Assembly (NCBI GenBank): GCA_036522515.1
Contig: DATDFQ010000049.1
Span: forward strand, 1 to 64,000
Reading direction: 5' to 3'
Source: Bacteroidota bacterium
Lineage (GTDB): Bacteria > Bacteroidota > Ignavibacteria > UBA10030 > SZUA-254
DNA length: 64,000 nt
Under the pieces are notes generated by a model that worked only from the letters and a program-made list of their open reading frames with translations, ran no database searches and was not told the origin of the DNA. Made by a program: the position numbers and the translations under genes. Positions 1 through 64,000 of the stretch are shown piece after piece. Numbering within the stretch: the stretch's first letter is position 1; each line of letters starts with the position of its first letter.

Positions 1-77
1 CCATCACGTCACGCGACCTGAAGGTCGCGCCTACCGATGCCTCGGGCGTGGTAGGCGCAGGCTTTAGCCTGCGTTAG
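1..77. repeat. Family A palindromic repeat, copy 1
   Basis: Two nested inverted repeats lie next to each other: GCGACCTGAAGGTCGC near position 16, and GCAGGCTTTAGCCTGC near 58, joined by a stretch with CTACC/GGTAG ends. The same modules recur at 18858-18994, 34471-34541 and 45533-45676. The element may continue past the left edge of the window. It contains no coding sequence and is followed after 20 bp by a family B element. Confidence 0.75.
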
Positions 78-97
78 TGTCCCAGTTTCATCTGATC

Positions 98-204
98 GTC
101 ATCCTGAGGGAGCAGAGCGATAAATGTCATTCTGAGCTGAACGAAGTGAAGCGAAGAATCTCCGTTCCCGAGAGTATGAGATCCTTCGCTTCGCTCAGGA
201 TGAC
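98..204. repeat. Family B palindromic repeat, copy 1
   Basis: The left arm starts GTCATCCTGAGGGAGC and the right arm ends GCTTCGCTCAGGATGAC, so the element can fold into a long hairpin. A second partial left arm (GTCATTCTGAGCTGAACG) sits inside it near 127, making this copy longer (107 bp) than the other copies (about 78 bp). It lies beyond the 3' end of the PrsW gene. Nothing else is visible in the first 268 bases apart from this element and the A element before it. Confidence 0.75.
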
Positions 205-268
205 AAATAAACGCTCAGGATCACAACGCCGAAAGGAGACAGTACGGTCGCGCCGGGGGTGCGGAGGG

Positions 269-1255
269 TCACCCGCCGAGCATATAGATCTGCCACAAAT
301 CCCGATTGCTCATGTGAAGGACCGGCGAGAGAGCCATCTGGCCCGTTTTTCCGATACTCTTCTGAAGATACTTCAGTTCGTCGAACTTCTCCTTGACATC
401 GGGACCCAGCGGGGCTTCAAAGCCGGCGCTTCTCATCATGAGGATCCCTTTGGCGCGGATCGCCAGCTCCGTGTGGAGGCGCACCAGGCAAATCATGTCC
501 GCGATGATCTCTCCCTGAAACTGCTGCTGCAGGGTGAGGAAGTATTGGCCGATCTTCGTGAGCGCCATGTCTCCGCCGGTGATCATTTCCAGCAACTGCA
601 TATCGGTATCCATCCCTACGCCCAGCCACTTTTTCGTCGATTTTTCACTTTGATGGAACACGACCGGAAGCAGCACCAGCAACACGGCGGTCGGCACCAG
701 CGGGGAGAGGACGAAATGATTATAGAAGGAGTGCATGACGATCGCGACCCCGAGCCCGGGGAGCATGAGGGAGAGCCGGAGATTCGACGCCCGGTCGGTG
801 ATGCTCTTGGTGATGAGCGCGAACATCGCGGTCGTCCCTCCGTGCATCACGGCGGTTCCCAGCCCGCGGCTTACCCAGAGCAGGAGATGCTGGTCCGGAA
901 GCGACTCCAGATAATAGAGGTTTTCGATGAACGAGAACCCCGCCCCGACGGCGAATCCGTAGATTGCGGCATCGACCACAAATCCGATCCGCTTCCTCCG
1001 CAGGAGGTAGACGACATAGACGGATTTAAGCGCCTCCTCGAGGACCGGGGCGCCGTAGCGGGCCAGTGTAAGCGGATCGACCCCGATCCGGTCGAGGGCG
1101 AGGATGTTGAGCAGAAAGGCCGGAACCGTCACGACGCACCCGGCAAGAATCGTCACCAGCACCGACCGGATCGGAACGAGTTTGTAGCTGTCCAGAAAGA
1201 TCAGCGCCCCGAGGAAGAGAAACACGGGGAGAACGCTCACCAGGATGCTCAGCAC
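269..1255 (-). CDS. prsW: PrsW-family intramembrane metalloprotease
   Basis: A 328-residue multi-spanning membrane protein with a GTG start. Roughly residues 1-200 are hydrophobic helices carrying the PrsW family pattern: EE at 73-74 followed by ALK, FIEN with Glu111, His138 in MHGG, and His175/His180 in HSFYNH, the residues expected to bind zinc within the membrane. Residues about 205-328 form a soluble, probably cytoplasmic tail of unknown role. In Bacillus PrsW makes the first cut in the anti-sigma factor RsiW. Here the gene lies 3.2 kb downstream of a membrane anti-sigma gene on the same strand, so a similar role is plausible but inferred. The family assignment is firm; the substrate is not known. 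Confidence 0.85.
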   Translation of the reverse strand: MLSILVSVLPVFLFLGALIFLDSYKLVPIRSVLVTILAGCVVTVPAFLLNILALDRIGVDPLTLARYGAPVLEEALKSVYVVYLLRRKRIGFVVDAAIYGFAVGAGFSFIENLYYLESLPDQHLLLWVSRGLGTAVMHGGTTAMFALITKSITDRASNLRLSLMLPGLGVAIVMHSFYNHFVLSPLVPTAVLLVLLPVVFHQSEKSTKKWLGVGMDTDMQLLEMITGGDMALTKIGQYFLTLQQQFQGEIIADMICLVRLHTELAIRAKGILMMRSAGFEAPLGPDVKEKFDELKYLQKSIGKTGQMALSPVLHMSNRDLWQIYMLGG

Positions 1256-1318
1256 GGCGCGCCCCCGGTCAGGAATGGTCGGAGGATTGCGGGGGGCTCA
1301 CAGGATGGCCGCCGCGCG

Positions 1319-4285
1319 TCAAAGTATTTTCAGGGAGAACATAAACTCCCTCGTGGTCCGCTGGTCGCGTTCGAAGGCGGCCGCGTAGCCGAATGAGAGG
1401 GTCGATTCCAGCCGGGAGAAGACGACCAGCTTGAAATCGATCTGGCCGCCGGCATTCAGCAGCGTCTGTCCTTCCTCCGGCCTGTCCAGGTTCGTGCCGA
1501 TCGCCGAGGTGAAGAGCGAGAGCTGGGACCAGTTGCAGTAGAGGCTGAGAAACCCGAGCCGCCGGAACCGGAGCGGCGGGAGCACCCATTCGAGCGTCGC
1601 TTTCCCGTAGTTCGACCCTCCGATCGAGTTCAGCTCTGTTCCGGGGAAACTGTACGACTCACGGTATCGTTTGACCTCCTGAAAATCGACCCAGTTGTTT
1701 CCGAACCCGCCGAAGAAGAAATTCGCGAATGAATTGTCCCGGTCCCCCGTCGACGCCCCCGCGGATCCGCGGAACCAGAGCGATGAATGGTCGAGCGGAA
1801 GGAGAAATCCGCAGTCAAGATTGAGGTTCCCGCGGAGAAAGTCGCTTCTGTTGACATAGGTATTCAGGGCATTGAGCTGGATCCGGATCCCCTGCTCCGC
1901 TTCCACCCCGCCGAGAGAGCGGCGAAGATACCGGTATGCGAGTTTTCCGCCGAGGGTCGCGAAACGGTCGAAGGAGGCGGCGACATTCTGGAAGTCGGGG
2001 AGCCGCTCCAGGTTTCCATACCCGTTGGCGCTGAGGGTGTAATCCAGAACGCGCGGGTTGTCGCTCAGGAGGATCCCGGTATACTGGACTCCGAGCGAGT
2101 AGCCCTTGCGACTCTCTTTTGTCGGGCCGAACAGGTCGTAGAAGTCGGCTTTGTTCAGGCTCGCGCTGACCTTCCACTGCCAGAATCGATAGGTCAGGGA
2201 GAGGTGAAGCCTCTCGTTCTCGGGCAGCCCCGGACTGGGTGAATAGGTGGCGGTCAGGTCGAGATCGTGGTAGAAGAGCGGATCGAGAAAGTTTAATCGC
2301 GGACCGATCGAGGTATAATCTTTATACCCTTCCACGACGGGGTACCCCGAGGTTAATCTGAGGCTCGCCAGTCCGTTATAGGAACCGGAGTCGGTCGCGA
2401 TCGTATCGAGTTTGACCGTCAGCGGAGACGGCAGGGTCCAGCTCTTCAACACGTCGTACTTGTCGACGACATCCTGGCCGAGGTAGCGGACCGGGCTGAC
2501 ATCCTCGGTCGTCCTGTTCGCGAGCATGACGGGAACAAACCCTTTTCCGGTGTAACGGAACGCGGCGATCGAATCGGCCGAAATCTGGACCGGCCGGAAA
2601 AAACCCGTCTCGCAGTTCGAGACCGCCTCCATTTTCTTCTTCTCGAGGTCGTAGCGAAAGACGTTCGAGACCCCCGTGTAGTAGGAGGTGCCGAACAGAT
2701 ATTTCCCATCCCTGGAAAAGACGAAGTTTTCCGGGGAATTATTGACGAACTCGTAGCACACCTCGTAAGCGCTGTTCCCCTTCATCAGCTCATCGATCGG
2801 CATCCTGATCAACTGCTGCTTGCCGCTCACCTCGATCGTCGAGGCGCTCAGGGTCGAACCGTCCGGCGAGACGTCGATATCGAACATGTCCCTCCCGTAG
2901 GGGAGGTGGAGGACTTCGGACCAGTGATCGTACGGGGGGGCGAACCGGACGAGCGTCGAGAGCCCGTTATGGTGCTGGATGCCCCAGATCGATTTACGCG
3001 GGACATCGAACGCCAGATCGCCCGTCCTCGCGCGCCGGAGGAGGACGCGGGATTCATGGGTGTTCACGTTGACCGCGTTCAAGTCCCGCCAGTCCTTGCT
3101 GTTGTGGGTCGTATAAAAAAGATCCCCCGTCGCAGGGTCGTAGGCCAGCGCGCAGACGTAGTACATCGCCGGCGACGGCAGATCGCAGATTTGTTCGATC
3201 GATCCGTCGTCGATGTTGATCGCGGAGATGTGCGCGAGCTGCCCGGGAAAGTTCGTCGCGGCGTAGAGCCGCCGGGAGCTCGAGTCATAGTAGGCGCGTG
3301 AGATCGCGCCGAGGGCGCCCTGGACGATCCGCCGGTACGGGGTGAGCGGGTAGTGCCGGACCGAATCGAGATTCGCCGCCTGCCACCCGTGTTCCCATTC
3401 GATCCACCGGGACCATTCGTCATCGAGCGACACCCCGTACACCTGTTCGAACTGCGAGGCAAAATACTGCTTGCTGTCGTCGGTCCGGTTGAACCACGCA
3501 AGGAGCTTGTCGATCCCGTACTGATCGGCGAGATACGTGACAAACCGGGTGCCGTACAGGTACGAATTCTGCCCCGTTTGAAAATCGATCGTGGTTCCCT
3601 CCGACTCCAGGCCCACCACGTCGAAGAAGTAGCTGCTGTCCCGCACCATCGTTCTGAAGACCATCTCGTCGTAACCTCCGAGCACCCTTCCGATTCCGCC
3701 CGCCATCCAGGTCTCCATGAAGACGGCGATTCCTTCATGGTACCAGCGGGGCGAATACTTCCTGGGCACGGTCAGGAAACTGTAAAACATCGAGATCGGG
3801 TTGTCGGAGGACGGAGGCACCTTTCCGAGGAAGATCGACCTGTAGAGCCTGTCGGTGTGCGAGGGCTTGTCGGTGGCGACGACGTGCATGAGCTCGTGGC
3901 TCATCACCCAATTGAGCCGCTCATTGGTCGGGGAGGTTTCATACACGTACTCATACGGCTCGATTCCGAGGATCATGTAGTTGAACGGGAGGCCTGTCGC
4001 CCCGGCGTACCCGTAGTCGTCAAAATCCTGGAGCAGGATCGTGACCTTCTCCGACGGGGTATACCCGTAGGTGCGCCGGTGGAACGCGAGCGAATTTTCG
4101 AAGCACCGGCGAAGATGGGGGATGACATAGGCGTGTTGCTCGTCGTAATAGAGCAGGCGCAGATTCGCGGATTCAAGCCGGTGGAACTGGGCGGCCGAGT
4201 CCGCGCACGCAAGCAGAGACATCGAACAGAGGAGAGCCGCCCAGAGGCGGTGCGGTCCCCGTGCGGCCGTCAACCTACGATTCAT
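1319..4285 (-). CDS. Outer-membrane protein with MA-type metalloprotease, propeller and barrel domains
   Basis: 988 residues, ATG with a GGAG ribosome site five bases upstream. Residues 1-33 look like a signal peptide. Residues about 35-300 resemble the peptidase MA-like fold, with the zinc motif HELMH at 130-134 and a downstream WYHEGIAVF segment. Residues about 310-620 hold TolB/WD40-like propeller repeats (for example ISPDG-like and FSRDGKYLF). The last 350 residues alternate polar and hydrophobic strands and end in a phenylalanine-containing strand (FMFSLKIL), as in outer-membrane barrels. The gene follows the ECF sigma/anti-sigma pair on the same strand, separated by a hairpin at 4340. 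Family members occur in Bacteroidota-type genomes; the substrate is unknown. Confidence 0.75.
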   Translation of the reverse strand: MNRRLTAARGPHRLWAALLCSMSLLACADSAAQFHRLESANLRLLYYDEQHAYVIPHLRRCFENSLAFHRRTYGYTPSEKVTILLQDFDDYGYAGATGLPFNYMILGIEPYEYVYETSPTNERLNWVMSHELMHVVATDKPSHTDRLYRSIFLGKVPPSSDNPISMFYSFLTVPRKYSPRWYHEGIAVFMETWMAGGIGRVLGGYDEMVFRTMVRDSSYFFDVVGLESEGTTIDFQTGQNSYLYGTRFVTYLADQYGIDKLLAWFNRTDDSKQYFASQFEQVYGVSLDDEWSRWIEWEHGWQAANLDSVRHYPLTPYRRIVQGALGAISRAYYDSSSRRLYAATNFPGQLAHISAINIDDGSIEQICDLPSPAMYYVCALAYDPATGDLFYTTHNSKDWRDLNAVNVNTHESRVLLRRARTGDLAFDVPRKSIWGIQHHNGLSTLVRFAPPYDHWSEVLHLPYGRDMFDIDVSPDGSTLSASTIEVSGKQQLIRMPIDELMKGNSAYEVCYEFVNNSPENFVFSRDGKYLFGTSYYTGVSNVFRYDLEKKKMEAVSNCETGFFRPVQISADSIAAFRYTGKGFVPVMLANRTTEDVSPVRYLGQDVVDKYDVLKSWTLPSPLTVKLDTIATDSGSYNGLASLRLTSGYPVVEGYKDYTSIGPRLNFLDPLFYHDLDLTATYSPSPGLPENERLHLSLTYRFWQWKVSASLNKADFYDLFGPTKESRKGYSLGVQYTGILLSDNPRVLDYTLSANGYGNLERLPDFQNVAASFDRFATLGGKLAYRYLRRSLGGVEAEQGIRIQLNALNTYVNRSDFLRGNLNLDCGFLLPLDHSSLWFRGSAGASTGDRDNSFANFFFGGFGNNWVDFQEVKRYRESYSFPGTELNSIGGSNYGKATLEWVLPPLRFRRLGFLSLYCNWSQLSLFTSAIGTNLDRPEEGQTLLNAGGQIDFKLVVFSRLESTLSFGYAAAFERDQRTTREFMFSLKIL

Positions 4286-4339
4286 AAATCTCCAGGAGGT
4301 TCAATTGATGCGGTGAGCAAGCGAGGCAGTGTAAACACC

Positions 4340-4369
4340 GAGAGGAGACGGTGTTGCCCGTCTCCTCTC
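4340..4369. terminator. Perfect 12-bp stem hairpin (possible terminator or attenuator)
   Basis: GAGAGGAGACGG and its exact complement are separated by six bases. The hairpin lies between the end of the anti-sigma gene (4425) and the start of the outer-membrane protease gene (4285). The minus-strand continuation is GGTGTTTACA, only weakly U-rich, so it may slow or partly terminate read-through rather than fully separate the two genes. Confidence 0.5.
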
Positions 4370-4424
4370 TTTCCTATCATTTCGGCCTCTACGTGTTAGG
4401 TCAAACCCGATGAAGCCAACCGCT

Positions 4425-6008
4425 CTATTGCTGGTCGGAATTCGTCCGTTGATCCTGCGGTACGTTGGTCCGGCTCTCGATGTTATTGAGTCTCGATTCG
4501 AGGTTGTTCGTTCTCGAATCCGGGGGGATGTTCAGCCGGCTTTCAAGATTATTGATTCTCGATTCCAGTATCGCGGTCCGAGCTTCCACGGTGGAGCCGA
4601 TCCTGGATTCCAGATTGTCTATCCGCTGTTCGGCGGGCAGGCTGGCCGTTCTCTGCGATACATACGCTTCAACCTGCTGCAGTCTCGATTCGATCGTCGA
4701 CGCCGTCCGGTATTCCTGCGGCACGCCGATTCTGCTCTCGAGGTTATTGAGACGCTGTTCCAACGAGCCGGAGGTTCGCTGGTCAGTCGCAGGGGCGGTG
4801 CGCTGGTCAGTCGCAGGGGCGGTGCGCTGGTCGGTCGCAGGGGCCGTGCGCTGTTCGGTCACAGGGGCCGTGCGCTGTTCGGTCCACGAGGCTGTCCGCT
4901 GTTCGATATTCGCAAGGCGCGCTTCGGCCGGCAAACCTGCTGACCGTTGCATTTCCTGTGCCTCGACCTGTTGGAGCCTGGCTTCGACGGTCGGAGCCGT
5001 GCGGGCCTCAACCGGGACGTTCAGGCGGCTCTCAATATTGCTCACCCGTTCCTGGATCACCGGTGTCGCGCGTTGCTCGGCGGGAATCGACAGGCGGGAT
5101 TCGATGTTGTTTACCCGCTGATCGATCGGGAGGGCCGCTGTCCGTGAAAGTTCGGCCGTTTCCACCTGCTGCAACCTTGAATCGATGGTGTTTGCACGGA
5201 ACTCCTGGGGGACATTGAGCCGGCTCTCGATGTTGTTCAGCCGCTGCTCGACTGTCGAACCTGTGCGCTGTTCCGCCGGGATCGAAAGCCGTGCTTCCAG
5301 GTTGTCTATCCGTTGCTCGGCGGGAAGCGTCGCAGACCTCGCCAGAATCTCGGCTTCGGCCTGTTGAATCCTGCCCTCGATCGTCTCGTTTGGCACCGAT
5401 CCGGGGGTCTGCGAGATCCGGCTATCGATGTAATCGATTCTCGCCTCTATGATCGAAGTGCGTGCGTCGGGAGCCAATCTTCCTTCCATCGTCTTGATTC
5501 GATTCTCAAGCACCGAGAATTGATCCGTGGCGATGTCTGACCCGCCGAGTTTCACGTCCTTATCGGTGAGCTGGCCGGCGTTGTACTTCTTGACGCCGCC
5601 GATCGTTCCCTGAATCTGGTCGCCGACCGGCCAGGGATAGAGAAAGGCGAAGTAGACGAGTGCCACCGAGACGGCGGCCAGGACACCAACTTTGACAGCT
5701 TTGCTATGCATGGAACCCTCCTGGTTGAGTGATGTTGTGAAAAATCTCGCAACGTTCCGGAACCTGCCCGTTCGTGCTGCTGGCGGCCGGTGAAACTGGA
5801 TGGAGTTGATAATGGTATTCTTAAGATATCGCGGGGGTTCCACGGGCTTCACCGACTTGAGGATCGATCCCAGCCTGGCCAGATCGTCATACAGTTCCTG
5901 TGCCTGAGGATCCATCGCAAGACGCTCCCGGAGAAGAGCACTCTCTTCCGGGGAATTCAACCCGTCAATTTCCCTGTGAATGAGCTCGTTTGTCTGATCG
6001 TTCATCAT
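4425..6008 (-). CDS. Membrane anti-sigma factor with extracytoplasmic IESRL/EQR repeat domain
   Basis: 527 residues. Residues 1-75 resemble the N-terminal helical part of ECF anti-sigma factors but have no cysteines, so the usual zinc HxxxCxxC motif is missing. A single transmembrane helix lies at about 105-125. The rest (about 165-520) is built of heptad-like strings such as LNNIESR and LPAEQR. These form four copies of a 65-66 residue unit (start residues 209, 274, 340, 438). The third unit is stretched by five 8-residue repeats (RTAPATDQ type, residues 371-410). A long coiled coil or fibre outside the cytoplasmic membrane is expected. The start overlaps the sigma gene stop (ATGA), the usual sign of a sigma/anti-sigma pair. 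The anti-sigma role is inferred from position, topology and N-terminal pattern. Confidence 0.75.
   Translation of the reverse strand: MMNDQTNELIHREIDGLNSPEESALLRERLAMDPQAQELYDDLARLGSILKSVKPVEPPRYLKNTIINSIQFHRPPAARTGRFRNVARFFTTSLNQEGSMHSKAVKVGVLAAVSVALVYFAFLYPWPVGDQIQGTIGGVKKYNAGQLTDKDVKLGGSDIATDQFSVLENRIKTMEGRLAPDARTSIIEARIDYIDSRISQTPGSVPNETIEGRIQQAEAEILARSATLPAEQRIDNLEARLSIPAEQRTGSTVEQRLNNIESRLNVPQEFRANTIDSRLQQVETAELSRTAALPIDQRVNNIESRLSIPAEQRATPVIQERVSNIESRLNVPVEARTAPTVEARLQQVEAQEMQRSAGLPAEARLANIEQRTASWTEQRTAPVTEQRTAPATDQRTAPATDQRTAPATDQRTSGSLEQRLNNLESRIGVPQEYRTASTIESRLQQVEAYVSQRTASLPAEQRIDNLESRIGSTVEARTAILESRINNLESRLNIPPDSRTNNLESRLNNIESRTNVPQDQRTNSDQQ
4506..5384 (-). repeat. Four in-gene repeats of about 195 bp encoding a 65-residue unit
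   Basis: Units start with T(I/V)(E/D)xR(L/I)QQ(A/V)E and continue with LPxEQR, NIESRL, IPAEQR and NVPxExR blocks. Approximate positions are 5190-5384, 4992-5189, 4698-4991 and 4506-4697. The third copy is longer because of the inserted 24-bp repeats. The copies differ at many bases, so the duplications are old compared with the 24-bp array. Confidence 0.8.
4777..4896 (-). repeat. Five tandem 24-bp repeats inside the anti-sigma gene
   Basis: The unit reads CGCTGGTCAGTCGCAGGGGC plus four bases on the plus strand. The first two copies (4777-4800, 4801-4824) are identical. The third and fourth carry a few substitutions and the fifth (4873-4896) is degenerate. The length is a multiple of three, so changes in copy number keep the reading frame. 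The near identity points to recent slippage expansion. Confidence 0.9.
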
Positions 6009-6547
6009 TTAATCCCCTGCCTGCTGAGAAGTTTGTTTTTCAGCGCCTGCCTCGCTGAATAAAGTCTCGACTTCACCGTCTTGTCCGGAATATCGAGCAC
6101 ATAGCCGATCTCCGTGTAGGAGAGATCCTGAAAATGGCTCAAGACGAGAATAATCCGGTCTTCAAGCTTCAATTGCATGAGTCCATCCTCGACGATTCTC
6201 TCGAGCCTCTGCCCGTCGATGAGCTGTTCGGTTGTTTGGTCATCGGAGACAATTTCGTGGTCGAGTTCTTCATATCGCTTCTGGTGGTTTCGAAGATTCA
6301 AGGACTCGTTGACGGCGATCCGGTACATCCAGCTGAAGAACTTGTAAGAAGGGTTGTACTCGGAGAGGCGCTCGTACGCCTTCAGGAAAACCGTTTGCGT
6401 CACATCCTCGGCATCTGCAGCACGGTTGCCGATTCGGATTGCAACGTTGTACACAACCCTGTGGTACTTTTCGACTATCGATTCGAATGCCGCCCTGTTC
6501 CCTGCCAGCGTTTCCCGGACCAACAGCCGATCATCGTCAACTATCAT
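6005..6547 (-). CDS. ECF-family RNA polymerase sigma factor
   Basis: 180 residues, ATG start. Region 2 is seen at about residues 10-80 (VEKYHRVVYNVAIRI, then DAEDVTQTVFLKAYERL and FFSWMYRIAVNES), and region 4 at about 115-170 (LEDRIILVLSHFQDLSYTEI, then IPDKTVKSRLYSARQALK). Only regions 2 and 4 are present, as in group IV sigma factors. The stop overlaps the start of the repeat-bearing anti-sigma gene by four bases. The module would direct RNA polymerase to an envelope or stress regulon; the regulon is not visible here. I could not find a convincing autoregulatory promoter upstream. Confidence 0.93.
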   Translation of the reverse strand: MIVDDDRLLVRETLAGNRAAFESIVEKYHRVVYNVAIRIGNRAADAEDVTQTVFLKAYERLSEYNPSYKFFSWMYRIAVNESLNLRNHQKRYEELDHEIVSDDQTTEQLIDGQRLERIVEDGLMQLKLEDRIILVLSHFQDLSYTEIGYVLDIPDKTVKSRLYSARQALKNKLLSRQGIK

Positions 6548-6632
6548 AAGTACAAAGCAATCCTCAGAAAGTTGGTTTCAACGGCCCCCTGGAATGGATT
6601 AAATCCTGAAAACTCCCCCTCACCCCCGAAAA

Positions 6633-6917
6633 TCAGCGAATTTCGAAGACCCTGTCGAAGCCTGCGTACCCGAAAATATCCTTGATGTGCTTATTCAGGT
6701 TGACCAGGGCGAGTTTATGGCCGGATTCGCTCAGCCTTTTTTGGGTCGCCAGGAGCACCCCCATGCCTGCGCTCGATATATACTCCAGTTCCCGGAAATC
6801 GATGACGCTGGAGGTGCTGATTTTGTCCAGAACCTCTTTCGCAGCGGCAACCTGCGAGGCGTCGAATCTCCCGACCAGCTGGACCTCGTTGTTGCTTCCA
6901 ACCTTAGCGCTGAACAT
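6633..6917 (-). CDS. STAS-domain anti-sigma-factor antagonist
   Basis: 94 residues, a single STAS domain. The segment YISSAGMGVLL (about residues 46-56) holds the serine that is phosphorylated in SpoIIAA/RsbV-type antagonists, followed by the helix RLSESGHKLALVNL. Third gene of a three-gene operon; its start overlaps the end of the kinase gene by 14 bases, suggesting coupled translation. It should bind the unphosphorylated partner kinase and release whatever that kinase holds. The cognate sigma factor or effector cannot be named from the window. Confidence 0.88.
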   Translation of the reverse strand: MFSAKVGSNNEVQLVGRFDASQVAAAKEVLDKISTSSVIDFRELEYISSAGMGVLLATQKRLSESGHKLALVNLNKHIKDIFGYAGFDRVFEIR

Positions 6918-7323
6918 CGTCCCGCCCCAAATTCTTCGTGATAATTATTCTCCCCACCCGGTCGGAATACTCGTACCGCATGCCATCCACCATTTTGCGG
7001 ACAAGGTGAACCCCGAGCCCGCCGATTTTTCTCTCCTCGAGAGGCAGGTCGACCTTTGCATCGGGAACCTTTGTCACATCGAATTCATCGACATCGAAAT
7101 CCGTCAACTGCACGACGATCGAATCCTGATCCTTGTGGAGGCTCACCGCGATCTCGCTCCGCCCCCCGCGGTTGTACTTCATCAGGTTTGTGAACAGCTC
7201 CTCGATGACGAATTGCAACGAATATGCCTCGGAGTTGTCGATCCCGTTCTGGGACATGAATTCCGTGATGTACTCGAACACGGAATCCAACGATGCCATT
7301 TCTCTCGGGAAGTGCTTTTCCAT
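6904..7323 (-). CDS. RsbW/SpoIIAB-type serine kinase anti-sigma factor
   Basis: 139 residues forming one GHKL (HATPase) domain. The N box is EELFTNLMKYN (about residues 46-56) and the G2 box is GGLGVHLVRKMVD (about 103-115). These small kinases phosphorylate a STAS antagonist and sequester a sigma factor or other effector. It starts directly after the stop of the upstream STAS gene with no gap and overlaps the downstream STAS gene. Being sandwiched between two STAS genes suggests one kinase serving two antagonists, but that is inference. Confidence 0.88.
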   Translation of the reverse strand: MEKHFPREMASLDSVFEYITEFMSQNGIDNSEAYSLQFVIEELFTNLMKYNRGGRSEIAVSLHKDQDSIVVQLTDFDVDEFDVTKVPDAKVDLPLEERKIGGLGVHLVRKMVDGMRYEYSDRVGRIIITKNLGRDDVQR

Positions 7324-7707
7324 TCAAGATCGGGTCGTGCCCGGACCCGTGGGGGCCTGGCGGCCGGCGGTCCCATATCCTGCCAGGGCATGCTCCATCG
7401 TGTCGTGAAAATCGAACACCCGTATCAGCTGGGTCATTTCGAACAGGCTCCGGACTCCCGGGTTTGCACAAGCCAGTCGCAAATCCCCCCCGGCCTTGCG
7501 CAGCGTCGTCAGCGTGGAGACCAGAGATCCGAGTCCGGAACTGTTGATATGGTGGACTGCCCGGAGATCGACGACAAACCAACGGTTCCCGTCTGCCAGA
7601 AGATCCTGAACGTTCGAGGAAAGGTTCGAGCGGTCCATTTCGCCGATGAAATCCCCCTCGAGCGATAAGACCGCGACGCCACTCTGGACCTGCCGGCTAA
7701 TCTTCAT
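7324..7707 (-). CDS. STAS-domain anti-sigma-factor antagonist
   Basis: 127 residues, first gene of the partner-switch operon. The STAS core includes HHINSSGLGSLVSTL (about residues 52-66) with the conserved serine pair, and residues 1-20 give the first strands (VAVLSLEGDFIGEMD). Residues after about 110 (GTAGRQAPTGPGTTRS) are a flexible tail not seen in the second STAS protein. The promoter at 7740-7768 is well placed. No PP2C phosphatase, which normally reactivates such antagonists, is encoded nearby. Confidence 0.88.
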   Translation of the reverse strand: MKISRQVQSGVAVLSLEGDFIGEMDRSNLSSNVQDLLADGNRWFVVDLRAVHHINSSGLGSLVSTLTTLRKAGGDLRLACANPGVRSLFEMTQLIRVFDFHDTMEHALAGYGTAGRQAPTGPGTTRS

Positions 7708-7739
7708 GCTCTACTCGCGATCCCTCGAAAGATTTGGGA

Positions 7740-7768
7740 ATAGTATGAAGATTTACGCGGAAAGTCAA
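7740..7768 (-). promoter_or_regulatory. Sigma-70-type promoter of the STAS/kinase operon
   Basis: Reading the minus strand: TTGACT, 17-bp spacer, TACTAT, with the predicted start of transcription about 26 bases before the ATG at 7707. Five of six -35 bases match consensus. It lies in the only gap (7708-7817) between the upp gene and this operon. Confidence 0.55.
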
Positions 7769-7817
7769 ATGATTTGGAAACCGGTGGAAACAACGATTCC
7801 CGTTCGTTTTCGGGAGT

Positions 7818-8447
7818 TTACTCCGCGGTCCCGAACATCCGGTCGCCGGCATCCCCGAGGCCGGGAAGGATATACCCGCGGCCGTTGAGCTGCCTGTCGA
7901 GGGCGCACGTATAGACCTTCACATCGGGATGCTTCTTCGAAAGAAGCCGGACCCCCTCCGGTGCCGCGACGAGACTCACAAAACGGATCCGCTTCGCGCC
8001 TTTCTTCTTCAGAAGGGTTACCGCCGTAACCGCACTCCCCCCGGTGGCGAGCATGGGATCCAGAACAAGAACGAGAGCATCCCTCAATTTGCGGGGGAAC
8101 TTCAGATAATAATCGATCGGCTTGAGGGTCGCCTCATCCCTGTAGAGTCCGATGTGTCCCACCCGGGCATCGGGCAGGACTTCGACGAACCCTCCGACCA
8201 GCCCGAGGCCGGCGCGGAGGATCGGGACGAGGATCACGGCGTCCGAAACGACATGGCCGGTGGACCGTTCAAGTGGAGTCGCGACGCTCACACGCCGGAC
8301 CCGCAGGTCGCGCGTCACTTCGAACGCGATCAGGCTGGCTGCCCGCCTGAGAATCGAGCGGAACAGATTGCTCGGTGTGCGTACGTCGCGCAGCAACGTG
8401 AGATCCCGCTTTATCAGCGGGTGTTCGATGAACGTCAGGTTCTTCAT
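7818..8447 (-). CDS. upp: Uracil phosphoribosyltransferase
   Basis: 209 residues, the normal length. It converts uracil plus PRPP to UMP (pyrimidine salvage, cytosol). The PRPP-binding loop is LVLDPMLATGGSA (about residues 130-142), and the C-terminal uracil-binding segment is GLGDAGDRMFGT. The ATG at 8447 lies 30 bases downstream of the flavoprotein gene stop, so the two are probably co-transcribed. Identification is firm. Confidence 0.95.
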   Translation of the reverse strand: MKNLTFIEHPLIKRDLTLLRDVRTPSNLFRSILRRAASLIAFEVTRDLRVRRVSVATPLERSTGHVVSDAVILVPILRAGLGLVGGFVEVLPDARVGHIGLYRDEATLKPIDYYLKFPRKLRDALVLVLDPMLATGGSAVTAVTLLKKKGAKRIRFVSLVAAPEGVRLLSKKHPDVKVYTCALDRQLNGRGYILPGLGDAGDRMFGTAE

Positions 8448-8477
8448 CGCGTGGGAGAGAGTAGTTGATGGACGCTG

Positions 8478-9848
8478 TCAGTTGTCGTCATGAATCTTTT
8501 TCTTCGCCTGGTTGGCCGCGACGAGGATGGGATCCCAGAGCGGCGCGAAGGGCGGAGCATAGATCAAATCGAGGCCGGCGAGGTCATCCACGGTGAGCTT
8601 ATGCTGAATCGCGGTCCCGATCGTATTGGCGCGCAGGACCGAACCCTCGGCGCCGTACAGGTTTGCCCCGAGGAGCCTGCCCGACCGCCGGTCCAGGATC
8701 AGGCGCACCGTCACCTTCCCGGATCCGGGCATGAGCGCGACCTTCCCGAACGCGGTGATCGATTCGCTGACCGCGTCAAACCCGGCCGCAACCGCCTCCT
8801 CGGTGCTCAGCCCGACCTGGGCGACTTCGAGCGAAAACACTTTCACCGCGATTGCGCGGATCGCCCCCTTGAACGACGCGCGGCCCCCCGCGGCGTTTTC
8901 GCCCGCCACCCATGCGGCGCGGCTCGCGACGGTCGCGAGGGGGAGATACATGCGCTTTCCGGATACGATGTTCCTGACCTCGCAGCAATCGCCGGCGGCA
9001 TAGATGGAATCGACATTCGTCTGCTGCATCTCGTCCGTCATGATACCCAGGTGTTCGCCCACGGCGATCCGCGCCCCCTGTGCGAGCCGGACGTTCGGCG
9101 CGACCCCGAGGCAGAGGATGACGATATCGGATTCAAACGAGCCGCGGTTGGTGTGAATGTGCCGGACCCGCGTCTCCTTGTCCTGGAGCAACGCCTCGAC
9201 GGCGACGTTGGTGACAAAATGCACTCCGTTCCGCTCGAGCTCCCCGAGGATCCGCTCCCGGGTTTCCAGCTCGAGGCCCGCCATGGGGAGCCGGCCCCGG
9301 TGAAGGAGCGTCACGTCCAGCCCCCGCAGACGCAGGGCCTCGGACATCTCCATGCCGATATACCCGCCGCCGATGATGACCGCGCGTTGCGGCGATTCGG
9401 TTTCGAGAGAGGAGAGAATTCTTCGGGTATCGTCGCGGGAGCTGACATGGAAGACGTTCCGCCCTTCCTCCCCCGGCACGTTCAATCGCAGGGGGGTCGC
9501 GCCGGTCGCGACGATCAGCTTGTCATACTCGACGTCGGACACGGTCCGGTTCCGGATGTCCCGCACCGAGATCCGGTGTCTGGAGGGATTGATCCCTTCG
9601 ACGCGGTGAAGGGTCTTTACCCCGAACCCTTTCTCGTCCCGGAGGCGCTCGGGGGTGTAAGAGACGAGCTTCTCCTCGTCCCCGATCACTCCCCCGATCG
9701 CGTAGGGAGATTCGCAGATACCGTACGAAACCGTCTCGGTGGCTTCAAAGAGCGTGACCTCCGCGCGAGGGTTTGTCCGGGCCGCCTTTGCCGCCGCACT
9801 GGGACCGGCGGCGAGTCCGCCGACCACGAGGATGCGCCGTGTCTTCAT
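8478..9848 (-). CDS. FAD/NAD-dependent CoA-disulfide reductase-like oxidoreductase
   Basis: 456 residues. The N-terminal FAD-binding loop is VVGGLAAGPSAAAKA. The SYGICESPY segment (about residues 41-49) keeps the single redox cysteine of the CoA-disulfide reductase/NADH oxidase class. The NAD-binding loop is VIIGGGYIGMEMSEALR (about 159-175), and YAAGDC near 305 completes the second FAD motif. The C-terminal dimerisation domain (about 335-450) includes the APPFAPLWDP loop typical of the family. Likely substrates are CoA disulfide, persulfide or oxygen; sequence alone does not decide. The genome makes bacillithiol (bshA at 26976), so a role in low-molecular-weight thiol balance is possible. 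Confidence 0.85.
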   Translation of the reverse strand: MKTRRILVVGGLAAGPSAAAKAARTNPRAEVTLFEATETVSYGICESPYAIGGVIGDEEKLVSYTPERLRDEKGFGVKTLHRVEGINPSRHRISVRDIRNRTVSDVEYDKLIVATGATPLRLNVPGEEGRNVFHVSSRDDTRRILSSLETESPQRAVIIGGGYIGMEMSEALRLRGLDVTLLHRGRLPMAGLELETRERILGELERNGVHFVTNVAVEALLQDKETRVRHIHTNRGSFESDIVILCLGVAPNVRLAQGARIAVGEHLGIMTDEMQQTNVDSIYAAGDCCEVRNIVSGKRMYLPLATVASRAAWVAGENAAGGRASFKGAIRAIAVKVFSLEVAQVGLSTEEAVAAGFDAVSESITAFGKVALMPGSGKVTVRLILDRRSGRLLGANLYGAEGSVLRANTIGTAIQHKLTVDDLAGLDLIYAPPFAPLWDPILVAANQAKKKIHDDN

Positions 9849-9893
9849 CGATAGGGGCCGGATTCCATCAGATATCCTTCATCGAAAAGCCGA

Positions 9894-11204
9894 TCAGCGA
9901 TTCTTCCGGAAGTAGACCGACACGGGGACGCCGGCGAAGGAAAAGTGTTCCCGCAGTCTTCTCTCCAGAAATCTCCGGTACTTTTCCTGGACTAATTTCG
10001 GCTCGTTCGTGAAAAAGGCGAACGCGGCGTGGTCGCTCTTCACCTGGGTGATGTATTTGATCCTGATCTCCTTCCCCGACGAGGATGAAGGCGGCGTTTT
10101 TTCAATGTCCTTGAGAAGCAGGTCGTTCAGCTTCTTTGTCGGTATATGCTTCCGCTGTTCGGTGAGGACCGCCTTCGCAACGTCCATCAATTTGTGGATC
10201 CGCTGCTTCTCCAGGGCGGAAACGAAGACGATGGGGGCATAATCGTAAATGCGCAGGAGCGCACGGAGCGACCGTTCGTACGCGAGAGCGGTCTGGTCGT
10301 TTTTCTCCACAAGGTCCCACTTGTTCGCCGCGATGACCGTCCCCCGGTGCCGTTCCGCGATCCCTTCCATGATGCGGAGGTCCTGCCGGTCCACCCCCGC
10401 TTCGGCGTCGACCACCAGAATCGCGACATCGCACCGCTCGATACATTTCAATGACCGGATCGTGCCGAAGAATTCGACGTTTTCCGTGATGCGGCTCCGT
10501 CGCCGCAAACCGGCGGTGTCGATCAGGACGATCTCCTCCTTCTGATACCGCAGAACCGTGTCGATGGAGTCGCGGGTCGTCCCCGGAATATTCGTCACGA
10601 TCTGTCTCGGTTTCCCGATCAGCGCATTCACGATTGACGATTTGCCTACGTTGGGCTTTCCGAGGATCGCAATTTTGAGCCGTTTGTCTTTTTCCTGCTC
10701 CTCCCCGTTCTCACCGAGGCCGGAGGTGATCTGATCGAGAAAATCGCCGATCTTTCTCCCCGCGAGCGCAGAGATGGCGATAGGTTCTCCGAGCCCCAGC
10801 CGGTAAAACTCCGCGGCATCAGGCTCCCGGAGAGCGCTGTCGACCTTGTTGACCACCAGATAAACCTTTTTCAGGGATTTCCTGAGGATGCGCGCGATCT
10901 CTCCGTCGATCGGCGTAATGCCCGAAACGGCGTCGACGAGAAATATGACCGCGTTCGCCTCGCCGAGCGCGATTTCGGCCTGCTCGCGAATCGCCTTCTC
11001 AAACAGATCCTCGGAGTTCGGGACGTATCCGCCCGTGTCGATGATCGTGAACCTCTTGCCCGTCCATTCCGCGGTTCCGTAATGGCGGTCGCGCGTCACG
11101 CCGGGCTTGTCGTCGACGATCGCCTCCCTCGCACCGAGAATCCGGTTGAAGAGCGTGGACTTCCCGACGTTCGGGCGGCCTATGATGACGACGATGTGGG
11201 ACAT
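9894..11204 (-). CDS. der: Ribosome-assembly GTPase Der (EngA)
   Basis: Two tandem GTPase domains, each with a GRPNVGKSTLF or GKPNVGKSSIV P-loop, a DxxG (DTGGY, DTAGL) and an NKxD (NKVD, NKWD) motif, then the C-terminal KH-like domain that ends in VYFRKNR. The essential protein helps mature the 50S subunit. The reading frame extends eight residues further upstream (to 11228), but the ATG at 11204 begins directly with the MSHIVVIIGRPNVGKS pattern of the family, so I chose it (436 residues). It follows the response regulator gene by 42 bases. Confidence 0.95.
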   Translation of the reverse strand: MSHIVVIIGRPNVGKSTLFNRILGAREAIVDDKPGVTRDRHYGTAEWTGKRFTIIDTGGYVPNSEDLFEKAIREQAEIALGEANAVIFLVDAVSGITPIDGEIARILRKSLKKVYLVVNKVDSALREPDAAEFYRLGLGEPIAISALAGRKIGDFLDQITSGLGENGEEQEKDKRLKIAILGKPNVGKSSIVNALIGKPRQIVTNIPGTTRDSIDTVLRYQKEEIVLIDTAGLRRRSRITENVEFFGTIRSLKCIERCDVAILVVDAEAGVDRQDLRIMEGIAERHRGTVIAANKWDLVEKNDQTALAYERSLRALLRIYDYAPIVFVSALEKQRIHKLMDVAKAVLTEQRKHIPTKKLNDLLLKDIEKTPPSSSSGKEIRIKYITQVKSDHAAFAFFTNEPKLVQEKYRRFLERRLREHFSFAGVPVSVYFRKNR

Positions 11205-11246
11205 GGTTGATTTCAGGTCACATGACACAAATTTCGGCGCAGAGAT

Positions 11247-11681
11247 TCAAAGCGTTTGAGGCCGCCGGGCGTACTGCGCCACCGATCCGATTTCGGAGTT
11301 GAACTTGTCGAAGCCGCCCGACTTGCTGATGTAGGCGACGGCGCCGGTCTGAAACGCGTAGGTGACATCCTCTTCGCGGTCGGACGTGCTCACGATGACG
11401 ACGGGGATATCCTTGAGGGAAGCATCCTCTTTGATGATCTTCAACACTTCCCTCCCGTCCCGTTTTGGAATGTTCAGGTCGAGGAGAATCAGGTCCGGAA
11501 CGGGAGATGAAGCCGGATCCCGGTACTTCCGCTCGCGGTAGAGATAATCGAGGGCCTCCTGCCCGTCCCGCACCACGATGAACTTCCCCCCGACGTTGTT
11601 CCGCTTCAGGGCATATTCGGTGATCTTCTGGTGCTCGAGATTGTCTTCGACGATGAGGATATGAATGGGGGGAGTTTCCAA
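11247..11681 (-). CDS. Single-domain response regulator (Rcp1-like)
   Basis: 144 residues, receiver domain only. The acidic pair is VEDN (about residues 11-14), the phosphorylated aspartate is in LILLDLNIPKRDGREVL, and STSDREED and the SKSG lysine complete the active site. The long alpha3 insertion (LYRERKYRDPASS) and NIPKRDG match the Rcp1 class, which pairs with phytochrome-like or hybrid kinases. The frame opens with a TTG at 11681 and no ATG is available nearby, so the start is uncertain. No partner kinase is adjacent; the hybrid kinase at 51954 is 40 kb away. Confidence 0.88.
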   Translation of the reverse strand: METPPIHILIVEDNLEHQKITEYALKRNNVGGKFIVVRDGQEALDYLYRERKYRDPASSPVPDLILLDLNIPKRDGREVLKIIKEDASLKDIPVVIVSTSDREEDVTYAFQTGAVAYISKSGGFDKFNSEIGSVAQYARRPQTL

Positions 11682-11701
11682 ACCGGGGGAACTTATCTGT
11701 T

Positions 11702-11778
<77 letters not shown>

Positions 11779-11895
11779 TTGCGAATTGTCGTACTCTATA
11801 CGAGATAAGCCTCCGTGATCCTTTCTCATTCCATCCGGCGGCAATTCCCCCGATTCGACATAAGATACGAAAAGGGCGCCATTTATCAAAACGAT

Positions 11896-12843
11896 TTAAG
11901 CCCCCTCCGAAAAAAACGACGCGATGCGCCCTGCTACGAGTGGAAGGTCCTCTTCGCGCGCCACTTCAAACCACCGGATTCGTTCGTCCCGGCGGAACCA
12001 GGTGAGCTGGCGTTTCGCGTACCGGCGGCTGTTCCGTTTGATCAACGGAACCATCTCGTCGAGCGTCAGTTCGCCGGCGAGGTACGCGAAGACTTCCTGG
12101 TATCCGGTGGTCTTGAGGGCGTTCGCGCCGAAAGGGCTGCCCGCGGCGATCAGCGCCTTCACCTCCTCGACCAACCCGTTTGCGATCATCGAGTCGACCC
12201 GGCGGTTGATCCGCGCGTAGAGTTCCTTCCGGTTCCACTGCAACCCCGCGAAGACCGGCACGAAGGGTATCGCGGCCCTCGACTTCTGAAGCTCGGAGAT
12301 CGGCGTCCCGGTCAATTTATAGACCTCCAGTGCGCGGATGATCCGCCGGGTATTGGAGGGGAGCATGCGTGATGCGGCCGCGGGATCGATCTTCCTCAAT
12401 TCCTCGAGGAGCGTTTGCGCCCCCTCGTCTCTGAGGCGGTCGGAGAGCCCGCTCCTGAGCTCGGGATCGGCCGGGACCACCCCCTCGAAGAACCCGTCGA
12501 CCAGCGCCCGCACGTAGAGCCCCGATCCGCCGACGACCAGAGGCACCTTCCCGCGGAGGAACAGCTTCCCGATCAGCTCCCTCCCCCGGACTCCATATTC
12601 TCCGGCGTTGAACTCTTCGCCCGGATTCAACGTATCGACGAAATGATGGTGCACGCGGGCGCGGTCGGCAAGGGAGGGTTTCGCCGTACCGATATCCATG
12701 CACCTGAACACCTGGCGGGAATCCGCGGAGATGATTTCGGCGCCGAGCTGCGCGGCGATGAGGAGGGAAACCGAAGTTTTGCCCGATGCCGTCGGGCCGA
12801 CCAGGACGGGTACCCGGCGGGAAGGATCGCGCGCGGCCGTCAC
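11896..12843 (-). CDS. miaA: tRNA dimethylallyltransferase
   Basis: Transfers a dimethylallyl group to A37 of tRNAs that read UNN codons. The P-loop GPTASGKTSVS is near the N terminus, followed by ISADSRQVFRCMDIGTAKP, the ADSRQVY-like signature, and TTGYQEVFAYLAGE further on. The frame stays open to a TTG at 12891, which would overlap pcm by 35 bases. The GTG at 12843, 14 bases after the pcm stop, gives a 315-residue product of usual length, so I prefer it. Last gene of the operon that begins at the 33-residue protein (15337). Confidence 0.93.
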   Translation of the reverse strand: MTAARDPSRRVPVLVGPTASGKTSVSLLIAAQLGAEIISADSRQVFRCMDIGTAKPSLADRARVHHHFVDTLNPGEEFNAGEYGVRGRELIGKLFLRGKVPLVVGGSGLYVRALVDGFFEGVVPADPELRSGLSDRLRDEGAQTLLEELRKIDPAAASRMLPSNTRRIIRALEVYKLTGTPISELQKSRAAIPFVPVFAGLQWNRKELYARINRRVDSMIANGLVEEVKALIAAGSPFGANALKTTGYQEVFAYLAGELTLDEMVPLIKRNSRRYAKRQLTWFRRDERIRWFEVAREEDLPLVAGRIASFFSEGA

Positions 12844-12856
12844 TGCGCGGACCGGA

Positions 12857-13549
12857 TCACTTCCACCCTTTCTTCCCGATGAGCGGAACAAATTTGAACC
12901 CCGAAACCACGCGGGTCTCGTAGCGGTCCTTCGTCCGGGTCACGACATGAAGGTGCTGGACATCCAGATCGCCGATCGGGATGACGAGCCTGCCGCCGTC
13001 GGCCAGCTGTTCCAGGAGAGGCTGGGGAATGTCGGGCGCGCCGGCCGTCACAAGCACGCCGTCGAACGGGGCGAACTCCTTCCATCCGATCGTGCCGTCG
13101 CCGCATTTCGACGCGATGTCATACCCGAGTTTTTCGATGATCCCCCGCGCGCCGGTCAGGAGCGCCATGTGCCTCTCGATGGAGAAGACCCGCGCTCCCA
13201 TCTCGGCCAGGATCGCCGCCTGGTACCCCGACCCGGTCCCCACCTCCAGCACCTTCTCCCCTTCCCGGAGATCGAGGCACTCCGTCATGAACGCGACGGT
13301 GTAGGGCTGCGAGATCGTCTGGGAGCTGCCGATCGGGAGGGCCGAATCGTCGTAGGCGCGGTTGATGAAGGGGTCGGGGACGAACTGCTGCCGGTCGACG
13401 ACCGACATCGACCGGAGCAACCGCTCGTCGCGGATTCCGCGCTGGCGGAGCAGCTCGATCATTTCGTCCCTCTCCAGATCGAATCTTCGGGAGGGTTTCC
13501 GGGCCGCCGGGTCGTCCGGGGATTTCGCGAAGCGGGGCCGGCTATCCAT
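12857..13549 (-). CDS. pcm: Protein-L-isoaspartate O-methyltransferase
   Basis: 230 residues. It repairs isoaspartyl damage in proteins using S-adenosylmethionine. The family signatures are GSSQTISQPYTVAFM (about residues 75-89) and the SAM-binding loop VLEVGTGSGYQAAILAEMG (about 101-119), then PFDGVLVTAGAPDIP. The first 25 residues are a charged extension. It overlaps cdaA by eight bases and precedes miaA in one operon. Confidence 0.94.
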   Translation of the reverse strand: MDSRPRFAKSPDDPAARKPSRRFDLERDEMIELLRQRGIRDERLLRSMSVVDRQQFVPDPFINRAYDDSALPIGSSQTISQPYTVAFMTECLDLREGEKVLEVGTGSGYQAAILAEMGARVFSIERHMALLTGARGIIEKLGYDIASKCGDGTIGWKEFAPFDGVLVTAGAPDIPQPLLEQLADGGRLVIPIGDLDVQHLHVVTRTKDRYETRVVSGFKFVPLIGKKGWK

Positions 13550-14357
13550 GCGCCCTCAGTATTTTCCAGACCGAGCGCGCCGACTGCGGGGCGGTGACGG
13601 TCAGCCGCGACCGCAATTCCGCCCTCAGCTGCTGGGGAGAAAGACCGCGGATCAGAATTCCGTTATCCGCGAGGGAAATCATGCCCGTCTCCTCGGAGAC
13701 GATGACCGAAACGACGTCCGCCTGTTCCGAGATCCCGAGCCCGGCGCGGTGCCGCATGCCGAGCACGGCGTCCCCGATTCTCGTCGTCTGGGAGAGGGGA
13801 AGCGTGACCCGCGCCGCCTCGATCACCCGGTCACGGACGACGACGGCGCCGTCGTGAAGCGGCGCCCGCGGATTAAAGATGGAGACAAGGAGGGGACGGC
13901 TGATCCTTGCCTGCAGCGTCAGGCCCGTCTCGACAAAGGTGCGCAGGCCGGTTGCTCGAACCACCACGACGAGCATTCCATGGTGCTTCCGCGCGAGCTC
14001 GGAGGCCGCGCTCGCGATCTCCTCGATCGACTCCTCCACGTCAAGCCGGAGAAACATCCGGACGATCCGGTTGCGTCCGACCAGAACGAGAAGGCGGCGG
14101 AGTTCCGGCTGAAAGAGGACGATGAACGCGATCACCCAGATGTCGGTGAGGGTGCTCAGGATCCAGTTCATCGCCTTGAAATTGAACGCCTGGGTCACGA
14201 ATGAAAACGCGATGATCAGCACCAGTCCGACAAAGATCTGGGCCGCGACCGTCCCTCGCATCGCCATGTATAACTTGTAGAAGATAAACGAGACAAGCAC
14301 GATGTCGATCACGTCGATGAGCCTGACCGGAAGGAATCCTATGTTGAAGAGTTCCAC
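13542..14357 (-). CDS. cdaA: Diadenylate cyclase (c-di-AMP synthase), CdaA type
   Basis: 271 residues, GTG start. Three hydrophobic helices lie in about residues 10-85, followed by the DAC domain with the catalytic motifs DGAVVV (about residue 169) and RHRAGLGI (about 202). It makes cyclic di-AMP from two ATP at the inner face of the membrane, controlling osmolyte and potassium balance. It lies between folP (8-base gap) and pcm (8-base overlap). CdaA next to folP is a known arrangement. No YbbR partner (CdaR) is in this cluster. Confidence 0.93.
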   Translation of the reverse strand: MELFNIGFLPVRLIDVIDIVLVSFIFYKLYMAMRGTVAAQIFVGLVLIIAFSFVTQAFNFKAMNWILSTLTDIWVIAFIVLFQPELRRLLVLVGRNRIVRMFLRLDVEESIEEIASAASELARKHHGMLVVVVRATGLRTFVETGLTLQARISRPLLVSIFNPRAPLHDGAVVVRDRVIEAARVTLPLSQTTRIGDAVLGMRHRAGLGISEQADVVSVIVSEETGMISLADNGILIRGLSPQQLRAELRSRLTVTAPQSARSVWKILRAHG

Positions 14358-14365
14358 GGGAGGGC

Positions 14366-15223
14366 TCAGAGGGAGAGAGTCGGGTGGATGATTGCGTCGA
14401 CGGTCATCGCGACGCGTTTCATTTGCCGCAGATCATGCACACGGACGACGTGGGCTCCGTTCATGATCGCGGCGGCGACGGCGGCTGCGGTTCCTTCCAG
14501 CCGTTCGTCGGCGGGAAGATCGAGAATCTTCCCGATAAACGATTTTCGGGAGGGGCCGATCAGGACCGGGTACCCGAGCTCCTGCAGCTCGGCCAGGCGG
14601 CGGATGATCTCGGTGTTGTGCGCGACGCTCTTTCCGAAGCCGATGCCGGGGTCGACCAGAATCTGCTCTATCCCCTTCTGCCCGGCCACCCGTGTTTGTT
14701 CCCTCAGAAACTCCACGATCGACGCCATCACGTCGACATATTCGGGGTGTTCCTGCATCGTTTTCGGAGTGCCCCCCATGTGCATCAGGACGAGCGAGGC
14801 TTGATTCCGTGCAACCACATCTGCGAGGAGGGGATCGAAACGGAGCCCGGAAACGTCGTTGACGACGAGCGCACCGGCATCGAGGGCGCGAGAAGCGACC
14901 GCGGACTTCGTGGTGTCGATGGAAATCGGGATGCCGGTCGATTTGGCAAGACTCTCGATCACCGGGATCGTCCGGCGAATCTCCTCCTCGACCGGAACCG
15001 GATCCGAGCCGGGTCTGGTCGATTCGCCTCCGACATCGATGAAGTCGGCCCCTTCTTCGACCATCTCGAGCCCTCTCCGTACGGCGAGTTCATGATTGTA
15101 GTATTTCCCGCCGTCGGAAAAGGAATCGGGGGTGACGTTGAGGATTCCCATCAGGTGCGTTCGGGCGCCGAGATCGTACTGGACCGACCCAAACCGGTAG
15201 GACGATTTGAGGGAAGGGGCCAT
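14366..15223 (-). CDS. folP: Dihydropteroate synthase
   Basis: 285 residues. It condenses p-aminobenzoate with hydroxymethyldihydropterin diphosphate in folate synthesis. Signatures: MGILNVTPDSFSDGG (about residues 24-38), DVGGESTRPG, LVLMHMGGTPKTMQ, and ILVDPGIGFGKS. The ATG at 15223 lies 12 bases after the stop of the small basic-protein gene, whose promoter probably also serves folP. Confidence 0.95.
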   Translation of the reverse strand: MAPSLKSSYRFGSVQYDLGARTHLMGILNVTPDSFSDGGKYYNHELAVRRGLEMVEEGADFIDVGGESTRPGSDPVPVEEEIRRTIPVIESLAKSTGIPISIDTTKSAVASRALDAGALVVNDVSGLRFDPLLADVVARNQASLVLMHMGGTPKTMQEHPEYVDVMASIVEFLREQTRVAGQKGIEQILVDPGIGFGKSVAHNTEIIRRLAELQELGYPVLIGPSRKSFIGKILDLPADERLEGTAAAVAAAIMNGAHVVRVHDLRQMKRVAMTVDAIIHPTLSL

Positions 15224-15235
15224 GCGCAGGTTTTC

Positions 15236-15337
15236 TTACTTCTTCTTTGCCGCAGCGCGCCCGGCTTTGTTCCTGGCCCTGATTCTGCGGGCGGACTTGC
15301 GGTGTTTCTTTTGAACGTTTCTCAGTTTTTTGTTCAT
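15236..15337 (-). CDS. 33-residue lysine/arginine-rich protein
   Basis: The translation starts MNKKLRNVQKKHRKS and ends AAAKKK. 16 of 33 residues are K or R, with one histidine and no acidic residue. The gene has an AGGA ribosome site nine bases before the ATG and a strong promoter (15373-15401) placed 29 bases upstream, and it lies 12 bases before folP. The composition is like small ribosome-bound proteins such as bTHX or bS22-type peptides; binding to rRNA is inference. I do not recognise an exact family. The promoter is what makes it credible as a gene. Confidence 0.65.
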   Translation of the reverse strand: MNKKLRNVQKKHRKSARRIRARNKAGRAAAKKK

Positions 15338-15372
15338 GGCATCAGTCCTGGATCTCTCGATTGTTAGAAACC

Positions 15373-15401
15373 ATAATACAAGAATTCCGGTTGGGAATCA
15401 A
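15373..15401 (-). promoter_or_regulatory. Promoter of the small-protein/folP/cdaA/pcm/miaA operon
   Basis: Minus strand: TTGATT, 17-bp spacer, TATTAT. Transcription should start near 15366, giving a leader of about 29 bases to the ATG at 15337. It is one of the best sigma-70 matches in the window. Confidence 0.6.
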
Positions 15402-15404
15402 TTT

Positions 15405-17324
15405 TCAGTATCGCTGGGATCGCTGAGTCCGGGCGGGAGAGGCGGGCCTGATGATGGAGGAAAGGAGGTCCGGCCGCGATTCGATCCGCACCAGATGCGG
15501 GTACCGCGCGCCGAGGTGGTAGTCGACCATGTACGTCTTGTAGAACTCGCCGTTTGAGGCGAGGAATTCGAGCGGGGACGTGTTCCGAACGCTTTCCCTG
15601 ATGGCGTCCAGCAGGAGCGCCTTCGAGTATTTCCGGCCTCCGACAGCGATCAGTTTCATGCCCGGTGCGAGCCCGGCCCGGGCCGCGGGTGAATTCGGGA
15701 TGACGTCCAGCATCCCTCCCTCGAGGTCGAACTGAACGCCGATCGAGAAGCGGAGATCGAACGTCTTCCGGGCGGCCTCTTCGGACTTCTCGAACGGGGT
15801 GGGAGTATCGGAATAGACCAATTTCCACCCGGACGATTCGATTCCCCCGAGAGGGGCATGGGATTCGAGGGACTTCAACCTCCCCGTCAGGAACGCCCTC
15901 CAGTCAAGCGGGGCGACTCCGTTGAGGGTGGCAACGACATCTTCGAAAGTGTACGGATTCACAGAAGGCCCCGTGTTCTTTCCGCCATGAAAGATACGGC
16001 AGAAATCATCCAGCGATTTTCTCCCCTTCGATTCCCTTCGAATCATCACATCCGCTTCGAGCCATATCAGGTCGCTTTCATCGTAGAAATCGACGCCGCG
16101 ACGGTACGATTCCCAGTCGCTGCGCGCGCCATAGAGCAGCTGCGCCTCGTCGGCGGCATCCTGCAAGGGGCGCCACTGCCGCCCGGGGCGGACATCCAGC
16201 CGGGCGGCAAGCAATGCCAGATCTTCGCGGTACACCTCCGGACTCCGGAGGCCCGACCGGGCGGCGAGAACCTTCCCGAGATATTGGGTCAACCCTTCGT
16301 AAACCCAGAGGAGATCGCCTTTCATCGGCGTCGAATAGTCTCCCGTGGCGAGTCCCGACGGGCGGCGGTACTTGCCGTTCCACGAATGCACGAATTCATG
16401 GGGCAGGAGGCCGGAAGCCATTTTCTTCAGATCGTCGTCCACGAGGGAGCGCTCGGCGACGCGGTTGTCGCTCGATTGGTGGTGTTCCAATCCGAAATGC
16501 GCCACCTGATCGCTCAACGTGAGGAGAAAATCGTAATGATTGTAATGGTGGGCACCGAACAGGCTGTTCGCCTCGGCGACAAGATTCCGGTACTGTTCGA
16601 GGAGCTGGTCGTCCATCTCGAGAGTCGGTTCTCCGTCGCTTGCGATGTCAAGATAATGGGCAGCCCCGCCTGCGCTTCCAAGCTCGATACGCCGGAAGTG
16701 CATTCCGGCCAACACCGGAGAGTCGATCAATTTGGCGAGAGAGACCGGCTTGAAATCTATTGTGTTTCCGGACTGGCGGTCGACTTCCAGCGCGCCCCCG
16801 AATTTCCAGCTCTCAGGAAGCTGAAGATTCGCATTGACGATGAGGCTGTCCGGGCTGGCCTCCATGGGATAGAGGACGACCTGATTCCAGCTCAGCACGA
16901 GGAGCCGCGCTGTCGATGAGGCCCCCGAGGAGAACCCTGCTGCGTCCGCCGGAAGGACAAAATCGAACGTCAGCTCGGCCCGGTCCTGTCCCCCCGGGAG
17001 ATCACAATGAATCTCATACATCTCCGAGAGATCGCGGCGCCAGCTCACCGGCGCGCCTCCGGCGGTGATCTTCAGTCCGACAAGATCCAAAACCGGCCCG
17101 GTCGGGCCATGCTCGCCCGGAATCCACTTGGGATAAAACAGGGTGAGCGGCCCCGGCGGGTGAGGGATGGACTCTCTTACGTGAAGTATCTTCCCCGCCG
17201 CATCGCGCGCATCGACGGCAAGCGAAAGAGTCCGGGGAACTCCCTGTGCGAACGTCGCCCACGCGCAGGAGGCGAGAAGCACGGACAATGCCGGGACGGA
17301 ACGGAAGAAACGTCCTCGTATCAT
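15405..17324 (-). CDS. M61-family (glycyl aminopeptidase-like) metallopeptidase with PDZ domain
   Basis: 639 residues from the ATG at 17324, chosen because it begins a signal peptide (MIRGRFFRSVPALSVLLASC). The frame is open 39 residues further upstream but overlaps sod. An N-terminal beta domain (about 30-180) is followed by the zinc motif HEFVHSWNGKYRRP, typical of M61, at about 310, and a C-terminal PDZ domain (about 540-610, IPNSPAARAGLAPGMK). An exported peptidase, probably periplasmic or surface-attached; its substrate is unknown. It follows sod by five bases. Confidence 0.88.
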   Translation of the reverse strand: MIRGRFFRSVPALSVLLASCAWATFAQGVPRTLSLAVDARDAAGKILHVRESIPHPPGPLTLFYPKWIPGEHGPTGPVLDLVGLKITAGGAPVSWRRDLSEMYEIHCDLPGGQDRAELTFDFVLPADAAGFSSGASSTARLLVLSWNQVVLYPMEASPDSLIVNANLQLPESWKFGGALEVDRQSGNTIDFKPVSLAKLIDSPVLAGMHFRRIELGSAGGAAHYLDIASDGEPTLEMDDQLLEQYRNLVAEANSLFGAHHYNHYDFLLTLSDQVAHFGLEHHQSSDNRVAERSLVDDDLKKMASGLLPHEFVHSWNGKYRRPSGLATGDYSTPMKGDLLWVYEGLTQYLGKVLAARSGLRSPEVYREDLALLAARLDVRPGRQWRPLQDAADEAQLLYGARSDWESYRRGVDFYDESDLIWLEADVMIRRESKGRKSLDDFCRIFHGGKNTGPSVNPYTFEDVVATLNGVAPLDWRAFLTGRLKSLESHAPLGGIESSGWKLVYSDTPTPFEKSEEAARKTFDLRFSIGVQFDLEGGMLDVIPNSPAARAGLAPGMKLIAVGGRKYSKALLLDAIRESVRNTSPLEFLASNGEFYKTYMVDYHLGARYPHLVRIESRPDLLSSIIRPASPARTQRSQRY

Positions 17325-17329
17325 GGGAT

Positions 17330-17932
17330 TCACTTCGCGGCGAATCGTTTTGCCGCCTCGTCCCAGTTCACGACGTTCCAGAATGCCGCAAGGTAGTCGG
17401 CCCTCCGGTTCTGGTACTTCAGGTAATAGGCGTGCTCCCACACGTCGATTCCGAGGATCGGAGTCCCCTTGACATCGGCGATATCCATCATCGGATTATC
17501 CTGATTCGGAGTCGAGGTGACGGCAAGCTTGCCGCCCTGCTTGATCAGCCACGCCCAGCCCGATCCGAAGCGGGTCATGCCGGCGGCGGAAAGTTGCTCC
17601 TTGAATTTATCGAAGGAGCCGAAATCCCGTGTAATCGCATCGCCGAGGTCTCCCGAAGGAACCCCTCCTCCTTTCGGCTTCATCCAGTTCCAGAACATCG
17701 AGTGGTTATAATGCCCGCCTCCGTTGTTGCGGACGGCCACCGGGAGCGTCGAGATGTTGGCAAGGATTTGTTCGATGGTTTTATTTTCCCACTCCGTCCC
17801 TTCGATGGCTTTGTTCAGGTTCGTGACATACGCCCCGTGATGCTTGCCGTGATGGATTTCCATCGTCGTCTTGTCGATGTGGGGCTCGAGGGCGTCGTGT
17901 GGATAAGGGAGATTGGGCAGTGTGAATGGCAT
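17330..17932 (-). CDS. sod: Iron/manganese superoxide dismutase
   Basis: 200 residues, normal length. Metal ligands are seen in [12 protein letters not shown] (first His), [10 protein letters not shown] (second), and DVWEHAYYL (Asp and His). It dismutates superoxide in the cytosol. A TTAAGGAG ribosome site precedes the ATG. Fe versus Mn preference cannot be decided from sequence. It sits just downstream of the iron-sulfur genes, consistent with a shared oxidative-stress theme. Confidence 0.95.
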
Positions 17933-18081
17933 GGTATGTGGCTCCTTAATTGATCTGATCAGTTAGGTTAGGAAATAATTCTGAGGGGCCTCCCGATGAG
18001 TAGAGAGGATGCATAGCCGCCGGGACCGAGATGTGCTTTTTCACGCCGGCACCTCCAATCTGTGTGTCGGTAAGGGTCGGG

Positions 18082-18450
18082 CTAGACTCCGAACGAGCTC
18101 CCGCATCCGCAGGTTTTCGTCGCCTGGGGATTGTTGAAGACGAATCCCTTGCCGTTCAGCCCGTCCTGAAAATCGAGCTGGGTTCCCGAGAGGTAGAAGA
18201 GGCTCTTCGGATCGATGAAGACCGTAATTCCATGCATCTCGAACACCTTGTCACCCGGTTTCGACTCGGCGTCAAATCCGAGAACATAGCTGAGGCCGGA
18301 GCACCCTCCCCCCTTGACTCCGAGGCGCAAGCCGTGACTCTCGGGGATATTGTTCTGTTTTCGGATCGTCGCGATCTGCTCGGCCGCCTTCGCGGTCAAC
18401 GTGATCTCTTCGTTCAATTTCGGCTTCGTAGCGATTTCCAGTTCAGGCAC
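18082..18450 (-). CDS. erpA: A-type iron-sulfur carrier (HesB/IscA/ErpA family)
   Basis: 122 residues, GTG start with a clear AGGAAGGAA ribosome site. The three conserved cysteines are in GGGCSGLSY and TCGCGSSF at the C terminus. It carries and delivers Fe-S clusters made by the SUF machinery encoded upstream. It follows sufT by 19 bases; both appear to be read from the sufT promoter rather than the main suf promoter. Assignment to ErpA rather than IscA or SufA is by convention only. Confidence 0.9.
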   Translation of the reverse strand: MPELEIATKPKLNEEITLTAKAAEQIATIRKQNNIPESHGLRLGVKGGGCSGLSYVLGFDAESKPGDKVFEMHGITVFIDPKSLFYLSGTQLDFQDGLNGKGFVFNNPQATKTCGCGSSFGV

Positions 18451-18469
18451 GTTCGTTCCTTCCTAAGGA

Positions 18470-18805
18470 TTAAAACATTCCAAGTTCCAGTTTTGCCGCC
18501 TCGGACATCATGGAGGGGTTCCAGGGCGGATCCCACACCACTTCCACCTTCGCACCCGTCACTCCGGGGACGTTTTTCACTCTCCCTTCCACTTCGGGAG
18601 GGAGAGATTGCGCCGCCGGGCAATGGGGGGATGTGAGCGTCATCTTCACGTCCACCAGGCCGTTCTCGTCGATGGCGACCCCGTAAATCAATCCGAGCTC
18701 ATAAATATTGACGGGAATCTCCGGATCGAAACAGGCCCGCAGGGCTTCGATGACTTGCGCCTCGATAACGCTTTTTTCAATGCTATTTAGCACGGGAGAA
18801 TCCAT
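18470..18805 (-). CDS. sufT: SufT-type Fe-S maturation factor (DUF59/MIP18 family)
   Basis: 111 residues. The DUF59 fold is seen in IEALRACFDPEIPVNIYELGLIYG, and the conserved cysteine is in TLTSPHCPAAQSLP. Members assist Fe-S cluster insertion together with the SUF system. It starts a two-gene transcript with the A-type carrier, separated from sufU by the family A repeat. The leader is very short, about eight bases from the predicted transcription start to the ATG. Confidence 0.9.
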   Translation of the reverse strand: MDSPVLNSIEKSVIEAQVIEALRACFDPEIPVNIYELGLIYGVAIDENGLVDVKMTLTSPHCPAAQSLPPEVEGRVKNVPGVTGAKVEVVWDPPWNPSMMSEAAKLELGMF

Positions 18806-18819
18806 TGGTAACCGGAAAA

Positions 18820-18848
18820 TATATAGTCAATTTCCACTTTTGTTGCAA
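18820..18848 (-). promoter_or_regulatory. Promoter of sufT-erpA
   Basis: Minus strand: TTGCAA, 17-bp spacer, TATATA. The -10 lies only 14 bases from the ATG at 18805, so the transcript would be nearly leaderless. It lies just inside the gap that also holds the family A repeat. Confidence 0.5.
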
Positions 18849-18857
18849 GCCCTCCGG

Positions 18858-18994
18858 GTAATGGGTGAATTTCAACCCCCGGGCCGAAAACCCGCAGCCT
18901 AACGGCTGCGGCTACCAAGCCCGAGAGATCGGTAGCGGACCGGTAGGCAACGAAATTCAGCCAGTACCGCCCAACGGGCGGGGTGCGCCCCTAC
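18858..18994. repeat. Family A palindromic repeat, copy 2
   Basis: Contains GGGTGAATTTCAACCC, then CCGCAGCCTAACGGCTGCGG, GCTACC, GGTAGC, and CGCCCAACGGGCGGGGTGCG. It matches 45533-45676 module by module. Its right end (GCGCCCCTAC) contains the stop codon of sufU. It separates the sufU and sufT transcripts. Confidence 0.8.
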
Positions 18995-19443
18995 TCGGTC
19001 GAAACGACCGCTTCCTTCGAAGCGAGGGCCGCGTGAAGCGTGTGCCAGGCGAGCATCGCACATTTCACCCGGGCCGGAAATTCTGAGACACCGGAAAATG
19101 CGGCAAGCTTTCCGAGATTCTCGAGATGATCGCTCCCATCGAGGGCCCCGGTGACGAGCTTCTGAAATTTATCAAAGAGCAGCTCCGCTTCGGACTTCGA
19201 CTTCCCTTTCACAGCCTGGCTCATCACGGATGCGGAGGCCTTGGAGATCGCGCATCCGGTCCCTTCAAAGCTCACGTCGGCGATGACGCCCTCTTCCAGC
19301 TTCAGGAACACCGTATAGTGATCTCCGCAGAGGGGATTATACCCCTCGACGGTGCGGTTCGCATCCTCCATCTTGCGGAAGTTCCTCGGGCTCTTGTTGT
19401 GATCGAGTATGACTTCCTGGTAGAGTTCCCGGAGCGCCGACAT
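18991..19443 (-). CDS. sufU: SufU-type Fe-S scaffold / sulfur acceptor
   Basis: 150 residues. The three conserved cysteines are seen in NPLCGD, GTGCAISKAS and RVKCAMLAWH, together with the insertion (LLFDKFQKLV) that distinguishes SufU from IscU. It accepts persulfide sulfur from SufS. Its ATG overlaps the sufS stop (ATGA). The last residues (EAVVSTE) and the stop codon run into a family A repeat, so the original C terminus may have been altered. Confidence 0.93.
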   Translation of the reverse strand: MSALRELYQEVILDHNKSPRNFRKMEDANRTVEGYNPLCGDHYTVFLKLEEGVIADVSFEGTGCAISKASASVMSQAVKGKSKSEAELLFDKFQKLVTGALDGSDHLENLGKLAAFSGVSEFPARVKCAMLAWHTLHAALASKEAVVSTE

Positions 19444-20705
19444 CAGATTAACACCTTCCGCACCGAATGAATTCCGCGGACGAGCGCATCGACTTCCCCG
19501 AGCGTGTTGTAAAACGCAAAGGAGGCGCGCGCAGTTGCGGGAATCCCGAAACGCTGCATGACCGGCTGGGCGCAGTGATGCCCTGTGCGGATCGCGATTC
19601 CGTCGTCGTCGAGGATCGTTCCGATGTCGTGCGGGTGTATGCCGTCGAGGACGAATGAGAGAACGCCCGCTTTTCTCTTCGCCGTCCCGACGATGCGCAG
19701 GCCCTCGATTCCCGAGAGGGCCGCGGTCGCATACTTCAGCAGATCCCGTTCATGGGCCATCGCTCCCTCAAAATCGATGCCGTTCAGGTAATCGACGGCG
19801 GCGCCGAGCCCGACACCCCCCGATATGTTCGGCGTCCCCGCCTCGAACTTATGGGGAAGGTCGTTATAGGTCGTTTTCTCGAACGTGACCGACCTGATCA
19901 TGTCTCCGCCCCCCTGGTAGGGAGGAAGCTCCTCGAGGTGCTTTCGTTTTCCGTACAGGATTCCGATCCCCGTCGGGCCGAACATCTTGTGCCCGGAAAA
20001 GGCGTAGAAGTCGCAATCGAGCGCGCGCACGTCGACCCGCATATGGGGAACCGCCTGGGCACCGTCGACCAGAACCGGAACGCCGCGGGAGTGGGCCGTC
20101 TTGATCATCTCTTCGATGGGATTGATCGTCCCCAGCGCATTCGAGACATGTCCGATCGCGACGAGCTTCGTCCGTTCATTAAGAAGTTTGTCGTACGCTC
20201 CGAGATCGAGCTCACCCGCGTCATTGATGGGGATGATTCGGAGCCGGGCGCCCCGTTCGGCGCAAATCAGTTGCCACGGCACGATGTTGGAGTGGTGCTC
20301 CATCGCCGAGATGATGACCTCGTCCCCCTCGCGCAAATGCGAGGAGCCGTAACTGCGCGCGACGAGGTTGATCCCCTCGGTCGTACTTCTGACGAAAATA
20401 ATTTCCCTCCGGTCGGACGCGTTTATAAACTTCTGGATCCGGACACGGGCGTCCTCGTAGGATTGCGTCGCCTTGTCGCTCAGCGTGTGCACTCCGCGGT
20501 GGATGTTCGAATTCTCCTCGAGATAGAACCGGTTCATCGCGTCGATGACCGCCTGGGGCTTCTGGCTTGTCGCGGCGTTGTCCAGGTAAACGAGCGGCTT
20601 GCCGTTGACCTGCTGTTTCAAAATCGGAAAGTCGGCTCTGATTCTCGCCACATCGAACGAGGTGCCGGCCGGGTGCGGGATCACGATATCGTCCAGGGCT
20701 CTCAT
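19443..20705 (-). CDS. sufS: SufS-type cysteine desulfurase
   Basis: PLP enzyme of class V (group II), which mobilises sulfur from cysteine. Signatures: [11 protein letters not shown] near the N terminus, the PLP lysine in [13 protein letters not shown], and the catalytic cysteine in RTGHHCAQP. The frame is open 71 residues further upstream, but the ATG at 20705 overlaps the sufD stop by four bases and begins the family alignment, so I chose it (420 residues). Confidence 0.95.
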
Positions 20706-22126
20706 TTTCGCTCCCGGGTCTTGCGGCCGGTTTCGAGCCGCAGGTGAATGATTTCGTGGAGCCGGTCCCGGACCGGAAGAATCTTGATCCGGTCGACCAC
20801 ATCGCCGGCGAAGGCGTCGATCAGCATGTCGCGGGCATGGTCGCCGCCGATGCCTCGCGACCGGAGATAGAAGACCGCCTCCTCGTCCAGCTGCCCGATC
20901 GTCGCGCCGTGTGTGCATTTCACGTCGCTCGCGAAGATTTCAAGCTGGGGCTTGGTGTCGATCGACGCGCCGTCGGAAAGAACGAGGTTCTTGTTCGTTT
21001 GCTTCGCGTCGGTTTTTTGCGCGTCTTTGCGAACCATGATTTTCCCGTTGAACACGCCCCTGGAGGTTCCGTCCAGGATCCCTTTGTACAGTTCGTGGCT
21101 GTTGCAATGCGGTTTTGCGTGATCGATCAGCGTGTGGTTGTCGACATGCTGGTTTCCGGTCGTCAGGTACAAACCGTTCAGGGTGCACTCCGCGCCCTCG
21201 CCGTCCAGCACCGCGACGATGTTGTTCCGGACCAGCGACCCGCCGAGCGAAATCGAGTGGGAGATGAAATTGCTGTTCCGTTCCTGGTGCGCGTGCGTCA
21301 TCCCGACATGGTAGGACAGGTCGCGCTCGTCCTGGAGCTGGTGGTATTCGAGGACGGAATTTTCCCCGAGCCGGATCTCGCTCACCCCGTTCGTAAAACA
21401 TGCGCCCGGCGTGAGACTCCTGTGGCTCTCCAGGATGGAAAGCTGGCAATTCCGCCCGATCAGAAAAAGATTTCGGGGGTGAGAAACCATCGGGCCGCCG
21501 GCATCCGACGAAACGAAGAGGAGGTGAATCGGATCTTCAAGAACCGTCCCGTCGGGGACCGAGACGAGAGCGCCGTCCTGGAAAAAGGCGGTGCTCAGGG
21601 CGGTAAACGCGTTGTCCTGATACGATGCGTACTTCCCGAGGTGCGCCGTCAATTCCGCTCCGCCGCTTTTCATGGCCGCTGCCAGGCTTTCCACCCTGAC
21701 GCCGTTCGCGGGAGTTCGTGCGAGGACGGAGTGCCTGCCCGAAAAATGACCGTTGATCCAGACCAGCGTGTTCGGCGAAGAGCTTCCGAACAGGAAAGGT
21801 TCGAGTTGCTCCGGCGTGACCGAATCAAGTCCGGACGGGGAGGGGAGCCGGAACCGGACGGCGGCCAGCGATGAGACATCGGTATATTTCCACTCCTCGT
21901 CATGGGTTGTCGGAAAACCCAGCGCCGCGAAGCGGGCGATCGCCGCCCGCCGGATGGCATGGATGCCCGAGGAGGCTTCCCCGTTGAGCCCCTTCTCGAA
22001 CGCCTCGAAGGCGGAGAGATACCAGCTCTTTGCGGCCGCCCCGCCGGAAACACGATCTGAAGCCCGCCGGATCGAATCCGGATTCTCCCCGCTCATCTTG
22101 CCCTGATTGTTGACTGGTTGGCTCAT
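20702..22126 (-). CDS. sufD: SUF scaffold protein SufD
   Basis: 474 residues. The C-terminal two thirds show the SufB/SufD beta-helix repeats, ending with the signature [23 protein letters not shown]. SufD works with SufB and SufC as the Fe-S assembly scaffold. It starts four bases after the sufC stop and overlaps sufS. Residues 1-25 are variable; an internal ATG at residue 11 is an alternative start. Confidence 0.93.
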
Positions 22127-22129
22127 CGG

Positions 22130-22933
22130 TCAGCGGCTCTCCTGCGCGGCAAGTTCCACCTTCGACGCTTCGTCCTTTACCCAGTCGTACCCCTTTTCTT
22201 CCAGCTCCAGTGCGAGGTCCTTGGTTCCCGATTTGACGATCCGGCCGTCCACCAGAACGTGCACGAAATCCGGAACGACATAGTCGAGGAGGCGCTGATA
22301 GTGGGTCACGACGATGATCGAGTTGTCCTTCGCCCGCAATTTGTTGATCCCGGCGGCGACCATTCTGAGAGCGTCGATATCGAGCCCCGAGTCGGTCTCG
22401 TCGAGAACCGCGAGTTTCGGTTCAAGCACGGCCATCTGGAATATCTCGTTCCGTTTCTTTTCTCCGCCGGAGAACCCCTGGTTCACCGGACGGTTCAACA
22501 GGGTTTCGTCCATGTCGACCGATTTCGCCTTCTCCCTCACGAGCTTGAGAAACTCCATCGCATCGAGCTCTTCAAGACCGCGGTGTTTCCGCACGGCGTT
22601 GAGGGCGGCTTTGAGGAAGTAGGTGTTGTTCACGCCGGGTATCTCCACCGGATACTGGAAGGCCATGAAGACCCCTTCCCGCGCCCTGTCTTCCGGTTTC
22701 ATCGCCAGAAGGTCCTTCCCCAGGTAGAGGACTTCCCCGGCATTCACGCCGTACGTTTCTCTTCCGGCGAGGACCTGCGCGAGCGTGCTCTTGCCCGAGC
22801 CGTTCGGGCCCATGATTGCATGCACTTCGCCGAGGCCGACGTTCAAATCCACGCCTCGAAGTATCTCATTCCCCTGGATCCCCGCGTGGAGGTTCTTGAT
22901 CTCAAGCAGGGGCTGTTTCACGTTGTTGATCAT
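22130..22933 (-). CDS. sufC: SUF ATPase SufC
   Basis: ABC-type ATPase of 267 residues. Walker A is GPNGSGKSTLAQVLAG, the signature is FSGGEKKRNEIFQM, and Walker B is LAVLDETDSGLD, which carries the SufC-specific form. The open frame extends upstream to 23035 into sufB, but the ATG at 22933 (MINNVKQPLLEIKNL) starts the conserved domain. It energises the SufBCD scaffold. Confidence 0.95.
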   Translation of the reverse strand: MINNVKQPLLEIKNLHAGIQGNEILRGVDLNVGLGEVHAIMGPNGSGKSTLAQVLAGRETYGVNAGEVLYLGKDLLAMKPEDRAREGVFMAFQYPVEIPGVNNTYFLKAALNAVRKHRGLEELDAMEFLKLVREKAKSVDMDETLLNRPVNQGFSGGEKKRNEIFQMAVLEPKLAVLDETDSGLDIDALRMVAAGINKLRAKDNSIIVVTHYQRLLDYVVPDFVHVLVDGRIVKSGTKDLALELEEKGYDWVKDEASKVELAAQESR

Positions 22934-22979
22934 TGGTTGTTCTTTTCCTGTTCGTAGTGTATAAGTTCCATGAACCGTA

Positions 22980-24437
22980 TTACCCGACGCTTCCCTCCAG
23001 GCTGATGCCGAGAAGTTTTTGCGCTTCGACGGCAAACTCCATCGGAAGCTCGCGAAACACCTCTCTGCAAAAACCGTTGACGATCATGTTGACGGCGTCC
23101 TCGGTCGAAAGCCCCCTCTGCCGGCAGTAAAAGATCTGATCCTCGCCGATTTTGGACGTCGACGCCTCGTGCTCGATTCTCGAAGAGGTGTTTTTCACCT
23201 CCATGTAGGGAAAGGTGTGAGCGCCGCAAAGATCGCCGATTAACAGCGAGTCGCACTGCGAAAAATTGCGCGCGCCTGTCGCGTTCTTGGCTATTCTCAC
23301 GAGCCCCCGGTACGAGTTCTGGGCGCGCCCCGCCGAAATCCCCTTCGAGACGATCGTGCTCCGCGTGTTCTTCCCCAGGTGGATCATTTTCGTTCCCGTG
23401 TCGGCCTGCTGGAAGTTATTCACCACCGCCACCGAATAGAACTCGCCGACGGAATTGTCGCCCTGGAGAATGCACCCGGGGTATTTCCAGGTGATCGCGG
23501 CGCCCGTCTCGACCTGGGTCCAGGTGATTTTCGAGTTGGCGCCCGCACACTTTCCGCGCTTTGTCACAAAATTGTAGATCCCCCCCTTTCCCTCCTTGTC
23601 GCCGGGATACCAGTTCTGGATCGTGGAGTACTTGATGGTGGCATTGTCGTGCGCGACCAGCTCGACGACCGCGGCGTGGAGCTGATTCTCATCCCGCATG
23701 GGCGCGGTGCACCCCTCGAGGTAGCTGACCGAGGCGCCTTCATCGGCGATGATGAGCGTGCGCTCGAACTGACCGGTGTTCCGCGCGTTGATGCGGAAAT
23801 AGGTGGAGAGCTCCATGGGGCAGCGCACGCCCTTTGGAATGTAGGCGAACGACCCGTCGGTGAAGACGGCGGCGTTCAGCGCGGCGAAGAAATTGTCGGT
23901 GTAGGGGACCACCGAACCGAGGTATTTCTGCACGAGCGCCGGGTGCTCCCTGATCGCATCCGTCATCGAGCAAAAGATGATCCCGAGTTCTGCCAGCTTT
24001 ACGCGAAACGTCGTTGCCACGGAAACGCTGTCGAAGACCGCGTCCACCGCCACCCCGGAGAGCAGTTTTTGCTCTTCGAGGGGAATCCCCAGCCGCTCGA
24101 ACGTGCGGCGGACCTCCGGATCGATCTGGTCGAGGCTCTCGAGCTTGGGCATTTTTTTCGGAGCCGAGTAGTAGCAGATCTTCTGATAGTCGATGGGACC
24201 GTAGTGGATGTTCGCCCAGCCGGGCTCTCCGTCCGTTTGTTCGAGCTTCGACCAGTGGCGGTAAGCCTTCAGTCTGAGCTCGAGCATCCAGTCGGGCTCG
24301 CCCTTCCGGCGCCAGAGCTCCGTGATGATCTCCTCGTTGAGGCCGCTGGGAACGGAATCATACTCCACCGCCGTCTCGAAACCGTACTTGTAGTCCTGTG
24401 TGGCAAGCGACTCTATGGTCTTCTGTTCAGTAGTCAT
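22980..24437 (-). CDS. sufB: SUF scaffold protein SufB
   Basis: 485 residues. Typical stretches are GVYNFVTKR-like [30 protein letters not shown], and C-terminal [20 protein letters not shown] with the conserved Glu/His near the cluster site. It is the main site of nascent Fe-S assembly. The spacing is 46 bases to sufC and 44 bases from the unknown gene upstream. Confidence 0.95.
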
Positions 24438-24481
24438 GATGATTGTTTTTCAATGCCGGGTTCTTGATGGATGATTTCGGG

Positions 24482-24787
24482 TCACTGCGCCGCCGCCGGG
24501 GCCTTCTTTTCGACGCGGGGAAGCGCGAATTCCGGATACGTCAGCAGCCACGATTGATGGTCGATCTTTTTGAAGATTCCCTTCCGTTCGAACGCGGCAG
24601 CCGCTTCGGCGGCCACCTTTTCGGCGTCGTGATACTTCAGTTTGATCCCCTTCTCCCGGAGAAAGGTCATCACGCCGTAATGAAAATCCCGGAAGAAGAT
24701 GTTCGACAGGTGGATCAGCGTGAACTTATTCTTCAGGAACTTCAGGAACTCCGATTCGTTCCCGGTGATCACTTCAAGAGATTTCAT
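24482..24787 (-). CDS. Uncharacterised 101-residue protein inside the suf operon
   Basis: I do not recognise this family. It is mostly helical, has no cysteine, no signal peptide and no membrane segment. Residues 1-60 are mixed hydrophobic/charged (SEFLKFLKNKFTLIHLSNIFF, then DFHYGVMTFLREKG), and the end is a flexible PRVEKKAPAAAQ tail. It lies between iscS (24-base gap) and sufB (44-base gap) on the same strand, so it is almost certainly co-transcribed with the Fe-S genes. A small adaptor or accessory factor of the SUF machine is a reasonable guess, nothing more. Confidence 0.75.
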   Translation of the reverse strand: MKSLEVITGNESEFLKFLKNKFTLIHLSNIFFRDFHYGVMTFLREKGIKLKYHDAEKVAAEAAAAFERKGIFKKIDHQSWLLTYPEFALPRVEKKAPAAAQ

Positions 24788-24811
24788 GCCCGTTCTCCGT
24801 TCAAGTATTGT

Positions 24812-26005
24812 TCAGTTCGATTCGACATTCTGGCGCGCGGTCCGGTAGGCGCCGGAACGCCTTCGCAACTCGTTCACATGCTCCACGACCCGCGCGACGA
24901 CGTACTCCACTTCTTCTTTGGTGGTGAAGCGGCCGAGCCCGAACCGGATCGCCGAGTGGAGGCGTTCCCCAGGAAGACGGAGCGCCTTCAGCACATGGGA
25001 CGGCTCCGGATCGGCTGTGCTGCAAGCCGACCCGGTCGACACCGCGACGTCTTTCATGCTCATCATCAGCGCATTGTCGTCGACGGAGAGGAAGCTGATG
25101 TTCAGGTTGTTCGGCAGCCGTTTCTCCGGGTGGCCGTTGAGGCAGACTCCCTCCAGTTGCGACGCGAGCGCATCCAGCATGCCGTCCCGCAGGGCCGAGA
25201 GCCGGGCGGATTCTTCGTGCAGCGAGGCCAGACAGAGTTCGACGGCCTTCGCCATCCCCACGATTCCGGGCACATTGAGAGTGCCGGATCGCATCCCCCG
25301 CTCATGCCCTCCGCCATCCATCTGGCTTACGAGCCTGATACGGGGAGTCGAGCTCCTGACGAATAACACCCCGATCCCCTTCGGCCCGTAGATCTTGTGG
25401 GAGGAACAGGAGAGAAGATCGATATGCTGATCCCTCACATGGAGGGGAATCTTTCCGATGGCCTGTGTCGCATCGGTGTGAAAGAGGATCCCCTGCTGGT
25501 GACAAATCTTTCCGATCTCGCCGATCTCCTGGATCGTCCCGATTTCGTTATTGGCGGCCATGACCGAAACGAGAATCGTCTTTGGCGTCAGGGCGCCTCG
25601 CAACTGTCCGAGGTCCACCACCCCCTGTCCGTCGACCGGAAGGCAGGTCACCCGGTACCCGAGTTTTTCGAGCTTCCTGCAGGAATCGAGCACGGAGCGA
25701 TGTTCGGTCTGAACCGTCACGATGTGGTCGCCTTTTTGTCTCAGCGCTTCGGCGGCACCCTTGAGAGCCAGATTGTTCGCCTCCGTCGCGCCAGCGGTGA
25801 AGATGATTTCCCCCGCATCTGCGCCGATCGATTTTGCGATCATGCTCCGGGAAGATTCTACCGCCTCTTCCGCGACCCATCCGAAGCGGTGCTGCCGGCT
25901 TGCCGGGTTTCCGAAGAGATCCGTGAAGTAGGGAAGCATTGCATCCAGAACGCGGGGATCGACCGGAGTGGTGGCGTGGTAGTCCATGTAGACGGGCAGC
26001 TTCAT
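24812..26005 (-). CDS. iscS: IscS/NifS-type cysteine desulfurase
   Basis: 397 residues from the ATG at 26005 (MKLPVYMDYHATTPVDPRV), which overlaps the Rrf2 gene stop (ATGA). The frame extends 34 residues further but only into the regulator gene. It is a group I desulfurase: PLP lysine in SCSSHKIYGPKGIG, and catalytic cysteine in STGSACSTADPEPSHVL with the extended loop of this group. It probably feeds sulfur to SUF, tRNA thiolation or both. A second desulfurase (sufS) is in the same operon. Confidence 0.94.
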   Translation of the reverse strand: MKLPVYMDYHATTPVDPRVLDAMLPYFTDLFGNPASRQHRFGWVAEEAVESSRSMIAKSIGADAGEIIFTAGATEANNLALKGAAEALRQKGDHIVTVQTEHRSVLDSCRKLEKLGYRVTCLPVDGQGVVDLGQLRGALTPKTILVSVMAANNEIGTIQEIGEIGKICHQQGILFHTDATQAIGKIPLHVRDQHIDLLSCSSHKIYGPKGIGVLFVRSSTPRIRLVSQMDGGGHERGMRSGTLNVPGIVGMAKAVELCLASLHEESARLSALRDGMLDALASQLEGVCLNGHPEKRLPNNLNISFLSVDDNALMMSMKDVAVSTGSACSTADPEPSHVLKALRLPGERLHSAIRFGLGRFTTKEEVEYVVARVVEHVNELRRRSGAYRTARQNVESN

Positions 26006-26412
26006 CAGACCATCTCCATAATCGTCAAATTCTCGAACACGCTGTTGATCCTGTTCTGAAGCTTCACGAGGGGGTCCTTGATGGTGCAGGTGTGGTGGAT
26101 GATGCAATCTTCGGGACCATCCGCTTCACACTGAATGATGGTCACCGTGGGCCTCTCCTCGATCGCATTAATGATCGCCGAGACCTTCAGTTCGCAGGGA
26201 TTCCGGGTGAGAATATATCCGCCGTGGACCCCCTGGTAGGAGGTGATATACCCCTTCCGAACCAGCTTTTGCATCACTTTCGCCAACAATTCGAACGGGA
26301 TCTGGTATGCATCCGCGATTTCTTTGGCGGTGTGGATCTGCCCCGGGGAACCGGCCGCGATGTGCCGGATCGCGATCAGACCGTATTCAACTTTCTTCGA
26401 CAGTTGAAACAT
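26005..26412 (-). CDS. Rrf2-family transcriptional regulator (IscR/SufR-like)
   Basis: 135 residues. The N-terminal winged helix (about residues 1-80) carries the pattern EYGLIAIRHIAA and QGVHGGYILTRNP. Residues about 100-120 hold two or three cysteines (IIQCEAD, EDCIIHHTC) able to bind an Fe-S cluster. As the first gene of the suf operon it probably senses Fe-S status and represses its own operon. A perfect 6+6 inverted repeat at 26427-26440 is a candidate operator. Confidence 0.92.
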   Translation of the reverse strand: MFQLSKKVEYGLIAIRHIAAGSPGQIHTAKEIADAYQIPFELLAKVMQKLVRKGYITSYQGVHGGYILTRNPCELKVSAIINAIEERPTVTIIQCEADGPEDCIIHHTCTIKDPLVKLQNRINSVFENLTIMEMV

Positions 26413-26426
26413 CTTCTCCTCGTGTA

Positions 26427-26440
26427 AATCCGACCGGATT
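26427..26440. promoter_or_regulatory. Candidate Rrf2 operator (inverted repeat AATCCG-N2-CGGATT)
   Basis: A perfect palindrome lying 15-28 bases before the ATG of the Rrf2-family gene, in the only gap between it and the divergent-side terminator. No other use for the palindrome is apparent. Its position over the presumed promoter fits repression. Confidence 0.45.
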
Positions 26441-26456
26441 AGTCTTGATTACAACC

Positions 26457-26486
26457 AAAAAAAGATTCCGAACACCGGAATCTTTA
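26457..26486 (-). terminator. Rho-independent terminator of the zinc-ribbon gene
   Basis: Minus strand: AAAGATTCCG, 5-base loop, CGGAATCTTT, then a run of eight T residues in total. It lies 50 bases beyond the stop of the gene ending at 26536 and isolates it from the suf operon. Confidence 0.85.
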
Positions 26487-26535
26487 CCTGACTATAAAAT
26501 AAGCAAAATAGACTGCGAAATCAAGCGCAGGAGAT

Positions 26536-26736
26536 TCAGTTCATGCTGATTTTCATCCGCTTGTTATCGGCAGTTGACGGGCCATGGAGGCTGACTTCCA
26601 CTTTATCAAGGTCGATGTGGACGACTTCCTCGCAATAGGCGCAGACCTTCGTCACCTGGCGGTCGAAGTTGATCGGATTTCCACAGCAGGGACAGCTGGT
26701 AATGACAATGCCAATGACTTTTGCTTTCTGCTTCAC
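26536..26736 (-). CDS. Small zinc-ribbon protein
   Basis: 66 residues from a GTG at 26736. The frame is open to a TTG at 26832, but that codon overlaps the -35 box of a good promoter (26805-26832), so the shorter start, with an AAGGA site nine bases upstream, is preferred. Two CxxC pairs (SCPCCGN and VCAYCEE) spaced by about 15 residues form a zinc ribbon, with a GIVITSCPCC lead-in. The function is unknown; such proteins often bind nucleic acid or other proteins. It is a single-gene transcript between bshA and the suf operon. Confidence 0.7.
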   Translation of the reverse strand: MKQKAKVIGIVITSCPCCGNPINFDRQVTKVCAYCEEVVHIDLDKVEVSLHGPSTADNKRMKISMN

Positions 26737-26804
26737 GATTCTCAATCCTTTCGCGTATGCTCGAAACCGTTGATTTTCAAGGATTTGGTAGGGTAGCGGG
26801 TTAC

Positions 26805-26832
26805 AATATAGTAACTTTTCCCCGAAAAGCAA
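26805..26832 (-). promoter_or_regulatory. Promoter of the zinc-ribbon gene
   Basis: Minus strand: TTGCTT, 16-bp spacer, TATATT. Predicted leader is about 60 bases to the GTG at 26736. It supports the shortened start of that gene. Confidence 0.5.
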
Positions 26833-26863
26833 TCCCCAACCGAAATTAAATTTTTTTCATAGC

Positions 26864-26892
26864 TTAGCTCTGACAGGACCCTTACATACTCT
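26864..26892 (+). promoter_or_regulatory. Possible bshA promoter
   Basis: TTAGCT, 17-bp spacer, TACTCT, in the gap before bshA. The matches to consensus are moderate and there is no other good candidate on the plus strand here. The predicted leader is about 77 bases. Confidence 0.3.
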
Positions 26893-26975
26893 AACACCGG
26901 TTGCCTTCCGATCGTTCAGTCAGCTCCCCCCGGTTGTGTTTGTGCCCTTTTCTGAGTAACTTTAGCCGAGGTTTT

Positions 26976-28115
26976 ATGAATATCGGCATATCTTGCTACC
27001 CTACATATGGCGGAAGCGGCGTCATCGCGGCAGAGCTCGGGAAAGCCCTGGCTCAGCGGGGCCATAAGATCCATTTTATCAGTTATGCGGTCCCGATACG
27101 GCTCGACGGATTTGTGGGGAATATCCTCTACCACGAGGTCGAAATTTCCACATATCCGCTCTTCGATTTCCCCCTCTACACCCCCGCTCTGGCGAGCAAA
27201 ATCGTCGAAGTTGCGAAATTCGAAAAACTGGACATCGTCCATGCGCACTATGCCATCCCGCATGCGATCAGCGCCTATCTCGCGAAACAGATCCTGGGGG
27301 CCACCGGCCCGAAGATCGTTACCACGCTTCACGGCACCGATATCACGCTGGTCGGGCTCGAACCGAGCTACCTCCCCGTGATGAAATTCAGCATCGAGAA
27401 GAGCGATGGCGTCACCGCCGTCTCCCGCTCGCTCAAGGAGAAGACCCTCACGAACTACCATATCGACAAAGAGATCCAGGTCATACCGAATTTTGTCGAT
27501 ACCGAGAAATATCGCCGGATCGATGCCGCCAAGGTCCGGAAAGCCCTCGCCCCGTCAGGGGAAAAGGTGGTCGTCCATGTCTCCAACTTCAGGATGGTCA
27601 AGAGGGTGCAGGACGTCGTACGGATTTTCGAAATCGTCCGCCGGAAGATCCCGGCAAAGTTGCTCCTGGTCGGAGACGGGCCCGACCGGTCGAGTTGCGA
27701 GCAACTCGTGCGCGAGCTCGGGCTTGTCGAAGATGTGCGGTTCCTGGGCAAACAGATCGAGCTGGTCGAACTCCTCTCCGCTTCAGACCTGTTTCTCATT
27801 CCCAGCCAGTCCGAGAGTTTCGGACTCTCCGCGCTTGAGGCGATGGCCTGCGAACTGCCGGTCGTCGGATCGAGCGTCGGCGGGCTTCCCGAGCTCATCG
27901 TCCATGGCGAGACCGGCTACATCGCCGAAATCGGGGATGTTGAGCGCATGGCAAAGTATGCGATCGAGCTTCTCACAAACGATGCAAGGTACAAGATCTT
28001 CTCCTCGGCAAGCCGGCGCAGAGCAGTCGACACATTCAGGGCGGAAAAGATCATCGACCAGTACGAATCTTACTACGAGCAGGTTCTTGCCGAGAAATCC
28101 GCTCTCGTTCTTTAA
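26976..28115 (+). CDS. bshA: N-acetyl-alpha-D-glucosaminyl L-malate synthase
   Basis: 379 residues from the ATG at 26976, preceded by GAGG at good spacing; the frame is open 25 residues upstream without family similarity. A GT4-type glycosyltransferase of the BshA subfamily: MNIGISCYPTYGGSGVIAAELG at the N terminus, HAHYAIPHA, and the donor-site motif SQSESFGLSALEAMACELPVV. It makes GlcNAc-malate, the first step of bacillithiol synthesis. bshB and bshC are not in the window. Confidence 0.92.
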   Translation: MNIGISCYPTYGGSGVIAAELGKALAQRGHKIHFISYAVPIRLDGFVGNILYHEVEISTYPLFDFPLYTPALASKIVEVAKFEKLDIVHAHYAIPHAISAYLAKQILGATGPKIVTTLHGTDITLVGLEPSYLPVMKFSIEKSDGVTAVSRSLKEKTLTNYHIDKEIQVIPNFVDTEKYRRIDAAKVRKALAPSGEKVVVHVSNFRMVKRVQDVVRIFEIVRRKIPAKLLLVGDGPDRSSCEQLVRELGLVEDVRFLGKQIELVELLSASDLFLIPSQSESFGLSALEAMACELPVVGSSVGGLPELIVHGETGYIAEIGDVERMAKYAIELLTNDARYKIFSSASRRRAVDTFRAEKIIDQYESYYEQVLAEKSALVL

Positions 28116-29538
28116 CCACCCCCGGGTTGCGGGCGGGGCATGCGCCGCCCCTGCGACATCTATTATCCGGTTCAGTACCGCCGTCCTCTTCACCCTCACG
28201 TTTTCGACTTCCTTCGCGCGCACAGAGCCTCTGGGGGAGCCTCCGGGGCAGCAGCCGGGACGAAACCCGACAGTCGAACGGATCGTTTCGGAGATTTCCG
28301 CCGACACTCTCCGCGCGACCATCGACCGCCTCGTGGGGTTCAAGACACGCCACACTCTCTCCGATACGACGAGCGATTCCCGAGGCATCGGTGCGGCGCG
28401 CCGCTGGATCAAGGGGGAGTTCCTTCGTCATGCGGGGGCGAGCCACGGGCGCATGACGGTGGAATTCCAGGAGTCGATCGCCCCCCTTTCCAGGCGTGTT
28501 CCCCGTCCGGTGAACATCGTGAATGTGATCGCGACTCTCCGGCCCGCCGTTTCGCAGGCCCCGGAAAGGATTTTTCTCATTTCAGGCCACTACGATTCCC
28601 GGATCAGCGACGCGCTCGATTCAACGGGCGAGGCGCCGGGTGCGGACGACGACGGCAGCGGCACCGCTCTGGTCCTCGAACTCGCCAGGGTCATGAGCAA
28701 GTATCAATTCAGGGCAACGATCGTCTTCGCCGCGTTCGCGGGCGAGGAACAGGGCCTGCTCGGCTCGACCGAGGCGGCAAGGGCCGCCTCATCGGGCGGA
28801 TGGCGGCTCGAAGGTGTCCTGAATAACGACATCGTCGGAAGCAGCCGGGGAGGAGACGGAAGGATTGAGAGCACGTCGGTCCGGATTTTTTCGGAGGCCT
28901 ACAGCCCGGCCGATACGGGTGCGGCGTTCCGCCGGCGGAATCAGCTCGGCCTGGAAAATGACGGCGGGTCGCGGGCGCTCGCGCGGTATGTCAAGGAGAC
29001 AGGGGAACTTTTTGTCCCGAATTTTGCGGTCACGATGATCTACCGGGGGGACCGTTTTCTCCGCGGCGGAGACCATTCGTCCTTCCATGCACGGGGATTT
29101 CCCGCCGTCCGGTTGACCGAATCGGCCGAGAATTTCGATCATCAGCACCAGAACGTACGGTCGGAGAGGGACCGTGCCTACGGCGATCTGCCCGAATTTG
29201 TCGACGCGGGATATTGCGCACGCGTGGCCAGGGTGAACGCCGCCGCGCTCGCCTCCCTCGCGCTTGCGCCCTCCGCTCCCGACAGTGTTGAGATGGTGAC
29301 ACGCGACCTCGGGTACGACACCCAATTGCGATGGCGAAGGAACAGGGAACCGGACCTCGCCGGCTATGCGATCCGGTACCGGGAGACCACCGCCCCCGTC
29401 TGGCAACACAGCCTGTTCACGAAGGACACCACCGCCCTCCTGCCGGTTTCAAAAGACGATTTCATCTTCGGAGTCCAGTCGGTGGACGCCGGTGGAAACC
29501 AGAGTATTGTCGTCACCCCGCGCCCGGCCAACCGTTGA
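28087..29538 (+). CDS. Exported M28-family zinc peptidase with C-terminal beta domain
   Basis: About 483 residues. A hydrophobic signal segment (FSTAVLFTLTFSTSFA) precedes the peptidase domain. Zinc and catalytic residues appear in SGHYDSR, GADDDGSGTALVLELAR and FAAFAGEEQGLLGS, with HSSFHARGFPAVRL near the end of the domain. A fibronectin-III-like tail (about residues 405-480) follows. No ATG or GTG is in frame near the signal peptide. I used a TTG at 28087, which overlaps the end of bshA by 29 bases; an ATT at 28162 is another possibility. Likely an aminopeptidase of the periplasm or surface. Confidence 0.8.
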   Translation: MPRNPLSFFNHPRVAGGACAAPATSIIRFSTAVLFTLTFSTSFARTEPLGEPPGQQPGRNPTVERIVSEISADTLRATIDRLVGFKTRHTLSDTTSDSRGIGAARRWIKGEFLRHAGASHGRMTVEFQESIAPLSRRVPRPVNIVNVIATLRPAVSQAPERIFLISGHYDSRISDALDSTGEAPGADDDGSGTALVLELARVMSKYQFRATIVFAAFAGEEQGLLGSTEAARAASSGGWRLEGVLNNDIVGSSRGGDGRIESTSVRIFSEAYSPADTGAAFRRRNQLGLENDGGSRALARYVKETGELFVPNFAVTMIYRGDRFLRGGDHSSFHARGFPAVRLTESAENFDHQHQNVRSERDRAYGDLPEFVDAGYCARVARVNAAALASLALAPSAPDSVEMVTRDLGYDTQLRWRRNREPDLAGYAIRYRETTAPVWQHSLFTKDTTALLPVSKDDFIFGVQSVDAGGNQSIVVTPRPANR

Positions 29539-29604
29539 ACCCCCGGCGCGAGAGCGGGATGGGACGGGGTTTCATCCTGATATTGTCATCCTGGGTCCTC
29601 CCAT

Positions 29605-29682
29605 GTCATCCTGAGCGAAGCGAAGGATCTTCCCGGCCGAACGAACGGGATCCTTCGGTCGCTACGCTCCCTCAGGATGACA
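29605..29682. repeat. Family B palindromic repeat, copy 2
   Basis: Left arm GTCATCCTGAGCGAAGCG, right arm CGCTCCCTCAGGATGAC, with an inner pair AAGGATCTTCC/GGGATCCTTCG. A broken extra left arm (GTCATCCTGGG) lies just before it at 29585. It lies between the M28 gene and the transporter operon; with its flanks it accounts for most of the 280-base gap. Confidence 0.8.
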
Positions 29683-29723
29683 AGTTCGCCCGGATTGAGG
29701 CACGACGCGCGATGGGGGATGTT

Positions 29724-29751
29724 TTGATTCGAATGGATTTTTTACTATACT
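29724..29751 (+). promoter_or_regulatory. Promoter of the branched-chain amino-acid transporter operon
   Basis: TTGATT, 16-bp spacer, TATACT, with a leader of about 60 bases to the ATG at 29819. It lies directly after a family B repeat. Confidence 0.5.
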
Positions 29752-29818
29752 TTCCGAATTGTTCCGGTCCCGGTCGGCTCACGATTGAATCACGACTTTC
29801 TTGAAAAGGAGTATCTCC

Positions 29819-31006
29819 ATGCGTCCATTGTTCAGGCTCGGTAGCGCCACTCTCCCGCCGGCATCCCTCCGGTTCATGTTCCTCTTAGCGGCGGCGGTCG
29901 CCCTTGTGGGGATTCCCGCTTTGCCCGGATGCGGCGGAGGCGGAGGCGACCAGGAGATCCGGATCGGCGAGTATTCCTCGCTCACCGGCACCGCGGCGAC
30001 ATTCGGAACATCGACGGACAAGGGGGCGAAGCTCGTCGTCGAGGAGACGAACGCGGCAGGCGGGGTGCTCGGCAAACAGATCAAGCTGATTGTGGAAGAC
30101 GACCAATCGAAACCCGAAGAGGCGGCGACGGTCGTGACCAAGCTGATCACACGGGACGGCGTCAAGGCCGTCGTCGGTGAAGTCGCTTCCAGCCGGAGCC
30201 TGGCGGCGGCTCCGATCTGCCAGTCGAACGGCGTGCCGATGGTCTCTCCCTCCTCCACCAATCCGAAAGTCACCCAGGTCGGGGATTACATTTTCCGTTG
30301 CTGTTTCATCGACGAATTCCAGGGAGATGTCATCGCCCGGTTTGTCAGCGGCAGCATGAAGATGAAAAAGGCGGCGATTCTGAAAGATGTGAAAAACGAG
30401 TACAGCGTCGGTCTCGCGCAGTATTTTACCAAGAGTTTTACCAACATGGGCGGCGAGGTCGTGGCCGAACAGGCCTATAGCGAAGGGGACGCCGATTTCA
30501 AGGCGCAGCTGACGGCCCTCAAGGCCGCTAAACCCGATATCATCGTCGTGCCGGGTTACTACAACGAAGCTGCTCTGATCGTCAAGCAGGCGCGTGAACT
30601 GAATATCACCGTGCCGTTCATGGGAGGGGACGGGTGGGACTCCGCGAAGCTGCTCGAGATCGGCGGGGCGGCGATGGAAGGGACGTTCTATGCCAACCAT
30701 TACAGCACCGAAGATACACGCGAGGTTGTCCAGAATTTTGTGAAGAAATTCCGCGCCAAGTACAACGAAACTCCCGATGCCATTGCCGCGCTCAGCTACG
30801 ACGCGGCTAGGATCCTGATCGAGGCGATCCGGCGCGCCGGGACGACCGACGGCCCCAAACTGCGCGATGCGATCGCCGCGACCAAGGACTACGACGGAGT
30901 CACCGGAACGATTACGCTGAACAGCGAGCGCAATGCGACGAAATCGGCCGTCATCCTGACGATCAAGGACGGCAAGCTGGTCCTCAAAGAGACGATCCGG
31001 CCCTGA
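29819..31006 (+). CDS. livJ: Branched-chain amino-acid ABC transporter, substrate-binding lipoprotein
   Basis: 395 residues from the ATG at 29819, chosen for its AAAAGGAG ribosome site; a TTG six codons upstream is less likely. The lipoprotein signal ends at LPGC (cysteine near residue 38), so the protein is anchored to a membrane in the periplasm. The periplasmic-binding type I fold is seen in IGEYSSLTGTAATFG, VVGEVASSRSLAAAPIC, and MVSPSSTNPKVTQ. It probably binds leucine/isoleucine/valine or related amino acids; the exact ligand is unknown. First gene of a five-gene operon. Confidence 0.9.
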   Translation: MRPLFRLGSATLPPASLRFMFLLAAAVALVGIPALPGCGGGGGDQEIRIGEYSSLTGTAATFGTSTDKGAKLVVEETNAAGGVLGKQIKLIVEDDQSKPEEAATVVTKLITRDGVKAVVGEVASSRSLAAAPICQSNGVPMVSPSSTNPKVTQVGDYIFRCCFIDEFQGDVIARFVSGSMKMKKAAILKDVKNEYSVGLAQYFTKSFTNMGGEVVAEQAYSEGDADFKAQLTALKAAKPDIIVVPGYYNEAALIVKQARELNITVPFMGGDGWDSAKLLEIGGAAMEGTFYANHYSTEDTREVVQNFVKKFRAKYNETPDAIAALSYDAARILIEAIRRAGTTDGPKLRDAIAATKDYDGVTGTITLNSERNATKSAVILTIKDGKLVLKETIRP

Positions 31007-31043
31007 CCATCCGACTCCGTAACGATCACCGTTCCCGGCGCGC

Positions 31044-31949
31044 ATGAGCGAACTGCTCCAGCAGGTCATCAACGGCATTTCCCTCGGCAGCATCTATGCG
31101 CTTATCGCACTCGGCTACACGATGGTCTATGGGGTGTTGCGCTTCATCAATTTCGCGCACGGCGACGTCTTCATGGTGGGCGCGTTCGTAGGGTATTACG
31201 CCGCCCCCCACATCATCCCCCTCGTAGGGGGTTCGCTTTTTCTGGCCGGGCCGCTCACCCTTCTTCTCGCCATGCTCGTCTGCTCGATCCTCGGAGTCAC
31301 GATCGAAAAACTGGCGTATAAGCCTCTCCGGTTCAGGCCGAAGCTCACCATCCTGATCACGGCCATCGGCGTGTCGCTCTTTCTCGAGTTCGGCGGGCAG
31401 CTCGTGTTCGGACCGGATCCAAAATCATTCCCCACCCTCCTCCCCTCGACGGTGCTCATTAATACGCCGAACCTCGTCCTGAACTCGACTCCCGTGATCG
31501 TGATCGGAACGGCGGTCGTTCTCATGATCCTCCTCCGGTTTGTCGTGCAAAAAACAAGGATGGGGACCGCGATGCGGGCGGTCTCCTACAACCAGACCGC
31601 GGCAAGCCTGATGGGAATCAATATCAGCACGGTAATTTCCTTCACGTTCATGCTGGGATCGAGTCTCGCCGCTGCGGCGGGAATCCTCTGCGGGAGCCTC
31701 TACCCGAGCATCAATCCCCTCATGGGAGTCTTTCCCGGACTCAAGGCGTTTATCGCCGCCGTCCTCGGGGGGATCGGCAATATCCCGGGCGCAGCCCTGG
31801 GTGGATTCATCATCGGGCTGCTTGAGACATTCGTGACCGGATACCTCTCCCCCACCTACAGGGACGCGATCGCGTTCGGGATCCTCATCCTGATTCTTCT
31901 CTTCAGGCCTTCAGGCATCTTCGGCCGGTACGAAGCCGAAAAGGTCTGA
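31044..31949 (+). CDS. livH: Branched-chain amino-acid ABC transporter permease LivH
   Basis: 301 residues, about eight transmembrane helices. Typical segments: ISLGSIYALIALGYTMVYGVL, INFAHGDVFMVGAF, and C-terminal GGIGNIPGAALGGFIIGLLET. It forms the membrane channel together with LivM. It ends two bases before livM. Confidence 0.93.
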   Translation: MSELLQQVINGISLGSIYALIALGYTMVYGVLRFINFAHGDVFMVGAFVGYYAAPHIIPLVGGSLFLAGPLTLLLAMLVCSILGVTIEKLAYKPLRFRPKLTILITAIGVSLFLEFGGQLVFGPDPKSFPTLLPSTVLINTPNLVLNSTPVIVIGTAVVLMILLRFVVQKTRMGTAMRAVSYNQTAASLMGINISTVISFTFMLGSSLAAAAGILCGSLYPSINPLMGVFPGLKAFIAAVLGGIGNIPGAALGGFIIGLLETFVTGYLSPTYRDAIAFGILILILLFRPSGIFGRYEAEKV

Positions 31950-31951
31950 CG

Positions 31952-32914
31952 ATGAAAGACCATTCGACGAAGGCGCTGCTTCTCGGTGCGATAGTCCTCA
32001 GCTTCATCATTTCGCTCTACCAGTCCCAGATCAACCCCTATTTCCTGCAGATCATCGTTTACATCGGCATCAATATCATCCTTGCCACGAGCCTCAACCT
32101 TATCAACGGATTCACGGGACAGTTTTCACTCGGACACGCCGGGTTCATGGCGATCGGGGGGTACACGGCCGCGCTCATCTCGACGACGCTCGGCGCCTCC
32201 CCCGGGGAGGGCGCAAGCCTGGCGATTCTGCCGCTCGCGCTGATCGCAGGCGGTGTGACGGCTGCCCTCGCCGGATTGACGGTCGGAATCCCGAGCCTTC
32301 GGCTCCGCGGCGATTATCTCGCCATCACGACGCTCGGCTTCGGGGAGATCATCCGCGTCGTCATTCAAAATCTTGATTTCCTGGGGGGCGCCCGGGGGTT
32401 CACGGGGATCCCGAAACTGAGTAATTTTTTCTGGGTCTACGGCGGAGTCGCCCTGGTGGTCTTCATCATTTCAAACCTGGTGAATTCCTCCTACGGGAAG
32501 GGGTTCCTCGCGGTCCGGGACGACGAAATCGCCGCGCAGGCGATGGGGATCAACACCACAAAGTACAAGGTGATCGCCTTCGTCACCGGGGCGTTTTTCG
32601 CGGGGATCGCCGGCGGCCTCTACGCCCACTTCGTTTCCTACATCAATCCCCAGCAGTTCAGTTTCCTCCGTTCGATCGAAATCGTCGTGATGGTGATCGT
32701 CGGGGGAATGGGCAACACCATCGGCGTGATCATCGCCGCAGTCCTGCTGACAATCCTTCCGGAAGCCCTCCGCTCCATCGCGGAGTACCGGATGGTGATT
32801 TATTCCCTTTCCCTGATCATCATCATGATCACCCGGCCGCAGGGGCTCTTCGGGAAGCGCCTTTCCCTGAAGAACCTGGTCCGGCGGTTCCGGAAGAGGA
32901 CCGTTCCCGCGTAA
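31952..32914 (+). CDS. livM: Branched-chain amino-acid ABC transporter permease LivM
   Basis: 320 residues, multi-spanning. Typical segments: LNLINGFTGQFSLGHAGFM, RGDYLAITTLGFGEIIR, and VIVGGMGNTIGVIIAA. The end is basic (KNLVRRFRKRTVPA), as expected for a cytoplasmic tail. Partner of LivH. Confidence 0.93.
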   Translation: MKDHSTKALLLGAIVLSFIISLYQSQINPYFLQIIVYIGINIILATSLNLINGFTGQFSLGHAGFMAIGGYTAALISTTLGASPGEGASLAILPLALIAGGVTAALAGLTVGIPSLRLRGDYLAITTLGFGEIIRVVIQNLDFLGGARGFTGIPKLSNFFWVYGGVALVVFIISNLVNSSYGKGFLAVRDDEIAAQAMGINTTKYKVIAFVTGAFFAGIAGGLYAHFVSYINPQQFSFLRSIEIVVMVIVGGMGNTIGVIIAAVLLTILPEALRSIAEYRMVIYSLSLIIIMITRPQGLFGKRLSLKNLVRRFRKRTVPA

Positions 32915-32926
32915 CGATGGCTCCGG

Positions 32927-33697
32927 ATGAACATTCTTGAACTGAAAACCTGTTCCATGAAGTTCGGAGGCCTGACCGCGGTCTCCGTCCTGGATATCGC
33001 CATCGGCCCGAGGGACCTTTTGGGAATGATCGGCCCCAACGGCGCCGGGAAAACCACGGTCTTTAACATGATCACGGGAGTCTACCGGCCGACCTCCGGG
33101 AGCCTGACGTTCGACGGGAAGGACATCGCCGGCCTGAAACCGTACCAGATCGCATCGATCGGCATCGGAAGGACCTTCCAGAACATCCGTCTCTTTCCGA
33201 GTTTGACCGTGCTTCAGAACATTCAGGTTTCCCTCGTCAAGAATCTCCGGCACGGATTCCGCGACTCCATCCTGCAGTTGAAGAGTTTTCATGAGGAGGA
33301 GCGGGCGATACGCGAGTACATTACGGAGATCCTCGAGCTCTTCAACCTCCGCTCGGTCATGAACGAGCCTGCGACCTCCCTCCCCTACGGCGACCAGCGG
33401 CGGGCGGAGATCGTCCGGGCGCTCGCCACCAAGCCGAAACTCCTGCTGCTCGACGAACCGGCCGCGGGGATGAATGCCACGGAAAAAATCGACCTCATGA
33501 GGCTCATCCGGCTTGTGAAGGAGCGGTACGATATCGCCATCCTTCTGATCGAGCACGACATGAAGGTCGTGATGGGCATTTGCGAACACATCATCGTGCT
33601 CGACTACGGGGTCAAGATCGCGGAGGGGAGTCCGGATGAGATCAGAAAGAATCCGGCCGTGATCGAGGCGTACCTCGGGGAGCAGGTCGATTCATGA
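32927..33697 (+). CDS. livG: Branched-chain amino-acid ABC transporter ATPase LivG
   Basis: 256 residues. Walker A GPNGAGKTTVFNMITG, a signature region that reads LPYGDQRRAEIVRALA rather than the usual LSGG (typical of LivG), Walker B LLLDEPAAGM. It starts 12 bases after livM. Confidence 0.94.
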   Translation: MNILELKTCSMKFGGLTAVSVLDIAIGPRDLLGMIGPNGAGKTTVFNMITGVYRPTSGSLTFDGKDIAGLKPYQIASIGIGRTFQNIRLFPSLTVLQNIQVSLVKNLRHGFRDSILQLKSFHEEERAIREYITEILELFNLRSVMNEPATSLPYGDQRRAEIVRALATKPKLLLLDEPAAGMNATEKIDLMRLIRLVKERYDIAILLIEHDMKVVMGICEHIIVLDYGVKIAEGSPDEIRKNPAVIEAYLGEQVDS

Positions 33698-33724
33698 GCT
33701 CTCTCCCGGCTCCTGGGGATCCCT

Positions 33725-34435
33725 ATGCTGCATATTGAAAAGCTTCACGTCCATTACGGCGCGATTCATGCGATCAAGGGGATCTCGCTCTCGATCGGCA
33801 AGGGTCAGATCGTCACGATGCTCGGCGCAAACGGGGCGGGGAAGACCACCACGCTCCGCACGATCTCCGGTCTTGTCAGGGCGTCCGGAGGGGCGGTACG
33901 GTTCGAAGATTCCGACGTCACGAACAAACCCCCTCATGAAATCGTCATTCTCGGGATCGGGCACGCTCCGGAAGGAAGGATGATTTTTGCCAACCTGACG
34001 GTGAAGGAGAATCTGGAAATGGGGGCGTACCTCCGGCGAGACCGGGCGGAAATTCAGAAGGACATCGATTACGTGTTCTCGATATTTCCGCGCCTGAAGG
34101 AGCGACTCAAGCAGGCCGGGGGGACTCTTTCCGGCGGGGAACAGCAGATGCTCGCCATCGGCAGGGCGCTGATGACACGGCCCCGGCTTCTCCTGCTCGA
34201 CGAACCCTCCCTCGGCATCGCCCCGATCCTCGTCAAGACGATTTTCGAGAGGATCGTCGAGATCAACCGCGAACTCGGAATGACGATCCTTCTCGTCGAG
34301 CAGAACGCGCACCTTGCGCTCCAGATAGCCCACTACGCCTACGTGATCGAAACGGGACAGGTCGTGATCGAGGGAAAAGCGGCCGATATCGCGAAGAACG
34401 AGGAAGTCCGGAAGGCCTACCTCGGCGAAACGTAA
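33725..34435 (+). CDS. livF: Branched-chain amino-acid ABC transporter ATPase LivF
   Basis: 236 residues. Walker A GANGAGKTTTLRTISG, signature LSGGEQQMLAIGRALM, Walker B LLLDEPSLGIAP. Second ATPase of the transporter and last gene of the operon; followed by adjoining family A and B repeats before a convergent gene. Confidence 0.94.
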   Translation: MLHIEKLHVHYGAIHAIKGISLSIGKGQIVTMLGANGAGKTTTLRTISGLVRASGGAVRFEDSDVTNKPPHEIVILGIGHAPEGRMIFANLTVKENLEMGAYLRRDRAEIQKDIDYVFSIFPRLKERLKQAGGTLSGGEQQMLAIGRALMTRPRLLLLDEPSLGIAPILVKTIFERIVEINRELGMTILLVEQNAHLALQIAHYAYVIETGQVVIEGKAADIAKNEEVRKAYLGET

Positions 34436-34470
34436 CCTCCCTGCTTTGTCGTCCCGGCAAGGAGTCGGTA

Positions 34471-34541
34471 GCCGCAGCCTTTAGGCTGCGTCCATGACAC
34501 CGCGATCTGAAGATCGCGGCTACCAATACCTCGAGCGAACC
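34471..34541. repeat. Family A palindromic repeat, copy 3
   Basis: GGTAGCCGCAGCCTTTAGGC continuing to TGCG, then CCGCGATCTGAAGATCGCGG and GCTACC. It lies between the convergent ends of livF and the APC permease gene and abuts a partial family B element. Confidence 0.75.
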
Positions 34542-34575
34542 GGGATCCTTCGTCGCTACGCTCCTCAGGATGACA
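34542..34575. repeat. Family B repeat, partial copy 3 (right arm only)
   Basis: Only the right arm is present: GGGATCCTTCG followed by CTACGCTCCTCAGGATGAC. It abuts the A element with no gap and ends next to the stop codon of the permease gene (34576). The left arm appears to be missing or replaced by the A element. Confidence 0.65.
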
Positions 34576-36069
<1,494 letters not shown>

Positions 36070-36121
36070 CGGCGATGCCGGGGATCGGTGACACGGGGAG
36101 GCGGTTCCGTCCGGGAGTGGG

Positions 36122-36364
36122 TTAGAGGGGGGGTTGAGTGTCGGTCGGCTCGGTTGCCTGATCGTTCAGGACGGCCTGAGCCTCGACGAGGTGTTTTTCG
36201 TCCACCAGGACCTGGATCCCCTCGCTCTCCTGGAGGGAAGGGAGCATCCCGCCGATATCTTCGAATTTCAGGAACGACTCGATACCCGCAGCGGCCAGAG
36301 TAGCCTGTGCGAGTTCCGCTTCGACTTCATTCACGAATGTCGCCGCTGCAACGTAGCGATCCAT
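36122..36364 (-). CDS. DUF2007-type small protein
   Basis: 80 residues. The AATFVNEVEAELAQATLAAAGIESFLKFED pattern is the usual layout of DUF2007 (putative signal-transducing) proteins, followed by QESEGIQVLVDEKHLVEAQAVL, which matches the second half of the fold (only short parts are quoted as positions 5-34 and 46-67). Function unknown. It has its own promoter (36407-36435) and precedes the permease gene. Confidence 0.78.
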   Translation of the reverse strand: MDRYVAAATFVNEVEAELAQATLAAAGIESFLKFEDIGGMLPSLQESEGIQVLVDEKHLVEAQAVLNDQATEPTDTQPPL

Positions 36365-36406
36365 GGTAAGACCCGTCCTGGTGAGGTTAAAATCCGAACT
36401 TGCGAC

Positions 36407-36435
36407 AACTTAGTAAAGTCCTGCGACAGATGCAA
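36407..36435 (-). promoter_or_regulatory. Promoter of the DUF2007 gene
   Basis: Minus strand: TTGCAT, 17-bp spacer, TAAGTT, with a leader of about 36 bases to the ATG at 36364. The match is moderate. Confidence 0.4.
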
Positions 36436-36466
36436 CGCCTGGTACTGCCCCAATTTCACCCAACAT

Positions 36467-36544
36467 GTCATCCTGAGGGAGCGTAGCGACCGAAGGATCT
36501 CGTCTTTCCGACCTGCAAGATCCTTCGCTTCGCTCAGGATGACA
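36467..36544. repeat. Family B palindromic repeat, copy 4
   Basis: Left arm GTCATCCTGAGGGAGCG, right arm CGCTTCGCTCAGGATGAC, with inner AAGGATCTCG/CAAGATCCTT. It lies 36 bases past the stop of the GspE/PilB gene and before the DUF2007 promoter. It has no A partner. Confidence 0.8.
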
Positions 36545-36580
36545 AAATAAGACCCTACCCAACCCCCCCCTCCGCAAGAC

Positions 36581-38455
36581 TCAATCTTCAGTCGTCGTTC
36601 CCGCGACTTCCTCCGTCGTCGTGATCCCCTTTCGCAACAGGTCGAACGCGGCGTCCCGGAGCGTCTTCATCCCCTCCTGCATTGCGGTCTGCCTGATCGC
36701 GCCCTCGTTGATCGTGTTCCCGGCTTCGAGTATCAGGCGCCGGATTTCAGGCGTGAAGTAGAGCACTTCATGGATGGCGATGCGGCCCTTGTAGCCGCCA
36801 TGGCAATGGATGCAGCCCACGGGCCGGAAAAATACTGTGGACTCGATATCAGCCTTCGGAAAACCGAGCTTCTCGAGGCTGATCGGCAGCACCTCCCTGT
36901 CGACAAGTTTGCATCGGTCACAAAGCTTTCTGAGGAGCCGCTGGGCCACGATAATGTTGAGGGAGTAGGCGAGGAGGAACGGTTCAAGCCCCATCTTGTA
37001 CAACCGGGCGATCGCGCTCGGCGCGTCGTTTGTGTGAAGGGTCGAGAAGGTAAGGTGGCCGGTATTGGCAAGTTTGATCGCCATGTCGGCCGTCGTCTTG
37101 TCGCGGATCTCCCCTACCATCACGATATCCGGATCGTGGCGCAGGATCGCCCTCAGGGCTCCTTCGAAATCGAGCTTGGGGTTCAGCTTCACCTGGCGGG
37201 CACCGTCGATGAAGTATTCCACCGGGTCCTCCACGGTGATGACATTCAGCGTCGGATCCATCACCGCCCTGATCGCCGCCAGAAGCGTCGTGCTCTTGCC
37301 GCTGCCGGTCGGGCCGGTCAGGATCACAATCCCGTACGGTTTGTCGATCGCCTTCTTGAACCGCTCGAGGGCCTCCGGCTGGAATCCGATGTTGTCGACG
37401 GTGATCGACGCTTCCGGGTCGCGGAGCACCCGGATGACGATCGACTCAAACTTGACGCGCAATTCCTTCCCGACCATCGGGATGATCGACACGCGGAAGC
37501 GGACGATCTTATTGTCGATCGTCTTCTGGATGAAGCCGTCCTGAGCCATGTTTCGCTCGAACCGGTCGGTCCCTTTCGCCACGTCCTTGATCACGGCGGA
37601 TACGGCGTCCGCGCGCAGATCGTCGATCGTCTGCCAGAGGGTCAAATGGCCGTCGATCCGGAAGTGGACTTCCGTCTTCCGCGCGGCCCTCGGAATGACG
37701 TGGAGGTCGCTCGCATTGATGCGAACGGCATCGGCAAGGAGGTTATCGACCAGCTCGCCGAGGTGGCCCTTGCGGATCTCCTCCTCGAGCTCGTCGATGA
37801 CGTTTTGCTGGTCTTCGTCGATGTAATCGACCGATTTCTCGCTCGGGCGACTCTGCTGCTCGACAATGAGCTGCCTGGCCAGTTCCTCGAAATCGTTCGA
37901 GGGAACGTAATAGATCTCATACTTCGAGTAGGGAAATCCGCGGGCAATCTGGGAAATATCGGCATTGGCCGGATTCGGGGTGATGACCTGGAGTTTGGAG
38001 GGGTCCCCTTCCGCCACCTGAAGCGGAAGAACCTTGTTCGCCGTCGCGGATTCCCGGAGCCTCTGGGGAAGCTGCTCGAGCGTCCGGTTGATGAACAGGA
38101 GCTTGTCTCCGTCGATCCCGAGCGCGGAGAGGTCGATCCGCTTGAAGGAATAGTACCTCGCGAACTCGTCGTAGACCCGTTCACGGTCGGCCGCGAAATC
38201 CTCGATGAGAACCTGAAACAGCCGGCGCTTGTCCGTATCGCCCTGCAGCTTCTTCCTCGTCAGGGCGTCGTTGACCATTTTTCGGGAGACGATTCCCTTG
38301 TTGACAAGAGACTCCACGAATCCGGAAACCCCCTGGGCCGTGCTCGCTATGCGGGCTTCCCTCTGGCTCTCAATCTTGTCCGTGCCCGGCTTCCCCTCCT
38401 CTCCGGTGGGGATGCGGTTGTCCTGCTCAGGGTGAGATGGCTTGTGAGAATCCAT
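36581..38455 (-). CDS. Type II secretion / type IV pilus ATPase (GspE/PilB family)
   Basis: 624 residues from the ATG at 38455; a TTG at 38491 is an alternative. The N-terminal MshEN/T2SSE_N-like domain lies at about 40-190. The ATPase core has Walker A GPTGSGKSTTLLAAI, the Asp box (VITVEDPVEY), Walker B DIVMVGEIRDKTTADMA, and the His box TGHLTFSTLHTND. The zinc tetracysteine site is intact (CDRC and CIHC). It powers pilus or pseudopilus assembly, but no other pilus gene is adjacent. It starts 44 bases after the helicase gene stop. Confidence 0.9.
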   Translation of the reverse strand: MDSHKPSHPEQDNRIPTGEEGKPGTDKIESQREARIASTAQGVSGFVESLVNKGIVSRKMVNDALTRKKLQGDTDKRRLFQVLIEDFAADRERVYDEFARYYSFKRIDLSALGIDGDKLLFINRTLEQLPQRLRESATANKVLPLQVAEGDPSKLQVITPNPANADISQIARGFPYSKYEIYYVPSNDFEELARQLIVEQQSRPSEKSVDYIDEDQQNVIDELEEEIRKGHLGELVDNLLADAVRINASDLHVIPRAARKTEVHFRIDGHLTLWQTIDDLRADAVSAVIKDVAKGTDRFERNMAQDGFIQKTIDNKIVRFRVSIIPMVGKELRVKFESIVIRVLRDPEASITVDNIGFQPEALERFKKAIDKPYGIVILTGPTGSGKSTTLLAAIRAVMDPTLNVITVEDPVEYFIDGARQVKLNPKLDFEGALRAILRHDPDIVMVGEIRDKTTADMAIKLANTGHLTFSTLHTNDAPSAIARLYKMGLEPFLLAYSLNIIVAQRLLRKLCDRCKLVDREVLPISLEKLGFPKADIESTVFFRPVGCIHCHGGYKGRIAIHEVLYFTPEIRRLILEAGNTINEGAIRQTAMQEGMKTLRDAAFDLLRKGITTTEEVAGTTTED

Positions 38456-38498
38456 GGTGTTCTTAAAACGTACGAATTTTCCGCTTTGCAATCAAGAC

Positions 38499-40754
38499 TC
38501 AGATAATCCTGAGCCGGGCGTACTTCAGGAGAAGGTTTTTCCTCCCGACCGACTGGAACCGGATGACCGCCTTGAGAGAATCGCCCGACCCTGACAGCCC
38601 CTCCACCCGGCCCCTGCCGAACACTTCATGATCCACCAGGCCTCCGACCCTCAGGGGGAGGGCGTCGTCTCCTCCGCCGGCGCCGAAACCGCCCGGCTCC
38701 GGGGCCGCCGGATCAGGCCCGGGAGGATCCGGAAAGAAGCGGTCGCCCTCATCGGCGGCATCGTTCCGCGAAAAACGGTCGCGCGCAGCGCGGTTCCGGA
38801 AACCGGCCGGATGCGGAACCCTGTACCCCCCGCCGTGAACAATTTCGAGCAAAGCGGGGTCGACCTCCTCGAGAAACCGGGAAGGCGACTGCGAGGACGC
38901 CTCGCCGAACCTGAAACGGACCCTGGCATGACTCAGGTAAAGCTTGCGCATCGCCCGCGTCACGCCGACATAATAGAGCCGCCGCTCTTCCTCGATCTCT
39001 TTTCTGTCCGATGTCGGGCTGTAGAACGGAAGCAGCCCCTCCTCGAGCCCCGTGATGAACACGACGGGGAACTCAAGGCCCTTCGCGCTGTGGAGCGTCA
39101 GGAGCGTGACGGCGTTGTGCGAATCGTCCCACTGGTCGATGTCCGAGAGGAGGGAGACCTCCTGCAGGAATTCCTCGAGTGAACGCTTCCCTCCGGCGCC
39201 GAACTCGGTGATCGCGGAAAGGAGCTCCTGCACGTTCTCCCACCGGGCCATCGCTTCCGGAGTTCCCTCCGCCTTGAGGAGCGGCAGGATCCCCAGTTCG
39301 TCGATCATCGAGCGGACGAGCTCGCTCGGGGAGATTTCCTGCTTGAGTCCGGCGTACTTCCGGAAGAGGGCTGCGACTCCCGCCATCGCCGCCCGGGCGG
39401 AAGCGGAAAGTCCGGAAATTTCTCCCGCCCTCGCCGCGGCCCCAAGAAGTCCGATCCCGGCGGCCTTCGCAAACTCGACCAGCCGCTTCACGGCGACGTC
39501 GCCAAGCCCCCTGGCGGGGTAGTTGAGGATTCGCAGCAGGCTGTCGTTATCGGAGGCGTTGACCAGGACCCGGAGGTATGCCAGGACGTCCTTGATCTCC
39601 TTCCTCTGGTAAAACTCCACCCCGCCGACGATGACGTACGGGATGCTGTTCCGCCGGAGCGCGTCTTCGAGGGAACGGGATTGGGCGTTTGTCCGGTACA
39701 TGACCGCTACCTGGGAGAGGTCGGCCTTCGACTTCCGGCATTCCCCGACGATCGAGGAGGCGACCGCCGCGGCCTCGTGGCGGTCGTCTTCGCATTCCAG
39801 GACCGTGATCAATTCGCCGGCGGGGTTCGCGGTCCAGAGGTCCTTTGACAACTGGTCGACATTCTTTTTGATGATCTGGTCCGCCGCCGCCAGGATGGTC
39901 TTTGTCGAGCGGTAGTTTTGTTCGAGGCGGATGATTTTGGCCTCCGGATAATCCCGTCCGAAATCGAGGATATTGCGGATGTCGGCGCCGCGGAAGGCGT
40001 AAATGCTCTGCGCGTCGTCCCCGACGGCGCAGACGTTCCTGTGGCGCTCGCCGAGTTGCTTCACCAGCGAGTACTGGGCATGGTTCGTATCCTGGTACTC
40101 GTCGACGAGGATGAACCGGAACCGGTCCTGGTACTTCAGCAGGGTCTTGCGATGGCCGCTGAATAACTCGATCGGACGCACGAGCAGGTCGTCGAAGTCC
40201 ATGGCGTTATTGCGCTTCAACCCGGCCTGGTACTCCTCATAGACGGACGCGGTGTTCTCCTCGAAGACGTCCGAGGCGAGACGCCGGTACTCCACGGGGG
40301 AAATGAACTCGTTCTTGGCCCCGCTGATTCGCGACCTGATCGCCTGGGGGTTGAATTGTTGCGAGGGAATCCCCAGCGAGTTCATGATGCGCTTGATCAG
40401 CGCCTGGCTGTCCTGGGAATCGTAAATAGTGAAGTTGCTGGTGAATCCGATCTGTTCGCATTCGATTCGCAGCAGCCGCGCGAGGAGGGAATGAAACGTC
40501 CCCATCCAGAGCTGGGCGCTCTTCGCCCCGACCAGCCTCGTGATCCGCTCTTTCATCTCGCTCGCGGCCTTGTTGGTGAACGTGAGCGCAAGAATCGAAT
40601 AGGCGGGGACTCCCATGCCGATCAAATGGGCGATCCTGTAGGAGAGGACGCGCGTCTTGCCGCTTCCGGGGCCCGCGACAACCATGAGGGGACCTTCGAC
40701 GGTTCTGACAGCCTCCTGCTGCCTCGGATTCAACTCGTCAAGCGGGATCGTCAT
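38499..40754 (-). CDS. pcrA: UvrD/PcrA-type DNA helicase
   Basis: 751 residues, superfamily 1A. Motif I AGPGSGKTRVLSYRI, motif II VDEYQDTNHAQ, motif V/VI region LLTLHSAKGLEFPVVFITG and VTRAMRKLYLSHA. The C-terminal segment (GGLVDHEVFGRGRVEGLSG) is the Tudor-like domain that in PcrA binds RNA polymerase. Roles: repair and replication-fork clearance. The only ordinary SF1 repair helicase in the window; AddA is separate. Confidence 0.94.
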   Translation of the reverse strand: MTIPLDELNPRQQEAVRTVEGPLMVVAGPGSGKTRVLSYRIAHLIGMGVPAYSILALTFTNKAASEMKERITRLVGAKSAQLWMGTFHSLLARLLRIECEQIGFTSNFTIYDSQDSQALIKRIMNSLGIPSQQFNPQAIRSRISGAKNEFISPVEYRRLASDVFEENTASVYEEYQAGLKRNNAMDFDDLLVRPIELFSGHRKTLLKYQDRFRFILVDEYQDTNHAQYSLVKQLGERHRNVCAVGDDAQSIYAFRGADIRNILDFGRDYPEAKIIRLEQNYRSTKTILAAADQIIKKNVDQLSKDLWTANPAGELITVLECEDDRHEAAAVASSIVGECRKSKADLSQVAVMYRTNAQSRSLEDALRRNSIPYVIVGGVEFYQRKEIKDVLAYLRVLVNASDNDSLLRILNYPARGLGDVAVKRLVEFAKAAGIGLLGAAARAGEISGLSASARAAMAGVAALFRKYAGLKQEISPSELVRSMIDELGILPLLKAEGTPEAMARWENVQELLSAITEFGAGGKRSLEEFLQEVSLLSDIDQWDDSHNAVTLLTLHSAKGLEFPVVFITGLEEGLLPFYSPTSDRKEIEEERRLYYVGVTRAMRKLYLSHARVRFRFGEASSQSPSRFLEEVDPALLEIVHGGGYRVPHPAGFRNRAARDRFSRNDAADEGDRFFPDPPGPDPAAPEPGGFGAGGGDDALPLRVGGLVDHEVFGRGRVEGLSGSGDSLKAVIRFQSVGRKNLLLKYARLRII

Positions 40755-40873
40755 CGTGTTGAGCTACGGGGGATGGTGTACCGGAAGACCGGCGTTGTGA
40801 AGAGGAGGACGGACGGGATGGACGGTACGGCCGTGCGGGCGGCGGACGCCGTGCGCGTCACGAGGCCGGGCCC

Positions 40874-41497
40874 CTACAGGATAATCGCGCCCTCCAGGCG
40901 AAGGAGGAACTCCTTGGTTTTGATCCCGCACGAGTAACCGACAAGCGCCCCATCCGTGCCGAGGACCCGGTGGCACGGTACGATGATCGGGAGCGGGTTT
41001 GCTCCGTTCGCCCGGCCCACCGCCTGAAAGGCCTTCGGAGCGCTGACCCGTTTTGCAAGGTGTTTATAGGTGATCGTGCTGCCGTAGGGAATCTTCGAGA
41101 GCTCTTTCCAGATCCGGATCTGGAAGGGGGTGCCGATCAGATCGACCGAACAGGTGAATTTTGCCAGCTTTCCGTTGAAGTACCGTGTCAGCTGGTCGAT
41201 GACCTCCTTGTTGCGGGCCCTGTTGTCGATGACGCTCTCGACGTCGCAGTGTTCCTTCAGCCATTCAAAAAAATCTTTCCGCGATTCCCGCGGCACGCTG
41301 ATCTTGCAAACACCTCTCTCCGTCGACGCCACATAAATTCTTCCGATGCGCGAATCGAACGACGTGCAGTACACTTTCGTTCGCGACTCCGGGGCTCCCT
41401 GCTCGCCGTTTCTGTCTCTCTCTCCCTCAACCTTGCCCTTCTTCTTCAGCGCGTTTGCAACCCTTGCACTTTCGAGCGTTGCAATATCTTCAAGCAT
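40874..41497 (-). CDS. ogt: Methylated-DNA-protein-cysteine methyltransferase
   Basis: 207 residues. The active-site motif is PIIVPCHRVLG with the acceptor cysteine, preceded by IPYGSTITYKHLA and AVGRANGANP, which form the DNA-binding helix and Asn hinge. It repairs O6-alkylguanine by suicide transfer. An N-terminal extension (residues 1-38) is charged and of doubtful importance; translation may begin later. It has a promoter at 41674-41702 and a leader of about 170 bases containing a possible small reading frame. Confidence 0.92.
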   Translation of the reverse strand: MLEDIATLESARVANALKKKGKVEGERDRNGEQGAPESRTKVYCTSFDSRIGRIYVASTERGVCKISVPRESRKDFFEWLKEHCDVESVIDNRARNKEVIDQLTRYFNGKLAKFTCSVDLIGTPFQIRIWKELSKIPYGSTITYKHLAKRVSAPKAFQAVGRANGANPLPIIVPCHRVLGTDGALVGYSCGIKTKEFLLRLEGAIIL

Positions 41498-41503
41498 AAA
41501 TTG

Positions 41504-41584
41504 TCATCGTCCAAGAATCGTGGTCTGTGGAACTACCTCAGGAATTGTCGTGCGTGTGAAGTACAACGGCGATGATGATGTCAC
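41504..41584 (-). CDS. Possible 26-residue leader peptide upstream of ogt
   Basis: GTG start preceded by GGAGG at five-base spacing, one of the strongest ribosome sites in the region. The peptide begins MTSSSPLYFTRTTIPEVV and ends seven bases before the ogt ATG. It lies in the predicted ogt leader. It could couple translation to ogt or be chance; no family is recognised. The same frame is open for 121 codons, but the upstream part lies outside the predicted transcript. Confidence 0.3.
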   Translation of the reverse strand: MTSSSPLYFTRTTIPEVVPQTTILGR

Positions 41585-41673
41585 ATCCCCCTCCAGGATT
41601 TCCTCACTACTGATGAACGACCTGATCGGTAAGCGATTGCGACGGCGCGTGTCCGAGAGGACAGCGTGGACTA

Positions 41674-41702
41674 ATAATAGACATATTGGAAAAGAAAAGC
41701 AA
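41674..41702 (-). promoter_or_regulatory. Promoter of ogt
   Basis: Minus strand: TTGCTT, 17-bp spacer, TATTAT. Its transcript would start near 41667, leaving an unusually long leader of about 170 bases before the ATG at 41497. The rest of the 373-base gap (41703-41870) shows no gene, and no clear terminator for the large gene ending at 41871. Confidence 0.5.
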
Positions 41703-41870
41703 GGCAAAAATGACGCTCGAAAAAAATTTTCCGCGACGCGACACGGCGTCCCCGCGAAAATTCCCGCGCGTGCGATCCCGGCGGCTCCGCGTGTGAAACC
41801 TCGTGGAACATTTTTCCGGGAACGGAAGCGGTCCCGCGTTCCGCGAATTCCCCGGGTGAAAGGAATCACC

Positions 41871-44800
41871 TTAGAAGAATGCTCTAACTTCTGCTTTCAT
41901 TGTATGCACGGGAGAAGATCCGCCTTCGCTCCGGCCGTCGTACGAGATCGTGCTCTGGATGAACTGCGTCAACCGGTAATCCATTCCCACATGCCAGAGC
42001 CACGACTGCCCGCCGACTTTTCCCCCGGTGAGTTCGAACGGGAGGATCCCTCCTGCCCGGGCCAGCGTCACCTCCTCTCTCGTGAATTCAGCCCGGACCT
42101 GCCCTTTTCCGGCGAGCGAGTAGACACCCCGGATCGATTCGGTGTTAAGACTCGCGCGCGACGTGTCAAAATTGAGAGCTTCGCCCGTCGTGACTTTTAT
42201 CCCCATTTCAACGCTCTGTTCGGGCCGGTAGGTCCAGTCGGTCTCTATACTACGGGAGAGGATGCTGCGAACCCGGTAGTCGGATTGAGGGGAACTGAGA
42301 AGGTCCTTCTTTTGAATCAGGTCGGTCTGGTTGGAAAACTCCCTCACCGGCTGCCACCGGACCCGCACCGAGCGCTCGTCCGAAAAGGTGTTTTCATCCG
42401 CCAGAGCGTACTTTGTCAATCCTCTCCGCTGGCTGTACCGCAACCGGAGAGAATACTCCGGGTTGTTCTCCCAAAGATAGAGATCCTGGGAGAAGAGGTT
42501 GCTCCCCGCGATGGTGGTCCGGTCGTCGAGGAAGCGGCTGAAGTGGAGAAGGTAAATTTGTTTCCTGTCGGGTTCGCTGCTTTTTTCGTCCACGCGGGCA
42601 TACGTTTCGGAGGAGAGGGCGGCGAGGATCTTCCCCGGCCAGTCGCCGCCTGCGAAGAGACGGCTGCCGTTCAGCCGCAAGCGCGTGCCCGCTTTCAGGT
42701 CGATGACCGGGAGAAGCTCGTCTGCGGGCACCGTCACGCTGATATAGTCGCCGTCGAATCTCGCCAGGCGGAAATCCGCATCGTCGACCAGATGATTGCC
42801 GTTCACGTCTCCGAGGTAGACATAACTCCCTTGCCCCTTCTGCACCTGCTGATAGACCCGTTCGAGCTTCGCCGATTGCTCGGTGGCAAGCTCATAGAGA
42901 ATGTCGGCCTCGATCCCCCTCCGGAAAGGAGCGGCCGAGGTGTGGGAGCGAATGAGGATGTCCTGGAAATCGGATTGACCGGGCCGGCGAAAGGGCTCGA
43001 GAGACACCTTCTTCCGGAGGGTCAGATCGAGCGACGTGGAAAGCGAGTTCCATTCCTGCAACCCCCAGCCGACGCGCTCCGTCAACGACGTCGACGCGGG
43101 CCGGAGGGCCCCGGAGGAAATCGAGTCCTCCCATCGCCAGGCGATCTCTCCCCGAAGCGACATCCTGCCGAGGCTGTCGATCCGGAAACGCGGCGCGATT
43201 TCCTGAAACCGGAAACTGGCATGTTTCAACGTATCCGCAGAGAGGGGGGTGCTGCGCAGAACCTCGCCGTTGTACGCGATCCCCGGCGTGAACAATCCGA
43301 TCGTCTGCTCCGCAAGGGCCTTGTGACGGAACCACTCGCCCCGGTCGTCCAGGGATCCGTCCCGGCTTCTGATGAGTTCAAGATCGTAGCTCGCACGCGG
43401 TGCTCCCTCCCCGGACAGGTTCGCCGATGCGGTGATGCGCCTCGACAGGAACGGCTCCCCCCTTTTCATCCAACCGAGCCCGCCCGAGAATGAGAGCGCC
43501 TGTCCCGGCCGGTAGACGATCGCGCCCTCGCGCAGTTCCTCGTCCAGGCGCGAGGAGTCGACGATGTTCCATTTGCGGTTGAATTCGATTTCGTTGACGC
43601 GGTCGGCCGGGACAAATCGCCTGTCGACATAGCGCTCTTTCAGAGTGAGATCGAGAGCTCCCAGATCGCGCCCGGCCAGGCGAAGGTTTTTCGAGCCGAA
43701 GCGCAGATTGAACGCCGCCGCAGGGCCCCGGTTCTCCCCGTCTGAGATCGGCGAGAACCGGTTCGCATCGTAGTCCGAGAGCGCATACTCCGCCCCGATG
43801 GTGAGCTCGTCGGTCACCTTCGCCCCGAGGCCGAAGTCCGCCAGGCGGTGTGCCGCCGGCATGGGAAGAAACCTGATGGGGGAATAGCTTCCCTGGCGGA
43901 GTCCGGCAAATTGAAACCGGCCGAGCGAGAGGATCGCATAGTCGCCGTTTCCCGCCCCCACATAACTGAAGGCGACGCTGTAGACCGCGTTCAGCGAATC
44001 CGAAGGCGCGAACCGGTAGAAGAAGATCGAACTATCGGCGCCGGAGCCGGTCGTGACGACCGTGTCGACCCGGACGTACTGCCCCTTGCCCGGTCCCGCG
44101 AACGTCACGCCGCTGCGCACCGCCTTGTTCCTGTCGTTGCCGGCGTCGCGGAGAACCGCCCTGTCCGAATCGCCGAGAGTCACGTCGACCGGCGAATCCT
44201 GGTTGTCGTTTTCGACGAGCACCTCCGCCCCGAACGTCAGGCGGCGATCCAAAAAGCTCGCGCCGGATTTACCCGCGACGAGCGTCCTGCTGAACTGGCG
44301 GTCGGTGAACTCGAAATCGACCACGATGCGGGAGATGCGCGATATGAAGCGCCTCGGAGTAAACGTCACCTCCCCGGTCGCATAATCGATCACATAGTCG
44401 CCGGTTTCCCCCCGCGCCATCCGCTCGCCGTTGACATAGACGCGTTCGGTTCCCGCCAGCACGAGGATGTCGCGCTCGTTGTTCTGCCCGGCCAGCCGGT
44501 AGGGACCCTGGACGCCGTCCGCACCGTCGAACTGATTGGTTGTGAACTTCCCCCTCGGTACCGCCCCGGCGAGCAGGAGCTCCCCTTCTGTGCCGCCCGT
44601 CCGGTAGGAGGCCGTCCCTTTCGCTCCCTGCAATTTCCGGTTGAGACCGCCGAATTCATTTCCGGCCAGCCCCAGGCTGAAATCGCCCAGGGTGGCGGAG
44701 AGATCGGTTCCGCGAAGCTCCACAAACACTTTGTCCACCTCCTGGAGCGTCCTGGTCGTTCCTTCGGGCTGGATCGGCGAATTTTCATCCGTCAACGCGG

Positions 44801-45404
44801 CGACAACCTCCAGGTCGCGCGAAAGATTTCCCGCCATCTGCATCCGGAAACCGGAGTTGAGCGAAAGATCCCGGTTGGTGCCGACCGTCAGGCCCCGGAC
44901 GATGCTGCCGCTCTTCTGGAGGTTTGCGCCGAACAGATCGTCGATCGAAAATCCTCCGGGAGGCCTTGTGGTCCTGACCTGTCGGCCCGCGGAAGAGTCG
45001 CTTTTCACGACAATCTCGCGATGGGAGTAGGATGGTTTGAACGCCAGAGGGAGCGCCCGGTAGCGGACCAACAGGGTCCGCCGCGAGAGTGTATCCGCCG
45101 CTCCGGACCGAATTCGACCGCGGTGCAGTGTCAGCCTGCCCGGCCGGGACTCCAGCGTATAATCGAGCCTGTTTCGGAGCCGCAGGGAATCGAGGAAGAC
45201 CCGTTCGGAACCGGAGACCACAAACTCATGACTGAGGAGCACGACCGAGTCGCGTGGGGCGAGCATGAACCGGTCGAGGAAGTATTGTTCCACAGGAGCC
45301 GGGGGAGCCGGGGCCGGTTCCTGGCTTCTGGAGGCTGCGCACAGAGTGAAGAGGCCGGCCGCGATGAGCAACCGGAAATGATCAGGAAGAGTGACGGATC
45401 GCAT
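41871..45404 (-). CDS. Large predicted outer-membrane beta-barrel protein
   Basis: 1177 residues, the longest single-domain-looking protein here apart from AddA. A signal peptide (LLIAAGLFTLCAASRSQ) is followed by a proline-rich linker and a beta-rich N-terminal part. The segment RVYVNGERMARGETGDYVID (about residues 325-344) is a recurring pattern in SprA-like and related surface proteins. The rest alternates strands with many aromatic residues and ends in AEVRAFF, a typical outer-membrane insertion signal. Function unknown; a translocon or surface role is possible but not shown. It stands alone, separated on both sides by gaps of about 400 bases. Confidence 0.65.
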   Translation of the reverse strand: MRSVTLPDHFRLLIAAGLFTLCAASRSQEPAPAPPAPVEQYFLDRFMLAPRDSVVLLSHEFVVSGSERVFLDSLRLRNRLDYTLESRPGRLTLHRGRIRSGAADTLSRRTLLVRYRALPLAFKPSYSHREIVVKSDSSAGRQVRTTRPPGGFSIDDLFGANLQKSGSIVRGLTVGTNRDLSLNSGFRMQMAGNLSRDLEVVAALTDENSPIQPEGTTRTLQEVDKVFVELRGTDLSATLGDFSLGLAGNEFGGLNRKLQGAKGTASYRTGGTEGELLLAGAVPRGKFTTNQFDGADGVQGPYRLAGQNNERDILVLAGTERVYVNGERMARGETGDYVIDYATGEVTFTPRRFISRISRIVVDFEFTDRQFSRTLVAGKSGASFLDRRLTFGAEVLVENDNQDSPVDVTLGDSDRAVLRDAGNDRNKAVRSGVTFAGPGKGQYVRVDTVVTTGSGADSSIFFYRFAPSDSLNAVYSVAFSYVGAGNGDYAILSLGRFQFAGLRQGSYSPIRFLPMPAAHRLADFGLGAKVTDELTIGAEYALSDYDANRFSPISDGENRGPAAAFNLRFGSKNLRLAGRDLGALDLTLKERYVDRRFVPADRVNEIEFNRKWNIVDSSRLDEELREGAIVYRPGQALSFSGGLGWMKRGEPFLSRRITASANLSGEGAPRASYDLELIRSRDGSLDDRGEWFRHKALAEQTIGLFTPGIAYNGEVLRSTPLSADTLKHASFRFQEIAPRFRIDSLGRMSLRGEIAWRWEDSISSGALRPASTSLTERVGWGLQEWNSLSTSLDLTLRKKVSLEPFRRPGQSDFQDILIRSHTSAAPFRRGIEADILYELATEQSAKLERVYQQVQKGQGSYVYLGDVNGNHLVDDADFRLARFDGDYISVTVPADELLPVIDLKAGTRLRLNGSRLFAGGDWPGKILAALSSETYARVDEKSSEPDRKQIYLLHFSRFLDDRTTIAGSNLFSQDLYLWENNPEYSLRLRYSQRRGLTKYALADENTFSDERSVRVRWQPVREFSNQTDLIQKKDLLSSPQSDYRVRSILSRSIETDWTYRPEQSVEMGIKVTTGEALNFDTSRASLNTESIRGVYSLAGKGQVRAEFTREEVTLARAGGILPFELTGGKVGGQSWLWHVGMDYRLTQFIQSTISYDGRSEGGSSPVHTMKAEVRAFF

Positions 45405-45532
45405 TCAATGGAAGAGGGAGAACTTCGGGCACGTCAGTAACGATGATCCATCAATCTCCTTTCACTGGTGGTTCGGGTGACCTATGGTACTGAATTTCAA
45501 CCCGAATTCCAAGGCAGATCCCAAAGCGGCAG

Positions 45533-45676
45533 TGGGTGAATATCAACACCCGAGCCGAAAACCCGCAGCCTAAAGGCTGCGGCTACCAAGCCCGAGGCAT
45601 CGATAGCCGCGACCTTCAGGTCGCGGGACAAGAAGGCAACGGAAATCAGCCAGTACCCGCAAAGCGGGCGGCGTCT
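45533..45676. repeat. Family A palindromic repeat, copy 4 (longest)
   Basis: Modules in order: GGGTGAATATCAACACCCG, CCGCAGCCTAAAGGCTGCGG, GCTACC, a CCGCGACCTTCAGGTCGCGG palindrome, then CAGCCAGTACCCGC and GCGGGCGG. A partial extra copy of the first module (TGAATTTCAACCCG) lies at 45493. It matches copy 2 along its length, with an added CGCGACCT module. It fills much of the 432-base gap between divergent genes. Confidence 0.8.
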
Positions 45677-45682
45677 TATTTT

Positions 45683-45759
45683 GTCATCCTGAGCGAAGCG
45701 AAGGATCTCGCAGATCGGAAAGGTGAGATCCTTCGGTCGCTACGCTCCCTCAGGATGAC
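45683..45759. repeat. Family B palindromic repeat, copy 5
   Basis: Left arm GTCATCCTGAGCGAAGCG, right arm CGCTCCCTCAGGATGAC, inner AAGGATCTCG/GAGATCCTT. It starts six bases after the A element and ends 12 bases before the promoter of the tyrosine operon. Confidence 0.8.
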
Positions 45760-45771
45760 GTGTTATGCATA

Positions 45772-45800
45772 TTGATTTTTAGGGGCTTTGTTGCTATCTT
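45772..45800 (+). promoter_or_regulatory. Promoter of the tyrosine-catabolic operon
   Basis: TTGATT, 17-bp spacer, TATCTT. Transcription would start near 45807, about 30 bases before the ATG at 45837. Confidence 0.55.
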
Positions 45801-45836
45801 CTCATCGACACTCTTCTGAAATCGATAACCGGATAG

Positions 45837-46958
45837 ATGCCTCTCGTTCCCTCATACATTGAAACACTCCAACCCTACAAGCCCGGACGGTCGATCGCGG
45901 AGGTAAAACGCGAATTCGGCGTGAATCGTGTCATCAAGCTGGCGTCGAACGAGAACCCGCTCGGACCTTCCCCCCTGGCCCTCCGGGGAATCGGCGAGTT
46001 CATGACGGAGCTTCATCGCTACCCCACCGGAGGCTCCGACCTCAGGCAGGTCCTTGCGAAAAACTTCAAGCTCAAGATCGAGAATGTGATCACCGGCGCA
46101 GGCTCCGAGGGGATCATGTCGGATATCATCAGAACGTTCCTGTGCGACGACGACGAAGTCCTGACCACCGAGGCCGCATTTATCGGATTCCAGGTGCTCT
46201 CGAGGTCGCGCGGCGTCGTGTACCGGTCCGTCCCCTACCGGGACTGGCATTACGACCTGGCGGCGCTCGCGGAGAATATCAATCCGCACACGAAAATCAT
46301 TTATCTCGCGAACCCCAACAACCCGACCGGCACCATCTTCACCAGGGATGAGTTCGACGAATTTTACCGGAAGGTCCCGGAGCGGGTCCTGATCATTCTG
46401 GACGAAGCCTATTTCGAGTATGCCCGGCATAATCCGATCTATCCCGATTCCATGCAGTACCGTTACGACAATGTCATCACGCTCCGGACCTTTTCGAAAG
46501 CCTACGGCCTCGCAGGGATCCGGATCGGATACGGGTTCGCCCACGAAGACCTGATCAGGAACCTCCTCAAGGTGAAGCTTCCGTTCGAGCCGAGTACGCT
46601 GGCGCAGGCAGCCGGAATTTCCGCCCTTGAGGACGCCGACTTCCTTCGCAAATCGCTTGAGATGAACGCCCGCGGCCTGGAATACCTGATGAGAGGTTTC
46701 TCCGAGCTCGAGCTGACCGTGGTTCCCTCCGAGGCGAATTTTGTCATGCTCGTCTTCGGAAGCGAGTCCGAGGCGGAGTTTCTCGCCCGCGAACTCCTGA
46801 AGCTCGGAATCATCATCCGCCCCCTGCGCGCGTTCGGGCTTCCGAACTGCGTCCGGATCACGGTCGGAACCGACGACGAGAACGGGATCCTTCTTGCGGC
46901 GATGAAACAGATTTTTTCGACAGCCCCTGCCTCCGCACGACAGGCGTATCCAGGGTAA
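45837..46958 (+). CDS. hisC: HisC-family aminotransferase, probably for aromatic amino acids
   Basis: 373 residues, PLP class I/II. Signatures: LASNENPLGPSPLA, NPNNPTGTIF, DEAYFEYA, and the PLP lysine in TLRTFSKAYGLAGIRIGY. By sequence it resembles histidinol-phosphate aminotransferase. But it is the first gene of an operon for 4-hydroxyphenylpyruvate and homogentisate breakdown, and no other histidine gene is near. HisC-like enzymes often accept tyrosine and phenylalanine, so supplying 4-hydroxyphenylpyruvate is the likely role (inference). Confidence 0.85.
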   Translation: MPLVPSYIETLQPYKPGRSIAEVKREFGVNRVIKLASNENPLGPSPLALRGIGEFMTELHRYPTGGSDLRQVLAKNFKLKIENVITGAGSEGIMSDIIRTFLCDDDEVLTTEAAFIGFQVLSRSRGVVYRSVPYRDWHYDLAALAENINPHTKIIYLANPNNPTGTIFTRDEFDEFYRKVPERVLIILDEAYFEYARHNPIYPDSMQYRYDNVITLRTFSKAYGLAGIRIGYGFAHEDLIRNLLKVKLPFEPSTLAQAAGISALEDADFLRKSLEMNARGLEYLMRGFSELELTVVPSEANFVMLVFGSESEAEFLARELLKLGIIIRPLRAFGLPNCVRITVGTDDENGILLAAMKQIFSTAPASARQAYPG

Positions 46959-46979
46959 CCCAGAGAGAGGAGAGCTCCG

Positions 46980-48113
46980 ATGGCACCTGAGATCCGGCCC
47001 GGGACAAGCCCGGTCATTGAAAAAGATTTCCTCCCGATCAACGGGACCGATTACATCGAGTTCTACGTCGGCAACGCGAAACAGTCCTCGCACTACTACC
47101 GCTCTGCGTGGGGATTCAAACAGGTCGCCTATGCCGGCCTCGAAACCGGCATGCGGGACCGGTCCTCCTACGTGCTGCAGCAGAACAAGATCCGCCTCGT
47201 GCTCACCACCCCCCTGCATCCGGATCACCCGATCAGCGAGCACATCAGGCTGCACGGCGACGGGGTGAAGGACCTCGCCCTCTGGGTCGACGACGCGGAA
47301 TCCGCGTACCGGGAGACGACGAAACGTGGCGCGCGCGGCGTCATGGAGCCGGCTGTGTTCCGGGACGAATTCGGAGAGGTAAAAAAAGCGGCGATCGGGA
47401 TCTACGGCGACACGATCCACACCTTCGTGGAGCGCAAGAATTACAACGGGGTCTTCATGCCGGGGTACCGTCCCAGCGGAGGGGAGGAACCGGCCGGAGG
47501 AGGCGCCGGCCTCGAGTATGTCGACCACTGCGTCGGAAACGTCGAACTGGGCGCCATGAACAAATGGGTCGATTTCTACATCGGAGTGATGGGGTTCAAA
47601 CTCTACCAGCACTTCGACGACAAGGACATCTCGACGGAATATTCTGCGCTCATGTCGAAGGTTCTTTCCAACGGCAACGAACGGATCAAGTTTCCCATCA
47701 ACGAACCGGCAGCAGGCCGGCGCAAATCTCAAATCGAAGAGTTCCTCGAGTATTACCGGTCCCCGGGCGTGCAGCATATCGCCATGGCGACGCAAAACAT
47801 CATCGCGACGGTGGAACTGCTCCATTCGCGGGGGGTGGAGTTTTTGCGCGTCCCTTCATCGTACTACGACGAGCTCGAGCGGCGCGTCGGGACGATCGAC
47901 GAGCCGGTCGCGGAGCTGAAGAAACTGGGAATCCTGGTCGACAGGGACGAGGATGGATACATGCTTCAGATTTTTACCAAGCCCGTCGAAGACCGGCCGA
48001 CGCTCTTTTTCGAGTGCATCCAGCGGAAGGGGAGCCGGAGCTTCGGCAAGGGAAACTTCAAGGCGCTCTTCGAGGCCATCGAGAGAGAGCAGGCGATCAG
48101 GGGAAACCTCTGA
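46980..48113 (+). CDS. hpd: 4-hydroxyphenylpyruvate dioxygenase
   Basis: 377 residues with two vicinal-oxygen-chelate domains. The iron ligands are seen in YVDHCVGNV (His), GVQHIAMAT (His), and LFFECIQRKG (Glu), the last followed by the C-terminal GxGNFKALFEAIE signature that closes the active site. It converts 4-hydroxyphenylpyruvate to homogentisate. A strong GAGAGGAG site precedes the ATG. Confidence 0.95.
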   Translation: MAPEIRPGTSPVIEKDFLPINGTDYIEFYVGNAKQSSHYYRSAWGFKQVAYAGLETGMRDRSSYVLQQNKIRLVLTTPLHPDHPISEHIRLHGDGVKDLALWVDDAESAYRETTKRGARGVMEPAVFRDEFGEVKKAAIGIYGDTIHTFVERKNYNGVFMPGYRPSGGEEPAGGGAGLEYVDHCVGNVELGAMNKWVDFYIGVMGFKLYQHFDDKDISTEYSALMSKVLSNGNERIKFPINEPAAGRRKSQIEEFLEYYRSPGVQHIAMATQNIIATVELLHSRGVEFLRVPSSYYDELERRVGTIDEPVAELKKLGILVDRDEDGYMLQIFTKPVEDRPTLFFECIQRKGSRSFGKGNFKALFEAIEREQAIRGNL

Positions 48114-48151
48114 GATTGCGGCCGCACCCCTAACTTTTCCGCAAGCGAACA

Positions 48152-49141
48152 GTGCAATTCTGTACATTCGAAGTAAGGACCAGCCTCGGAAGGCAGGAGC
48201 GGCTGGGGAGCGTGATCCCGGAGGGTATCGTCGATCTGAATTCCGCCTGCGCCTGGCATCTTGCGGGCAAGGGGGAACCTCAGCCGAAACGCCTCGCCGC
48301 CGCGCTCGTTCCCGGCTCGATGCTCGAATTCCTTCAGGGCGGGGCGACCGCGATGACCTTCGCCCAGGCCACCCTCGAGCATGTGCGGGAGGCCGTCAAG
48401 GCCGGATCGCTCGCCGCGGGTCCGGACGGAGAGACGCTTCTCTTCCGGCCCGAAGCGGTGCGTCTGATGGCGCCTCTTCCCCGCCCCGCCTCAATGCGCG
48501 ACTTCTACGCGTTCGAGGCGCATGTCAGGAGGGGGTTCGAAAAGCGCGGGGAGCCGATGCCGCAGGAATGGTACGAGATGCCGGTCTACTACAAGGGGAA
48601 TCACCAGAGCATCATCGGGCCCGGCGAGGATGTCCTCTGGCCCCCGTTCACCGAACGGTTCGACTACGAGCTGGAACTTGCGATCATCGTCGGCAAGGGA
48701 GGCAGGGACATCGCCGAATCGGAAGCGCGCCAGCACATCGCCGGATTTACAATACTAAACGATTTCAGCGCGCGGGACATCCAGCGACGGGAAATGAAGG
48801 TCCGACTCGGGCCTGCCAAGGGAAAGGATTTCGCCACGTCGATCGGGCCGGTGCTGGTGACTCCGGACGAAATCGGAGACCCGTATAACCTGAAGATGAC
48901 CGCCAGGATCAACGGCGAGGTGTGGTCCGAGGGAAACTCCGGAAGCATCCACTACACGTTTGAAAAGATGATCGCCTTCGCATCGATGGGCGAGATGCTC
49001 CACCCCGGGGACCTGATCGGCTCCGGCACCGTCGGCGGCGGATGCGGTCTGGAACTCGACCGGTGGGTGAAGGCGGGGGACGTGATCGAACTTGAGATAG
49101 AGAACATAGGAGTCTTGCGAAACAAAGTCCGCCAGGGCTGA
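48152..49141 (+). CDS. Fumarylacetoacetate hydrolase-family protein
   Basis: 329 residues, GTG start with weak ribosome site. The FAA-hydrolase domain (about residues 110-325) has the metal ligands in FDYELELAIIVG and ILNDFSARDIQRREM, followed by GKDFATSIGPVLVT and TVGGGCGLELDRW. In this operon it should perform the last step, splitting fumarylacetoacetate into fumarate and acetoacetate. Other FAH-family reactions cannot be excluded by sequence alone. Confidence 0.88.
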   Translation: MQFCTFEVRTSLGRQERLGSVIPEGIVDLNSACAWHLAGKGEPQPKRLAAALVPGSMLEFLQGGATAMTFAQATLEHVREAVKAGSLAAGPDGETLLFRPEAVRLMAPLPRPASMRDFYAFEAHVRRGFEKRGEPMPQEWYEMPVYYKGNHQSIIGPGEDVLWPPFTERFDYELELAIIVGKGGRDIAESEARQHIAGFTILNDFSARDIQRREMKVRLGPAKGKDFATSIGPVLVTPDEIGDPYNLKMTARINGEVWSEGNSGSIHYTFEKMIAFASMGEMLHPGDLIGSGTVGGGCGLELDRWVKAGDVIELEIENIGVLRNKVRQG

Positions 49142-49183
49142 GCGCCCGGCGTCGAATGTTCAATCGTCCATCAGGAGCCACGT

Positions 49184-50284
49184 ATGTTTCCACTACAAAA
49201 AGGGAAGACCGCGAAACAGGCCCATGTCGGATTGCCCGCCGGGACGTTCGAGGAGGAGCACGGCAGGCAGGGGTTCTACGGAAAATCGTCGCACCTCTAT
49301 CACGCGCATGCGCCCACAGACTGGATACGGATCGTGGGAGACGTCCGCCCGCGCGCGATCGACTGCAACAAGCTCGCTCCGACCGACCAGACTGATCCGT
49401 GCGGTTCACCGGTCGCGTTCCTGAAGAATCATGAGATCGCCATGTATGTTTCACGGCGGTCGCAGCCGATGCCGTTTTACTACCGGAACGCCGACGGAGA
49501 CGAGCTCCACTTCGTCCACCGGGGAAAGGGAGTGATCCAGTCCGATTGGGGGCCCGTCGAATTCGAAGCAGGAGACTACATCAGCATTCCGAGGGCGTCC
49601 ACCTATAGAGTCCTCCCGGAGACGAGCGACAATTTCTTCCTGATTATCCAGTCTTCCGGCGAATTCGATCCTCCGAACAAGGGGCTTCTCGGCCAGCACG
49701 CACTGTACGATCCGGCTGTGCTCGTCACCCCCGAGCCTTCCCCGATTCTCGACGACAACCGGGAGTGGGAGGTCAGAATAAAGTTCCAGGATAAATTCTC
49801 GTCGATATTTTATCCGTTCAATCCGATGGACGTGGTCGGCTGGAAAGGCGACCTCACGGTCTGGAAACTCCGGATGACGGATATCCGGCCGGTGGTCAGC
49901 CCGCGCGCCCACCTCGCGCCCAGCGTCCATACCTCGTTCGTCACTCCCGGCGCCACGGTCTGCAGTTTCGTTCCCCGCCCCATCGAGGAGGATCCGGACG
50001 CGCTGAAGGTCCCGTTTTTTCATCGCAACACCGACTCCGACGAGTTCATTTTTTACCACGCCGGCGACTTCATCAGCCGGCAGGACATCAAACCCGGGAT
50101 GGTGACCCTTCACCCCCGGGGGATCCACCACGGGCCTCATCCGAAAGCCCTGGCCAACCAGGGGAAAAAGAAATATACCGATGAATACGCAGTCATGGTC
50201 GATACGGTGAACCCGATTTTCCTCACGCCCGAGGGGGAAGGCGCCCAGTGGAACGACTACTGGAAGAGCTGGATGGAGAAGTAA
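49184..50284 (+). CDS. hmgA: Homogentisate 1,2-dioxygenase
   Basis: 366 residues, shorter than the classic enzyme of about 430-445. Cupin-type dioxygenase. The iron site is visible in FFHRNTDSDEFIFYHAGDF (His and Glu) and HPRGIHHGPHP (His). It opens the homogentisate ring to maleylacetoacetate. It starts 42 bases after the FAH-family gene, with AGGAG upstream, and is followed at once by the flavin reductase gene. Confidence 0.88.
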   Translation: MFPLQKGKTAKQAHVGLPAGTFEEEHGRQGFYGKSSHLYHAHAPTDWIRIVGDVRPRAIDCNKLAPTDQTDPCGSPVAFLKNHEIAMYVSRRSQPMPFYYRNADGDELHFVHRGKGVIQSDWGPVEFEAGDYISIPRASTYRVLPETSDNFFLIIQSSGEFDPPNKGLLGQHALYDPAVLVTPEPSPILDDNREWEVRIKFQDKFSSIFYPFNPMDVVGWKGDLTVWKLRMTDIRPVVSPRAHLAPSVHTSFVTPGATVCSFVPRPIEEDPDALKVPFFHRNTDSDEFIFYHAGDFISRQDIKPGMVTLHPRGIHHGPHPKALANQGKKKYTDEYAVMVDTVNPIFLTPEGEGAQWNDYWKSWMEK

Positions 50285-50914
50285 TTGATCATCAACCCCG
50301 CCGAACAGGACTTCCGCGACGTCTACAAGCTGTTGATCGGCACCATCGTGCCCCGCCCGATCGCCTTCGTCTCTTCGATCGACCCGGCCGGCGTCCGCAA
50401 CCTCGCACCCTTCAGCTTTTTTACCGCCGTCAGCGCCAATCCGCCTGTCGTCTGTTTTGCGCCGATGGTCCGGTCGGCCGACGGGACCCAGAAAGATACT
50501 CTCAGGAACATCGAAGCGACGAAGGAATTCGTTGTCAATGTCGTTTCCGAAAGCATCGCCGAGCGGATGAACATCTGTTCGACCGATTTTCCTCCCGGGG
50601 TCGATGAGTTCAAGGAATCGGGGCTGACCCCGGTCGCGAGCGATCTCGTGAAGCCGGCCCGGGTGGGAGAGTCTCCCGTCAGCATGGAATGCGCGTTGCT
50701 TCAGATCGTCAGCGTGAGCTCGAAGCCGCTCGGAGGAAGCCTCGTCCTCGGCGAGGTCCTCCGGTTCCATATCCGGGACGAACTCTTCAATAATTTTAGG
50801 ATCGATCCTGACCTGCTCCGCGCCGTCGGACGCATGGGAGGACCCACCTATACGCGAACAGCCGACCGGTTCGACCTCATCAGGCCGAAGGCCGGGGAGC
50901 TCAAGAACCCGTGA
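50285..50914 (+). CDS. Flavin reductase-family (FMN-binding split barrel) protein
   Basis: 209 residues, TTG start immediately after the hmgA stop. Family pattern: LIGTIVPRPIAFVSSIDPAGVRNLAPFSFF (residues about 15-44) then CFAPMVRSADGTQKDTLRNIEAT and EFVVNVV. Such proteins bind FMN and may reduce it or serve another enzyme. Often found in aromatic-compound operons; the exact role is unknown. Confidence 0.88.
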   Translation: MIINPAEQDFRDVYKLLIGTIVPRPIAFVSSIDPAGVRNLAPFSFFTAVSANPPVVCFAPMVRSADGTQKDTLRNIEATKEFVVNVVSESIAERMNICSTDFPPGVDEFKESGLTPVASDLVKPARVGESPVSMECALLQIVSVSSKPLGGSLVLGEVLRFHIRDELFNNFRIDPDLLRAVGRMGGPTYTRTADRFDLIRPKAGELKNP

Positions 50915-51921
50915 AGATCGTCTCCCTTCCGGGGGCGGCCCTCCTCCTTGCGCTCCTTTTTGCGCTCTGGCGGCCTTCCGCGGAGGCCCAGGCGAAAAAA
51001 ACCGCCGCGCCCAACTCCGATCTCGTCACGTTTTACTCCCTCGCGGCCGCCGATGCGCGCGTCGTTATCGCAGCCGGAAAGCCCGGGGTGATCGCCCGCT
51101 CCACCGATGCCGGGGCGACGTGGAACCTGTCGTTTCATCCGGGCGGGACCGGGGGGGATCTTTACGGGGTTGAGTTTGCAGACAGCCTTCACGGAGTGGT
51201 CGTGGGCGAGAAGGGAACAATCCTCCGGACCTCCGACGCGGGGAGCACATGGGAACGGAGTACGGGCGGAACCGGGCAAAACCTGGTCGGAGTCCATTTT
51301 GCAAACCCCTCCACCGGATGGATCTGCGGTTTCGAGGGAACGATCCTCGGGACCGCCGACGGCGGGAACACCTGGTCGGCGCAGCCGAGCGGTGTGAGGA
51401 GCAACCTCTGGTCTGTGTCCTCCTCGGATCCGGCAAATTGCTGGGTGGTCGGCGGAAGCGGAACGGTCCTCAGGAGCTCGAACGGGGGAAAGAGTTGGGC
51501 GGCGGAATCAAGCGGCATCCAGCAGTTCCTCTACTCCACGGCGTTTATCGACCGGATGACGGGATGGGCGGTCGGCGGATACGGGGCCATCCTGAAAACG
51601 ACGGACGGCGGCGAATCGTGGTCCAAACAACATTTGAAACGGTACCTGAGCGTCTTCGAGTCGAAAGCCTTCCATTATTCCGTCCACGCCTTCGACCGCA
51701 ACTCGGGCCTCCTCGCCGGCACCGGGGGAACGATGCTGGTGACACACGACGGTGGGGAAACCTGGAGCCAGGCGAAAACGGGCAGCGACGCGGTACTCTT
51801 CGCGGTGGGGTTTGCAAACAGGCAGACCGGCTGGGCCGCGGGAACGCTGGGAACGATCCTCAAGACCACCGACGGCGGCAAGACGTGGAAGCGATCCTAC
51901 GGGAGGAAATCGACCCGCTGA
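50911..51921 (+). CDS. Exported YCF48-like beta-propeller protein
   Basis: 336 residues, GTG start overlapping the previous stop by four bases. A signal peptide (VSLPGAALLLALLFALW, then AEAQA) is followed by about six BNR/YCF48 propeller repeats of the type GTILRTSDAGSTWE or GTILKTTDGGKTWK. The fold is clear, but the role outside photosystem II assembly is unknown in such bacteria. Last gene in the tyrosine operon; it may be a read-through passenger. Confidence 0.85.
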   Translation: MKIVSLPGAALLLALLFALWRPSAEAQAKKTAAPNSDLVTFYSLAAADARVVIAAGKPGVIARSTDAGATWNLSFHPGGTGGDLYGVEFADSLHGVVVGEKGTILRTSDAGSTWERSTGGTGQNLVGVHFANPSTGWICGFEGTILGTADGGNTWSAQPSGVRSNLWSVSSSDPANCWVVGGSGTVLRSSNGGKSWAAESSGIQQFLYSTAFIDRMTGWAVGGYGAILKTTDGGESWSKQHLKRYLSVFESKAFHYSVHAFDRNSGLLAGTGGTMLVTHDGGETWSQAKTGSDAVLFAVGFANRQTGWAAGTLGTILKTTDGGKTWKRSYGRKSTR

Positions 51922-51953
51922 AGGTTCGGCCCGCCCCTCGCCGGGGCCGGAGC

Positions 51954-54374
51954 TCAGGTACGCATCTTTTCGATGGAACTGATCTCGCGGAGCAGATCTT
52001 TTTTGGTAAACCGGGATTTACTCATGATGGTGGAGATAAACCCCTGCATCTGCGACTTCGTCTCGTCATCGACCTCCATCGAGGTCAGAATGATGATCGG
52101 TGTCTTCCTCGTGCTCACCTGCTGCTTGAGCTGATACGCCACATTGAACCCGGAGATGTCGGGCATGATCAGATCGAGGATGATGAGATCCGGCGCCTCG
52201 GCGGAGGCGATACGCACCCCCTCCTTCCCGTTCATCGACTTGATCACTTCGTAGCCTTCCGCTTCGAGGATGACGTGGATCAGATCGGCCGCGTTGCGGT
52301 CGTCGTCGATAATGAGAACCTTCGGATGCTGTTTGTGGTTGTTCACCCTGATCGGGATTTTCTGCATCACCTTGAGCAGCTCTTCGCGGTTCACCGGCTT
52401 GACAAAATAATCCACCGCCCCCATGCTGAACCCGAGCTTTTTTTCGTCCGTGATGGAAATAATGACGATCGGAATGTTCTTGCAGATCGGGTGCCGCTTG
52501 AGCTCTTTCAACACCTGCCAGCCGTCCTTGATCGGCATGATCATGTCGAGCGTGATGATATTCGGCTTCAGCCGTTTTGCCTTTTCCAGACCCTCCGCGC
52601 CGTCCCGGGCGAATTCCGTGCGGTAGCCCGCTTCCTGGAGGTAGACCTGGATCAGTTGCGCCGCCTGCTGGTTGTCTTCTATAATCAGCACGAGAGGCTT
52701 TTCGCCTTCGGGAAGCGCGGAAAGCTGCTCCCGGGCCGCATGGACCAGCTGATCCGCCGATTCGATCACCTCGCCGGCCAGCACCATCGGTATGCGGAAG
52801 CAGAACGTGCTCCCCTTCCCCCATTCGCTCTCGACCCAGATTCGCCCGCCATGCAATTCCACCAGCCGTTTTGAAATCACGAGGCCGAGACCGGTCCCTT
52901 CCGCCGATCCGCGGGCGTTCTTCCCCTGCTGGAACGCGTTGAAGAGCTTCGCGAGGTCCTCCGGCTTGATGCCGAGGCCCTGATCCCGGACCTCCACTTC
53001 GATCTCATTCACGAAGCGCCGGAGAGCGACGGTAACGACGCCTTCCTTGTTGCTGTACTTGATCGCGTTGGAAACGAGGTTCACGAGAATTTGCTTGAAC
53101 CGCGTCTGGTCCACGACGAGTTGCTCGATCTCGGGGGAGATCTCGAAGAGAAGCCTGGCGTTCTTCTGTTGCAGGGCGGCTTGCATGACGCGCTCCACGC
53201 TTTCGACGAAATATGAAACCGGATAGGCGTCGAGGTGAAGTTCCATCTTCCCCGCCTCGATCTTCGAGAGGTCGAGGATGTCGTTGATCAGCCCCTGCAG
53301 ATGCTTCCCGCTCTCGTTGATATTCCTCATGAAATCGCTCACCTTTTCGGGAGGGAGCGCGTTCAGATCGGCGGTGAGGATTTCCGAAAACCCGACGATC
53401 GCATTCAGGGGGGCGCGCAGCTCATGGCTGAAGGTCGCCAAAAACCGTTTCAGGGTCTCGTTCGCATCGTCCGTGCGCTTCTTCTCGTTCTCGAGCTCGA
53501 TATTTTTTACGGTGATCTCGTCCATCAGCCGCTTCCGGCTCATGCCGATGGCGAGTTCGTTCGAGATGATCGAAAGGAGCTTCAGCTCCTCCTGGACATA
53601 CTTATCGACCTTCGGGGAGAGGATTTCGAGCACTCCCTGCAGCTCGTTCTGCACCATGAGAGGTATGGAGATAAGCGTCTTCAATTTGAGGGCGTTCGTC
53701 TCGCTCAGAAAATAGGCGGCGATCGAGCTCCGTGAAAGTTCATCGGTGACGACGGTCTTCCGGCTCAGGACAGTCTGGACGGCGATGGTGTTCGTTTTCT
53801 CGTGAACGATCTGGTGTTCGACTTCGGGGTCCACCCTGACATCGATCAGCGACGGCGCCATCAGGTGCAGGAGCGAAGAACGCTGGTCATACCGGTAGAT
53901 GCAGACGAACTTGCTCGGGATCGCCATGAACGCCGCGATCCGCTCTCCGGCGCTCAGGCACAAATCATCGAGGTGAGGAGCAACGTTGATGACATGGGAG
54001 ACCTCCATCAGCATCTCTTTTTGCTGCTGCTGCTGCTTCTGCTGAGTGATGTCCTGGAAAAAAACCGAAAGTCCGCTTTCGGTGGGGTAAATGCGGATAT
54101 CGTACCATGCCTCGAACCGCTCGTCGCGGTAGGATGTTTCGAAGCTCTGGAATGCCCTTTTTTCCATGGCGACCCGGTACTTCTCACCCAGTTCGGCATC
54201 GCGCGCATTCGGGAAGACTTCGAACACGTTTTTTCCGAGAACCTGCTCCCGGTTCAATCCCGTCCCTTCCTCGGCAGCCCTATTCCAATAGGTGAACCGG
54301 TAGTCACTGTCGAGTGCGAAAAAACCCCCGGAGATACCTTCGAGGATTTCTTCAAATTGCTGAGTTGGCTTCAT
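51954..54374 (-). CDS. Hybrid histidine kinase: PAS-GAF-HisKA-HATPase-REC-REC
   Basis: 806 residues from the ATG at 54374; an ATG eight codons upstream has no ribosome site. PAS about 1-115 (SGGFFALDSDYRFTYWN), GAF about 130-290, HisKA with FLATFSHELRAPLNAIVG (phospho-His), HATPase with DQGLGIKPEDLAKLF and GTGLGLVISKRLVELHG, then two receivers with LVLIIEDN/LDMIMPIKDG and VLIIDDD/LDLIMPDISG. No transmembrane segment and no DNA-binding output, so it acts on a partner by phosphotransfer or relay; the partner is not known. It converges on the tyrosine operon. Confidence 0.93.
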   Translation of the reverse strand: MKPTQQFEEILEGISGGFFALDSDYRFTYWNRAAEEGTGLNREQVLGKNVFEVFPNARDAELGEKYRVAMEKRAFQSFETSYRDERFEAWYDIRIYPTESGLSVFFQDITQQKQQQQQKEMLMEVSHVINVAPHLDDLCLSAGERIAAFMAIPSKFVCIYRYDQRSSLLHLMAPSLIDVRVDPEVEHQIVHEKTNTIAVQTVLSRKTVVTDELSRSSIAAYFLSETNALKLKTLISIPLMVQNELQGVLEILSPKVDKYVQEELKLLSIISNELAIGMSRKRLMDEITVKNIELENEKKRTDDANETLKRFLATFSHELRAPLNAIVGFSEILTADLNALPPEKVSDFMRNINESGKHLQGLINDILDLSKIEAGKMELHLDAYPVSYFVESVERVMQAALQQKNARLLFEISPEIEQLVVDQTRFKQILVNLVSNAIKYSNKEGVVTVALRRFVNEIEVEVRDQGLGIKPEDLAKLFNAFQQGKNARGSAEGTGLGLVISKRLVELHGGRIWVESEWGKGSTFCFRIPMVLAGEVIESADQLVHAAREQLSALPEGEKPLVLIIEDNQQAAQLIQVYLQEAGYRTEFARDGAEGLEKAKRLKPNIITLDMIMPIKDGWQVLKELKRHPICKNIPIVIISITDEKKLGFSMGAVDYFVKPVNREELLKVMQKIPIRVNNHKQHPKVLIIDDDRNAADLIHVILEAEGYEVIKSMNGKEGVRIASAEAPDLIILDLIMPDISGFNVAYQLKQQVSTRKTPIIILTSMEVDDETKSQMQGFISTIMSKSRFTKKDLLREISSIEKMRT

Positions 54375-54429
54375 AATTGACCTGCGAACATGTGTCATTT
54401 TAGAGTCCCGGGATAGAACCTGCGAAACG

Positions 54430-54600
54430 GTTAAATCTTAAGCAATTATATAATAAGATGCAAGATGTTTTTTAAGGAAGGCTTGAGGTAAGTTCACAAA
54501 GACCATGTCAATTCAGTCAATCACGGTTTTCCACAGATTTTCAAGCCCGAAAGCGTGGAAAATCACCGTTTTCAGAGGCATGTCAACAGGATGTCCACAT
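54430..54600. other. AT-rich patch followed by DnaA-box-like sequences
   Basis: A strongly AT-rich stretch (54430-54478) in otherwise GC-rich DNA is followed by TTTTCCACA (54527-54535, one mismatch to the DnaA box), CGTGGAAAA (54554-54562, reverse) and ATGTCCACA (54591-54599). The gap 54399-54654 holds no convincing gene; a 40-codon plus-strand frame starting at 54505 has no ribosome site. It may be a promoter region only, or a DnaA-bound site. Confidence 0.25.
54435..54463 (-). promoter_or_regulatory. Promoter of the hybrid kinase gene
   Basis: Minus strand: TTGCAT, 17-bp spacer, TAAGAT. A TATAAT also lies in the spacer but lacks a good -35. Predicted leader about 54 bases to the ATG at 54374. 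Confidence 0.4.
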
Positions 54601-54654
54601 CCGCTGAAAGAGGTTAATTCTGACGGGTAGGCCGGGAATCCGGCCGGGTGGGGC

Positions 54655-57600
54655 CTATCGAATCGAAGTGTGCTCCGGGATAAGACATTTTCCCCCCTCA
54701 TAGTACGTGCAACTCCGGCAAAGCTCGATTCTCCTTTCGAAGTTTCCTGCTTTGATGCGGTTGATGCAGCCCCGGAGTACCTCTTCAAAACTGGTCAGTT
54801 CGGCTTCTCCAAAGGTGAAGTGAACGGGCGAATCGGGATGCCGCAGGAAAACGACTGTTCCCCGAACCTCCGCTTCGCCGTAGACACGGTGAATCAACCA
54901 CGCATAAAGGGCCAGCTGCGGCTTGTACAATTCCGCACGCTCGCGTATCTCCCCGCCGGAAACCCTCTCTGTCTTGTAGTCGAGAAGATTCCATTTTCCC
55001 GCCGCGGTCCTGTAAAGTCGATCGATCGTGCCGGTCAAATAATCGTCCTCGAACACGGCGCTGACAGGGAGCTCGGTCCTCGACTCGGGAGACTTGAGGA
55101 CCTCCGTCCCGAAGGGTGAACGGACAAAATTCATCACGTTTCCGACAATTGCGGCGACTCTCGCCTCCCGGTCCACTTCTTCCGGCATGTTGCCGGCATA
55201 GATTACCGCACGTGCGCTCTCTTCGACCTCCCTCTCCGCGACCGGCGTGGAGAGGTCTTTCAGTATTCGGTGTGTGAGAGACCCTTCGAGTTCCCCGTCG
55301 CCCGTTTCATCCAGATCCTGATCGATGTCCGGGTGCCGGGGGAGGGTGTTCACTTCCGGAAGGCCGAGAACATATCTGAGGAAGTACTTGGTGGGACACT
55401 CGAGAAAGATCCTGATCTGAGTGGCGGAGAAAAACTCGCCGCGTGCCCGCCCCGTGACCGGCTCTATCAGCAATTCGGGCCACAATTCGGAAGGCGCGGG
55501 ATTCGGCTTCCCGGCAACAGTCGCCAGTCTCATCTCCTCCGGGAGCCGATCGGGGGTGGCCACCGATACGCGCAACGGATGCATGATGCTCCCCGCCTTT
55601 CCGCCGCGGTCATCCCAGTCGATGATCCTGACCGGAGCTTCGGGCAGGATGAGATCTCCGCTCCGGAGCGGCTCGCCGCCCATCCCCACGGCATCCAGGA
55701 CCCACCGGAGGGATGATCGCTGCCGTGAGGCCTCCGGTACCCGCCCGGAAAGGACGAGAAGGTCCCGGGCCCGGGTGCAGGCCACGTAGAAGATCCTTTT
55801 CTCCTCCGCCTCGCGATTTGAATCGCTCGCGCGCTTCAACACCTCGAGAAAGGGGGTCCGGATCGTCTCTCCCGGCTTCGACGGATGGGGGGCTGCGAAC
55901 GCTATCCCCGCGGAAGCATCCATGTAGGGAGGAGTGTCGTACCGGAATTTCTGGTCAAGGAATGGAAGGAAGGCGACGGGAAATTCCAGCCCTTTTGAGC
56001 CGTGGACGGTCATCACCTGAACGCAATTCTCGTCGAGTTCCGGGACGGCCTGCCCCTCCCGTGGCTCGCGCTCGGTGAGAATTTTCAGCCGTTCGACAAA
56101 ATCGAAGAGCGAATGGAATCCCTTCCCCTCGAAATCCCGCGCGATCCGAAGGAGCTTTTGAACATTGGCGACATGCTGGCCCCCGAAAGGGAGTCCGGAA
56201 ACGATTCCGTGCCAGCCGGTCTGGAGCATGATGTGTTGGACAAGAAAGGGTATCGGGAGCCTGTTGGCGAGCTCCAGAACCCGGGAGAGAATGCCGATCG
56301 CCCGGAGCAACCCGGTGTCCTTTCTCCCTGCCGCATACCGCCTCGCCTTGGCCCAGAGAGTCGGAGGCCGCTCACGCGAAATCTCGTACAAAGAGGCGTC
56401 GGAGATCGAGAAAAAGGGAGACCGGAGAAGGGCCGCGAGGGCGACGTCGTCCTCCCGGTTCAATAAAAACTTGAAAAAGGAGAGAAAGTCGAGAATCTCC
56501 TGCGTCTGATAGAACCCGATCCCTCCCGAGAGAACATAGGGAATCTTCTGCCCGATGAGAGCGCGTTCGAGCTCGGCAAGGTGCGTGCGGCCCCGGAGCA
56601 GAACGGCCACGTCGTGAAACTGCAACGGCCTCGGGGTTTCGCTCCGGGGATCGAAGACCGGGTAACCCGAGGCGGCCAGCTCCGCGATCCGCTGCGCCAC
56701 CATCCCGCACTCGATGGCGAGGGAAGACGCGCTTTCTTCGCTCTCCGGCTCCGCCGGCACGAGAAGCAGCTCGACTCTCCCCTCGGCGGAGTTCGGACGC
56801 CCACGGACCAATTCCTCCCCCCCCGGCTCGAAGGGGGAGCGCGTTCCTTCCGAGGGACGGAAGAAGACCCGGTTGATGAAATCGAGCGGGCCGATCAGCA
56901 ACCGGAAACTCTCCGCCAGGGAGATGCTGCTTGCCCCCTCTCCCCCGCCCGAAGCCGCCTCGATCGCGAGCCGGGTTTCATCGAATATCCTTACTTCCGC
57001 GTTCCGGAAGCTGAAGATCGATTGCTTCGGGTCTCCGACGATGAAAAGGTTTCCCGATTTGAAATCGGAGATCAGCAGCCTGATGATGTCAAACTGGAGC
57101 TGGTCGGTATCCTGGTATTCGTCGATCATGATGAACCGGAATTTCGCCGCGACCTGCTTCCGGATCTCCTCCCGCTGCAGAAGATCGCGCACCCTGATCT
57201 GCAGATCGTCGAAATCGACTTGTCCGAATTCGTCTTTTCTCCTCGAGTAGGATTCGAGCGTCCGGCGATAGACCCTCAACAGCACCCGGACGCACCGTAA
57301 CAGGACCGCCTCTCCATCCGCCGCCGCGGGGTCCGACACGGCATCGAGAAGAGCCGCCAGCCCCTCCCGATGCCGGGCGAGTAAGGCGATATCTTTCTCC
57401 GATTGCGGAGAACCCTCCACCGGTTCGACCACCGCCTTCCGAAGCGAGCCGGTGCTCGTGAAGAGGAGCGGGGAAAGTTCGCGGTACCACGCGACTCGTT
57501 CCTCCATCGAATGGAGCGTTCCCCAGCGGGAGAGTCTGGCGGCGGCCTCACCCACCTTCTTGCCGGGAGAGGAGAAGAGCAATCTCCCGAGCGCCTCCCG

Positions 57601-58269
57601 CCAGGAAGGGTCTTCCAGCGAATCCCGCACGGCGGCTTCGACCGACGTCCGGTGACGGGCGAGCACCTCCTCGTCGGAATGGTCTTCCGAAAGGCACCCC
57701 CCGGGACGGACCATCCGGTCGATCACCTCCCTCTTCCCCAGCCAAGCCTCGAGGTAGCGGAAGATCCGTTTCCGGCCAAGGAGCCGGACCGTTTCCTCGA
57801 ATTCTTCCGCCCCCCGGCCCCCCTCCTCCTTCGTGAGAAACGATTCCAGCGTCTCCCGAAGGACATCGTGCAGGAGGATTTCCCGGTCGACTCCCTCGAT
57901 CACGCTGAATGCCGCGTCCACTCCGGCCTCCACCGGATATTCCCTCAACAGTTGCGCGCAGAACGAGTGGATGGTCCCGATATTCGCCGACGAGAGCTCC
58001 TCCCGTGCGCGCTCGAGGATTTGCATCCGCCCGGGCGTGGCTTCCCCCTTGATCCGCGCATCGATGACCTCGGCGATCCTCCTTCGCAGCTGGCCGGCGG
58101 CGTTTTCTGTGAAGGTGATCGCAACCAGCCTGCTGATCGGCTCCCCCGTCTCCAGCAGGATTTCAATGAACCGGCGGACCAGAACGGTCGTCTTCCCGGC
58201 ACCCGCATTCGCCGTCACCGACAAATGCGAGGTGTACCCGAGCGCTTTTTTCTGATGTTCTGTGAGCAC
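54655..58269 (-). CDS. addA: AddA-type ATP-dependent helicase/nuclease
   Basis: 1204 residues, GTG start. UvrD-like helicase motifs: VTANAGAGKTTVLVRRFIE (Walker A), FRFIMIDEYQDTDQLQFD (Walker B), VMTVHGSKGLEFPVAFLP, FYVACTRARDLLVLSG. The C-terminal PDDEXK nuclease keeps its catalytic core (TGTIDRLYR, LLDYKTERV, QLALYAWL). It ends with CRSCTYYEGGKC, a possible metal-binding cysteine cluster. In AddAB it processes DNA double-strand breaks for recombination. No addB is adjacent on either side. Confidence 0.9.
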   Translation of the reverse strand: MLTEHQKKALGYTSHLSVTANAGAGKTTVLVRRFIEILLETGEPISRLVAITFTENAAGQLRRRIAEVIDARIKGEATPGRMQILERAREELSSANIGTIHSFCAQLLREYPVEAGVDAAFSVIEGVDREILLHDVLRETLESFLTKEEGGRGAEEFEETVRLLGRKRIFRYLEAWLGKREVIDRMVRPGGCLSEDHSDEEVLARHRTSVEAAVRDSLEDPSWREALGRLLFSSPGKKVGEAAARLSRWGTLHSMEERVAWYRELSPLLFTSTGSLRKAVVEPVEGSPQSEKDIALLARHREGLAALLDAVSDPAAADGEAVLLRCVRVLLRVYRRTLESYSRRKDEFGQVDFDDLQIRVRDLLQREEIRKQVAAKFRFIMIDEYQDTDQLQFDIIRLLISDFKSGNLFIVGDPKQSIFSFRNAEVRIFDETRLAIEAASGGGEGASSISLAESFRLLIGPLDFINRVFFRPSEGTRSPFEPGGEELVRGRPNSAEGRVELLLVPAEPESEESASSLAIECGMVAQRIAELAASGYPVFDPRSETPRPLQFHDVAVLLRGRTHLAELERALIGQKIPYVLSGGIGFYQTQEILDFLSFFKFLLNREDDVALAALLRSPFFSISDASLYEISRERPPTLWAKARRYAAGRKDTGLLRAIGILSRVLELANRLPIPFLVQHIMLQTGWHGIVSGLPFGGQHVANVQKLLRIARDFEGKGFHSLFDFVERLKILTEREPREGQAVPELDENCVQVMTVHGSKGLEFPVAFLPFLDQKFRYDTPPYMDASAGIAFAAPHPSKPGETIRTPFLEVLKRASDSNREAEEKRIFYVACTRARDLLVLSGRVPEASRQRSSLRWVLDAVGMGGEPLRSGDLILPEAPVRIIDWDDRGGKAGSIMHPLRVSVATPDRLPEEMRLATVAGKPNPAPSELWPELLIEPVTGRARGEFFSATQIRIFLECPTKYFLRYVLGLPEVNTLPRHPDIDQDLDETGDGELEGSLTHRILKDLSTPVAEREVEESARAVIYAGNMPEEVDREARVAAIVGNVMNFVRSPFGTEVLKSPESRTELPVSAVFEDDYLTGTIDRLYRTAAGKWNLLDYKTERVSGGEIRERAELYKPQLALYAWLIHRVYGEAEVRGTVVFLRHPDSPVHFTFGEAELTSFEEVLRGCINRIKAGNFERRIELCRSCTYYEGGKCLIPEHTSIR

Positions 58270-58333
58270 GTTGGTTGGACCGGTCAGCCTTCCGTCACTG
58301 CTGGGGTCAGCGGGTTCGATCCCTTCCCGGAGA

Positions 58334-61072
58334 TCAGAGGGGCGGCCCGATCGAAAAGTAGAGGAGGACCGGACCGAAGCTCATCGAAGAGTTTGGCGTT
58401 CCGGGTTTTACATAAAAGCTGAGTCCCGCTCCGAATGCCGCTTCCCCGAGGGGCGTATCGAGCGCTATTTCACCCCCGAGTCCGTGGCGGAAGCTGTTGA
58501 TCTTCAACTCCTCGGGAATCAGCGAAATGGTGCCGAGATCGTACCGGGCCTTGAAATAGGTATCGAAGATGACCCTGAACGGAAGAGAGAACCGGTATTC
58601 CATGTTCACCAGGAAAAGCTGCCTGCCGTAGCTGTCGTCTTCGCGGAGCCCGAGCATGGAACGGAACCCGCCCAGCGTGTACTGTTCCGCGATCGGGAGC
58701 GTCGCATCCGCAAAGCCGAATGTCACGCGGGGGCGGAGCGTGTGCCGGGGGAGGAAGGTGAAAAACGTTTCGTAGGTCGCCTCCACCTTTCCGAATCCGA
58801 CCTCGCTCCCGAGATTCCTGATCGCCGTCTCATAGGAGAGGGCAAGAAACATCCCCGAGGTCGGAAAAAGAAATTTGTCTTCCGTGTCGACGATGCTCCT
58901 CAGCTTCAACGAAACGAAACGGTATCGCTCGGGCGTGTATCCCTCTCCGCTGATCGCGCTGATCTGCTGGTTTTCAACGCGCAGCTCCGCATTGACGTCG
59001 CCGAACCGCTCGAACTGGCTTCCGAAGTCCATGATCCAGCCATACTTGCTCTCCTTGAACCTGCCGTTTTCAATCCGGTCCCAATCCCCGGACCGGAGCG
59101 CCGGATCGTCCCGGTAGGTGATCACATCCCTCGAAGTGAAGTAGACTCCCGTGTTAAACGTGAAGTAGGTGTTGAAGATTCTGCTGATCGTGTACGCCAT
59201 CCGGGCCCCCCGGTCGCGGAAGCCGTACCGCATCGTGATGCTGAGGTCCTCCCCCGCCCCGCGGGAGTTCGCATCCCGGATGTCGACCGTGCCGACGAGG
59301 CTGTGCTCGTTGTCCGCATGGAGCCCGAGGCGGACGATCGAGGAGCTTTTCTCCTTGACCTTCAGGACGATGACGGGCTTGTTGCCGCTGTACCGGACGT
59401 CGAGCAGGACATAATCGAACAATCCGGTGCTCTTGATGTTGACGATCCCCTGATAGGCCGTTTCTATCTTAAAAATGTCCCCTTCGTCGAGAGGGAACTC
59501 CCGGCGTATGACATAATCGCGGGTTCGTTCATTCCCTTCAAACCTGATCTGGGCGATGGCGCCCTCTTTAATAGTGAAGCTCAGGACCGCCCGGGCGGTA
59601 TCGATCAAAACGGAATCGATCCGGGCCAGGGAATATCCTTTTCCCCGGTACATCGCGACGATCCGCTCGAGTGATTGCTGGATCAGGCCGGCGTCGACGG
59701 GCTTTCCCAGGAGCGGAGAGAGCTCGGCCATGATCGATTCATCGCTCACCCCCCGGTTCCCCGAAAATTCGAAGTTCCGGAGAGGCGGGTAACTCTTCAG
59801 ATGAAATTCCACGATCGCGGGGGTTGCGTCTGCGGTGACTTCCGCATAGACGCGCTCGTACCGGCCCAACGCGGCAAGGCTGTTGACATACTCTTCCACG
59901 CCGTGGGGCGAGAGCGTATGGTCGTCCGTTTCCTGCGCCAGATCCCGGTCCAGAGCGGCCGGGAGCGAGTCGCCCAGGATGCGGATGCGGGCCGACGGGA
60001 ACGGTAGCGCGGAGAGCGCGGAGACGTGGCGGTCCCGCCGCCGGAGCGCTTCGCGGATGGAAGGGACGCTTCGCTCGCCGGCGAGATCGCCTGCGGCGAT
60101 CAGGGAATCGACGCCGGAAAAATCGGACACGAGCCTGTCCCGCGTCTGGGGAGTCACCACTACGTCGGCAAGCTCCAGCTCCCTCCTGTTCATCTCCTGC
60201 ATCATGATCGTCATGATCTGATCCGCGATCTCCCACGGGGCGCTGAGCTGGCTGGCATTGCGCATCGAGCTCGTGGAATTCACCGCGATGACGATGTCAC
60301 ACCCCGCCGCGCGCGCGATATCGACGGGGATGTTCGAGGTGAGTCCTCCGTCCACCATGACCATCGAGTCGCGTTCGAGGGGGGAATAGAGGAGCGGCAC
60401 CGTGGCGCTGGCCCGCATCGCTTCGGAGAGCGAACCGTGGTCCAGTATGACGCGTTTTCCCGAGATGAGGTCGGTGGCGGTGGCGCGAAAAGGTATTTTC
60501 AGGCCGTCGAAGCCGGGATCGGGATGGTAGAGCGCCTGGAGGGTGAGGTAGGAAAAAAAGTTCGAGAACCGCTGGCCCCCCGATATCGAGGATGGGATGA
60601 TCGGGGAGAGCCCGTCGAACCGGATCAGGAGGTATCCCACCTCTTCGCTCTGCTTCTGCCCGACGAACAGGTCTGTCCGTTTCGTATCCTCGGAAAACGA
60701 GAGCAGCTCGCTCCAGTCGGTGTGGGTGACGATGCTCTCCAGCTGGGTCGTGGAATAGCCGGCGGCATAGAGCCCCCCGACGACCGCGCCGAGGCTGTTA
60801 CCGACTATGAAATCGACCGGTATGTGGTTCCGCTCGAGCGCCCGGAGAACGCCGACCTGGGCGAGCCCCCTCCCTCCCCCTCCGCTGAGGACAAGCCCCA
60901 CCTTCGGACGTCCCGCATGCTCGTTGCGATGGACTGAAATTCCGCGGAACGGACCGGATGAATCGCTGGGAGGAATGAGGTACTTGGTCTGCGCGAAGAC
61001 GGAGAGAGAGATAAAGGGGAGCGCGAGCAGGAAGATGAAGCGCCGCGCAACCCTGGCCCGATAATCAGTCAA
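58334..61072 (-). CDS. Patatin-like phospholipase fused to POTRA and BamA-like barrel
   Basis: 912 residues, TTG start followed by a signal peptide (RRFIFLLALPFISLSVFAQ). Patatin domain about 55-330: the oxyanion loop GGGGRG (about 64-69), the nucleophile in GNSLG (Ser93), and the partner Asp241 in DGG. POTRA-like domains lie at about 430-585 (NFEFSGNRGVSDESIM, IRFEGNERTRDYVIRREF). The barrel of the Omp85/surface-antigen family runs from about 600 to the end (YTLGGFRSMLGLREDD). This is the layout of type Vd (PlpD-like) autotransporters. It probably exposes or anchors a lipase at the surface; whether it is cleaved is unknown. Confidence 0.9.
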   Translation of the reverse strand: MTDYRARVARRFIFLLALPFISLSVFAQTKYLIPPSDSSGPFRGISVHRNEHAGRPKVGLVLSGGGGRGLAQVGVLRALERNHIPVDFIVGNSLGAVVGGLYAAGYSTTQLESIVTHTDWSELLSFSEDTKRTDLFVGQKQSEEVGYLLIRFDGLSPIIPSSISGGQRFSNFFSYLTLQALYHPDPGFDGLKIPFRATATDLISGKRVILDHGSLSEAMRASATVPLLYSPLERDSMVMVDGGLTSNIPVDIARAAGCDIVIAVNSTSSMRNASQLSAPWEIADQIMTIMMQEMNRRELELADVVVTPQTRDRLVSDFSGVDSLIAAGDLAGERSVPSIREALRRRDRHVSALSALPFPSARIRILGDSLPAALDRDLAQETDDHTLSPHGVEEYVNSLAALGRYERVYAEVTADATPAIVEFHLKSYPPLRNFEFSGNRGVSDESIMAELSPLLGKPVDAGLIQQSLERIVAMYRGKGYSLARIDSVLIDTARAVLSFTIKEGAIAQIRFEGNERTRDYVIRREFPLDEGDIFKIETAYQGIVNIKSTGLFDYVLLDVRYSGNKPVIVLKVKEKSSSIVRLGLHADNEHSLVGTVDIRDANSRGAGEDLSITMRYGFRDRGARMAYTISRIFNTYFTFNTGVYFTSRDVITYRDDPALRSGDWDRIENGRFKESKYGWIMDFGSQFERFGDVNAELRVENQQISAISGEGYTPERYRFVSLKLRSIVDTEDKFLFPTSGMFLALSYETAIRNLGSEVGFGKVEATYETFFTFLPRHTLRPRVTFGFADATLPIAEQYTLGGFRSMLGLREDDSYGRQLFLVNMEYRFSLPFRVIFDTYFKARYDLGTISLIPEELKINSFRHGLGGEIALDTPLGEAAFGAGLSFYVKPGTPNSSMSFGPVLLYFSIGPPL

Positions 61073-61101
61073 AAATTTTTCCCGGAAGAATTCTCTCGCC
61101 T

Positions 61102-61130
61102 AAAGTAGATATTTTCGCATGGAAAATCAA
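61102..61130 (-). promoter_or_regulatory. Promoter of the patatin-barrel gene
   Basis: Minus strand: TTGATT, 17-bp spacer, TACTTT, giving a short leader of about 23 bases to the TTG at 61072. It lies just past the 3' end of the glycosyltransferase gene. Confidence 0.45.
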
Positions 61131-61135
61131 GAAAC

Positions 61136-62236
61136 TCACACCTCCCCGCACACTCCGGCGAGGTATGATTCAAGCCTGCTCTTGCAGAGTTCTCTTGAGA
61201 AACCGGACGCGTGGTTCCGGATCGAAACCGCGTCGAAGTTCATCCGCTCGAACCGCTCGACCGCTTCCATGAGCGAACGGCTGTTCTGCCCGTCGAAAAA
61301 GACGCCCGTCGTTCCGGTGACGGTTTCGAGCGCACCGCCCGCCGCGAAAGCGATGACGGGCTTGCCGCACGACATCGCCTCGACCGGCGCGATACCGAAA
61401 TCCTCCTCCGACGGAAAGACCAGCGCCCGGCAACGCGCAAAGTAGCCGGCCAGCTCCGCATCCGGCGCCCACCCTTTAAACTCCACGTTCCCTCCGGCGA
61501 GCGACCGGAGCCTCTTCTCCTCGGGCCCCGCCCCGACCACCACCAGCCGCCTCCCCAGGTTCGTAAACGCCTCCACGGCGACATCGATCCTCTTGTACGG
61601 AACGAGCGCGGAAACGATCAGATAAAACCCCTCGTCCTCGCGTGAGAGCGGGAATCGCCGGAGGTCCACCGGGGGATAAATGACCGCGGCATCCCGGTTG
61701 TAGATCCGTCTGATCCTCTCCTGCACGTTTCTCGAGTTCGCGATGAAATGGCCGACATTGCCGGCAGTTTCGACATCCCAGCGGCGAAGATAACCGAGCA
61801 CCAGCTTCATCCCCGCCCTGACGGCGAAGGGCGCCCTTCCCGGGCCGAAGTAGTTGGGATATTGATCCCAGATGTACCTCATGGGAGTGTGGCAATAACA
61901 AATATGTATGGCGCCGGAGCCAACGCGCACTCCTTTTGCCGCCGCGTGGCTGCTCGATATCACCACATCGAAGCCTCTGGCGTCGAGCCCCCGCGAGGCC
62001 GAAGGGAAGAGAGGCAGGAAATACCTGTAGTGGCGGAGGCCGAACGGCAGGCGCTGGATGTAAGACGTCCTGATGGGCAACCGCTCGATGGCGGGAGACA
62101 CCGTCCCCGGGCGGTGGACGAGAGTGAACAGGGTGGCATCCGGAAAGAGTTCGCAGAGCAACTCGAGCACTTTTTCGCCTCCCCTCATGCCGACAAGCCA
62201 ATCGTGCACGAGAGCGACCTTTCGGTTGGATCCCAT
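61136..62236 (-). CDS. GT4-family glycosyltransferase
   Basis: 366 residues from the ATG at 62236, chosen because MGSNRKVALVHDWLVGMRGGE begins the conserved fold; upstream ATGs in frame exist but run into the promoter region. GT-B fold: ICYCHTPMRYIWDQYP in the N domain, FIANSRNVQERI at the hinge, and the donor site FPSEEDFGIAPVEAMSCGKPVIAF with GGALETV. Similar enzymes add mannose or related sugars to lipid-linked or capsular glycans; the acceptor is unknown. Divergent from the hydrolase gene. Confidence 0.88.
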   Translation of the reverse strand: MGSNRKVALVHDWLVGMRGGEKVLELLCELFPDATLFTLVHRPGTVSPAIERLPIRTSYIQRLPFGLRHYRYFLPLFPSASRGLDARGFDVVISSSHAAAKGVRVGSGAIHICYCHTPMRYIWDQYPNYFGPGRAPFAVRAGMKLVLGYLRRWDVETAGNVGHFIANSRNVQERIRRIYNRDAAVIYPPVDLRRFPLSREDEGFYLIVSALVPYKRIDVAVEAFTNLGRRLVVVGAGPEEKRLRSLAGGNVEFKGWAPDAELAGYFARCRALVFPSEEDFGIAPVEAMSCGKPVIAFAAGGALETVTGTTGVFFDGQNSRSLMEAVERFERMNFDAVSIRNHASGFSRELCKSRLESYLAGVCGEV

Positions 62237-62282
62237 TCCGGAAAATATACGAAGATTGTGCGTGAGATGTGATCTCATGCGG

Positions 62283-62311
62283 TTGCATCCCGGGGACGCG
62301 CTTCCTATATT
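62283..62311 (+). promoter_or_regulatory. Promoter of the hydrolase/M28 operon
   Basis: TTGCAT, 17-bp spacer, TATATT, in the 134-base gap between divergent genes. Predicted leader about 53 bases to the ATG at 62371. Confidence 0.5.
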
Positions 62312-62370
62312 ATTCAGATTCCTTTGCAGTACGCCGGAAAACGCAAATATTCCCCCTTCCAAAAGAGAGC

Positions 62371-63279
62371 ATGACCCTGCTCGTGCCCCTCGGGGCAGTC
62401 GTCCTTCTTTTCCTCGCGAGCGCCACCGTTCTCCTGCTCATGACCGGTCCGACCCTCCTGCTGAAGCCGCGGCGCCGTTCGGCGGAATTCTATCGTGCTC
62501 TCGGGCAACCCACGACACCGGGAGAGGCGCGCCTTGAATATGAAGAGATCGGCGTCGAGGTGGAGACCGGGTTGAAACTCGATTGCTGGCTCATCAAAGC
62601 GGATGCCCCGGTCAAGGGCACGGTGCTCTACCTGCATGGTGTATCGGACTGCAAGATCGACGGGCTCCGGCTCGCGAGGCTCCTCCACGACGACCATTTC
62701 AACGTGTTTCTCTACGATTCCAGGCGCCATGGAAGGAGCGGCGGAAAATTTTGCACGTACGGGTTTTACGAGAAATTCGACGTCGTCAAGATCATCGATT
62801 ACCTGGCGCAGCGGAAGGATGTTGCGGCCGGGAAGATCGCCGCGTTCGGCACGTCGATGGGCGCTGCGGTCGCGATACAGGCGGCGGCGATCGATGTGCG
62901 GATCGGCGCGGTGATCGCGGAGAACTCGTTCGCCACGCTCCGCTCGATCTTCGATGACTACCAGAAAAGGATGTTCAAGCTTCCGTTCCACTACCTCCGG
63001 AATCTCGTGATTGTCCGTTCCGAGCGGATCGCGAGGTTCAAGGCAAGCGACGTCTCGCCGCTCGAGGCAGTGCGGAAACTCGAGATACCGATTCTCTTCA
63101 TTTACGGAACGAACGACCACCTCATCGACCATGAGTACTCCGTCATGCTCTATGAGAACACGCGCGGAAAGAAGGATCTCTTCCCGGTCGAGCACGCCTC
63201 GCACAACGACACCTGGAAGGTCGCGGGAAGGTCGTACGAAACCAAGGTTCTCGGATTCCTCGAAAGGAATCTGGCGTGA
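62371..63279 (+). CDS. Membrane-anchored alpha/beta hydrolase
   Basis: 302 residues from the ATG at 62371 (AAAAGAGAG site); the open frame extends 34 codons upstream but into the promoter. One N-terminal membrane helix (about residues 3-26) is followed by an alpha/beta-hydrolase domain with the nucleophile elbow GTSMGAA, the acid in YGTNDHLID and the base in EHASHND. Resembles the FrsA/YqkD-like serine hydrolases; substrate unknown. Its stop overlaps the start of the next gene. Confidence 0.85.
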   Translation: MTLLVPLGAVVLLFLASATVLLLMTGPTLLLKPRRRSAEFYRALGQPTTPGEARLEYEEIGVEVETGLKLDCWLIKADAPVKGTVLYLHGVSDCKIDGLRLARLLHDDHFNVFLYDSRRHGRSGGKFCTYGFYEKFDVVKIIDYLAQRKDVAAGKIAAFGTSMGAAVAIQAAAIDVRIGAVIAENSFATLRSIFDDYQKRMFKLPFHYLRNLVIVRSERIARFKASDVSPLEAVRKLEIPILFIYGTNDHLIDHEYSVMLYENTRGKKDLFPVEHASHNDTWKVAGRSYETKVLGFLERNLA

Positions 63280-64000
63280 GGGTTGGAGCGGGGCTCTTGC
63301 TGTTGCTCCTCCTCCAGAACGGGCTCTCCGCGCAGACCGAATTTTCGGAGGAGAATGCCGTCCGGATCCTCAGGCACCTGGTCCTCGACATCGGCCCGAG
63401 ACCGATGGGATCCCCCGCCGAGCGCCGCGCCCTCGAATTCGCGGCTTCGTCGCTCAGGGAATCGGGTTGTGAAATATCCTATGTCATGCCGTTCGACCGC
63501 ACCGGGAGGGTCAACACCTCCAGCGGCATCGCCGTCGGGATCAAGCGCGGAGCCACCGGACGCATGATTCTGATCGGCGGGCATATCGATTCGGCGGGTC
63601 CCGAGATTCCCGGGGCCGACGACGACGGATCGGGGAGCGCAACCGTCCTTGAGCTTGCGCGGTTGTTCGGACACAGGCCCACTCGCTCGACGCTCGTCTT
63701 CTGCTGTTTTGGAGGCGAGGAACAGGGGTTGGAGGGTTCGAAACATTTTGCGGGCACCTTCCCGGAACTCGACAGCATCGACCTCATGCTTCAGGCCGAT
63801 ATGGCAAACGGGCTCGGCACGATCGACCTCGATCCCGATTCGCACACCGCCAGCGCCCCGCCGTGGCTCGTGCGGGCTGCCGTCGAGGAATTCTATTCCC
63901 TGGGCTACGACCATCTCCGCTACCCAACCCATTTCTTCTCGCTCAACTACGCGTTCGGAGCGGGGTCGGGGTCGGATCATGAATCGTTTCTGGAGCGCGG
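63276..64000 (+). CDS. M28-family peptidase (3' end cut off by window)
   Basis: GTG start overlapping the hydrolase stop (GTGA), with AAAGGA at eight-base spacing. At least 241 residues: a signal peptide (MRVGAGLLLLLLLQNGLSAQ), then LDIGPRPMGSPAERRALEFA and the zinc motifs GGHIDSAG, GADDDGSGSATVLELAR, and CFGGEEQGLEGS. HESF near the window end corresponds to the last ligand region. Probably an exported aminopeptidase or glutaminyl-cyclase-like enzyme. Translationally coupled to the hydrolase. It shares about the same core as the M28 protein at 28087 but lacks obvious close similarity elsewhere. Confidence 0.88.
   Translation, partial: MRVGAGLLLLLLLQNGLSAQTEFSEENAVRILRHLVLDIGPRPMGSPAERRALEFAASSLRESGCEISYVMPFDRTGRVNTSSGIAVGIKRGATGRMILIGGHIDSAGPEIPGADDDGSGSATVLELARLFGHRPTRSTLVFCCFGGEEQGLEGSKHFAGTFPELDSIDLMLQADMANGLGTIDLDPDSHTASAPPWLVRAAVEEFYSLGYDHLRYPTHFFSLNYAFGAGSGSDHESFLER

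Follow-up and report, generated by a model that had tools for sequence, protein, structure and literature searches.

Gene cluster and its conservation

The window analysed here is a stretch of 64,000 nucleotides from a Bacteroidota bacterium (contig DATDFQ010000049.1). As an earlier sequence-only reading had proposed, genes for an ECF sigma factor, a putative anti-sigma factor, an MA-type outer-membrane (OM) protein and a PrsW protease lie co-directionally on its minus strand at 6547-269. This four-gene block is conserved but had been drawn too short, as genes for HATPase_c_2 and STAS-domain proteins lie directly upstream (6633-7707). The genes are:

7324..7707, minus strand: STAS-domain protein, first of the upstream accessory genes (PF01740, 6.9e-15)
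6904..7323, minus strand: RsbW-like HATPase_c_2 protein, accessory, position kept in many related clusters (PF13581, 6.1e-18)
6633..6917, minus strand: STAS-domain protein (RsbV-like), accessory, position kept in many related clusters (PF13466, 1.3e-11)
6005..6547, minus strand: ECF sigma factor, 180 aa (Sigma70_r2, 2.1e-15; Sigma70_r4_2, 1.4e-10)
4425..6008, minus strand: 527-aa ORF, putative anti-sigma factor (aa 1 to ~98) fused to a tether (aa 100-527), separate genes in relatives
1319..4285, minus strand: OM protein, 988 aa, with signal sequence, MA zinc-protease domain and predicted TolB-like propeller and BamA-like barrel
269..1255, minus strand: PrsW intramembrane protease, 328 aa (PF13367, 3.4e-23)

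The HATPase_c_2 and STAS genes are part of the cluster in many, but not all, lineages, and the idea that these partner-switch genes are essential was rejected, as they are absent from many Bacteroidales clusters.

The earlier reading had named the neighbourhood in related genomes as a point on which it could fail, and the outcome favors it. Among the 32 order-level genomes with PrsW or the OM protein, orthologues of both occur together in 28 and only one of them in 4 (Fisher p = 5e-20); the window's own genome has a single PrsW, and both observations argue that the association is not due to chance. PrsW lies directly 3' of the OM protein gene in 46 of 69 loci and within the locus in 58, and contigs whose labels span about ten phyla contain the cluster; most of the loci come from MAGs. 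The full sigma-anti-sigma-PrsW set is missing in 13 of the 38 loci with both flanks, the OM protein-PrsW pair is also found without the sigma pair, and at loci without adjacent sigma and anti-sigma genes the tether, the OM protein and PrsW are kept together. In total, synteny and co-occurrence across relatives support the proposal that the genes form a single conserved functional unit.

Two proteases, their putative clients and a common box

Within the genes for the OM protein and the fused ORF we distinguish the following elements:

3884..3898, minus strand: HELMH zinc-binding motif, aa 130-134, with third-ligand candidate E184 at 3736-3734
5709..5722, minus strand: internal Shine-Dalgarno sequence AGGAGG (5722-5717) and in-frame tether ATG (5711-5709), inside the fused ORF
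5625..5705, minus strand: single transmembrane (TM) segment, aa 102-128, from hydropathy
5547..5609, minus strand: GT box GTIGGVKKYNAGQLTDKDVKL, membrane-proximal periplasmic motif, inside the fused ORF

Both features by which the OM protein had first been recognized hold up, in that the HExxH residues of the HELMH motif are invariant in relatives and the barrel is present in the predicted fold. H130, E131, H134, E184 and G185 are invariant in 41 OM proteins. Members of the family match PD40, Peptidase_MA_2 (5 of 41 at E<=0.001) and Omp85_2 (2 of 41); because the window protein scores 22.8 bits against Peptidase_MA_2, below the cut-off of 32.4, the case for an MA domain also draws on its invariant HExxH and EG motifs and on the fold. 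In the AlphaFold2 model (pLDDT 88, pTM 0.85) a barrel of ~16 strands is predicted at aa 643-987, and its matches include TolB (Z 23) and, among the Foldseek hits, BamA (14% identity). We read the OM protein as a putative MA protease that also has a TolB-like propeller and, at its end, a BamA-like barrel, with propeller and barrel assigned by predicted fold. When solved structures were searched by sequence with profiles of the OM protein and of PrsW, no match came up.

The PrsW gene is borne out by a Pfam PrsW-protease score of 82.6 bits (cut-off 23.5) and by E73, E74, K77, E111, N112, H138, H175 and N179, which make up the EExxK, E-N and His motifs and are invariant in 39 proteins. The protein scores 37.7 bits against the NCBIfam PrsW equivalog NF033739 and misses its cut-off of 225; by its sequence it is a member of the PrsW superfamily outside this equivalog, and it has a conserved C-terminal extension of ~120 aa. 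The catalytic residues of the OM protein and of PrsW are kept in every relative examined.

The sigma factor has ECF regions 2 and 4, with PF04542, PF08281 and TIGR02937 all above cut-off, and the start of the following ORF overlaps its stop by 4 nt. Pfam finds no anti-sigma family domain in the window protein, and among 36 anti-sigmas of the family the matches are weak (zf-HC2 in 6/36, DUF3379 in 5, RseA_N in 3); its identity as a putative anti-sigma factor is based on position, fold layout and these weak matches. In the predicted model of the unfused anti-sigma of a same-genus relative, helices span residues 4-69 and a TM segment residues 99-119. The anti-sigmas appear to consist of a cytoplasmic helical domain, one TM segment and a box in a flexible linker (pLDDT<50), which in the predicted structure lies between the TM segment and an Ig-like domain. 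Foldseek/VIA matches of this periplasmic domain are scattered among numerous unrelated proteins of beta-sandwich fold, adhesins and pore-forming toxins among them, and were dropped as a guide to function, so that we read the domain as an Ig-like fold only. The anti-sigma appears to be laid out like a substrate of regulated intramembrane proteolysis, in line with the original proposal.

The box has a G-[TSA]-hydrophobic core common to anti-sigmas and tethers. Its core occurs in 36/36 anti-sigmas, in the alignment of which Gly134 is the sole invariant column, and the box lies ~10 aa past the hydrophobic segment in 57 of 66 genes directly 5' of the OM protein gene; in other ECF partners, used as controls, it was found in 0/28. 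The box could be bound by something other than a protease.

The sequence-only reading had described a repeat-bearing anti-sigma factor. A 527-aa ORF with repeats does adjoin the sigma gene, but this ORF is a recurrent fusion with what is otherwise a separate tether gene: anti-sigma and tether are encoded separately in most relatives, including one of the same genus (G014) and G008, G010, G011 and G007, and the fused or separate state has changed at least five times on the OM-protein tree. The tether is a one-pass membrane protein with a long low-complexity repeat tail, the sequence of which varies between lineages without visible constraint. Pfam matches to these tails were discarded as scattered chance matches to low-complexity sequence; in nearly all there is no distinct stretch. 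Because the hydrophobic segment of some Bacteroidales tethers ends in a lipobox-like Cys, these may be lipoproteins anchored in either membrane. The internal ribosome-binding site and ATG of the tether are kept in 9/9 fused ORFs; in the same ORFs such a site occurs in 11 of 100 35-codon windows, a background count that should include most of the nine. As the internal start is retained in the single ORF of the window, that ORF probably gives rise to both the anti-sigma-tether fusion and free tether.

Promoters and transcription units

Three elements outside the coding sequences bear on expression of the cluster:

7768-7740: housekeeping-like promoter TTGACT-17-TACTAT, 5' of the first STAS gene (7324..7707)
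6549..6574, minus strand: ECF-type promoter CAACTT-N14-TGTACT, immediately 5' of the sigma start
4340..4369, minus strand: hairpin with a 12-bp stem in the tether-OM protein gap, terminator-like in relatives but with no T run on the minus strand in the window

The pattern AACYT-N13-18-GTA precedes the sigma gene in 32 of 42 loci (2.2 expected) and the strict promoter form in 18 (0.05 expected), and the sigma mRNA is possibly leaderless. Separate tether genes also carry a sigma-type promoter of their own, in 19/44 loci, while the locus-wide promoter scan found no ECF-type promoter above chance 5' of the OM protein or PrsW genes. Terminator-like sequences were found in 15/44 tether-OM protein gaps (0.1 expected) and in 0/46 OM protein-PrsW gaps, so that a terminator often stands between the sigma/anti-sigma/tether unit and the OM protein-PrsW unit. 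A search for the regulon with the strict promoter gave the sigma promoter alone in the window's own genome, with no further target, and across 11 genomes a match total close to that of the reversed-pattern control; for this reason we claim no regulon. Unless the regulon is very small or its sites are looser, the lack of further strict targets would be unexpected for a stress response.

A candidate proteolytic circuit between two membranes

Combining gene order, motif conservation and promoter data, we favor on balance a model in which the cluster encodes a conserved envelope-monitoring circuit operating by regulated proteolysis between the two membranes: (i) the OM protein would keep its protease and propeller domains in the periplasm and contact the tether tail, so that the tether would act as a link or buffer between both proteases; (ii) on disturbance of the outer membrane, the wall or their spacing, the OM protease and PrsW would process box-bearing clients, with PrsW cutting at the membrane-proximal box; (iii) the trimmed anti-sigma would be degraded by housekeeping proteases, freeing the sigma factor to make more sigma, anti-sigma and tether; and (iv) new tether would re-occupy the proteases, or repair the link, and turn the response off. 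Because their genes lie beyond the terminator and lack a sigma promoter, the OM protein and PrsW would fix the threshold of detection and not form part of the response. At some loci no sigma and anti-sigma genes adjoin those for the tether, the OM protein and PrsW, so the role of this triad need not be sigma control; and as the triad is the minimal unit there, the tether is no less probable than the anti-sigma as primary client of both proteases.

A more specific version of this model, which we put forward tentatively as a possibility, is a widespread two-membrane proteolytic rheostat in which the box marks PrsW clients and a sigma-induced tether with an arbitrary tail, its length or presence alone mattering, would serve between the OM protease and PrsW as a ruler or decoy; the nested start would, in several lineages, give fusion and free tether, and with them brake and feedback from one ORF.

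The persistence of the triad without adjacent sigma and anti-sigma genes also fits a reading, somewhat doubtful in our view, in which the tether itself is the end product, to be released, exported or assembled by PrsW and the OM protein as an envelope stabilizer or surface fiber, the sigma factor merely switches on its production on demand, and the box of the anti-sigma reports the idle state. The tether's own promoters agree with this, as do the BamA/Omp85-like barrel, a fold serving translocation or assembly, and the proposal that PrsW domains release exported proteins (PMC3482391). A tail that varies between lineages without visible constraint would, however, be surprising in a product of specific function, and recurrent fusion with the anti-sigma ties the tether to the signal path.

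Alternatively, a fused anti-sigma-tether could be pulled or released mechanically by binding to the OM barrel protein, with PrsW and the MA domain serving turnover of spent proteins. In Bacteroidota, Dma anti-sigmas, with an N-terminal anti-sigma domain, a TM segment, a long disordered tether and an OM barrel, form an established class (PMC13088901), and the same parts occur here separately or partly fused. Nevertheless, all catalytic residues are kept in both proteases over very large distances and PrsW is kept even without an adjacent sigma gene, which suggests that proteolysis is central and makes such a non-proteolytic sensor improbable. That an ordinary ECF/anti-sigma pair merely lies beside a separate OM protein-PrsW quality-control pair would agree with two transcription units, divided by a terminator after the tether with no sigma promoter there, and with OM protein-PrsW pairs lacking a sigma pair, but is highly improbable given that the neighborhood is the same phylum after phylum while the flanks change and that the box is common to anti-sigma and tether and not to other ECF partners.

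The closest known systems are PrsW-RsiW and the Dma anti-sigmas. In Bacillus subtilis, the SigW system, which works by regulated proteolysis, combines a PrsW-family protease with an ECF sigma factor, its one-pass anti-sigma RsiW and a promoter of the AAC...GTA class, each with a counterpart here, the anti-sigma a putative one. Unlike that system, the one favored here would act in a two-membrane setting, prsW is clustered with the sigma pair, PrsW has the long conserved C-terminal extension, and a tether with a repeat tail is added along with an OM MA-protease/TolB/BamA-like partner. In Escherichia coli, the sigma-E pathway relays a periplasmic cue by stepwise cutting of the one-pass RseA by DegS and RseP. 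The proposed circuit would likewise relay a periplasmic cue by cutting a one-pass anti-sigma stepwise, and a few anti-sigmas weakly match RseA_N; in contrast, an OM-anchored metalloprotease and PrsW, and not DegS, are the candidates for the site-1 cut, and no RseB-like gene was seen in the cluster.

The favored circuit would share with Dma an anti-sigma domain, a TM segment and a long tether in the periplasm, and in both an OM beta-barrel would take part in the pathway. It differs in that the barrel belongs to a separate protein with protease and propeller domains, the cluster includes PrsW, the genes for anti-sigma and tether are mostly separate, and the spread extends far beyond Bacteroidota. 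The window protein itself is not a Dma dual membrane-spanning anti-sigma, since it ends in repeats at aa 527 without a barrel. WD40-Omp85 and metalloprotease-Omp85 subfamilies join a TolB-like propeller or a metalloprotease domain to an Omp85-type barrel (Heinz and Lithgow 2014, PMC4104836); compared with the subfamilies as given in the parts of that paper used here, which hold no link to sigma factors or PrsW, the OM protein has propeller and metalloprotease in one protein, the latter of MA/HExxH type and not PF00149. In polymorphic toxin export, PrsW is fused to toxin domains and paired with long repeat-bearing proteins (PMC3482391); the pairing recurs here, whereas no toxin domain was seen and PrsW is separate, beside a sigma circuit.

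An open-access literature search gave no paper linking PrsW to an OM protease or to this cluster, and the circuit looks like an undescribed way for two-membrane cells to report envelope trouble to their genes. Its presence in contigs with the labels of about ten phyla suggests an old envelope-sensing system that annotation has overlooked, since no family model covers the tether and its tail is free to vary. If the model is correct, PrsW gains a role in two-membrane bacteria, gene control is tied directly to an OM metalloprotease, and the box becomes a conserved candidate for a recognition motif that is open to mutation. Through the box, the nested start and the promoter, the mechanism lends itself to direct tests.

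Gene order and its distribution

The window opens contig C49 of a 3.5-Mb genome that is 99.9% complete, and the four genes that the sequence-only reading had combined into an envelope-stress circuit (sigma, anti-sigma, outer-membrane (OM) protease and PrsW) lie exactly where that reading had placed them.

Features of the cluster in the window
7707-7324, minus strand: STAS gene
7323-6904, minus strand: HATPase_c_2 gene
6917-6633, minus strand: second STAS gene
6574-6549, minus strand: ECF-type promoter of sigma
6547-6005, minus strand: ECF sigma gene
6008-4425, minus strand: 527-aa ORF, anti-sigma-tether fusion
4285-1319, minus strand: OM protein gene
1255-269, minus strand: PrsW gene

Scanning an OM-protein alignment against one genome per species gave 192 relatives. 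Among the best 80 of these, PrsW is encoded directly downstream of the OM protein on the same strand in 46 of the 69 loci with at least 900 bp downstream and somewhere in the locus in 58 of the 69, and sigma, anti-sigma and PrsW are all present in 25/38 loci with both flanks. Several Bacteroidales instead have PrsW upstream of sigma. Of 98 order-level genomes, 28 have strong matches to both PrsW and the OM protein, and four (1 and 3) to just one of the two (p = 5e-20, which overstates the case because related genomes are not independent). We consider it almost certain that the sigma, anti-sigma, tether, OM-protein and PrsW genes form one functional unit.

The relatives, nearly all MAGs of which some may carry wrong taxon labels, are titled Ignavibacteria, Bacteroidales, KSB1, Latescibacterota, Eisenbacteria, Krumholzibacteria, Calditrichaeota, Acidobacteria, Aminicenantes, Marinimicrobia, Gemmatimonadota, and Beta- and Gammaproteobacteria; the nearest named record is L095, a contig of the congeneric MAG G014 labelled Ignavibacteria. 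G012 (99% complete, same genus as G011) has no sigma orthologue, tether, OM protein or PrsW, a joint absence that looks like loss or gain of the cluster as a block. Upstream of sigma, a partner-switch-like STAS-HATPase-STAS set (6633-7707) follows a housekeeping-like promoter at 7768-7740; such genes lie upstream in many related clusters and are missing from many Bacteroidales clusters.

The tether and its fusion to the anti-sigma

A tether gene immediately precedes the OM-protein gene in 57/66 loci, i.e. one encoding a hydrophobic anchor, approximately 10 residues, a G[TAS][IFMVL] box (usually GTIG..KY..Q...D-V/I-.-L) and a tail of 100 to 1,100 residues, a layout found in 4% of shuffled controls. 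None of the Pfam models covers anchor and box. The tails are lineage-specific, often tandem repeats, and very unlike each other (e.g. GNAAGNAA, RGDGRGDAR and NREFASMLA). The same layout occurs at eight loci without an adjoining sigma pair (L125, L140, L145, L158, L164, L169, L171 and L172). We regard tether, OM protein and PrsW as the core triad of the cluster. In some Bacteroidales (L127, L130, L132, L135 and L138) the anchor terminates in a lipobox-like Cys and the spacing to the box is unchanged at about 10 residues, suggesting that these tethers may be lipoproteins. In one Bacteroidales-like cluster (L137:6974-9736) a tandem pair of tether genes separates the anti-sigma gene from the OM-protein gene.

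The repeats and the anti-sigma part of the previously described "repeat-bearing anti-sigma" are both present, but they belong to two fused genes rather than to a single ordinary anti-sigma. In G014, G008, G010, G011 and G007 two separate genes occupy this position, one for an anti-sigma of ~260 aa that carries a single TM and a periplasmic domain, the other for a one-pass tether with a repeat tail. In the window, the first ~98 residues of the anti-sigma continue in frame into the tether, and its own TM and periplasmic domain are absent. G009, G013 and several relatives at order level also have fusions; on the OM-protein tree the state changed at least five times, and the fused window locus and the unfused L095 are sisters with full support. 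Directly before the tether TM, 9/9 fused ORFs keep an ATG in frame together with a Shine-Dalgarno-like sequence. When these ORFs are divided into 35-codon windows, only 11 of 100 windows contain such a site, and most of the nine should be among the 11. Each fused gene therefore likely makes two products.

Transcription units

The ECF-type promoter AAC[CT]T-N13-18-GTA precedes sigma in 32/42 loci (2.2 expected) and tethers in 19/44 (2.7 expected); for HATPase, OM protein, PrsW and anti-sigma, upstream matches do not exceed chance. Between tether and OM protein, 15/44 loci have a terminator-like hairpin (0.1 expected), and between OM protein and PrsW none has one. The window hairpin between tether and OM protein has no T run on this strand. 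From these patterns, sigma probably activates its own gene and those of the anti-sigma and the tether, and the proteases form a separate unit. The window promoter ends almost at the sigma ATG and the -10 part nearly touches the ATG in relatives as well, suggesting that sigma mRNA may be leaderless.

A shared box and proposed regulated proteolysis

In the predicted structure of the OM protein (pLDDT 88), three parts can be told apart: an MA domain made of helices, a propeller that closely resembles TolB (Z 23.1, rmsd 2.6 over 240 residues), and a C-terminal barrel whose structural matches include BamA. Relatives match PD40, Peptidase_MA_2 and Omp85_2, and all 41 proteins compared share H130, E131, H134 and E184. 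Domains N-terminal to a C-terminal barrel are periplasmic as a rule, and the protease domain would thus face the tether. The window PrsW belongs to the PrsW superfamily and is not the NCBIfam PrsW equivalog; EExxK, E-N and His residues are kept in 39 proteins, and a conserved C-terminal extension reaches past the NCBIfam model.

In 36/36 anti-sigmas tested a G-[T/S/A]-hydrophobic box follows the TM, usually 11-17 residues on, although a few of the positions, which were assigned automatically, are inaccurate. Its Gly134 is the sole invariant column of the 36-sequence alignment, and the predicted structure places the box between the TM and an Ig-like domain, in a linker modelled with low confidence. 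None of 28 TM-bearing proteins encoded next to other ECF sigmas, in this genome and its relatives, has the box. That the otherwise unrelated anti-sigma and tether, two putative clients adjoining PrsW, both carry it is the best indication of a shared site of recognition or cleavage, and because the box lies close to the membrane we favor PrsW as the protease that would use it.

The best reading of the cluster is that box-bearing clients would undergo regulated proteolysis, in which the tether would link or buffer OM protease and PrsW and the sigma loop would replenish anti-sigma and tether. In the main alternative, the protease machine processes the tether, which is itself the product. Taken step by step, the anti-sigma is probably a client of PrsW, participation of the OM protease in signalling is only a little less probable, and a role of the tether as feedback buffer or ruler is a tentative suggestion that we consider rather doubtful. 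Assignment of the window anti-sigma to Dma was rejected because the barrel, which in Dma is part of the anti-sigma polypeptide, here belongs to a separate protein; the cluster may nevertheless work like Dma.

Two repeats also occur in the window: CTTCGCTTCGCTCAGGATGACA, a piece of a dispersed repeat, in four exact copies (184-205, 29604-29625, 36523-36544 and 45682-45703; 0 expected), and the palindromic GGTAGGCGCAGGCTTTAGCCTGCG at 50-73, 34467-34490 and 45564-45587, as one exact copy and two with 3 mismatches.
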